Shown here: positions 1-34,210 of the stretch, piece by piece
Layout: every line of letters starts with the position of its first letter
Position numbering within the stretch: position 1 is the first letter of the stretch
Assembly: GCA_031290935.1 (NCBI GenBank)
Contig: JAISLK010000056.1
Span: 1 to 34,210, forward strand
Source of the DNA: Prevotellaceae bacterium
GTDB taxonomy: Bacteria; Bacteroidota; Bacteroidia; Bacteroidales; UBA932
Length of the DNA: 34,210 bases
Direction of reading: 5' to 3'
Notes under the pieces: model-generated
Seen by the model: only the letters and a program-made list of their open reading frames with translations
Database searches by the model: none
Told to the model about the DNA's origin: nothing
Position numbers and translations under genes: made by a program

Positions 1-134
1 CGTGTCGTCCCGTGCGGGACTTTGCCCGGCGCGCTTGCCCGGCCGTATGCTGAAGCATACGGTTAATCAAGCGTTGTCCTTGCAGGACATGGTAACAAGC
101 CGCCTGCACGAAAGCGCGGGTGGTTGTTTTTTTG

Positions 135-162
135 TTGCCCGCAGGGCAAAAATATCAATAGA
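135..162 (-). repeat. Dispersed repeat, inverted partial copy
   Basis: Read on the minus strand, this 28-base segment has TCTATTGATATTTTTGCC followed by CTGCGGGCAA. The same TCTATTGATAT...GCCC...GGGCAA end is seen on the plus strand at 265-294 and at 5261-5288. The GCCCGCAGGGC part is itself a small inverted repeat. Confidence 0.6.
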
Positions 163-214
163 AAAACAGGATACCCCCGTATCGCCAATAGCCCGCAGGG
201 CTTTCATGCCGGCG

Positions 215-294
215 CTTTTTATGCATCCCCTCCGGGGAATATGGGGCAAGGGGTGGCGGCATTGTTCTATTGATATGGTTGCCCTCACGGGCAA
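215..294 (+). repeat. Dispersed intergenic repeat, copy A
   Basis: An approximately 80-bp element with, in order, CTTTTTAT, a CATCCCCTCCGGGGAATATGG block, an ACAAGGG-like block, TCTATTGATAT, and a terminal GCCCTCACGGGCAA hairpin. The same blocks occur in the same order and spacing at 5211-5288. Both GC blocks can form short hairpins. No open frame is conserved, so this looks like a small non-coding repeat family and not an insertion sequence. Confidence 0.65.
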
Positions 295-300
295 AGAAAA

Positions 301-321
301 GTCGGCAGTCGGCAGTTGGCA
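301..321 (+). repeat. Heptamer tandem repeat, 3 copies
   Basis: Three 7-bp units lie head to tail: GTCGGCA, GTCGGCA, GTTGGCA. A related block (GTGGCCGGCA) follows directly. This is one of several 7-bp runs in the intergenic DNA of the window. Confidence 0.7.
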
Positions 322-350
322 GTGGCCGGCAACAGCCTGAAATCATGAAA

Positions 351-1382
351 TCAACTCCTCCATCCTTGCGCAACCAGTTCGATAGCCTGGCTGTCGGGGG
401 TGAGGAGGTACGCGCCTTCGGAGGCGTCGCAGAGATGTCCGATAATATCGACGTGGGGCAATTCCTTGCGAAGGAGGTCGTGCAGCGTAACCGGCACGGT
501 GAAGAGCAGCTCGTAATCGTCGCCGCCGTGCAGGGCAGCCGTTACCGCGTCAATGTGTATTTCGTCCGCCATGCGGAACGTTTCCGACGAGATGGGCAGG
601 CGCTCCAGGTAAATGCGCACGCCGGAGTTCGACTGCCTGCAGAGGTGCAGCGCGTCCGAGGCCAGCCCGTCGCTCACGTCAATCATCGCCGTAGGCAGGA
701 TATGGTGTTGTGCAAGGGCTTCCATGACGTCTTTGCGTGCTTCGGGTTTAAGGTGGCGTTGCAAAATATAATCGTATCCTTCCAGGTGCGGCTGTTTGTG
801 CGGGTTTCCTTCAAACACGCGTTTTTCGCGTTCGAGCAGTTGCAGCCCCATATAGGCCGCGCCCAGGTCGCCGGTAAGGCAGAGCAGGTCTGTGGGTTTC
901 CCGCCGGAGCGGTACACGATTTTTTCTTCCGGCGCTTCGCCGATAGCGGTAATGTGCAGGGTCAGCCCGGTGAGGGAGGTCGTGGTGTCGCCGCCGGCCA
1001 GTTCCAGCCCGTAATGTTCGCAGGCAATTTTCACACCGGCGTAGAGTTCATCAAGGTCTTCCACAAAAAAGCGTTTGGACAGGCCAATGGAAAGCAGGAT
1101 TTGCCGCGGCGTGGCGTTCATTGCATAGATATCGCTGATGCCGGCAGTAACCAGTTTATAGCCGAGATGTTTCAGCGGGGTGTAGGTCAAATCGAAATGG
1201 ACGCCTTCGAGGAATAATTCGGCAGAGACCACGGTAGCTGCCTTTTCATAGCGAATCACCGCCGCATCGTCGCCGATGCCTTTGATGGTGGAAGGCTGTT
1301 TGAGTTCCACGGTTTTTGCCAGCCTGTTTACCAGCCGGAATTCACCGAGCGTGGTAACCGCTGTTTTTTCGGATGTTTTCAT
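351..1382 (-). CDS. thiL: Thiamine-monophosphate kinase ThiL, altered metal site
   Basis: The 343-residue product matches the ThiL family in length and order of motifs. ThiL phosphorylates thiamine monophosphate to thiamine diphosphate with ATP in the cytoplasm, the last step of cofactor synthesis. Visible motifs are GIGDDAAVI (residues 35-43), EGVHFD (59-64), SDIYAMN (83-89), GGDTT (130-134), IDVSDGLASD (234-243) and a late GGDDYELLFT. Residues 53-55 read Ser-Ala-Glu, where the family normally has Ser-Thr-Asp; the Thr and Asp there are magnesium ligands, so both are substituted. The rest of the fold looks intact. The start is the ATG at 1382, with a TATTTTTG box just upstream on the minus strand. 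It diverges from marC and has no thiamine-gene neighbour. Identity is secure; full activity is not. Confidence 0.93.
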   Translation of the reverse strand: MKTSEKTAVTTLGEFRLVNRLAKTVELKQPSTIKGIGDDAAVIRYEKAATVVSAELFLEGVHFDLTYTPLKHLGYKLVTAGISDIYAMNATPRQILLSIGLSKRFFVEDLDELYAGVKIACEHYGLELAGGDTTTSLTGLTLHITAIGEAPEEKIVYRSGGKPTDLLCLTGDLGAAYMGLQLLEREKRVFEGNPHKQPHLEGYDYILQRHLKPEARKDVMEALAQHHILPTAMIDVSDGLASDALHLCRQSNSGVRIYLERLPISSETFRMADEIHIDAVTAALHGGDDYELLFTVPVTLHDLLRKELPHVDIIGHLCDASEGAYLLTPDSQAIELVAQGWRS

Positions 1383-1396
1383 TCGTAAAGTTTTTA

Positions 1397-1404
1397 CAAA
1401 AATA
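1397..1404 (-). promoter_or_regulatory. Candidate -7 box for thiL
   Basis: On the minus strand this reads TATTTTTG, which fits the Bacteroidota consensus TAnnTTTG and lies 15 bases before the thiL ATG, giving a very short leader. I see no clear -33 TTTG at the expected distance, so support is partial. Confidence 0.45.
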
Positions 1405-1417
1405 GCTTAAATTTTCG

Positions 1418-1425
1418 TATCTTTG
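1418..1425 (+). promoter_or_regulatory. -7 box of marC promoter; decides the start
   Basis: The octamer TATCTTTG matches the Bacteroidota -7 consensus. A possible TTG start codon at 1423 lies inside the box, so translation must begin downstream, at the ATG at 1447. The string TATCTTTGCGTCCG is repeated exactly at the proC promoter (5658-5671). Confidence 0.7.
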
Positions 1426-1446
1426 CGTCCGTTGAATTATAATTAT

Positions 1447-2031
1447 ATGGGATTACATTTGAACATACAGGAGATATTGACCGCGTTCATGGTGCTGTTC
1501 GCCGTGATAGATGTTACGGGTTCTATTCCGATTTTTGTTAATTTATCCGGTTCGGGGAAAAAAATCCATGCCGGGCGTGCAGCGTCTATTTCATTTGCGC
1601 TGGTAGTGCTGTTCCTCTTTGCCGGCGAGGGGGTGTTAAACCTGTTCAGCACGGATATTGCTTCATTTGCCGTAGCCGGCTCGTTGATACTTTTCGCCCT
1701 GGCGGTGGAAATGACGCTTGATGTGGAGTTGTTCCGCAATACCGCGCCGGCGGGATATACGACGTTTATACCGGTTGTTTTCCCGCTGGTGGCCGGCCCC
1801 GGCACGCTGACCACTACCCTGTCGCTGCGGGCGGAATGTTACACCGCCAATATTATTATTGCCATAGCCCTGAATATGCTTATCCTCTATTTCGTACTGC
1901 GCAATACGTATTTGGTGGAAAAAGTTATCGGCAAGGGCGGTATTTATGCGGTACGGAAATTTTTCGGGATTATTTTAATCGCCATGTCCGTACGCCTCTT
2001 TGTATCCAACATCCGCGTACTTTTCGGATAA
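1447..2031 (+). CDS. MarC-family integral membrane protein
   Basis: The 194-residue product has the features of the MarC/UPF0056 family: about six hydrophobic segments and, near the N-terminus, the conserved stretch FAVIDVTGSIPIFVNL. A second family signature, FPLVAGPGTLTTTLSL, lies in the middle. MarC proteins sit in the inner membrane; their substrate is not established, and the old link to multiple antibiotic resistance was withdrawn. I chose the ATG at 1447 because the upstream TTG at 1423 falls within the promoter box. The next gene, a transporter, starts 17 bases after the stop, so the two are probably co-transcribed. Confidence 0.9.
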   Translation: MGLHLNIQEILTAFMVLFAVIDVTGSIPIFVNLSGSGKKIHAGRAASISFALVVLFLFAGEGVLNLFSTDIASFAVAGSLILFALAVEMTLDVELFRNTAPAGYTTFIPVVFPLVAGPGTLTTTLSLRAECYTANIIIAIALNMLILYFVLRNTYLVEKVIGKGGIYAVRKFFGIILIAMSVRLFVSNIRVLFG

Positions 2032-2048
2032 ATTAAGTTTAAGGAATT

Positions 2049-3716
2049 ATGGAATGGTTGAGCAACCTTTTATGGAATGACGGCGTAGCGCATACGATAT
2101 TGCTGCTTTCATTAGTTATTGCGGCAGGTATCCTGCTGGGGAAAATAAAAATAGGCGGTGTTTCGTTAGGCATCACTTTTATACTGTTTGCCGGCATAGC
2201 CATGGGGCATTTCGGTTTTCATGCCGACCATCATGTATTGCATTTCGTCAAGGAATTTGGATTGATTCTTTTCATTTATGCCGTAGGCCTGCAGGTGGGG
2301 CCGGGCTTTTTTTCGTCTTTCAGGAAAGGCGGGCTTACGCTGAATTTACTGGCTGCCGGGATAGTCCTTTCCGGCGTGGGTATTACGATTTTTCTGCACT
2401 TAGCCGGGCATATCCCGATGCCGGCCATGGTGGGCGTGCTGTCGGGCGCGGTAACCAACACGCCCGGGCTGGGCGCGGCGCAGGACGCTTATACCGGCAT
2501 AACCGGCACGGGAGACCCGTCGATTGCGCTGGGCTATGCGGTGGCTTATCCGTTGGGCGTTGTCGGGATTATCGTGTCCATGCTGCTGCTGCGCTATATT
2601 TTCCGCATCAGCCTGCCGGAAGAAAACGAACGGCTGGCGGCGATGGAAGCAGGCAACAAGGACGCCGTGTGCCTGTTATCGCTGGAAGTGAAGAACCCCG
2701 CCCTTTTCGGCCATGATATAAAAACCATTCTGGAACTGACCGGGCGGAAAATCGTTATTTCCCGCGTGTGCCATGCCGACGGGAAGATAGAACTCGCTTC
2801 GTCGAAAAGCATCCTCCGCGAGGACGACAAGGCGCTGGTGATAACTACCCCGCGCGACCGCCAGGCCGTAAGCAATTTTATCGGCCGGGAGATTGAGATG
2901 AGCCACGAGCAATGGGACAAGCTGAGTTCGGATTTTGTGTCGCGGCGGATTTTGGTAACCCTCTCCGAAGTGTCGGGGAGAACGCTTGCGCAGCTTAATC
3001 TGCGCAACCGCTTCGGCGTAAACATCACCCGCGTTAACCGGGCGGGCATTGACCTGATTGCGCGTCCGACACTGGCATTGCAGATGGGCGACCGCGTGAT
3101 GGTCGTCGGGACGCTGGAAGCCATCGGCGGCGTGGAAAAGGTATTGGGCAACCAGCTGAAACGCCTCCGCGAGCCCAACCTGATACCGATATTCACGGGT
3201 ATCTTTTTAGGCGTACTGCTGGGCAGCATTCCATTCGCTATTCCCGGCATTCCGCAACCCGTAAAGCTTGGGCTGGCAGGCGGGCCGCTGGTAGTGGCTA
3301 TCCTGATAAGCGTATTCGGCCCCAAACTGAAGCTGGTTACTTACGCGACCATGAGCGCGAACCTGATGCTGCGTGAAGTGGGGATTAGTTTATTCCTTGC
3401 CTGCGTAGGGCTGGAAGCCGGCGAGCAGTTTGTGGAAACCATCCGGCACGGCGGCTTGCTGTGGGTCGGGCTGGGTATTATTATTACGCTTGTTCCCCTC
3501 CTTGTCTTCGGCGTTATCGGGAAAAAATGGTGCAGGCTGAATTATTTTTCACTGATGGGTTTGATTGCCGGCAGCACCACCGACCCGCCTGCGCTCTCTT
3601 ATGCCGTAGCCACCGCCGGCCATGATACGCCTTCGGTAAGTTATGCTTCGGTCTATCCGCTTACCATGTTCCTGCGGGTACTGTCGGCGCAATTACTGAT
3701 AGTGTTTTTTGGGTGA
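2049..3716 (+). CDS. YidE/YbjL/AspT-type antiporter-like transporter
   Basis: The 555-residue protein has two hydrophobic halves (about residues 15-190 and 380-555) separated by two tandem RCK_C (TrkA-C) domains at about 205-375. This is the layout of the AspT/YidE/YbjL duplication family. The halves carry matching loop motifs, AVTNTPGLGAAQ in the first and GSTTDPPALSYA in the second, as expected for an internally duplicated carrier. AspT itself exchanges aspartate for alanine; the substrate here cannot be read from the sequence. The RCK_C domains suggest ligand control, which is inference. The TGA stop (3714-3716) lies inside the acceptor stem of the convergent tRNA-His gene, an unusual overlap. 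It probably shares a transcript with marC. Confidence 0.9.
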   Translation: MEWLSNLLWNDGVAHTILLLSLVIAAGILLGKIKIGGVSLGITFILFAGIAMGHFGFHADHHVLHFVKEFGLILFIYAVGLQVGPGFFSSFRKGGLTLNLLAAGIVLSGVGITIFLHLAGHIPMPAMVGVLSGAVTNTPGLGAAQDAYTGITGTGDPSIALGYAVAYPLGVVGIIVSMLLLRYIFRISLPEENERLAAMEAGNKDAVCLLSLEVKNPALFGHDIKTILELTGRKIVISRVCHADGKIELASSKSILREDDKALVITTPRDRQAVSNFIGREIEMSHEQWDKLSSDFVSRRILVTLSEVSGRTLAQLNLRNRFGVNITRVNRAGIDLIARPTLALQMGDRVMVVGTLEAIGGVEKVLGNQLKRLREPNLIPIFTGIFLGVLLGSIPFAIPGIPQPVKLGLAGGPLVVAILISVFGPKLKLVTYATMSANLMLREVGISLFLACVGLEAGEQFVETIRHGGLLWVGLGIIITLVPLLVFGVIGKKWCRLNYFSLMGLIAGSTTDPPALSYAVATAGHDTPSVSYASVYPLTMFLRVLSAQLLIVFFG

Positions 3717-3786
3717 AAGATGGGATTCGAACCCACGACCTCCAGAGCCACAATCTGGCGCTCTAACCAACTGAGCTACGATCACC
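3712..3786 (-). tRNA. tRNA-His (GTG anticodon)
   Basis: Read on the minus strand, the sequence folds as a tRNA. The D stem is GCTC/GAGC, the anticodon stem CCAGA/TCTGG has loop TTGTGGC (anticodon GTG), the variable loop is AGGTC, and the T arm has loop TTCGAAT. A G at position -1 faces C73, the hallmark of histidine tRNAs. CCA is not encoded. The acceptor stem is GTGATCG against CTTTCAC, which leaves two mismatches (T-T at 5:68 and C-T at 6:67). The 3' end overlaps the TGA stop of the transporter on the other strand. The gene type is clear; whether it is fully functional is open. Confidence 0.88.
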
Positions 3787-3814
3787 ATATATGTCCGTTT
3801 TTTCAAACAGCGTG

Positions 3815-3846
3815 CAAAGATACAAAAAAATATTATTCCGCGCCAA
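3815..3846 (-). promoter_or_regulatory. Promoter of tRNA-His
   Basis: On the minus strand TATCTTTG (3822 to 3815) is preceded, 20 bases upstream, by TTGG (3846 to 3843). This fits a Bacteroidota promoter and lies 28 bases ahead of the tRNA. The -33 part falls in the last codons of the preceding gene. Confidence 0.6.
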
Positions 3847-5056
3847 TAGTAAAGTACTCCGACAGCAATAATTCTTCTGTAGCGGCGTTGAGTTGCTTCA
3901 ATTCGGCTATGTTAATGCCGGTTTTCCGCCATTTTTCCATCGGATTATGATAGCGGTCAAAGAGGGCGGCTTCCACGTGTTCCACCTGCTGCATGATGCC
4001 TGTGCCCGATTGATTGTAGAGGGCGGGAAAGTAAATGTATTTTTTTTCGTTGGCGCGCGTCAGCGGGAAGACCTTGCGTTTGAGCGCAAGCGCATGGTCG
4101 CACAACCGGGCGTGGTTGGGCGCAGCGCCTTTGCACAGCATGGCCGGCTGCTCCTCCCCTGCCTTCACCCACATGGGCACGGCGACCCCCGCCGGGGGAT
4201 ACCCCAGGACCGTCCATATCGTCGTCATCTCCGGATGCTCGCCCGGCTTCACTCCCTGAATCACCAGCGACGCCGATGACGACTTGCGCGGGATAAAATC
4301 CTGGTCATACACCCAGCCCGAGGCATTCAACGGTGAAAAACGACCGTCCAGCAAATCAATTCCCATCAGCGAATGGCGGAAAGAGCGCGACAGGTGGCGG
4401 AAAATCCACCGGGGCGTAATATTCCGGAGGGGCGCCCGGGGCAGGATAATCTCCATCGCCGTCTGGTAGCGGATATATCCCATGCCTTCGCCAAACCGCC
4501 CGGTGTAAGAAAAGTTAGTGTACACAAGAAAACCGTCGGGCGCAATTTTCGGGTCGTTCACGTCCACTTTCACCCACCGCGTATTGTTCACTTCATAATA
4601 GGCGGCGCCGCCCTGCGCGTCAATCACGCCAAAATTCGCCTCCACCCTCATCGGGCGCGGGTACCGGTCGAGGAACGCCTCAAACTCGGCTAAGGTGCTG
4701 CATTCCGAGAGGGCTTTGTACATCAGCTCCCCTTCCCTGTCCATTTCCTCTACTTCGTCGTCTTTGAGGTTATAGGAAGCCGTGTTCATAATGGAAAAGC
4801 CCGCGCTGTTGCTCCCCGTCCAGGCGGTAGCGCCGGTATCCGAGCTGTTCAGCAGGGCGAGGAACGCATATTTGCCGGTATGGAAAAAAGCCATCCGGTT
4901 GTTCATATCGTCGGTATCGCGGTGCTTCCAGAGGAGCGGCCGCCCGTCGGCGGTAACTTTCCCGGTGAATATCGCCGAAGTGCACCCGTAGCCGGCAACC
5001 GCCGGGCAGAGCCACCCGCAGGCGACCAGTAAGGTAATAATAAATGATGGTTTCAT
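3833..5056 (-). CDS. Secreted Ntn-hydrolase, C45/acyltransferase-like
   Basis: The 407-residue protein starts with a signal peptide (hydrophobic residues 5-16, likely cleavage after AVA at 19-21). The mature start leads into GYGCTSAIF, with Cys25 as the probable catalytic nucleophile, and then [14 protein letters not shown]. This is the N-terminal pattern of the C45 family (isopenicillin-N acyltransferase and related amidases), in which the enzyme cuts itself to expose the Cys. Other matches are a [13 protein letters not shown] stretch and an acidic region followed by [14 protein letters not shown]. The family hydrolyses amide bonds of small peptides, bile acids or similar compounds; the substrate here is unknown. 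It stands alone between a tRNA and a long repeat-rich gap. The family call is fairly sure, the function not. Confidence 0.75.
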
Positions 5057-5078
5057 TTGAAAAGCGAATAAATTTGCA

Positions 5079-5086
5079 TAAAGGTA
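5079..5086 (-). promoter_or_regulatory. Weak -7 box for the C45-like gene
   Basis: On the minus strand the sequence reads TACCTTTA, one base off the TAnnTTTG consensus, 23 bases before the ATG at 5056. I see no good -33 element. Confidence 0.35.
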
Positions 5087-5127
5087 TAACTTTTTTTTTA
5101 TTTCAGGACTTGCGCTTTTTTAATTAT

Positions 5128-5160
5128 GAGTTAAGAACTAAGAGTTAAGAACTAAGAGTT
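5128..5160 (+). repeat. 14-bp (2x7) tandem duplication
   Basis: The 14-mer GAGTTAAGAACTAA occurs twice in tandem (5128-5141, 5142-5155), followed by the partial copy GAGTT. Each 14-mer is itself two similar heptamers, GAGTTAA and GAACTAA. Confidence 0.75.
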
Positions 5161-5210
5161 GGCTGTCGCCGGCAGCTCATAATTCATCACTCATAATTAA
5201 AAACAAACAC

Positions 5211-5288
5211 TTTTTATTCATCCCCTGCGGGGAATATGGAACAAGGGATATGCCGTTTTCTCTATTGATATTATAGCCCTGCGGGCAA
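5211..5288 (+). repeat. Dispersed intergenic repeat, copy B
   Basis: This copy shows the same ordered blocks as 215-294: CTTTTTAT, CATCCCCTGCGGGGAATATGG, ACAAGGG, TCTATTGATAT and GCCCTGCGGGCAA. Differences between the copies are scattered, including within the GC hairpins, which stay self-complementary here. Confidence 0.65.
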
Positions 5289-5305
5289 CTTATCGGCGCC
5301 GGCTC

Positions 5306-5343
5306 ACTTTCAACTTTCAACTTTCAACTTTCAACTTTCAACT
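5306..5343 (+). repeat. ACTTTCA heptamer array
   Basis: Five perfect copies of ACTTTCA lie head to tail at 5306-5340, followed by a partial ACT. The array is perfect, which suggests recent expansion. Confidence 0.9.
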
Positions 5344-5417
5344 AATTCACGGTGCGCGTGTTGACCCGGTGGATGCGTCAGGGAACTTCTAACGCCTCCG
5401 CCGGTTTTATTCTCAAG

Positions 5418-5509
5418 CCTGCTTAAGAACGGCTCTTAACCCTGCTTAAGAACGGTTCTTAACCCTGCTTAAGAACGGTTCTTAAATCTGCTTAAGAACG
5501 GCGCTGTGT
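5418..5509 (+). repeat. 23-bp array with 17-bp inverted-repeat cores
   Basis: Four units of 23 bp start at 5418, 5441, 5464 and 5487. Each begins CCTGCTTAAGAACGG (TCTG in the last). Units 2 and 3 contain TTAAGAACGGTTCTTAA, a perfect inverted repeat of TTAAGAAC around a central G. Unit 1 has one change (GGCTCTTAA) and unit 4 loses the right arm. The regular 23-bp spacing is about two helical turns. It could be a cluster of protein-binding sites or a neutral minisatellite; it lies about 150 bp ahead of the proC promoter. Confidence 0.85.
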
Positions 5510-5620
5510 ATTCGCAAACTTTCGTTGCCGGATGCGTTTAATTCAAAATCCGTAAATCCGTAAATTTTTATTACCTTACAACCGCCGCCTGCCGGAAGTG
5601 CGGGTGGCGCCAGCCAATTC

Positions 5621-5655
5621 ATAACTCATAACTCATAACTCATAACTTATAATTT
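5621..5655 (+). repeat. ATAACTC heptamer array next to proC promoter
   Basis: Three copies of ATAACTC are followed by the variants ATAACTT and ATAATTT, five 7-bp units in all. The array ends two bases before the proC -7 box, so it occupies the position where the -33 element should be. Confidence 0.85.
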
Positions 5656-5657
5656 TG

Positions 5658-5665
5658 TATCTTTG
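5658..5665 (+). promoter_or_regulatory. -7 box of proC promoter
   Basis: TATCTTTG matches the Bacteroidota -7 consensus, 33 bases ahead of the proC ATG. The upstream -33 region consists of ATAACTC heptamers and contains no TTTG. Confidence 0.65.
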
Positions 5666-5697
5666 CGTCCGAAACAAATCAAATCAATAAAAACGTT

Positions 5698-6489
5698 ATG
5701 AAAATTACTGTTATCGGCGCAGGAAATATCGGGGGCGCTATCCTCGAAGGAACGGTCGGGAAAGGGATTCTGCAGCCGGCCGACATTACGGCGTCCGACC
5801 CGCACCCGCATTTTGAGGAAAAATTCCTCCGCAAAAATATTGCCGCCCACTATACCGCCGATAATGTCCGCGCCATACAGGGCGCCGATTTGGTTATCGT
5901 CGCCGTAAAGCCCTGGCTGGTGGAGAAAGTGATGGGCGAAATTGCCAGTGCGCTTGACCGTAAAAAGCAGGCAGTCGTGTCGATTGCCGCGGGCGTTACC
6001 TTTGACCGGCTGGAGCAGTACCTTTCGTCCGCCGCTATGGGCGGGCTGGAACTGTACCGCGTGATTCCCAACACCGCTATTTCATTAGGCCGGAGTGTAT
6101 CGTTCATTACACGGCGCCATACTTCGGCGGCGCACGATGAACAGGTACGCACGCTGTTCGCCGCGCTGGGCGAAGTTTTCGACGTAGAGGAAAGCGAAAT
6201 GACCGCCTGCACCGCCCTTTCTTCAGCCGGCATCGCCTATGCCCTGCGCTACCTTGACGCCGCCATGCAGGGCGGCGCGGCGCTGGGACTGGACGTACAG
6301 AAATCGTTGCGGATTGTAATGAAAACCATGGACGGCGCGCTTGCCCTGCTCGAAGCCAACGGCGCCAGCCCGCAAGCGGAAATCGACAAGGTTACAACCC
6401 CCGGCGGCGTTACGTTGAAAGGCCTCGACGCGATGGAGAACGGCGGTTTTACCCGCGCCGTCATTGACGGGCTGCTGGCGACAAGATAG
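5698..6489 (+). CDS. proC: Pyrroline-5-carboxylate reductase ProC
   Basis: The 263-residue product has the usual ProC length. It reduces pyrroline-5-carboxylate to proline with NADPH in the cytoplasm. The N-terminus carries the nucleotide-binding Rossmann motif GAGNIGGAI (residues 7-15), followed by DLVIVAVKPW. The C-terminal substrate/dimer region shows TTPGGVTLKGLDAMENGGF, the ProC signature. The ATG at 5698 follows a TATCTTTG promoter by 32 bases. Only three bases separate its stop from the stop of convergent uppS, with no room for a terminator between them. Confidence 0.96.
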   Translation: MKITVIGAGNIGGAILEGTVGKGILQPADITASDPHPHFEEKFLRKNIAAHYTADNVRAIQGADLVIVAVKPWLVEKVMGEIASALDRKKQAVVSIAAGVTFDRLEQYLSSAAMGGLELYRVIPNTAISLGRSVSFITRRHTSAAHDEQVRTLFAALGEVFDVEESEMTACTALSSAGIAYALRYLDAAMQGGAALGLDVQKSLRIVMKTMDGALALLEANGASPQAEIDKVTTPGGVTLKGLDAMENGGFTRAVIDGLLATR

Positions 6490-6492
6490 CCG

Positions 6493-7230
6493 TCAGGAAG
6501 AAATTTGTTCGCCTGTTTTCCCGTAACGGCGTTCGCGGCGGTGGTACGCTTCCAGCGCGTCCCGGAAATGCTGTTTGGAAAAGTCCGGCCAGAGGGTTTT
6601 GGTAAAGTAAAATTCCGTGTAAGCCATTTGCCACAACATAAAATTACTGAGGCGCTGCTCGCCGCCCGTGCGGATAAGCAGGTCCGGCGGCGGCATACCG
6701 GCGGTGGACAAGTTTTCCTCCACGGCATCGGCAGTGATGCCGGTTACGGGCAGTTGCCCTTGCTGTACAGCGGCGGCGCACCGTTTGCAGGCTTCGATAA
6801 TATCCCATTTCCCGCTATAGCTTAATGCCAGCGTCAGCGTCATGGTAGCGCCGGCGGCGGTTTGGGCGATACATTGCTGCAATTTTTCCTGCACCGCCGC
6901 CGGCAGCAAATCAATGCAGCCGATGTACCGCAAGCGGATATTATTTTTAAGCAGCGTGGGCGTTTCCTTTTGTATCGCTTCCACCAAAAGTTCCATGAGC
7001 CCGTTCACTTCCGCTTGCGGGCGTTGCCAGTTTTCCTCGGAAAAAGTGTAAAGCGTTAAATAACGCACCCCTGTTTCGGCGGCTATTTCTACTGTTTCAC
7101 GCACTGCGCGGATAGCGTTCCGGTGCCCGAAAATACGGTTTTGCAACCGGCGTTTTGCCCAGCGGCCATTGCCGTCCATAATCACCGCCACATGCGCGGG
7201 AACAGTTGTAAGTCGTAAGCCAGCAGTCAT
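6493..7230 (-). CDS. uppS: Undecaprenyl diphosphate synthase UppS
   Basis: The 245-residue protein is a cis-prenyltransferase. It extends farnesyl diphosphate with isopentenyl units to undecaprenyl diphosphate, the lipid carrier for peptidoglycan and surface glycans. Motifs in order are IMDGNGRWAKRR (catalytic Asp19), a GHRNAIRAVRE helix, YTFSEENWQRP, and the C-terminal RTGGEQRLSNFMLWQMAYTE, which includes the usual metal and diphosphate residues. The start at 7230 is unusual: the ATG and the first codons (MTAGLRLTT) are made of the heptamer-like DNA at 7205-7270. The conserved part begins at about residue 11, so the first ten residues may be poorly constrained. It ends a minus-strand run after nadK and porG, as in Porphyromonas gingivalis, where porG also precedes uppS. 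Confidence 0.95.
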   Translation of the reverse strand: MTAGLRLTTVPAHVAVIMDGNGRWAKRRLQNRIFGHRNAIRAVRETVEIAAETGVRYLTLYTFSEENWQRPQAEVNGLMELLVEAIQKETPTLLKNNIRLRYIGCIDLLPAAVQEKLQQCIAQTAAGATMTLTLALSYSGKWDIIEACKRCAAAVQQGQLPVTGITADAVEENLSTAGMPPPDLLIRTGGEQRLSNFMLWQMAYTEFYFTKTLWPDFSKQHFRDALEAYHRRERRYGKTGEQISS

Positions 7231-7270
7231 AAGTTGTAAGTCTTTTTAGTCATAAGTTGCAAGTCATAAA
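7205..7270. repeat. Degenerate TAAGTCA-type heptamers at uppS start
   Basis: The plus strand shows repeated TTGTAAGTC, AGTCATAAG and GCAAGTCATAA blocks (on the minus strand, ACTTATG and ACTTACA units). Several units are exactly 7 bp. The run straddles the uppS start codon and supplies three ATGs on the minus strand, only one of which is the chosen start. Confidence 0.65.
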
Positions 7271-7271
7271 C

Positions 7272-7287
7272 GGGCTGGCGCCAGCCC
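7272..7287. repeat. 16-bp perfect palindrome
   Basis: GGGCTGGCGCCAGCCC is perfectly self-complementary. It lies between porG and uppS beside the heptamer run. Similar GGCGCC-centred inverted repeats lie beside other heptamer runs at 5606-5615 and 23907-23934. There is no adjoining T tract on either strand, so it is not a typical terminator. Confidence 0.6.
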
Positions 7288-7307
7288 ATATCACCACCTC
7301 AAAATGC

Positions 7308-8066
7308 TTATTTTTCCACCCGTATTCCTTTCAACGGGAAGATAAGCGGTTCATGGCGGTTATAGGCGGCGCAAGCGCGGCCTTCGTTGAGGCGGTAAGT
7401 AAAGGTTATCCCGACCGTTCCAATCCAGTCTTTGTTGATAGCCCACGACCCGGGTTTCCCTTTGTAGTAATCCAGCCCGTCGCTGAATGTTTTCCGCATC
7501 AGCCATTCCGCCCCCAGGGTAAACCGCGTGAAGATGGCCAGCTTTGCGCCTACCCCCAGCAAGAGATAGCCGCCCAGCGTTTGCATTTCCTCTTCACTTA
7601 CAAATATGTTTTTGTCGGGCGAGAGTCCGGTAAAGCCTAATCCCCCCACGAGGTAAGGCGACCATCGCTGCCGTTTCCGGAAGTCCGTTACATTCATCGG
7701 CAGAAAGCCGATTTCAACGGCGCACTCCATCATAATCATTGACCGCGCGAATGTCCATTGTTCGCCGGCATTGTCGGGCGGCATATCCGTCCGTAACATC
7801 CGGCCGCGCAATTCGCCGAAAGTAATTTCGCCGCGCAGGGAATGACGGTCGTCAAAATGGTAACGGTAAAAAGGGCCGACCAGAAAAGTAAGGTTCCGGA
7901 ACAGGGAATAATTATCCGTTAAATCGCCCAAATAGAAAGCGCTGCCGGCAGTCATGCCTATATCGTGCGGCTCCGGCCGAAAATAGCTCAAAGGCTGTGC
8001 TCCGGCAACCAAAGAAGAAAAAAATGCCAAAACACAGAATATTTTTTTTCGGGCTAACTGCGCCAT
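7308..8066 (-). CDS. porG: Type IX secretion outer-membrane protein PorG
   Basis: The 252-residue protein has a signal peptide (hydrophobic residues 9-21, ending VAGAQP) and then alternating beta-strand sequence. It starts with HDIGMTAGSAFYLGDLTD, the pattern at the start of PorG-type (DUF6089) outer-membrane barrels. Later strands include LVGPFYRYHFDDRHSLRGEITFG and a C-terminal strand GTVGITFTYRL. PorG is a barrel linked to the PorK/PorN ring of the type IX secretion system. The call rests on this start and on position: porG directly precedes uppS in Porphyromonas gingivalis, and nadK lies upstream here. A general small outer-membrane barrel role is the fallback. The presence of a type IX cargo protein at 24.1 kb supports a working secretion system. 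Confidence 0.72.
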   Translation of the reverse strand: MAQLARKKIFCVLAFFSSLVAGAQPLSYFRPEPHDIGMTAGSAFYLGDLTDNYSLFRNLTFLVGPFYRYHFDDRHSLRGEITFGELRGRMLRTDMPPDNAGEQWTFARSMIMMECAVEIGFLPMNVTDFRKRQRWSPYLVGGLGFTGLSPDKNIFVSEEEMQTLGGYLLLGVGAKLAIFTRFTLGAEWLMRKTFSDGLDYYKGKPGSWAINKDWIGTVGITFTYRLNEGRACAAYNRHEPLIFPLKGIRVEK

Positions 8067-8113
8067 TCGTGGTGTTGCTATAAAATGTTTGGACTTAATA
8101 CTTTTTTTATGGT

Positions 8114-8992
8114 TTAATGTATATTCCGCTTATCCCTTCCCCATGAAAGTTTGTCGCTCATGGTATCAAAAAAATTACTGCCGTGCAAACGGATAATGCG
8201 CAGAGCAAAACCGGCCTTGCATACGGTGAATTGCGCACCCGGGTTTATTTCTATCAACTGGTTGTCTATAGTAAGAAAAGCATTGCTGTCGCGGGTTTCG
8301 ACCGTAATGTCCAGCAGGGTGTCGTCGGAAATGACTAATGAACGTACGTTTAAATTGTGCGGGGCGATGGGCGAAATAATGAAACTCCGGGACGTCGGCA
8401 CTACAATCGGCCCGCCAACGCTCATGGAATAGGCGGTAGAGCCGGTGGGCGTAGCGACTAATAAACCGTCCGACCAGTAAACCGGTAACTTTTCGCCGTC
8501 CAGTTGCACGTGCACGCCAATCATGGCGGGGCTGTGCCGCTGGATGCCTATTTCATTGAGCGCATACGGGTAGACCGCAGCAGGTAAAATCGCGCTTTTC
8601 ACTTCCAGCAGCGTGCGGTTTTCTATGGTATATTTTTTTTCTAAAATCGCATCCAGCGCCTGCGGCAGAGCGTCGAGCGGGGCGGCGGACAAAAAGCCCA
8701 ACCGTCCCTGATTGATTCCGATAACCGGGATGCCGCTGTCGCGCACATGCGGTAAGCTGCCCAGCAACGTGCCGTCGCCGCCAATGCTTATCAGGCAAGC
8801 CGTTCCGTCCGGCGGCAACCGGTCGAAGGTAACGGCGCGGGGAATGATTATGCCATACGCCTGGTGCAAAAAATCATAAAACGGACGATAGAACGAAAAC
8901 GTTACCGCCCGCGCCTGCAACAGCTTTATGGCCGCATGCATCTGCGCCGACAAGTCGGTGGTAAATGCCCGGCCGTATAATGCAATTTTCAT
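8114..8992 (-). CDS. nadK: NAD kinase NadK
   Basis: The 292-residue product has the normal NadK length. It makes NADP from NAD and ATP in the cytoplasm. Diagnostic motifs are ISIGGDGTLLGS (GGDG nucleotide site), GINQGRLGFLS, NEIGIQR, and the long DGLLVATPTGSTAYSMSVGG block that binds NAD. The C-terminus ends in LHGSNFFDTMSDKLSWGRD, common in Bacteroidota NadK. It is 47 bases upstream of porG and 50 bases downstream of the carbonic anhydrase-like gene, consistent with a shared transcript. Confidence 0.96.
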   Translation of the reverse strand: MKIALYGRAFTTDLSAQMHAAIKLLQARAVTFSFYRPFYDFLHQAYGIIIPRAVTFDRLPPDGTACLISIGGDGTLLGSLPHVRDSGIPVIGINQGRLGFLSAAPLDALPQALDAILEKKYTIENRTLLEVKSAILPAAVYPYALNEIGIQRHSPAMIGVHVQLDGEKLPVYWSDGLLVATPTGSTAYSMSVGGPIVVPTSRSFIISPIAPHNLNVRSLVISDDTLLDITVETRDSNAFLTIDNQLIEINPGAQFTVCKAGFALRIIRLHGSNFFDTMSDKLSWGRDKRNIH

Positions 8993-9042
8993 GATGATTT
9001 CTAATTTCCGGTTTTAAAAATGATTATTTATATTTAATCCTG

Positions 9043-9549
9043 TTACGCGAACCATTCCTTGTAATGCAGATAGCCGGCGGCGTTGTTGCGCGCCATTTCG
9101 ATAGTTTTCTCATCGCTGTCTTTGACTTTTTTTGCCGGAAGCCCCGCATATACGCCGGGTTCCAACGTAACATTACTTAGTACTACGGCGCCGGCGGCAA
9201 TAATTGTATTGTCGGGAATAACGGCATTGTCCATTAAAATGGCGCCCATGCCGACAAGTACATTGTTTCCGATTTTTGCACCGTGAATAATGGCATTGTG
9301 CCCTACGCTTACATCGTCGCCGATTTCCACCACCGACCGTTCATACAGGGTATGCAATACCGCCCCGTCCTGAATGTTCACGCGGTGGCCGAGGCGGATA
9401 CTGTTTACGTCGCCGCGCAGTACCGCGCCGTACCAGATACTGCAATCGTCGCCCATCACCACATCGCCGACAACCACCGCCGTCTCGGCTATAAAACAGT
9501 TTTTCCCTGTCGCCGGCGTTATTCCCCGCACAGCACGTATTACAGACAT
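9043..9549 (-). CDS. Gamma-carbonic anhydrase-like hexapeptide protein
   Basis: The 168-residue protein is built of hexapeptide repeats (left-handed beta helix), for example IGDDVSVGHNAIIHGAKIG and VLVGMGAILMDNAVI. It has the three histidines that bind metal in gamma-carbonic anhydrases (His66 in DGAVLHTL, His84 and His89 in VGHNAIIHG), and RGDVNSIRLG before them. Members of this YrdA/PaaY/Cam-like family are trimers; some hydrate carbon dioxide, others act on thioesters or have no known activity. The start is supported by an AGGAG ribosome site and a weak promoter just upstream. It sits between tamL and nadK. Confidence 0.88.
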   Translation of the reverse strand: MSVIRAVRGITPATGKNCFIAETAVVVGDVVMGDDCSIWYGAVLRGDVNSIRLGHRVNIQDGAVLHTLYERSVVEIGDDVSVGHNAIIHGAKIGNNVLVGMGAILMDNAVIPDNTIIAAGAVVLSNVTLEPGVYAGLPAKKVKDSDEKTIEMARNNAAGYLHYKEWFA

Positions 9550-9554
9550 ATTTT

Positions 9555-9581
9555 CTCCTCTTAAAAATTTGCGTAAAGATA
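9555..9581 (-). promoter_or_regulatory. Ribosome site and weak -7 box of the carbonic anhydrase-like gene
   Basis: On the minus strand AGGAG (9559 to 9555) lies six bases before the ATG, an unusually clear Shine-Dalgarno site for this window. TATCTTTA (9581 to 9574) lies farther upstream, one base off the -7 consensus. The gene may be expressed both from here and by read-through from tamL. Confidence 0.5.
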
Positions 9582-9625
9582 CAACTTAATTTTGGTACGT
9601 TCAACCGGAGAATGCCAGTGGAAAA

Positions 9626-11938
9626 TTAAAACGGGTACCCTACGCCGAAATGCAGCGACAGGTTTTGCAGCGCAAGTATATTGCGGTAATTCGTCCATCC
9701 CGTGTACTGCCGCGGGTCGTAAAGTTTGGCGCCGACGTCAAACCGGATAATCAGGAAGTCAAAATTCAAGCGAAGGCCGAAACCGGTGTTCAGGGCGATT
9801 TGCCTTAAAAAGGTAGCGGCGTTGAATACCGCCGATTCGGTAGCTTCCGCGTAATTCAATGACCACACGTTCCCGGCGTCAAGGAATAATGCGCCTTCAA
9901 ACATGCTGCTGATGCTGAAACGGTATTCCACATTCGCTTCCAGTTTAAAATCGCCCACCTGGTTGGGAATGGAAAACGTGGAATCCATTGCCGCAGCGCC
10001 CGGCCCTACGGTGCGCGATTGCCATCCCCGCAGACTGTAAGCGCCGCCGGAAAAATAGACCTCTTCATAGGGCAATGAAATAGAATTGCCGTAAGCGCGG
10101 CCAATGCCTGCAAATAAACGATAAGCAACAGTATGCCTGTCATTCAACACCAGATAATGCGAAAAGTTCACATCGGTTTTCAAGTATTGCGAATAAGGCG
10201 TTCCCCCTATCATGTAATTCCTGTTTTGGGGATTATAAGTCCATGCTTTATTAAATACACTTAGCAGATTGCCCGCCGAGCCGACCGTCCAGCGTAACTG
10301 CACGGAATGGGACTTGTTCGACGGCTGGCGGGTACTGTACAAAAACGAGGCGTTGGCGCCCAGTACAAAATGGTCTTCATACCGGTTACGCAAATAGGGG
10401 TTGCTTAATGTAGAACGATAAAATTCCCCGCTCATGTTAAACAGCTTGACAATACTCAAATTGAGCAAATTTATCGCATAGGATAACTGCGGTTTTGTCC
10501 GCCAGCTGTACCCCAGGAGGAACGCCAGCGAATTGCGCGTATATTCCGGCCGCAGCTGGTAATTATAAGAAGTGGTAAATTCCGTTTGCGGCGAATACGT
10601 ATTAAAATACCGATGAATAAAGGGAAAGAAAAATTTGGGGGCGCCGACAGTTCCCGATACCCCCAATTCGTTTGAACGTTTCCTGCTGTCGCCAATATGG
10701 AACGGATCAAATTGAAAATTTTCGGACAGGCTGATATTAAACCACTCCGCACCGCCGAAAATATTACGATGATAATAGCTCAACGCCGGCGATACCCCGA
10801 GCAGCCCAAGGCTGCTCATCGACGCTTCCATATTCAGCTTAAAACCCTGCGCCGCCCCGGGAGTAAGATAAATAATACAATCTATCAACGTATCGCCGGT
10901 GGCGGCGGGCGCACGCTGGAAATTAATCGCAATAATCCGGAACAAACGCAGATTGGAAAAATTCGCATAGGTTTGCGTATTCTCATCCCCGTTGTAATAA
11001 TCCCCCGGCTTAATAGTATTCGCCGCCAGCAGCAACCCGGTATGCACGGGCTGCCGCTGGCGGTAGCATACATAAATATTCCCCCCTGGAGAATGCTCGG
11101 CGAGAACCTCCGTATAGCCGCGCATGTAACCGCTATCGGTAGACGCCTCTACAGCGTCGTATTGCGTATAAATTTTCACAGTGCGTATACGGAACTGTTT
11201 ATGGTACCCCAGCGAATCAATAGCCTCGGGCGGCTCGTTTATATTTAAAAGAACGGTTACATCCGCGCGGTTATTGCCCCCCAGCGTATCGGCATCGAAA
11301 GAAATCAGCGTCCGGCGGAACGACGAAAACCCCTTGGCATGCATGGACGCTTCGATACGCTCCCGCTCCCGCTCCAGCAACTGCAACGAAAGCGGCAACC
11401 CTTTTTCAAGCAGACTATGCACCGTATCACCCAGAATAAACGGACGAAGAATACTGTCCCCTATCCGGTAACGAACAGTATTCAACCTAACCTGCTCGCC
11501 CGGCGAAACGGTATAATATACGCTCGCCTTATGCCCGCGATACACCACCGTATCCTCCACCCTCGCATTATAGTACCCCAGAGAATGAAGATATTGCCCG
11601 ATATTATTAACGCTGCTGCCAACCAGCGAAGAATCAAACACCACAGGAGCCTCCCCGATTTTTTTCATTGCCCGGCCCAGCCAGCAACTGTCACACTTCG
11701 GACTCGCATTATAAATACCCAAATAAAGCTTGATATTAAGCAACGACGGCCTGTTCGCCTGCTGACGAATATAGGGAACCACCTTCTTCGCCGTTATAGC
11801 ACCGGAACCGGCGACACGCACCTCATTCTTCGCCAGCAAATAATCACCCTCCGCCAAGTAACGGGCCGAACTGCAAGACGAAAACAAAACCAGTAAAAAA
11901 ATACCGCTCCCGACTATATATATAAGACTTCTCAACAC
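9626..11938 (-). CDS. tamL: TamL, BamA/TamA-type outer-membrane lipoprotein
   Basis: The 770-residue protein has an N-terminal lipoprotein signal (hydrophobic residues 5-19, LFSSC with Cys22). POTRA-like segments follow to about residue 350, for example LHSLGYYNARVEDTVVY. The rest is a BamA-type barrel. In the barrel, GGAYSLRGWQSRTVGPG holds the RGW/RGF motif of loop 6, and the protein ends in an aromatic residue (HFGVGYPF), as barrel proteins do. A lipidated TamA relative is the Bacteroidota TamL, which works with TamB in outer-membrane biogenesis. No tamB is visible here. It follows the DUF4254 gene by 39 bases and probably shares its transcript. The DNA of the first third of this gene begins the C-rich plus-strand block. 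Confidence 0.87.
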   Translation of the reverse strand: MLRSLIYIVGSGIFLLVLFSSCSSARYLAEGDYLLAKNEVRVAGSGAITAKKVVPYIRQQANRPSLLNIKLYLGIYNASPKCDSCWLGRAMKKIGEAPVVFDSSLVGSSVNNIGQYLHSLGYYNARVEDTVVYRGHKASVYYTVSPGEQVRLNTVRYRIGDSILRPFILGDTVHSLLEKGLPLSLQLLERERERIEASMHAKGFSSFRRTLISFDADTLGGNNRADVTVLLNINEPPEAIDSLGYHKQFRIRTVKIYTQYDAVEASTDSGYMRGYTEVLAEHSPGGNIYVCYRQRQPVHTGLLLAANTIKPGDYYNGDENTQTYANFSNLRLFRIIAINFQRAPAATGDTLIDCIIYLTPGAAQGFKLNMEASMSSLGLLGVSPALSYYHRNIFGGAEWFNISLSENFQFDPFHIGDSRKRSNELGVSGTVGAPKFFFPFIHRYFNTYSPQTEFTTSYNYQLRPEYTRNSLAFLLGYSWRTKPQLSYAINLLNLSIVKLFNMSGEFYRSTLSNPYLRNRYEDHFVLGANASFLYSTRQPSNKSHSVQLRWTVGSAGNLLSVFNKAWTYNPQNRNYMIGGTPYSQYLKTDVNFSHYLVLNDRHTVAYRLFAGIGRAYGNSISLPYEEVYFSGGAYSLRGWQSRTVGPGAAAMDSTFSIPNQVGDFKLEANVEYRFSISSMFEGALFLDAGNVWSLNYAEATESAVFNAATFLRQIALNTGFGLRLNFDFLIIRFDVGAKLYDPRQYTGWTNYRNILALQNLSLHFGVGYPF

Positions 11939-11977
11939 ACCCTCAAATTTACATAAACAAACTTGCCACCCTTCCCC

Positions 11978-12598
11978 TCACCCCATCTTCCCATACAACA
12001 CCGGATTCAACGAAGGATCATTATACATCTTCATCTGCCGGTACACCTTCATATACTTGCGCCCGGCAGCAATATCCTCCAGCAACTGATCAATAGCCAC
12101 AGAAAGATCACGCTGCTGCTCCACCAGTATACCCCACTTCTCCCGGCACTGCTCACGATGCGCCGCACCCGCATCGCACCGCTCCGCCTCCTGACGCATG
12201 TGATAAATCTTAAGCACAAGAATAGACAACCGGTCAACTGCCCAGGCCGGACTCTCCGTATTAACAGTCGCCCACGGAAGCGGCTCCACCCCCGCATACT
12301 GCGCCAAAAAATAACTGTCAATCACCTCCACCAAATCCGTACGCTCCTGATTCAAACGATCAATACGACGCTTTACCAGCAACGCCGCCCCCGGATCTAT
12401 CACAGGATTCCGGATAATATCCTCCAGATGCCACTGCACCGTATCAATCCAGCTCTTCAAAAACAGATAATAATCCACAGACTTATACTCATAAGGATTT
12501 TGAACCTCCGCATCCACACTGTCCGTAAGATGATAACAGTCGACACAGGCAGAAAAAACACCATTACAACGCTCAGTAAAAGACATACACTCCAACAT
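11978..12598 (-). CDS. DUF4254-family protein
   Basis: The 206-residue protein matches the DUF4254 family of Bacteroidota: a soluble, mostly helical protein with WIDTVQWHLEDIIRNP near the start. Also seen are INRLNQ-like RIDRLNQERTDLVEVID, then SPAWAVDRLSILVLKIYHM, and DQLLEDIAAGRKYMKVYRQ late in the chain. No function is known. There is no signal peptide, so it is presumably cytoplasmic. In other genomes the family often lies near glycosyltransferase genes; here it sits 12 bases after a prenyl synthase and before tamL. An alternative ATG (codon 5, at 12586) begins MSFTERC and is preceded by TTGGAG on the minus strand; either start is possible. Codons end mostly in G or T, unlike most genes in the window. 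Confidence 0.78.
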   Translation of the reverse strand: MLECMSFTERCNGVFSACVDCYHLTDSVDAEVQNPYEYKSVDYYLFLKSWIDTVQWHLEDIIRNPVIDPGAALLVKRRIDRLNQERTDLVEVIDSYFLAQYAGVEPLPWATVNTESPAWAVDRLSILVLKIYHMRQEAERCDAGAAHREQCREKWGILVEQQRDLSVAIDQLLEDIAAGRKYMKVYRQMKMYNDPSLNPVLYGKMG

Positions 12599-12610
12599 AA
12601 AAAATCCACA

Positions 12611-13588
12611 CTAATGCTTGCGCCCAACAAGCTTCTCCGCAAACTGCCGCATATACTCCTTACGCCCCGGCGCCACATCCACCGTATCCAGCAACGCCAG
12701 CGCCCGCTCATAATAACCCGCAATATGCCCCTCCACCTGCTGCCGTATCTGCAACCGACGATAAATATCCAGCATACTCCTTATCTTCTCCTCCACCGAA
12801 ACCCCCTTCCCCGTCAAAAGCGAAAACAAATCCCGCTTATCACTCCCCGACGCCTGCTGCATAGCCAGCAAAAGAAGAAACGTCTTCTTATTACACGCAA
12901 TATCATGACCAATAACCTTCCCGAAAATATCAGCATCCCCATACACATCCAGCAAATCATCCTGAATCTGAAAAGCAACCCCCAGCAACCGCCCAAACTC
13001 ATACATACCCGCAACATGCTGAGAACTCGCCCCACCCGCAATAGCCCCAATCTTCGCCGCCGCCGCCAGCAACACCGCCGTCTTCCGCTCAACCATCTGC
13101 AAATACTCCTCCTCACTGATAACCGCATGACGCTCATAATTCATATCCAGTTGCTGCCCCTCACACACCTGCGCCGCCGTCTCATTAAACAACCGCAACA
13201 CCTCCGGCAAATAAACAGGATCAACCTCACAAATATACCGGTACGCAGCAATACACATCACATCCCCCGAAAGAATCGCACTGTTCACATCCCACTTCCG
13301 ATGCACCGTCGCCTGATTCCGCCGCAACACCGCATTATCCATAATATCATCATGCACCAGCGTAAACGCATGAAAAAGCTCCAGCCCCACCGCCGGAAAC
13401 AGCACCCTGTTATCTATCCGCTCCGAAAACAAATTACAGGAAAGCACACAAAGCATCGGACGAACACGCTTACCCCCCATCGACATCACATAAGACACCG
13501 GCCCGTAAAGCTCCTGCGGCTCCCCCGGAACATGCAGATTCCTTATCACCCTGTCCACCCACTCACGCACCTCAGAAATTGAATACAT
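12611..13588 (-). CDS. Trans-prenyl diphosphate synthase
   Basis: The 325-residue protein is a class I polyprenyl synthetase that builds a linear isoprenoid diphosphate. The first aspartate-rich motif is HDDIMDNAVLRR and the second is FQIQDDLLDVYGD; GGKRVRPML precedes the first as in the family. Product length cannot be read with certainty, so it may be farnesyl/geranylgeranyl or a longer, quinone-type chain. The start at 13588 (MYSISEVREW) is chosen because the longer frame to 13681 would run back through the TACCTTTG promoter at 13616-13609. It heads the run to DUF4254 and tamL. Codons favour G and T in the third place because the whole local minus strand is G/T-rich. Confidence 0.92.
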   Translation of the reverse strand: MYSISEVREWVDRVIRNLHVPGEPQELYGPVSYVMSMGGKRVRPMLCVLSCNLFSERIDNRVLFPAVGLELFHAFTLVHDDIMDNAVLRRNQATVHRKWDVNSAILSGDVMCIAAYRYICEVDPVYLPEVLRLFNETAAQVCEGQQLDMNYERHAVISEEEYLQMVERKTAVLLAAAAKIGAIAGGASSQHVAGMYEFGRLLGVAFQIQDDLLDVYGDADIFGKVIGHDIACNKKTFLLLLAMQQASGSDKRDLFSLLTGKGVSVEEKIRSMLDIYRRLQIRQQVEGHIAGYYERALALLDTVDVAPGRKEYMRQFAEKLVGRKH

Positions 13589-13608
13589 ATACAAAATTAT
13601 AAGCGCCG

Positions 13609-13616
13609 CAAAGGTA
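13609..13616 (-). promoter_or_regulatory. -7 box for the prenyl synthase operon
   Basis: On the minus strand this reads TACCTTTG, matching TAnnTTTG, 20 bases before the ATG at 13588. It rules out the longer upstream start. Confidence 0.65.
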
Positions 13617-13699
13617 ATAAAAATTTCAAAACCCCCAAACTCCAAAACCCAACACCGCCACCACCATTCATAACCCATCACTTAAAATTTAAAAAATTT

Positions 13700-13730
13700 T
13701 TTGCCAATCTAAAAAAACTTCCTACCTTTG
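13700..13730 (+). promoter_or_regulatory. Consensus promoter of the export operon
   Basis: TTTG at 13700-13703 is separated by exactly 19 bases from TACCTTTG at 13723-13730, matching the Bacteroidota consensus of TTTG-N19-TAnnTTTG. It drives a leader of about 190 bases before the HlyD-type gene and is one of the two most complete promoters in the window. Confidence 0.8.
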
Positions 13731-13740
13731 CACCGCTCTG

Positions 13741-13924
13741 CAGAAAACCCCGTCACATTCCCCGGAGAAAAAAACAAAAACCACCCAAACGAAAACAAAA
13801 ACGGAGCAAAGGAGATTAAAAACGGAGCAAAGGAGATTAAACACAAACTAACTTAAAACAAACCCGTTAACAACCACGCGCCACCCCGAAACCCGGCACC
13901 CTGAAATATTGAAAGCTTTAAACA
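13741..13924 (+). other. Long A/C-rich leader of the export operon
   Basis: About 185 bases separate the promoter from the first codon. The leader is almost devoid of T and G runs and contains an exact 21-bp tandem duplication at 13800-13841. I see no riboswitch-like fold, no terminator and no short reading frame with a ribosome site. Confidence 0.55.
13800..13841 (+). repeat. Exact 21-bp tandem duplication
   Basis: Two identical 21-bp units (13800-13820, 13821-13841) start AACGGAGC and end AGGAGATTAAA. Each includes an AAGGAG ribosome-site-like core, but the nearest ATG is more than 80 bases away. The 21-bp unit length is shared with the arrays at 23769 and 33981. Confidence 0.85.
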
Positions 13925-15421
13925 ATGAAAATAATGAAAAAGAAAAAATGGCTCATCATCGCAGGAACCCTCCTCGCAGCGCTCCTCATCTGGACCCTCG
14001 CCCTCTCCCCCAACAACGCCGCCACAGAACAGGAAGTAAAAGTCATGCGCGGCGCCTTTGAAGTCATCATCGCCACCACCGGCGAACTCAAAGCCCAAAG
14101 CATGGAACGCATCGAAGGCCCCGAAGGCCTCCGGGCACGCAGCATCCGCCTCCAGGAAATAAAAATCCAGGACCTCGTACCGGAAGGAACCATCGTCAAA
14201 AAAGGCGACTACGTCGCCACCCTCGACCGCTCCGCCGCAGCCAACCGCCAAAAAGACCTCGAAGACGACGTCGAAAAAGTACGCGCCCAGCTCGAACGCA
14301 CCCTCCTCGACACCTCCCTCAACCTCCGCGGCATCCGGAACAACCTCGTCAACCTCAAATTTGACATGGAAGAAAAACAAATTGCCGTAGAACAGTCCGT
14401 ATACGAACCCCCCGCCACCCAGCGCCAGGCCCTCAACAACCTCGAACGCGCAGAACGCGCCTACCAGCAGGAACTGCAAAACTACACCCTCAAAGAAGCC
14501 CAGGCACAGGGACAAATTAAAGACGTTACCATCAACCTCTACCAAAAAGAACGGGAACTCCAGGAACTCCTCAACGTCTTAGACCAGTTTATCATCCGCG
14601 CCCCCAAAGACGGCATGGTCATCTACTACCGCGAATGGGGCGGCGAAAAACGCAAAGTCGGCTCCAGCATCTCCCCCTGGGACGCCGTCATCGCCACCCT
14701 CCCCGACCTCTCCGTAATGGAATCAAAAACCTACGTAAACGAAATCGACATCAGCAAAGTCAAACGGGGGCAACCGGTACGCATCGGCGTAGACGCATTC
14801 CCCGAAAAACAATACACCGGCATCATCACCGAAGTATCCAACGTCGGCGAACAACTCAAAAACGCCGACGCCAAAGTATTCGAAGTAATCGTACGCGTAA
14901 ACGAAAGCGACCCGATTCTGCGCCCCTCCATGACCACATCCAACAAAATCATCACCGCCGCTTACGACGACGTACGCTACGTCCCCCTCGAAGCCCTCTT
15001 CGGCGCGGACACCATGACCTACGTCTACCGCACTAACGGCATCCGCCAGGTAGTAGTCCCCGGCGAAATGAACGACAACTTCCGCGTAATAGAACAGGGA
15101 CTCGAAGAAGGCGACGAAATCTACCTCTCCTTACCGCAAAACGCCGAAAACTTCCGCCTTGCCGGAACAGAATACATCGACATCCTCAAACAGCGCGCAA
15201 AAGAAAAGAAAGAAGCCGAAGAAAAACAACAAAGAGAAATAGCAGAACAGGAAAAGAAAATGCAGGAAATGCTGGAAAGCATGATGCAGCCCCCCGCACC
15301 CGCCGCCCAGGGACAGGGACAAAGAAAACGGAGAGAAAACACGGGAAATGCCGGAAAAAATAACGCAGCCGTCGACTCCATCCGCACAAAACCCCACACA
15401 CCCGCACCGGTAAATAACTAA
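13925..15421 (+). CDS. HlyD/RND-type periplasmic adaptor of an export pump
   Basis: The 498-residue protein has one N-terminal membrane anchor (residues 9-27) after a lysine-rich start. The beta-barrel/lipoyl part includes EVIIATTGELKAQ and VPEGTIVKKGDYVATLDRS, followed by a coiled-coil hairpin (about 95-215) and the returning lipoyl half IIRAPKDGMVIYY. It is a membrane-fusion adaptor that bridges an inner-membrane permease and a TolC-like channel. An unusual charged tail (about residues 420-498) has a K/E/Q-rich helix, then a Pro/Ala/Gln stretch and a basic end. ATG 13925 or 13934 are both possible starts. The permease gene follows after 12 bases. Codons are strongly C- and A-ending (CTC for Leu), unlike the CTG-rich transporter at 2 kb. 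Confidence 0.9.
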   Translation: MKIMKKKKWLIIAGTLLAALLIWTLALSPNNAATEQEVKVMRGAFEVIIATTGELKAQSMERIEGPEGLRARSIRLQEIKIQDLVPEGTIVKKGDYVATLDRSAAANRQKDLEDDVEKVRAQLERTLLDTSLNLRGIRNNLVNLKFDMEEKQIAVEQSVYEPPATQRQALNNLERAERAYQQELQNYTLKEAQAQGQIKDVTINLYQKERELQELLNVLDQFIIRAPKDGMVIYYREWGGEKRKVGSSISPWDAVIATLPDLSVMESKTYVNEIDISKVKRGQPVRIGVDAFPEKQYTGIITEVSNVGEQLKNADAKVFEVIVRVNESDPILRPSMTTSNKIITAAYDDVRYVPLEALFGADTMTYVYRTNGIRQVVVPGEMNDNFRVIEQGLEEGDEIYLSLPQNAENFRLAGTEYIDILKQRAKEKKEAEEKQQREIAEQEKKMQEMLESMMQPPAPAAQGQGQRKRRENTGNAGKNNAAVDSIRTKPHTPAPVNN

Positions 15422-15433
15422 CCGCCCCGAATT

Positions 15434-16810
15434 ATGTTTTTCTTCCACAGGTATCTGCACGACATCCACATTGCTATAGAAAGCATACTGGGAAACAAGC
15501 TCAAATCCATGCTCACGGCCCTCGGCATTATCTTCGGCGTAGCCGCCGTAATCAGCATGCTCGCCATCGGAAACGGCGCACAACAGGAAATCCTGGAACA
15601 AATTAAAATGGTAGGCGTAAACAATATCGTCATCACACCCGCAGAAGACGTAGCCGGAGAAGACGCCGCACAGGAAAGCGGAGAAAAAGAAGCCCGGAAA
15701 TACTCCCCCGGCCTCACCCTCGCCGACGCCGAAGCCATCCGGAACGTCCTGCCGGACATAGAACGCATAAGCCCCGAGGTAACCGTCAATACCTTTGTCG
15801 TACACGGCGGCATCCGCTACCCCGCAAAAATACTGGCCGTATCCACCGACTTCTTCCACCTGTACAACCTGGCCCTGTCCGACGGCGATTATTTCACCCA
15901 ATACCAAAATGAACACGGCCTGCCGGTATGCGTCATCGGACACAACGTAAAAACCAAACTCTTCAACAACGAAGACCCCATCGGGCAATACATCAAATTC
16001 GGCGGCATCTGGCTATGCGTAACCGGCGTACTGGAAAAAAGCCAGGTAACAACCACTTCGAGTTTCGACAATGCCGGCGTAAACATGAATAACGACAACG
16101 TCTACATCCCGATTAAAACCATGCTGATGCGCTACCAAAACCGTGCGCTGGTAAACACCATGCAGGGACAAAACGCTGCCGGCATTATCGTAAACGGCGG
16201 CAGAATAACTATCCGGACAACGACCACCTCTTCCTCCAGCGAAAACACCAGCACCAACTACCACCAGCTCGACCGGATTATTGTCCAGGTAAAAGAAACC
16301 GACCAAATCAATTCGGCGGTAGAAGTATTGGGACGCATGCTCTTCCGGCGGCACCAGGAAGTCAAGGACTATGAAATTACCGTACCCGAATTACTCTTAA
16401 AACAACAACAACGCACCAAAGACGTTTTCAATATTGTACTGGGCGCCATCGCCGGCATCTCCCTGCTCGTAGGCGGCATCGGAATTATGAACATCATGTT
16501 TGCCTCCGTCATGGAACGCATCAAGGAAATCGGGACACGGCTCGCTATCGGCGCCAAAAAGCAGGACATCGTCGCGCAATTCCTCTCCGAAGCCATCCTG
16601 ATAAGCGTTACGGGCGGCGCAATTGGCGTACTGCTCGGCGTCGGGCTGTCGCTGATTATCGAACAGGTGTTTGACATAAAAACCCTCATTTCATTTTTCT
16701 CCATAGTGATAGCTTTCGGCGTATCGGCAGCGGTAGGCGTAATCTTCGGCTATTCCCCCGCCAAGCGGGCCTCCGACCGCGACCCGATAGAATCGCTGAG
16801 ATACGAATAA
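15434..16810 (+). CDS. MacB-type ABC transporter permease
   Basis: The 458-residue protein has the MacB/FtsX layout. There is one N-terminal membrane segment (SMLTALGIIFGVAAVISML) and a large periplasmic domain (about residues 50-330). Three C-terminal membrane segments include GISLLVGGIGIMNIMFASV and the ERIKEIGTRLAIGAKKQDI coupling region. It ends in PAKRASDRDPIESLRYE, typical of these permeases. Such permeases work as mechanotransmitters with an ATPase, a HlyD-like adaptor and TolC to export peptides, lipids or drugs. The periplasmic domain has a Ser/Thr-rich insertion near residues 255-270 (TTTTSSSSENTSTN). No nucleotide-binding ATPase is fused or adjacent, so the ATPase must come from elsewhere. 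Confidence 0.92.
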   Translation: MFFFHRYLHDIHIAIESILGNKLKSMLTALGIIFGVAAVISMLAIGNGAQQEILEQIKMVGVNNIVITPAEDVAGEDAAQESGEKEARKYSPGLTLADAEAIRNVLPDIERISPEVTVNTFVVHGGIRYPAKILAVSTDFFHLYNLALSDGDYFTQYQNEHGLPVCVIGHNVKTKLFNNEDPIGQYIKFGGIWLCVTGVLEKSQVTTTSSFDNAGVNMNNDNVYIPIKTMLMRYQNRALVNTMQGQNAAGIIVNGGRITIRTTTTSSSSENTSTNYHQLDRIIVQVKETDQINSAVEVLGRMLFRRHQEVKDYEITVPELLLKQQQRTKDVFNIVLGAIAGISLLVGGIGIMNIMFASVMERIKEIGTRLAIGAKKQDIVAQFLSEAILISVTGGAIGVLLGVGLSLIIEQVFDIKTLISFFSIVIAFGVSAAVGVIFGYSPAKRASDRDPIESLRYE

Positions 16811-16861
16811 CCCAATCCAAACCTGCAGATGACGCCGGAATCACTAATAAAAAAACGCATA

Positions 16862-18364
16862 ATGAAACAACTACTTTTTATTATCCTTGCTTGCATCGTC
16901 AGCCAGGCAGCGGCACAAACAGCGCAAAAATACAATTACACCTACACCCTGGAAGAAGTCCTGAACCTCGCGCAGGAACAATCGCCCGACGCCCTCCGCA
17001 CAAGGAACACCTACCTGGCCAGCTACTGGCAGTACGGCTCCTACCGCGCAAGCCAGTTGCCGACGCTAAGCTTTTCGGCAAGCCTTCCCGACTTTTCGCA
17101 CCAATATGCCACATTGGATCTACAAGACTCTTCCGGTAACCAAATAACCCGGTATGTGCCGAGTTTTATTAGCCAAATCAACGGAACACTTTCCCTCTCG
17201 CAGAATTTACCAACCGGCGGGGTGGTTTCCATATCCTCGTCTTTGGACAGGCAAGACCGGTTTTTAAATAGCTTTAACGAATATGCAGGCGCATCCTACC
17301 GCACAGTGCCTGTCAGCCTCAATTTACGACAATCCCTTTTCGGCGTGAACGAATGGAAATGGGACCGCAAAATCGAACCCCTGCGCTACGAAGAAGCCAA
17401 ACGGAACTATTTGAAACAAATGGAAACCATTTCGCTGCGCGCCATCCAGTATTTCTTTGACCTGGCCGCCGCACAACAGAATTTGGCGATTGCCGAATTT
17501 AACTACGCCAACAACGACACCCTGCACAAAATCGCGCAGGGGCGCTATAACATTGGAACAATCGGCGAAAACGACCTGCTGCAATCGGAACTAAATTACC
17601 TGAACGCCGGCTCGTCCTTAAATCAAGCCCAATTAGACGTGGATACCTACCAAAACCGCCTGCGCTCGTTTCTCGGGTTCAATGAACTGGTAACCGTCGC
17701 CATTAGCCTGCCCACCGGCGTTCCCAACACGATCCTTGACCTAGAAGAAGTAATGGTATGGGCGCGGAAAAACAACCCCGACCTCCTCGGCTACCAGCGG
17801 CAATTGATAGAAGCGGAAAAACAGGTAGCCCAGGAAAAAGCAAATACCGGCTTGCAGGCCGACATCAATCTCTCATTTGGGCTGAACCAGCAGGCAAGCG
17901 ATTTTTTGGAAGCCTACCAAAATCCCGTGGATATGGAAACGGCGCGTATCTCGCTGCAAGTCCCCATCCTTGACTGGGGGCGCGGAAAAGGGCGCGTACG
18001 CATGGCAAAGTCGAACCAGCAGGTAGTCCAAACGCAGATAGACCAGGCATTGGCGGATTTTGAGCAGGACGTCGTGCTGAAAGTACGTCAATTCAACATG
18101 CAGGAAATACAGTTCAACATAGCCGCCAAATCCGACACGGTAGCCCAGAAACGCTACGAAGTATCCAAAGCGCGTTTCCTCATTGACAAAATCACGATTA
18201 CCGACATGAACAATGCCCAGTTAGACCGCGACCGCTCACAACAAAATTTTGTAAACGCATTACGCAACTACTGGAACTATTATTATCTGCTACGCCAAAT
18301 TGCGCTATACGACTTCATCAATAACCAACCCCTCGAAGCAAACTTTGATGAACTGGTCAAATAA
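16862..18364 (+). CDS. TolC-family outer-membrane efflux channel
   Basis: The 500-residue protein has a signal peptide (MKQLLFIILACIVSQAAA). The TolC fold follows, with two internally related halves of long helices and strands. The first starts YTLEEVLNLAQEQSPDALRTRN, the typical opening of outer-membrane efflux proteins. Helical segments include AQQNLAIAEFNYANNDTLH and AVAQKRYEVSKARF-like VAQKRYEVSKARFLIDKIT. It forms the exit duct for the upstream permease/adaptor pair. I chose ATG 16862 since the in-frame ATG at 16829 would place eleven charged residues ahead of the signal peptide. The gap to the permease is 51 bases. Confidence 0.9.
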   Translation: MKQLLFIILACIVSQAAAQTAQKYNYTYTLEEVLNLAQEQSPDALRTRNTYLASYWQYGSYRASQLPTLSFSASLPDFSHQYATLDLQDSSGNQITRYVPSFISQINGTLSLSQNLPTGGVVSISSSLDRQDRFLNSFNEYAGASYRTVPVSLNLRQSLFGVNEWKWDRKIEPLRYEEAKRNYLKQMETISLRAIQYFFDLAAAQQNLAIAEFNYANNDTLHKIAQGRYNIGTIGENDLLQSELNYLNAGSSLNQAQLDVDTYQNRLRSFLGFNELVTVAISLPTGVPNTILDLEEVMVWARKNNPDLLGYQRQLIEAEKQVAQEKANTGLQADINLSFGLNQQASDFLEAYQNPVDMETARISLQVPILDWGRGKGRVRMAKSNQQVVQTQIDQALADFEQDVVLKVRQFNMQEIQFNIAAKSDTVAQKRYEVSKARFLIDKITITDMNNAQLDRDRSQQNFVNALRNYWNYYYLLRQIALYDFINNQPLEANFDELVK

Positions 18365-18390
18365 TTGTTTTAAAATTTTCAAAATAGTTG

Positions 18391-18398
18391 TATCTTTG
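18391..18398 (+). promoter_or_regulatory. -7 box for the tRNA-Ser pair
   Basis: TATCTTTG lies 14 bases ahead of the first tRNA-Ser and just after the end of the TolC-type gene. T-rich sequence at 18365-18371 is in the right place for a -33 element. Confidence 0.6.
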
Positions 18399-18412
18399 CA
18401 CCCTCTAAAACA

Positions 18413-18500
18413 GGAGAGGTGGCAGAGTGGTCGATTGCGGCGGTCTTGAAAACCGTTGAAGTGAGAGCTTCCGGGGGTTCGAATCCCCCCCTCTCCGCCA
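18413..18500 (+). tRNA. tRNA-Ser (TGA anticodon)
   Basis: Acceptor stem GGAGAGG pairs perfectly with CCTCTCC. The anticodon stem CGGT/ACCG closes loop CTTGAAA (anticodon TGA). A long variable arm (about 18 bases) marks it as a class II tRNA, and the T arm is GGGGG-TTCGAAT-CCCCC. G73 and an encoded CCA complete the 3' end. Confidence 0.95.
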
Positions 18501-18521
18501 GCAAACAAAAAAGAAGACTAT

Positions 18522-18608
18522 GGAAAGATGCCGGAGTGGTCGAACGGGACGGTCTCGAAAACCGTTGTACTCGTCAGGGTACCGAGGGTTCGAATCCCTC
18601 TCTTTCCG
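18522..18608 (+). tRNA. tRNA-Ser (CGA anticodon)
   Basis: Acceptor stem GGAAAGA pairs with TCTTTCC. The anticodon stem ACGGT/ACCGT closes loop CTCGAAA (anticodon CGA). A long variable arm and a GAGGG-TTCGAAT-CCCTC T arm are present. G73 is followed by CTG, so CCA is not encoded, unlike the sister gene 21 bases upstream. Confidence 0.95.
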
Positions 18609-18649
18609 CTGAAAGTTCCGGGAGCTTGTAAAGTAAAAATTTTTTTTCT

Positions 18650-18685
18650 AAACCACAGTTGGGGGTGCACCCCCAACTGTGGTTT
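18650..18685 (+). terminator. Perfect 36-bp palindrome, terminator of tRNA-Ser pair
   Basis: The arm AAACCACAGTTGGGGGTG is followed immediately by its exact reverse complement, then a run of T. A tRNA transcript would form a very stable hairpin with a T tail, a textbook intrinsic terminator. T runs precede the left arm too, so it would not stop minus-strand transcripts as cleanly as plus-strand ones; A runs upstream are short. Confidence 0.85.
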
Positions 18686-18833
18686 TTTTCTTACTTCAGT
18701 TGCATTTACTAATTGAACTTACTTTTTATATTGCCCTGCGAGTAAATGGATGGCCGTTGATTATTTTTAATACCACCCTTCGCCTTTCACCCTACCCCTG
18801 TTTTCAAGGCCGTTTTTTCTCGAAAAAAATTGT

Positions 18834-18841
18834 TATCTTTG
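18834..18841 (+). promoter_or_regulatory. -7 box of gcvP promoter
   Basis: TATCTTTG lies 69 bases before the gcvP ATG, with T-rich sequence (CGTTTTTTCT) about 20 bases upstream. The leader shows no glycine riboswitch fold that I can recognise. Confidence 0.6.
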
Positions 18842-18909
18842 ACCGCTCTTTGGAAAAAGAAAATAAATTGTAAGTAAAAAAAGTAATTTTATAAAAAATC
18901 AATTGCATT

Positions 18910-21720
18910 ATGACTAATTCGTTTATAAACCGTCATAACGGGCCGCGCGAGACGGATGTAGCGGGAATGCTTAAAACCGTTGGCGCCGGATCGCTCGACG
19001 AGTTGATAAGTGAAATTATCCCCGCCGGCATCCGCCTGTCCACACCGCTTTCGTTAGACGCGCCGGTCAGTGAATACGAATACCTGCGCCGGCTGAAAAC
19101 GCTTGCACAGAAAAATAAACCGCTGCGCTCGCTCATCGGCATGGGCTATTACGGCACGGCGGCGCTGCCGGTAGTGCTGCGCAATATTTTTGAAAATCCT
19201 TCCTGGTACACGTCGTACACGCCTTACCAGGCAGAGATTTCGCAAGGCCGCCTCGAAGCGTTGCTGAACTTCCAGACCATGATTGCCGGGCTGACCGGCT
19301 TTCCCGTTGCCAACTGCTCGCTGCTGGACGAGGCCACCGCCGCTGCCGAAGCCATGAGAATGATGTTTGAGCTGCGTTCGCGCGAAGCGGTGAAGGCAGG
19401 TAAGAACCGCCTTTTTGTAGATGAAAATATTTTCCCGCAAGTCCTCGATGTGCTGCGTACGCGCTCCGCGCCGCTGGGCATCGAAATAGTTACGGGGCGG
19501 TACGACGCTTATACGTTCGACGCGCAATGCTTTGGCGCGATAGTGCAATATCCCGCCGCCAACGGCGAGATACGCGACTATGCTTCTTTCTGTCGTTCGG
19601 CGCATGAAAACGGCGCACTGGTAACGGCGGTGTGCGACATTCTCTCGCTGGCCGTCCTGAAAGAGCCTGCGGCATGGGGCGCGGATATAGCGGCAGGCAG
19701 TACGCAACGTTTCGGTATCCCTATGGGTTTCGGCGGGCCGGCGGCGGCCTTTTTTGCCGCTAAAGACGAATACAAACGCCATATTCCCGGCCGCATCATC
19801 GGCGTATCGATAGACCGTTTGGGCAACCGGGCATTGCGTATGGCGCTGCAAACGCGCGAACAGCATATCAAGCGCGAAAAAGCTACGTCGAATATCTGTA
19901 CCGCCACGGCGCTCATGGCAACGATGGCGGGCATGTTTGCCGTATACCACGGGGCGGAAGGGCTGCGCGAAATTGCACAGCATGCGTACCGCTACGCTTC
20001 CGGCATCGCCGCCGCCATGACGGCTGCAGGCTTCCAGCTCGCTTCCGGCCACTTCTTTGACACCATCGAAATACAGGGCGTGGATGCAGCGACTATCCGC
20101 GCAAAAGCGCTGGCGGCGGGCGTTAACTTTTATTATCCTTCGGAACACAGTGTGCGCATTAGCTTTGATGAGTTGAGTAATGACGACGAAGCAAAAACCG
20201 TGTTGCAAATATTCGGACTGCCGCCGGAACTGCCTGCCGCCGGAACACTTTCCCTCCCGCGCGAAACGCCGCTGTTGTGCCAGCCGGTATTCCATCGCTA
20301 CCGTTCCGAAACGGAACTGATGCGCTATATCAAGAAACTCGAACGGCGCGACATATCCCTGACGGACTCTATGATTCCGTTAGGTTCATGCACTATGAAA
20401 CTGAATGCGGCGGCGGAGATGCTCCCGCTCAGCTGGAGCGAATGGAGCGACATGCACCCCTTTGCCCCCGCCGGGCAGTGGGACGGCTATGCGCAACTGA
20501 TACGGTCGCTGGAACACGACCTGTCTGCTATCACCGGGCTGGAGGCGGTGTCGTTGCAACCGAACTCCGGCGCGGCGGGCGAATACGCCGGACTGATGAC
20601 GATACGCGCCTACCATATTGCCCAAGGGCAGCCGCAACGCAACGCGGTTATTATCCCGGCTTCCGCGCACGGCACCAACCCGGCAAGCGCGAGCATGGCC
20701 GGCATGCAAATCATACCGGTCAGCTGCGACGACAACGGCAATATCAACGTGGACGAACTGCGCGAAAAAGCGCAACAGCACAAAGATCGCCTCTCGTGCA
20801 TGATGATTACCTATCCCTCGACGCACGGCGTGTTCGAGAGTCGTATCCGCGAAATTGTGGATATTATCCATACATACGGCGGGGAGGTATACATGGACGG
20901 CGCAAACATGAATGCCCAGGCAGGCCTGACCAACCCGGGCGCTATCGGGGTGGATGCGTGCCACCTGAACCTTCATAAAACCTTTGCCATGCCGCATGGC
21001 GGCGGCGGCCCCGGCGTGGGGCCAATATGCGTGGCAAAACACCTGGCGCCCTTCCTTCCCTCGCACCCGATGCTGGGCGGGGATGGGGCGGTAGCGGCTG
21101 CGCCTTTCGGCAGCCCGCTCCTCCTGCCGGTAACGCATGCCTATATAAAACTGCTGGGCGGCGAAGGATTGAAACGCGCCTCAGAACTAGCGATATTGAA
21201 TGCAAACTACTTGTCGGTAAAACTCCGGCCGCACTATGCTACGCTCTACACCGGCGAAACCGGACGGGTAGCGCATGAGTGCATCATTGACCTGCGCCAC
21301 TTTGGAAAGGAATACGGCGTGGACGCCATCGACGTGGCAAAGCGGTTGATGGATTTCGGCTTCCATGCTCCGACGCTGTCGTTTCCCGTGCCCAATACCC
21401 TGATGATAGAGCCTACCGAAAGCGAATCGAAAGAAGAATTAGACCGCTTTGCCGAAGCGATGATTACCATCAAAGAGGAATGCGAGGCGATTAAAAGCGG
21501 ACGTTCCTACCCTGACGACAATCCGCTGAAAATGGCGCCCCACACCGTCGGCGAAGTTTGCGCCGACAGTTGGGCACATCCTTATTCCCGGACACAGGCA
21601 GCGTTCCCGCTGGCGCGGATAGCCGAAAATAAACGCTGGCCGTTCGTTGCCCGCGTGGACAACGGCTTTGGCGACCGCCACCTGCTATGCACCTGCGACG
21701 CCGTACTTCCTTCGGTATAA
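18910..21720 (+). CDS. gcvP: Glycine dehydrogenase (decarboxylating), fused P-protein GcvP
   Basis: The 936-residue protein is the single-chain P-protein of the glycine cleavage system, with both the P1-like (about 1-430) and P2-like (about 440-936) halves. It decarboxylates glycine with PLP and passes the aminomethyl group to lipoyl-H-protein. The first half shows YTPYQAEISQGRLEALLNF and the second TDSMIPLGSCTMKLNAAAEM. The PLP lysine is Lys690 in CHLNLHKTF, followed by the Gly-rich PHGGGGPGVGPI. Its length and motifs are complete. T and H proteins are not in the window. The arginine deiminase gene starts 26 bases after the stop, so both may be on one transcript. Confidence 0.97.
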   Translation: MTNSFINRHNGPRETDVAGMLKTVGAGSLDELISEIIPAGIRLSTPLSLDAPVSEYEYLRRLKTLAQKNKPLRSLIGMGYYGTAALPVVLRNIFENPSWYTSYTPYQAEISQGRLEALLNFQTMIAGLTGFPVANCSLLDEATAAAEAMRMMFELRSREAVKAGKNRLFVDENIFPQVLDVLRTRSAPLGIEIVTGRYDAYTFDAQCFGAIVQYPAANGEIRDYASFCRSAHENGALVTAVCDILSLAVLKEPAAWGADIAAGSTQRFGIPMGFGGPAAAFFAAKDEYKRHIPGRIIGVSIDRLGNRALRMALQTREQHIKREKATSNICTATALMATMAGMFAVYHGAEGLREIAQHAYRYASGIAAAMTAAGFQLASGHFFDTIEIQGVDAATIRAKALAAGVNFYYPSEHSVRISFDELSNDDEAKTVLQIFGLPPELPAAGTLSLPRETPLLCQPVFHRYRSETELMRYIKKLERRDISLTDSMIPLGSCTMKLNAAAEMLPLSWSEWSDMHPFAPAGQWDGYAQLIRSLEHDLSAITGLEAVSLQPNSGAAGEYAGLMTIRAYHIAQGQPQRNAVIIPASAHGTNPASASMAGMQIIPVSCDDNGNINVDELREKAQQHKDRLSCMMITYPSTHGVFESRIREIVDIIHTYGGEVYMDGANMNAQAGLTNPGAIGVDACHLNLHKTFAMPHGGGGPGVGPICVAKHLAPFLPSHPMLGGDGAVAAAPFGSPLLLPVTHAYIKLLGGEGLKRASELAILNANYLSVKLRPHYATLYTGETGRVAHECIIDLRHFGKEYGVDAIDVAKRLMDFGFHAPTLSFPVPNTLMIEPTESESKEELDRFAEAMITIKEECEAIKSGRSYPDDNPLKMAPHTVGEVCADSWAHPYSRTQAAFPLARIAENKRWPFVARVDNGFGDRHLLCTCDAVLPSV

Positions 21721-21746
21721 TATATTTAAAAATAACAGCGAACATT

Positions 21747-23012
21747 ATGCAACCGGGACCCATACAGGTAAACATACAATCGGAAACAGGCGAACTGGAA
21801 GCAGTGATTATCCACACGCCCGGCGCCGAAGTGGAGAACATGACGCCCAAGCATGCACAGCGGGCGCTCTACAGCGATATCCTTAACCTTCCGCTGGCGC
21901 AAAAAGAGTATAAACAGTTAGAAAGTGTACTGTCCAAAGTGTCGAAGACCTACCAGGTGAAAGACCTTTTGATAAAACTACTGGAAGACTATGAACGGAA
22001 AAAGGCGCTGGTCGGAAATATCTGCGCCGCCGAGCATGCACCGGACTATTTCGACGGGCTGATGAGCCTGCCGCCGGAGAAACTGGCCGCCTGCCTGATT
22101 GAAGGAGTGCCGGCGCGTATCGACAACCTCACGGCGTTCCTGAACGACGATTATTATGCGCTGTTTCCGCTCTATAATTTTTATTTTACCCGCGACGCCG
22201 CTATGGCTATCGGCCGCCGGACGCTTGTCGGGAAAATGGCGAACAGGGTGCGCCTGCGCGAATCGCTGATTATGGAGGCTATTTTTACCGATAGCCGCCT
22301 ATTTGCCACCGACTCCGTGATGAACCCTTCCGGCGAATCCGGCAACCCGGAAATACTGATAGAAGGCGGCGATATGTTAGTGGCGCGCGAAGACGTGCTG
22401 GTCATCGGCGCCGGCTGCCGCACTTCGTCGCAGGGGGTGGATTTCATCCTGTCGCAATGGCGCCGCCAAAAGGAAGGACGCAAATATATTCTGGTACAGC
22501 AATTGCCCCATACGCCCGAATCGTTTATCCACCTGGACATGGTTTTTACGTTCCTCGGCGACGGAAAATGTATGGTTTTCGAGCCGCTGATACTCGAAGA
22601 CAACCGCTATGAAACAATCCTTATCACGGTGGACAACGGGCGGGTGGCGCGAATTAACTATGTACCCGATTTGCTGTCGGGGCTGAAGAAAACAGGCATC
22701 GACCTCGAACCCCTGATGTGCGGCGGCAGAGACGATGAATGGACGCAGGAACGCGAACAATGGCACAGCGGCGCAAATTTTTTAGCCATCGCGCCCGAAA
22801 AAGTCATCAGCTATGCACGCAATGTGCATACCATTGAAGAATTGAACAGGCACGGATTCGACGTTATTCCCGCACAAGAAGTGATGGAGGATAAAGTTGA
22901 TTTGAAAAAATCCAGCCACTGTGTAATCACTATCGACGGCTCGGAACTGCCGCGCGGCGGCGGCGGCGCCCGCTGCATGACGCTGCCGATACGGAGAAAA
23001 GAAGAAAAGTAA
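21747..23012 (+). CDS. arcA: Arginine deiminase (ArcA-like)
   Basis: The 421-residue protein converts arginine to citrulline and ammonia. The family motifs are in place: GELEAVIIHTPGAEVENMTP at the start, FYFTRDAAMAIG with the FTRD motif, EGGDMLV, HLDMVFTFLGDGKCMVFEP and the catalytic Cys in GGGGARCMTLPIRR near the end. This is the bacterial ArcA type (Asp-His-Cys), not the secreted peptidyl-arginine deiminase of Porphyromonas. There is no signal peptide. I start at the ATG at 21747 because the 60 bases upstream encode a random-looking extension overlapping the gcvP stop. No ornithine transcarbamylase, carbamate kinase or antiporter gene lies alongside, so its pathway here is unclear. The neighbour gcvP also releases ammonia from an amino acid. 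Confidence 0.9.
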   Translation: MQPGPIQVNIQSETGELEAVIIHTPGAEVENMTPKHAQRALYSDILNLPLAQKEYKQLESVLSKVSKTYQVKDLLIKLLEDYERKKALVGNICAAEHAPDYFDGLMSLPPEKLAACLIEGVPARIDNLTAFLNDDYYALFPLYNFYFTRDAAMAIGRRTLVGKMANRVRLRESLIMEAIFTDSRLFATDSVMNPSGESGNPEILIEGGDMLVAREDVLVIGAGCRTSSQGVDFILSQWRRQKEGRKYILVQQLPHTPESFIHLDMVFTFLGDGKCMVFEPLILEDNRYETILITVDNGRVARINYVPDLLSGLKKTGIDLEPLMCGGRDDEWTQEREQWHSGANFLAIAPEKVISYARNVHTIEELNRHGFDVIPAQEVMEDKVDLKKSSHCVITIDGSELPRGGGGARCMTLPIRRKEEK

Positions 23013-23040
23013 AAGGTGGGAGGGGACGGGGAGCGCACAA

Positions 23041-23103
23041 CCTTTTACCCTTCCACCCTTCGCCCTTCCATCCTTTCACCCTTTCACCCTTTTACCCTTT
23101 TTA
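23041..23103 (+). repeat. Pyrimidine-rich ACCCTT tandem tract
   Basis: About eight imperfect 7-9 bp units of the type ACCCTTC, GCCCTTCC or ACCCTTTT lie between the deiminase and methyltransferase genes. Similar but shorter tracts lie at 18776-18796 and 23668-23697. Unit length varies, so replication slippage is likely. Confidence 0.6.
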
Positions 23104-23111
23104 CCCAAATT

Positions 23112-23134
23112 TATGACTTACGACTTACGACTTC
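23112..23134 (+). repeat. Heptamers covering the trmH start codon
   Basis: The run is ATGACTT, ACGACTT, ACGACTT from 23113. The start codon of the methyltransferase gene is the ATG of the first unit, and residues 1-7 (MTYDLRL) are encoded by these heptamers. Confidence 0.8.
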
Positions 23135-23643
23135 TACATACCAACCGCCTGACGCCGGAGCAATTCCGGCAGGCGGAAAAAATGCCGGTGGTACTGGTAT
23201 TGGACAATATACGCAGCCAGCATAATATCGGCGCGGCTTTCCGCACGGGCGACGCTTTCCGTATTGAAAAAATTATCCTCTGCGGCATCTGCGCCGTGCC
23301 GCCCAGCGCAGAAATACACAAGGCGGCGTTGGGCGCAGAAGATACCGTAACTTGGGAATATGCCGCCGACGCCGCCGACGCCCTCGCCGCTCTGCGCAGC
23401 AACGGCTATACGCCGGCGGCGGTGGAGCAAACAAAAGACAGTATCCCCTTACAGGAATTTATTCCGCACGAAAGAAAAAAGTATGCGCTGGTCTTCGGCA
23501 ATGAAGTCAAAGGCGTACAGCCGGCGGTGGTGGACGCCTGCGACTGCTGCATCGAAATCCCGCAAGCCGGCACCAAACATTCCCTCAACGTCAGCGTCAG
23601 CATCGGCATTGTGTTATGGCAATTTGCTAAAAAAAGATTTTGA
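23113..23643 (+). CDS. SpoU/TrmH-family RNA 2'-O-methyltransferase
   Basis: The 176-residue protein has the three SpoU motifs: motif 1 LDNIRSQHNIGAAFRTGDAF, motif 2 ALVFGNEVKGV and motif 3 IEIPQAGTKHSLNVSVSIGI. The family has a knotted fold and transfers methyl from S-adenosylmethionine to a ribose of tRNA or rRNA. The target here (tRNA Gm18, position 34 or rRNA) cannot be told. The first seven codons are made of heptamer repeat DNA, and the conserved part begins near residue 10 (TNRLTPEQFR). It follows the arginine deiminase gene by about 100 bases of pyrimidine-rich repeat. Confidence 0.9.
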   Translation: MTYDLRLLHTNRLTPEQFRQAEKMPVVLVLDNIRSQHNIGAAFRTGDAFRIEKIILCGICAVPPSAEIHKAALGAEDTVTWEYAADAADALAALRSNGYTPAAVEQTKDSIPLQEFIPHERKKYALVFGNEVKGVQPAVVDACDCCIEIPQAGTKHSLNVSVSIGIVLWQFAKKRF

Positions 23644-23768
23644 TGCGGCGATGCGGGCTGACGCCGAAACCCTTTACCCTTCTACCTTTCGCCTTGTGCC
23701 TTTCTGCTTGCAGACGAACCATTATACATCCATTGTTTTCACAGTTTAAAAAAATATTCCACTCGCCC

Positions 23769-23873
23769 GGAAAACATTTCCGGACAATAGAAAAACATTT
23801 CCGGACAATCGGAAAACATTTCCGGACAATAGAAAATCTTTTCCGGATAATCGGAAAAGTTTCCCGATTGATA
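23769..23873 (+). repeat. 21-bp degenerate array, five units
   Basis: Five 21-bp units start at 23769, 23790, 23811, 23832 and 23853. The first three are nearly identical (GGAAAACATTTCCGGACAAT plus A or C). Units 4 and 5 drift (AATCTTTTCCGGATAAT; AAAGTTTCCCGATTGAT). Each unit contains the inverted repeat GGAAA-ACA-TTTCC and the palindrome TCCGGA. Confidence 0.85.
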
Positions 23874-23906
23874 AAAAACGTTCGCGGCAGGAAAAAATCA
23901 TGAATT

Positions 23907-23934
23907 ATTAATTAGCCGGCGCCGGCCAATTAAT
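23907..23934. repeat. Imperfect palindrome with GCCGGCGCCGGC core
   Basis: Arms of 14 bases (ATTAATTAGCCGGC and GCCGGCCAATTAAT) pair with a single mismatch. There is no T tract at either end that would make it a good terminator. Confidence 0.65.
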
Positions 23935-23982
23935 CACATTAGCAAATTAGCACATTAGCACATTATCCTGTCATCCTGTCAA
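23935..23982 (+). repeat. 8-bp tandem repeats
   Basis: Four 8-bp units (CACATTAG, CAAATTAG, CACATTAG, CACATTAT) are followed by two of another type (CCTGTCAT, CCTGTCAA). They end just ahead of the -33 element of the next gene. Confidence 0.75.
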
Positions 23983-23988
23983 CATAAA

Positions 23989-24020
23989 TTTGCCGTTATT
24001 AAAAATTTTGGTTAATTTTG
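23989..24020 (+). promoter_or_regulatory. Promoter of the type IX cargo gene
   Basis: TTTG (23989-23992) is separated by 20 bases from TAATTTTG (24013-24020), a good Bacteroidota promoter. The ATG at 24061 follows after a leader of about 35 bases. Confidence 0.75.
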
Positions 24021-24060
24021 TGGCAAAAATGGAGTGTTTAATATAATAATAGTAATCGTT

Positions 24061-25104
24061 ATGAGGAATTTATTTATTTTAGGATTCGTATTAGCATCGC
24101 CCGCGCTGTCGGCACAGCCGGTACTCACGTACGGGACGCACGGGTTGAAAGCCGGCGAAAATAATTCGATGCGGCAAGTACAGTATGTGGAACCGGGCAA
24201 TGCCGGCGCCATGCAGGTATGGGACTACAGGCAGTTATCGCCCCTGAACGAAGGTAAAACGGAAACGGTAGAACAGGGCGAAAACGGCGCGTTTAAAATA
24301 ACATCTGCCGACGGCGGCGTATTTACGTATGCCTGCAATGAAGACGCCAATATATACGAAGGCTATACGGGCCCCGGCCGGCTGGTGCGCTTCGAGCAGC
24401 CGGTGGTGAAAATCCGCTACCCGTTCGGTTACGGCGCTACGCTCACCGGCTCGTTCAGCGCCCGCTGTTTCTACGGCGCCAACCACGAAATGGGGGGCAA
24501 TATGGCCGGCAACTATTCGTCGGAAGCCGACGCTTACGGCGTATTGTTGCTGCCGGATAATGTAATATGGTATAATGTGCTTCGGGTGAAAACAAAGGAA
24601 AGCTATGTAGAAGAACTTTGCAACAACACGCAGGTGGAACTGGTAAAATACCTCTGGTATGCGCCGGAACACCGCTACCCGGTATTTGTTACGTGGAATA
24701 TTACCTACACGCCGGAAAACGGCGCTCCTTCCACCGTCAATGAATCGTTCTGCACGACCGCCGCGCCCGCGCCGGCATCGCCGGAGATGACCGTTACCGC
24801 CGAAGAGATTACCGAAGAACAAATCGCCAATACCATCGTAGCACCCGAAGTAACGTATTCCATCTTCCCGAACCCCTATAATTCGTATTTCCATTTAACC
24901 TATACGCTGGAAAAGGAAACGCTGGTGGATATCGCCCTGTTCTCTACATCGGGGCAGTATATTAAACATCTGGTGAAAAACGTGTGGCAAAAGGGGCCGC
25001 AACACCTTACCTACAATCCCCGGTCGTCGGATTTGGCAGGGTTCTACCTGCTGCGCATGACGTTCGACGATAAAGTGTATGTGCAGCCGTTGGTGAAAGA
25101 ATAA
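24061..25104 (+). CDS. Secreted protein with type IX sorting domain, function unknown
   Basis: The 347-residue protein starts with a signal peptide (MRNLFILGFVLASPALSA). The C-terminal domain (about residues 264-347) reads VTYSIFPNPYNSYFHLTYTL, LVDIALFSTSGQYIKHL and SSDLAGFYLLRMTFDDKVYVQPLVKE. This is the type A sorting signal of the type IX secretion system: PNP start, Gly-Xaa-Tyr near the end and a lysine-rich tail. It should cross the outer membrane and be cleaved or anchored. The middle part (20-235) has Tyr/Gly-rich strands such as IRYPFGYGATLTGSFSARCF, and I recognise no family. A Pro/Ala/Glu linker (235-262) joins the two parts. I use ATG 24061; a start nine codons upstream would spoil the signal peptide. 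It stands alone, with its own promoter and a terminator after it. Confidence 0.8.
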   Translation: MRNLFILGFVLASPALSAQPVLTYGTHGLKAGENNSMRQVQYVEPGNAGAMQVWDYRQLSPLNEGKTETVEQGENGAFKITSADGGVFTYACNEDANIYEGYTGPGRLVRFEQPVVKIRYPFGYGATLTGSFSARCFYGANHEMGGNMAGNYSSEADAYGVLLLPDNVIWYNVLRVKTKESYVEELCNNTQVELVKYLWYAPEHRYPVFVTWNITYTPENGAPSTVNESFCTTAAPAPASPEMTVTAEEITEEQIANTIVAPEVTYSIFPNPYNSYFHLTYTLEKETLVDIALFSTSGQYIKHLVKNVWQKGPQHLTYNPRSSDLAGFYLLRMTFDDKVYVQPLVKE

Positions 25105-25130
25105 TTTAAAGATTTCATAATTTAAAGATT
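25101..25130 (+). repeat. 14-bp direct repeat across stop codon
   Basis: ATAATTTAAAGATT occurs at 25101-25114 and again at 25117-25130. The first copy includes the TAA stop of the type IX cargo gene. Confidence 0.75.
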
Positions 25131-25138
25131 CAAGAATG

Positions 25139-25168
25139 TTGCTTCGCCCTGCGGCGGGGCAATTTTTT
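25139..25168 (+). terminator. Intrinsic terminator after the cargo gene
   Basis: TTGCTTCGCC pairs with GGCGGGGCAA (ten pairs, two of them G-T) around a CTGC loop, followed by TTTTTT. It lies 35 bases after the stop and ahead of the permease gene. Confidence 0.75.
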
Positions 25169-25195
25169 ATAAGCGGAATATAAGCGGAAAGCGTG

Positions 25196-25966
25196 ATGGA
25201 ATTAGCGTGGTATATATATGCAATTGTGCTGGCGTCGGGGGTTCTTTGCGGCATTATCAATACGCTGGCGGGCGGCGGTTCGCTCATTACCCTGCCGGTG
25301 CTGATGACGGTTATTTCCGGCGACCAGTCCGCCGCCGAAGCCAATGTAACGAACCGGCTGGGCTTCCTGTTCCAAAGTATCGTCGCTTCCGCCCGGTTCA
25401 AAAAGAAGAGGACTTTTGAATGGTCGTGGGGCATACGCCCGGCGATTCCGCTAACGCTCGGCACACTCATCGGCGCATGGATAGCCGTGCTGGCGCCGAA
25501 CGATGTTATCCGGCACGCTACCGGCGTGGTGCTGATTTTTATGCTGCCGATGATATTCCTGCAACCCGAAAAATGGTTGAAGAATAAGGTAACCGCGATG
25601 CCGCAAATAAAATGGTGGCTCTATCCGGTATATTTCGCCGTGGGCGTTTATGCGGGCTTCCTGCAAGCCGGCATCGGTTATTTCCTGTTGATACTGCTGG
25701 TGCTCGGCAGCGGCTACGATTTGCTCACCGCCAATTCCATTAAGGTCTTCGTCGTACTCTTCACGACCATTGCGGCGCTAATCATTTTCTTTATCCATGC
25801 CGGAAAAGTAAAGATACATTACGACGTCGGCATCCTGCAAGCCGCCGGACAGGCCGCCGGCGCATGGATCGGCGTAAAATTCGCCACCACCTGGAAGCCG
25901 CAAATAATACGGTGGCTGCTGATAACGCTCATTATCGTTTTTGCCGTAAAGCTGCTGGCGTTCTAA
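25196..25966 (+). CDS. TauE/SafE (TSUP) family membrane permease
   Basis: The 256-residue protein has eight or so hydrophobic segments in two halves. The first half has the family pattern GIINTLAGGGSLITLPVL, followed by NVTNRLGFLFQS. The second has VGVYAGFLQAGIGYFLLILLVL with the repeated Gly-rich site. TSUP proteins move sulfite, sulfoacetate or other organic anions; the substrate is not known here. I prefer ATG 25196 to the adjacent GTG at 25193. It has no obvious sulfur-gene neighbours and sits between a terminator and the alpha-2-macroglobulin promoter. Confidence 0.88.
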   Translation: MELAWYIYAIVLASGVLCGIINTLAGGGSLITLPVLMTVISGDQSAAEANVTNRLGFLFQSIVASARFKKKRTFEWSWGIRPAIPLTLGTLIGAWIAVLAPNDVIRHATGVVLIFMLPMIFLQPEKWLKNKVTAMPQIKWWLYPVYFAVGVYAGFLQAGIGYFLLILLVLGSGYDLLTANSIKVFVVLFTTIAALIIFFIHAGKVKIHYDVGILQAAGQAAGAWIGVKFATTWKPQIIRWLLITLIIVFAVKLLAF

Positions 25967-25980
25967 TGGCAAAAAATACG

Positions 25981-25988
25981 TATCTTTG
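25981..25988 (+). promoter_or_regulatory. -7 box of the alpha-2-macroglobulin/pbpC operon
   Basis: TATCTTTG lies 27 bases before the ATG at 26015, and begins 15 bases after the end of the permease gene. I see no clear -33 TTTG. Confidence 0.65.
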
Positions 25989-26014
25989 TACCGTATTTTT
26001 CAAATCCGAATAAC

Positions 26015-29000
26015 ATGAAAAGACTATTCCCTCTCCTTGCCGGCCTTGCCGCCGTAGTAATGCATAACGGTTGCGGCGGCGCTGGAACCCCTGCCCAACA
26101 ACAATCCAATCCTTATATCGACGCCTATACCGGCGGCGTGGTGTCCGTTGAAACGGTGATTAAAGTGCGCTTAACGCAAAGCCGCGACAACGTGGAAAGC
26201 CATCAGGAAATTACCGGGAAATTATTTAAAATATCCCCTTCGGTAGAAGGCGTTACTTATTGGGTGGACGCGAATACGGTGGGCTTCCAGCCAAAGGAAC
26301 GGCTGAAAAGCGGCACGGAATACAAAGTTACCTTTGCCGTCTCGGAACTCTACCCCGAAGCGGCCGGCAAGGATAAGAAATTTTCTTTCTCGTTTGCGAC
26401 CCTGCAACCCTCTTTTGTGAAGGAAATAGAAGGCTTGAAGTTATACGACGACGACGAACCGGATATTTATTATTTACAGGGGAACGTCATTACCGCCGAC
26501 TATATGGACAATGAGAAAGTAGAACAGGTATTGCAGGTAGAAACAGCCGGAAAGCCGGCAAGCATTACATGGCAACATAATGAACGCATACACCGGTTTG
26601 AAACCGGCGCTATCAAGAGCGCCGACGCCCCTTATAATATCATACTGCGGTGGAACGGCCAGCCGGTGGGCTATGATTACACGGCCGTAGATACAATTGT
26701 TACGCCCGGTAAGAACGAATTTAAAATCCTCAGCGTAAAAATCGTTGCCGAAGAGAATAAAATAGCCTGTCTGTTCTCGTTGCCGTTAGACGCCCGGCAA
26801 AAGTACGCCTCCTACGTACAGGTGCAGGACATGGAAAAGTTGCGTTTCTCTACGCAGTCGAACAAGCTGGAAATTTATTTGCCCTATAAACCGCTGGCCC
26901 CCGTGACGCTGACGCTGCGCGAAGGGTTGAAAAGCAAAAACGGCGCAATATTGGCGGAAGACTATACCCAGGAACTGGTTTTTGAGGAGCTGAAACCGGC
27001 CGTAGAATTGATTGGCAAAGGCGTAATCATGCCAAGTTCCACCGGCTTGACGCTGCCATTCCGCGCGGTGAATTTAAAGGCGGTAGATGTATATGTGTAC
27101 CGCACGTATGAAAATAATATTTTGCAGTTTTTGCAAATCAACAACCTCAACGGCGAGCGGGAACTGTACCGCGTTGCCAAACCCATTGCGAAAAAAACCA
27201 TTCCATTAACCGCCAATAAATCGCTGGACATTCACCAATGGAATACATTTTCCATTGACCTGGCGTCTATCATTGCGCCGGAGCCGGGAGCTATCTATAC
27301 CGTGAAAATTAAATTTTCCCAAGCCTTTTCCGCTTATAGCCGTTGTCCGGGCGCCGCCGGCGAAATAGCAGGCAGCTACCTGACGGAAAATATCCCGAAC
27401 AATTTACCCGATGCATCCGCCGACGATTATTATTACTACGATTACGGATACGGGTATTGCTCCGAAAACCCTTGCGACAACGCATACTATTGCGAACAGC
27501 GGTTTGTAACGCAAAATATTCTGGCTACCGACGTCGGGCTGGTAGCCAAACGCGGCGGGGACAGGCAATACCTCGTATTCGTTACGAACTTAATCACCGC
27601 CGAACCGATGAGCGGCGTAAAGGTGATGCTCTACAATTACCAGCAACAGAAAATCGCGGAAACCACTTCGGACGGGAACGGGGTGGCGCAGCTTCATTTT
27701 AACGACACGCCGTATATTATCGTGGCGCAGGACGGCGCACAGAAAAGCTATTTACGCATCGGCGACGAACTGTCGTTATCGTTAAGCATGTTCGACGTAG
27801 CCGGCGCCAGCGTAGAGAAAGGGCTGAAAGGTTTTATTTATGGCGAGCGCGGCGTGTGGCGCCCCGGCGATACCTTATTTTTGACGTTCGTACTGGAAGA
27901 CCGCACGAACCAGCTACCGAAAAATCACCCGGTAACATTTGAACTCTACAATGTGCAAGGGCAATTAGTGAACCGGCAAGTACGCACCGAAGGGCAACAC
28001 GGCTTCTATACATTCGCCTGCCCTACCGCCCCGGATGCGCCGACCGGCGACTGGCATGCATCCGTAAAAGTCGGCGGCGTGAACTTCAACAAATCATTGC
28101 GCATAGCGACGGTAAAACCTAACCGGCTGAAGATAGAAACCTCCCTCGATGAAGACCCGGTGCGCGGCGACTACCTCAAAGGCGCTATCAAAGCACGCTG
28201 GCTGCATGGCGCAAAAACCGGCGGCAATGAAGCCGACATTACCGTACACTTGAATCCTGTCCACACAGCCTTTACCGGCTATGACGATTACGCCTTTGAC
28301 GATATTACGAAATATTTTTCAAGCACCGAAAAAGAGCGCCGCGGGCAACTGGATGAAAACGGCGTGATGAATTTCAATATACCGCTGGAAACAGACGGGC
28401 AGCCGGCAGGGAAATTGCGTGCCTCTGTGGCCGTGCGCGTATTTGAAGAGGGCGGCGAATTTAGCGCCGACCATTTTGCTGTGGAAGTATATCCCTACCC
28501 TTCCTACGTGGGGCTGAAAATGCCGGAAGGCACGGGGTACTATAAACGGCTGGAAACAGACCGGGAGCAACAGTTTGAAGTAGTAGCCCTGGACGCGCTG
28601 GGCAAGCCGTTAAAGCGTACGCTGGAAGTGGAAATCTACCGCAACGAGTGGAACTGGTGGTGGTTTTCATCGGACGGGAACTTGGCCAACCATTCATCCA
28701 GCATCTATAAAAACCTCCTGCATACAACGAAAGTTAAGACGGACGCCAACGGCAAGGGCGCATTTACCTACAAAATGAATTATCCCGACTGGGGGCTGTT
28801 CTTAATCAAAGTAACCGACCCCGAAAGCGGGCACAGCGTTACGCAAAAAGCCTACATTGACTGGTGGGGCTACGGCCGCGGGCAAGACGACGACAACAGC
28901 GGCGTGTCCATCCTCTCTTTCCATACCGATAAAAACAAATACAATATCGGCGAAAATGCCATCGTTACCATCCCTTCGGCCGACGGCGCGAAAGTGATTG

Positions 29001-31516
29001 TGACGGTAGAAAACGGCGCGCGCGTGCTGGCGTCATACCGCCTCGACTGCAAGGGCGAAGAAACACAGGTAACCATTCCCGCCACCGCCGAAATGACGCC
29101 GAACGCCTATATCTTCGTAACGCTGCTGCAACCGCACAGGCAAACAAAGAATGATTTACCGATGCGGCTCTACGGCGTTATTCCGCTAATCGTCGAAGAC
29201 CCGGCGACGCATATCCACCCTGAAATACGCCTGCCCGACGTTATCCGCCCCGAACAGCCGTTTAAGGTATCGGTAAAGGAAGCCCAAGCGAAAGAAATGA
29301 CTTACACGCTGGCGATAGTAGATGAAGGGCTGCTGGACCTTACCCGCTTCAAAACGCCGGATTTATGGAACCATTTCTTCCAGCGCGAAGCATTGGGCGT
29401 CCGCACGTGGGATTTGTACAACTTTGTGCTGGGCGCTTACGGCGGGAAAATCGAGCAACTCTTTGCCATTGGCGGTGGCGACGACCTGGCGGAAGATAAC
29501 GGCAGCGAAAGAACCAACCGTTTCAAACCGGTGGTAAAGTTCGCCGGACCGTTTACCCTCAAAGCCGGCAAGACCAACGAGCATACTTTTACCCTCTCCA
29601 ACTACGTGGGTTCCGTACGGGCAATGGTTATTGCGGGCAACGGCGCCGGCTACGGCAAAACCGACAAAACGGCGCCGGTACGCAGCCCCCTGATGGTACA
29701 GGCTACATTGCCGCGCGTACTGGGGCCTGCGGAAGAAGTAACCTTGCCGGTTACGGTGTTCGCGATGGAAAAACACGTGAAGAACGTGAAAATAGAACTT
29801 GCAGCCAACGACCTGTTCGAGCCGCTGGACGGCGTTTCGCGCTCGCTTACTTTTGCGGATACGGGCGACGAAATAGTAACATTCCGCTTACGGGTGAAAA
29901 ACAAACTCGGCGCAGGGCGCGTGAAGGTAACGGCTACGGCGGGCAATGAACGCGCCGGGCATGACATTGAAATAGCCGTCCGCGCCGCCAATCCGGAGGT
30001 TATTGTAACAAAAAACAGTATTGTACAGGGCAACCAAACCGCTTCGCTCACGCTGGATGCGCCGGGAATAGCCGGAACAAACGCCTTCCAGCTGGAAGTA
30101 TCGGGCATCCCCCCGCTGAACCTGGGCATGCGGTTAAATTACCTGCTGGCTTACCCGCACGGATGTTTGGAACAAACCACATCCGGCGTGTTCCCCCAAC
30201 TCTTCCTGCCGGAAGTAGTGGCGATGAGCCAAAAAGACAAAGACCGCGCCGCCACCAACATTAAAGCCGGATTAACGCGGTTAACCTACTTCGTAAAACC
30301 CGACGGCAGTTTCAGCTACTGGCCGGGCGGCACAGGCTACGGCTGCGAATGGACAAACAGTTATGCCGGGCATTTCATGGTGGAAGCCGAACGCAGGGGC
30401 TATGCCATTCCGGGAAATATGTTGGAAAACTGGATCGCCTTCCAGCAAAAGGCGGCGCGAAACTGGAATCCTGCCACTACCGGCAGCCGCTATGCGCATT
30501 ATCAAAACGACCTCGTGCAGGCATACCGCCTCTACGTACTGGCGCTGGCGAAGAAACCGGAATTAAGCGCCATGAACCGCCTCAGAGAACGCGCCGGCAT
30601 TTCGGCGCAAGCCGGATGGATGCTGGCAAGCGCATACAGCGCGGCGGGGCAGCAGGAAACGGCTAAAGCCCTTATCGCCGGCCGTTCTGTAGCAGATACC
30701 GAGAAATACAACGGCTCCTCGAATACCTACGGCTCTGCCGAACGCGACGATGCTATCAAATTGGATGCGCTCACGCTGACGGACGATAAAGAACGCTCCT
30801 TCCTGCTTGCGCAACGTATCTCCGATGCAATGAACAGCGGCCGCTGGATGAGTACCCAAACAACCGCATACTGCCTGCTCGGACTCTCGAAATACGCCTT
30901 GAGCGAACGGGGCAGCCTGCATTTCGCCTACAGCGTTAATAATGGAAAGACCGAAACATGCAAGGAAGAAAAATCCCTCTGGAACGGCGAACTGGGGCAG
31001 CGCGACGGGACTGCGGCCGTGAACTTTGAAAACCGTTCCGGGAACACCCTCTTTGTGCGCCTGACGGCAAAAGGCATTCCGCCGCAAGGCGAAGAAAAGG
31101 AAACGGAAAAAGACCTCTACCTGTTCGTTCGCTATTTCGACCGGGAAGACAATACCCTTTCCGTAGATAAACTGCCGCAGGGGACGGACTTTGAAGCGGA
31201 AGTGCGCATCATGAACCCGGGATTGCGGGGCGACTACACGAACATGGCCTTAACGCAAATCTTCCCTTCCGGCTGGGAAATTACGGAAAACCGGCTTGAA
31301 GACAATATTCGCAACGACGGCCTCACCTACCGGGATATCCGCGACGACCGCGTGCTGTCTTACTTCGACCTGAAAGCAGGGAAAACCCTTGTTACGCGCA
31401 TAAAACTCCGGGCGGCCTATACCGGAAAATTCTACTTGCCCGCCGTAGCCTGCGAAGCCATGTACGACGCAAGCATCCACGCAAACACCCTCGGGCAGCC
31501 CACAGAAGTACTTTAA
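26015..31516 (+). CDS. Alpha-2-macroglobulin with intact thioester motif
   Basis: The 1833-residue protein is a bacterial alpha-2-macroglobulin (YfaS type). Such proteins trap attacking proteases in the periplasm; a bait cut exposes the thioester that binds the protease covalently. The thioester motif is Cys1384-Leu-Glu-Gln1387 within AYPHGCLEQTTSG, so the reactive form is kept. Upstream are many macroglobulin beta domains, including GFIYGERGVWRPGDTLFLTF and TLAIVDEGLLDLTRFKTPD, both common to the family. The C-terminal helical thioester domain (about 1365-1640) leads to a final beta domain. The signal peptide ends in Cys20 but the lipobox is poor (MHNGC), so lipidation is uncertain. pbpC starts 15 bases after the stop; this pairing is widespread and suggests defence of the cell envelope when the wall is breached. 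Confidence 0.94.
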   Translation: MKRLFPLLAGLAAVVMHNGCGGAGTPAQQQSNPYIDAYTGGVVSVETVIKVRLTQSRDNVESHQEITGKLFKISPSVEGVTYWVDANTVGFQPKERLKSGTEYKVTFAVSELYPEAAGKDKKFSFSFATLQPSFVKEIEGLKLYDDDEPDIYYLQGNVITADYMDNEKVEQVLQVETAGKPASITWQHNERIHRFETGAIKSADAPYNIILRWNGQPVGYDYTAVDTIVTPGKNEFKILSVKIVAEENKIACLFSLPLDARQKYASYVQVQDMEKLRFSTQSNKLEIYLPYKPLAPVTLTLREGLKSKNGAILAEDYTQELVFEELKPAVELIGKGVIMPSSTGLTLPFRAVNLKAVDVYVYRTYENNILQFLQINNLNGERELYRVAKPIAKKTIPLTANKSLDIHQWNTFSIDLASIIAPEPGAIYTVKIKFSQAFSAYSRCPGAAGEIAGSYLTENIPNNLPDASADDYYYYDYGYGYCSENPCDNAYYCEQRFVTQNILATDVGLVAKRGGDRQYLVFVTNLITAEPMSGVKVMLYNYQQQKIAETTSDGNGVAQLHFNDTPYIIVAQDGAQKSYLRIGDELSLSLSMFDVAGASVEKGLKGFIYGERGVWRPGDTLFLTFVLEDRTNQLPKNHPVTFELYNVQGQLVNRQVRTEGQHGFYTFACPTAPDAPTGDWHASVKVGGVNFNKSLRIATVKPNRLKIETSLDEDPVRGDYLKGAIKARWLHGAKTGGNEADITVHLNPVHTAFTGYDDYAFDDITKYFSSTEKERRGQLDENGVMNFNIPLETDGQPAGKLRASVAVRVFEEGGEFSADHFAVEVYPYPSYVGLKMPEGTGYYKRLETDREQQFEVVALDALGKPLKRTLEVEIYRNEWNWWWFSSDGNLANHSSSIYKNLLHTTKVKTDANGKGAFTYKMNYPDWGLFLIKVTDPESGHSVTQKAYIDWWGYGRGQDDDNSGVSILSFHTDKNKYNIGENAIVTIPSADGAKVIVTVENGARVLASYRLDCKGEETQVTIPATAEMTPNAYIFVTLLQPHRQTKNDLPMRLYGVIPLIVEDPATHIHPEIRLPDVIRPEQPFKVSVKEAQAKEMTYTLAIVDEGLLDLTRFKTPDLWNHFFQREALGVRTWDLYNFVLGAYGGKIEQLFAIGGGDDLAEDNGSERTNRFKPVVKFAGPFTLKAGKTNEHTFTLSNYVGSVRAMVIAGNGAGYGKTDKTAPVRSPLMVQATLPRVLGPAEEVTLPVTVFAMEKHVKNVKIELAANDLFEPLDGVSRSLTFADTGDEIVTFRLRVKNKLGAGRVKVTATAGNERAGHDIEIAVRAANPEVIVTKNSIVQGNQTASLTLDAPGIAGTNAFQLEVSGIPPLNLGMRLNYLLAYPHGCLEQTTSGVFPQLFLPEVVAMSQKDKDRAATNIKAGLTRLTYFVKPDGSFSYWPGGTGYGCEWTNSYAGHFMVEAERRGYAIPGNMLENWIAFQQKAARNWNPATTGSRYAHYQNDLVQAYRLYVLALAKKPELSAMNRLRERAGISAQAGWMLASAYSAAGQQETAKALIAGRSVADTEKYNGSSNTYGSAERDDAIKLDALTLTDDKERSFLLAQRISDAMNSGRWMSTQTTAYCLLGLSKYALSERGSLHFAYSVNNGKTETCKEEKSLWNGELGQRDGTAAVNFENRSGNTLFVRLTAKGIPPQGEEKETEKDLYLFVRYFDREDNTLSVDKLPQGTDFEAEVRIMNPGLRGDYTNMALTQIFPSGWEITENRLEDNIRNDGLTYRDIRDDRVLSYFDLKAGKTLVTRIKLRAAYTGKFYLPAVACEAMYDASIHANTLGQPTEVL

Positions 31517-31531
31517 GCGAACAATCGGCAT

Positions 31532-33877
31532 ATGAAACGCAGCATACTCTTTGCCGGAATCCTGTTAACAGGCCTGGCCGGCTTCCTCCTGCCGCCCGTT
31601 TCTTTTAAACAGGAATGCTTTTCTACCACCATGACCGGCGCAGAAGGGCAGCTGCTGGGAGCGCGGATTGCCGCCGACGGACAATGGCGCTTCCCTCCCG
31701 GCGGCGCCCTCCCCCACCCTTACAAGGTTGCGCTCGTAACATTTGAAGACAGGCGTTTCTATTACCACCCCGGCGTAGATGCGCTCGCTATTGGACGGGC
31801 GCTGGCCACCAATATCAAAAATAAAAAAATACTGGAAGGCGGGAGCACCCTCAGCATGCAAACCATCCGCCTGATGCGCAAAGGCAAAGCGCGGACGCTA
31901 TGGGAAAAATGCATCGAAGCGGCGCTCGCCGTCCGCCTGGAAACACATTACTCAAAAGACGAAATTCTGGCACTGTACGCGCAGCATGCCCCTTTCGGCG
32001 GAAATGCAGTAGGCATTGACGCCGCCGCATGGCGTTATTTCGGGCACCCGGCAAGCGACTTGTCATGGGGCGAAGCTGCCACCCTCGCCGTCCTCCCCAA
32101 CGCCCCGGGACTAATACACCCGGGGCGCAACCGGAAACAGCTCCTCGACAAGCGCAACAAGCTGCTGGCGCGGTTATGCGCCCGGGGACATTTCCCCAAA
32201 GAAGATTTGGCGCCGGCACAAAGCGAACCCCTGCCCGACGCCCCCCTGCCCCTGCCGGCAGAAGCCCCGCACCTCCTCGAAAGACTGGCGAAAACAATGG
32301 AAGGAACAAACATCCGTACCACTATCCGGCACGACCTGCAGCAGCGCGTTACCGAAACCGTCAACCGGCACGCCGGACGCCTGCGCGGAAACAGCGTACA
32401 TAACATGGCGGCGCTCATCATCGACAACGAAACACAATGCGTAATTGCCTACGCCGGCAACGCCGCCGGCAGCGGCAGCCGGGGCGGGCAGGTGGACATG
32501 ATTACCGCCCCGAGAAGCACCGGCAGCATCCTCAAACCACTCCTCTATGCTGCCATGATAGACGAAGGACGCCTGCTGCCGGACATGCTGGTGCCGGATG
32601 TACCGACTTACATCAGCGGATTTGCACCGCAGAACTACGACAAAACATTTAGCGGCGCAGTAGCCGCCCACCGGGCGCTGGAACGCTCACTCAACATCCC
32701 GGCCGTCCTCCTCCTCCAGGAATACGGCGTAGAACGCTTTCACGCCCTCCTCCAGAAAGCGGGACTGACAACCATCCTCTACCCGCCCCCGCATTACGGC
32801 CTCTCGCTCATCCTCGGCGGCGCAGAAGTTACCCTCTCCGATATTACCGGCGTATACGCCGCCATGGCACGCACGCTCCATCACTTCGCCCAGCGCAGCG
32901 GGCAATACAGCCCGGACGACTGGCGCCCCCCCCTGCTGACACCCGGAGACACCGCCGCCACCTCCCCCGCACCGCTGCAACCCGGCGGCATAATAAGCGC
33001 CGCCGCCTGCTGGCAAATCTTCAACTCCCTCGCCGAAGTCAACCGCCCCGAAGGCGAAGAAGAATGGCGACGCTTCCCTTCCTCCCGAAAAATAGCCTGG
33101 AAAACCGGCACCAGCTTCGGAAACCGCGACGCCTGGGCCGTTGGCGTGACCCCGCAATATACCATCGGCGTATGGGCCGGCAATGCCTCCGGCGAAGGCC
33201 GCCCCCTGCTCACCGGCGTTGCCGCCGCCGCACCGGCACTGTTTGAACTCTTCAACCTCCTCCCCCCCACCACATGGTTCTCACAACCCTGCGACGAAAT
33301 GACCCGCGCCCCCCTCTGCCGGCAAAGCGGACACAGAGCCACCGAATACTGCACCGGCGTCGACACCCTCTGGATTGCCAACAGCGGCCGCGACACCCCC
33401 CCCTGCCCCTACCACATACTCATACACCTCGACCGCACGGAACGCTTCCGCGTAACCGCCGACTGCGAAGACCCCTGCCGGATAATACCCAAACCCTGGT
33501 TTGTACTCCCGCCCGTACAGGAATATTTTTACAGAAACACCAGCCACTCCTACAAACAGCTGCCCCCGTTCCACCCCGGCTGCCTCTCCCCCGTACCGCC
33601 CGCGCAACAGCGCACGATGGATTTACTCTACCCGCAAAACGCCTTCCGCATCGTCCTTGCCCGCCAAATGAACGGCACCACAGGACAATTAATAATGCAG
33701 GCCGCCCACCGGCGCGCCGGCGCCACTATCTACTGGCACCTCGACAAGCAGTACCTCGGCGCCACCCGCCCCCCACACCAGATGCCCGCTGCCCCCTCCG
33801 AAGGCAAACATACCCTGACGCTCGTCGACAGCGAAGGAAACACACTCTCCAACTACTTTTACGTAGATGGAAATTAA
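31532..33877 (+). CDS. pbpC: Penicillin-binding protein 1C PbpC
   Basis: The 781-residue protein has an N-terminal membrane anchor (residues 5-22). The glycosyltransferase domain contains FEDRRFYYHPG (catalytic Glu72) and GGSTLSMQTIRL. The transpeptidase domain has Ser332-x-x-Lys335 in STGSILKP, Ser386-Leu-Asn388 and Lys524-Thr-Gly-Thr. A C-terminal domain (about 690-781) is of the BiPBP_C type seen in PBP1C. All catalytic residues are in place. PBP1C polymerises and cross-links peptidoglycan but is not the main enzyme of cell growth; the pairing with alpha-2-macroglobulin suggests wall repair under attack, an inference. From about 31.9 kb the plus strand becomes very C-rich, so the codons here end mainly in C. 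Confidence 0.95.
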   Translation: MKRSILFAGILLTGLAGFLLPPVSFKQECFSTTMTGAEGQLLGARIAADGQWRFPPGGALPHPYKVALVTFEDRRFYYHPGVDALAIGRALATNIKNKKILEGGSTLSMQTIRLMRKGKARTLWEKCIEAALAVRLETHYSKDEILALYAQHAPFGGNAVGIDAAAWRYFGHPASDLSWGEAATLAVLPNAPGLIHPGRNRKQLLDKRNKLLARLCARGHFPKEDLAPAQSEPLPDAPLPLPAEAPHLLERLAKTMEGTNIRTTIRHDLQQRVTETVNRHAGRLRGNSVHNMAALIIDNETQCVIAYAGNAAGSGSRGGQVDMITAPRSTGSILKPLLYAAMIDEGRLLPDMLVPDVPTYISGFAPQNYDKTFSGAVAAHRALERSLNIPAVLLLQEYGVERFHALLQKAGLTTILYPPPHYGLSLILGGAEVTLSDITGVYAAMARTLHHFAQRSGQYSPDDWRPPLLTPGDTAATSPAPLQPGGIISAAACWQIFNSLAEVNRPEGEEEWRRFPSSRKIAWKTGTSFGNRDAWAVGVTPQYTIGVWAGNASGEGRPLLTGVAAAAPALFELFNLLPPTTWFSQPCDEMTRAPLCRQSGHRATEYCTGVDTLWIANSGRDTPPCPYHILIHLDRTERFRVTADCEDPCRIIPKPWFVLPPVQEYFYRNTSHSYKQLPPFHPGCLSPVPPAQQRTMDLLYPQNAFRIVLARQMNGTTGQLIMQAAHRRAGATIYWHLDKQYLGATRPPHQMPAAPSEGKHTLTLVDSEGNTLSNYFYVDGN

Positions 33878-33980
33878 CCGCACGGATTTAAACGCGCCCC
33901 GGCAGCCGCGGCATTTGCCGCAGCCGCTCCGCCACTCCCCGGTACATCACTGAAGAATCTTTCATACCGGGAACCAAACC
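33878..33980. other. Intergenic spacer after pbpC
   Basis: This 100-base spacer has a small hairpin (GCGGCA-TT-TGCCGC at 33908-33921) without a T tail. A minus-strand frame passes through it into the repeat array and could be the end of a gene to the right, but nothing in it is recognisable. It might also hold the transcription stop of the pbpC operon. Confidence 0.4.
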
Positions 33981-34210
33981 TTCGACACTAAGAAGCAAAT
34001 GTTCGACACTAAGAAGCAAATGTTTGACACCAAGAAGCAAATGTTCGACACTAAGAAGCAAATGTTCGGCACTAAGAAGCAAATGTTCGACACTAAGAAG
34101 CAAATGTTCGGCACTAAGAAGCAAATGTTCGACACTAAGAAGCAAATGTTCGACACTAAGAAGCAAATGTTCGACACTAAGAAGCAAATGTTCGACACTA
34201 AGAAGCAAAT
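33981..34210 (+). repeat. 21-bp tandem array, at least 11 units, running off the window
   Basis: Eleven head-to-tail 21-bp units begin at 33981; the last is cut by the window end. The main unit starts TTCGACACTAAG and ends AAGCAAATG. Unit 3 (34023) differs at two positions (TTTGACACC) and units 5 and 7 at one (TTCGGCAC); the others are identical. Two frames on each strand stay open because the unit is 7 codons long, so the open frames do not show that it is coding. No spacers occur, so it is not a CRISPR array. Confidence 0.95.

Follow-up and report, generated by a model that had tools for sequence, protein, structure and literature searches.

The trmH-like gene at positions 23113-23643 (plus strand) of the window, the 34,210-nucleotide stretch of DNA analysed here, begins inside a short tandem array of a degenerate heptamer, (RACTTAY)n, which codes for its first seven residues, MTYDLRL. 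Other members of the genus retain a different, native start at this gene, and array-coded N-termini recur at several conserved genes and in several species. From sequence comparison we consider it probable that dispersed (RACTTAY)n repeats filled intergenic DNA, reached translation starts and at some loci replaced the native starts and N-termini.

The heptamer array at the start of the trmH-like gene

The window reads ATGACTT at 23113-23119 and ACGACTT at 23120-23126 and 23127-23133, which agrees with the first-pass annotation, where the methyltransferase was said to begin at the ATG of the first of three such units. Fitted to the consensus with at most two mismatches (L011), the array spans 23108-23135 on the plus strand and comprises four RACTTAY-type units, AATTTAT, GACTTAC, GACTTAC and GACTTCT; the putative start codon (23113-23115, plus strand) is formed where units 1 and 2 join. 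TRF reported the array at 23111-23133 with period 7 and 3.3 copies. Directly 5′ of it lies a degenerate octamer array of the CCTTTCAC type (23041-23101, plus strand), found by TRF at 23041-23100 and by the array scan at 23064-23101, both with period 8. The 14-mer ATGACTTACGACTT, allowing up to two mismatches, has five matches in the window compared with 0.10 expected from shuffled sequences (largest shuffle, 2). Two of the five are the trmH-like array, and three lie in the leader of uppS (7210-7267, minus strand). This comparison and that of the intergenic array periods given below rule out a chance origin of the arrays.

The product of the trmH-like gene matches SpoU_methylase (PF00588, E 5.7e-35) from residue 26, and the conserved part of the protein extends from codon 11 (23143). 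Among NCBIfam models, TIGR00186 (RlmB) scores best but stays under its cut-off, and none of the 10 listed models reached its cut-off for this gene. The label 'trmH-like' therefore holds at the level of the superfamily, as a SpoU-family RNA 2'-O-methyltransferase, and no further.

Loss of the native trmH start

Orthologues of the gene were sought in 59 genomes, its own (G000) included, and 30 loci were read, 7 within the genus and 23 outside it. The genus is represented by nine genomes, G000 to G008, one per species; G007 and G008 have no close trmH orthologue and were omitted from the trmH count. A native start, ATG-AAC-CGY (MNRKLLNSELNRL), is kept in four of the seven genomes (G002, G003, G004 and G005). 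The native N-terminus of the orthologues, M-x-RKLLNSELNRL, is absent from G000, which has MTYDLRLLHTNRL in its place. At the position of the native ATG, G001 has TTG and G006 has ATA, and in G006 the open frame extends 5′ through a CCGACTR array up to another ATG. Outside the genus, RK falls within the first six residues from M at 20 of the 23 loci (counted by eye). Together with the four native starts in the genus, this suggests that the native N-terminus is old and was lost in G000. The array ATG of G000 stands 12 codons before NRL, the same distance as the native ATG, so the ATG itself is possibly native and the codons after it overwritten by the array.

The arrays at the trmH start vary by congener, with the ACTTACG type in G000, ATGAACG in G003, AGAAATA in G004 and CCGACTR in G006. 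In G002, an ACTTACG-type array lies just 5′ of the native ATG, and no array was found beside the start in G005. The ATGAACG-type word of G003 occurs in the leaders of both trmH (L017) and pnuC (L101), where several ATGs in different frames stand just 5′ of the gene; AUG near starts is reported to be underrepresented in Bacteroidetes (PMC6847099).

uppS and other genes that start in the word

The uppS gene (6493-7230, minus strand) starts at an ATG at 7230 in the same word and has the N-terminus MTAGLRLTT; degenerate heptamer units occupy its leader and first codons (7204-7267, minus strand). The parallel between the two genes that had been drawn earlier was thus confirmed, with uppS as the degenerate case. 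A GC-rich palindrome, GGGCTGGCGCCAGCCC (7272-7287), adjoins the leader array. Two ATGs in the leader, at 7289 and 7253, each begin a short frame that ends in a TGA overlapping the uppS start codon (7230), an arrangement that might permit re-initiation. The native uppS start, MP(x)2-3PEKIP[TA]HVAV, is present in four of eight genomes (G003, G005, G006 and G008), no orthologue of uppS or ubiD having been obtained from G007. Array-derived N-termini are found in G000 (MTAGLRLTTVPAHVAV) and G002 (MTYDLQLTAIPSHVAV) and in a G001 frame with MTHDSRLTTHDSQLATK; in G004 the start abuts an array, MTNPLHVAV following immediately 3′ of AGAAATC units. As a control, the neighbouring gene porG, with an array-free start, aligns from residue 1 in seven of eight genomes.

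In five of the nine ACTTACG-word arrays of G000, an ATG marks the beginning of a coding frame. The resulting N-termini are MTYDLRL (trmH-like), MTYDSRLTT (ubiD), MTYDLQL (M20 peptidase), MTYGLQL (pnuC) and MTYNLRLTT (DUF3108), and the degenerate uppS is a sixth gene beginning in the word. Two further arrays sit at gene ends, those of a SPOR-domain gene (L007) and a lysyl-type tRNA synthetase (L009). An aldehyde dehydrogenase gene beside the C6 arrays (L003, MTIYHF) has a word-like start stretch, failed the donor test described below and was left uncounted.

For ubiD, the native start MKSL..YI.A.E is kept in four of eight genomes, the same four as for uppS. Array-made starts occur in G001 (MTHDLRLTT) and G002 (MTYDLRLKT) as well as in G000, and G004 has an in-frame ATG inside an AACAAATGAAC-type array. 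Orthologues of the M20 peptidase, DUF3108 and pnuC genes have array-like N-termini from several words, differing by species; the M20 peptidase has no close orthologue in G003 or G008, and pnuC is partial or distant in G001, G004 and G008. The M20 peptidase orthologues of G001 and G002 (L082, L083) carry in-frame stops in the match (one TAA; one TGA and one TAA). A PseudoU_synth_2 gene of G001 begins with MTYDFLYEDNH inside an array. Both checks suggested by the first-pass annotation, a search of the genome for further N-termini like MTYDLRL and an alignment with orthologues for loss of the native start, were therefore positive, and the orthologues do not share the first codons.

The word across the genus

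Matches to RACTTAYRACTTAYRACTT number 9 in G000, 3 in G001, 6 in G002, 138 in G004 and 225 in G007, with none in G003, G005, G006 and G008; the reversed control pattern gave 4 matches in the whole genus. The units of G004 (n = 128) vary almost solely at the junction of Y and R, that is, at ACG/ATG/ACA, with G in 86 and A in 41 at position 1 and C in 89, T in 23 and A in 15 at position 7 (A mostly in last units). The arrays also share their ends: the last unit is RACTAAN in at least 16 of 23 G004 arrays and GACTAAN in 10 of 11 G007 arrays, and a GC-rich left flank, TGCGCYTGYCGC, precedes at least 14 of the 23 in G004.

These distributions bear on an explanation that involves no spread, in which slippage produced local duplications at each start that are alike through base composition and a polymerase preference for 7-nt units. 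Among long simple repeats, heptamers are the most frequent class in many genomes, and a form of slippage linked to the polymerase footprint has been put forward (Mrazek 2007, cited in PMC4679880 and PMC4692102). The occurrence of the word in many phyla also fits such an origin, as does the resemblance of the ATGAACG unit in the G003 trmH array to the native start ATGAACCG. However, the common last unit and left flank, and the absence of any match in four congeners against the high counts in two others, speak for dispersal, and we regard purely local slippage as rather unlikely. The earlier proposal that the repeat spreads into gene starts and donates start codons stands in substance for donation, with native starts lost at several genes; the spread is what the dispersal of the word and its presence or absence among congeners suggest.

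We scored an array as a donor when an ATG within it begins a coding frame no shorter than 50 codons. G004 was sampled in 20 stretches, the first places among the matches listed (about 100 of 138), and G007 in 9 stretches. Donors made up 5 of 9 arrays in G000, 2 of 4 in G002, 1 of 2 in G001, 1 of 23 in the G004 sample and 0 of 11 in the G007 sample. The array-poor genomes G000, G001 and G002 together have 8 donors in 15 arrays compared with 1 in 34 for the sampled array-rich G004 and G007 (Fisher p 1.1e-4). The single G004 donor (L143, MAKIKFKD) is probably a native start, since G000 also has MAKIKFKD. We interpret the donor excess as survival, with the word dying out and the copies that had turned into starts remaining; a different pace of domestication could also produce such counts.

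The site of initiation

Between the upstream stop and codon 24 of the trmH-like gene, the only in-frame ATG, GTG or TTG is the ATG at 23113. The next in-frame ATG is codon 24 (23182), and an in-frame CTG precedes it at 23149. The array could be a mere leader, with the true start either at ATG 23182, just before the SpoU domain, or at a rare non-ATG codon, for instance the CTG, and nothing donated. ATG 23182 is in frame and close to the beginning of the Pfam match, and the leader ends with AAATTT, placing at -3 an unfavourable T, the rarest base there in the genome (0.13 of 174 ATG genes); A is reported to be favoured at -3 in Bacteroidetes (PMC6847099). Residues 11-23 (NRLTPEQFRQAEK), however, are kept in orthologues. 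Their codons differ from those of G001 by three synonymous and no nonsynonymous changes, and from those of G002 by three synonymous and two nonsynonymous changes. The synonymous-only change relative to G001, with no start codon between the array and codon 11, fits translation from 5′ of codon 11. In uppS, the conserved HVAVIMDGNG block leaves no space for a later start. We consider a downstream start improbable and infer that translation of the trmH-like gene initiates at the array ATG.

Arrays in the surrounding genome

A survey of G000, a draft assembly that is 63% complete in 78 contigs, covered 353,785 bases in 21 stretches with 274 genes (simple gene calls of our own, not a trained annotation). 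Intergenic arrays of period 7, 8 and 14 numbered 26, 12 and 8, compared with 0.0, 0.2 and 0.0 in dinucleotide shuffles, so that dispersed intergenic heptamer tandem repeats, in the broad sense, occur at many loci above chance. A lower threshold gave 62 arrays (period 7, 8, 14 or 16), of which 14 contain a predicted stop and 4 a predicted start; two of the four (L119 at 19186, and L120) are doubtful because a GTG start was chosen mechanically. The fraction covered by arrays is 0.056 for the 15 bases preceding starts, 0.013 for the 15 following them and 0.104 for the 15 following stops. Arrays cover stop codons more often than starts, and the low coverage at starts relative to stops suggests that arrays encroach on gene borders in general, with start donation as the fringe of this process. 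What had been claimed for one repeat type has to be widened, as several words of 7-8 nt act alike, and qualified, as most arrays reach no start (4 of 62 do here, and 1 of 34 in G004 and G007). Since other words behave alike, nothing appears to be special to ACTTACG.

The window also holds longer tandem repeats: a 21-nt unit, TTCGACACTAAGAAGCAAATG, in 11 copies at 33981-34210, reaching the contig end; an intergenic 23-nt unit in 4 copies at 5411-5502; and an intergenic 21/42-nt unit in 4.2 copies at 23768-23858.

The positions of the arrays bear on whether they are under selection for a translational or regulatory role, as has been suggested for TAACTGA repeats, with overlap of the first codons as part of that function. 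Many arrays do end with RACTAAA just before a gene start. However, the same gene has other words or none in congeners, as seen for trmH and uppS, and most of the 62 surveyed arrays lie at stops or far from starts, which makes a regulatory role a decidedly improbable explanation. An assembly or binning artefact, which the incomplete and fragmented draft might invite, is hardly credible, as array-made uppS and ubiD starts recur in separately assembled congeners and similar ones occur in named records of other groups.

Occurrence beyond the genus

At the level of the order, the pattern was found in 23 of 393 genomes, G000 included, which rules out confinement to the genus; two distant genomes of the order, G102 and G036, have 388 and 18 matches. 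The reversed control pattern (TTCARYA repeats) matches 44 of the 393 by our own count of rows, exceeding the pattern itself. This control corresponds to another array word, ATTCATA, which is also present in G000 (L122). It is therefore not neutral, and the word studied here is one of several common ones.

A cross-phylum scan with a 26-base form, covering 84,980 species with one genome each, returned at least 117 stretches from many phyla. Among the matches listed, 10 of 123 arrays include an ATG whose frame continues for 100 codons or more past the array, and all 10 candidate donors come from metagenome-assembled genomes, judging by record titles. The Pfam check covered eight of them, L185 and L270 being omitted because they look like spurious ORFs, and all eight match a family. 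Examples are an Asp/Glu racemase from a record of Chitinophagaceae (MTYDLRLTTYETGFIGVFDSGYGG), a protein of the PseudoU_synth_2 family from one of Bacteroidia, an esterase whose N-terminus resembles that of a lipoprotein from one of Prevotellaceae, and a DUF2269 protein from a gammaproteobacterium. There are thus apparent start donors outside the genus, in Chitinophagaceae, Prevotellaceae and gammaproteobacteria.

Architecture and possible origin of the arrays

In G004 the arrays form mosaics, in which an array of another word is followed by a GC-rich linker (often GGCTNACGCC..TGCGCTTGYCGC), a RACTTAY array, RACTAAA, and lastly either a gene or one more word array. In G000, a GGCTGGCGCC linker is bordered by arrays of several words, in some cases as inverted pairs. 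Terminal inverted repeats or target duplications, the marks of mobile elements of the MITE, BOX or RPE type, were not established. A word array followed by an inverted-word array within about 100 bases was seen at four loci (L110:7733-7825, L121:3521-3650, L126:4649-4742 and L113:10237-10304), two of which surround the GGCTGGCGCC linker and may be composite or foldback elements. In G007 (L148, L151, L152, L154), a hairpin-like stretch of the AAGAACTGCCGGTAAGGAAACTTGCCGGCGGTTCTTTTT type recurs 3′ of the RACTTAY array, which makes for a longer dispersed unit.

Several candidate sources were considered and set aside. A GC palindrome is present at some arrays only and is not a common core of them all; GC palindromes are found at 1.24 per kb in intergenic and 0.72 per kb in coding DNA, and many belong to other repeats. 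There was no sign of mismatch-repair loss driving slippage, as MutS_V has two matches in each of the nine genus genomes. Spread driven by a RAYT was rejected, with Y1_Tnp (PF01797) in only two of the nine; in the 63% of G000 that is assembled this transposase was not found.

A more speculative proposal, which we hold to be doubtful, is that a dedicated repeat-adding or mobile activity writes the intergenic DNA of this genus as blocks of 7- to 8-nt words, which differ by species and have fixed boundaries (GC-rich linker, array, RACTAAA). Such blocks, in which every ACTTACG unit needs a single transition to yield ATG and all frames are open, would be nurseries of translation starts, where conserved genes keep swapping native starts and N-termini for array-made ones and might switch frame when units are gained or lost.

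Discussion

The replacement of native starts that we favour could have proceeded in a few steps. The 7-nt tandem repeat (RACTTAY)n would have dispersed through the intergenic DNA of part of the genus, and at some loci its arrays would have reached translation starts. In the sense direction ACTTACG units are free of stop codons whatever the frame, and because 7 is not a multiple of 3, all frames of the array read one cycle, TYDLRLT. Each unit holds ACG, a single C-to-T transition from ATG. Such a transition may have made the unit an ATG that, if in frame with the gene, could serve as its start. Bacteroidetes are described as being without Shine-Dalgarno sequences (PMC6847099), which we take as a permissive condition, as a new ATG would be usable without a ribosome-binding site. 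The native start would then turn dispensable and be lost, with array-coded N-termini such as MTYDLRL remaining. An array used as a start could no longer be deleted, so donor arrays would be retained by selection and outlast their siblings.

In phase-variable simple sequence repeats, a tract whose unit is not a multiple of three lies at the 5′ end of a reading frame. The arrays described here share the 5′ position and the non-triplet unit, but only two to three degenerate units follow the ATG, and the genes are housekeeping genes.

Among dispersed heptamers, TAACTGA direct repeats have been described in marine Beggiatoaceae, some Cyanobacteria and five Bacteroidetes (MacGregor 2015, PMC4679880). 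They too are 7-nt tandem units that are mostly intergenic, often end right before a start codon, overlap gene ends and are patchy across phyla, and spread is suspected there as well (PMC4679880). RACTTAY and its reverse complement do not equal TAACTGA in any register. In TAACTGA arrays each of the three forward frames contains stops, so that in the forward sense they overlap only the ends of upstream genes (PMC4679880), whereas the word studied here has open frames in sense and provides an ATG and first codons. All-frame stops were not seen here; solely the ATG-containing units give a TGA, in one frame, as in the uppS leader. Several words coexist in these genomes, whereas related heptamers are reported to be rare as repeats in the TAACTGA study (PMC4679880).

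The GGGAATC arrays of Xanthomonas and GGGGA(C/T)T arrays of Nostoc resemble the present ones as 7-nt arrays near gene borders that vary among related genomes and in some cases lie over stop codons; unlike them, they are G-rich and form G-quadruplexes, and the account in PMC4692102 describes stop overlap rather than start donation. Pneumococcal BOX elements are dispersed modular repeats that overlap coding sequences, providing stop codons in 36 of 58 overlapping CDSs and the start codon in three ORFs (PMC3049150). They are longer composite elements, and the starts reported for BOX belong to small ORFs similar only to hypothetical proteins, not to conserved housekeeping genes with a lost native start (PMC3049150). 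Rickettsia palindromic elements also enter conserved genes in frame and alter the protein, but as insertions of about 150 bp into ORFs, not as 7-nt arrays at the start codon (PMC10969869).

A literature search that reached few subscription papers found no prior report of heptamer arrays replacing the native starts of conserved genes. That dispersed repeats can overlap the ends of genes and provide stop codons is established. In the present case a simple heptamer seems to have contributed the start codon and initial residues to conserved genes, uppS among them, on repeated occasions and in several lineages. N-termini such as MTYDLRL can arise in this way, in which case they carry no homology signal and should be read with caution, and a unit gained or lost after the array ATG would shift the reading frame. 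With these arrays, how translation starts arise and are replaced becomes open to testing in a phylum without Shine-Dalgarno sequences.
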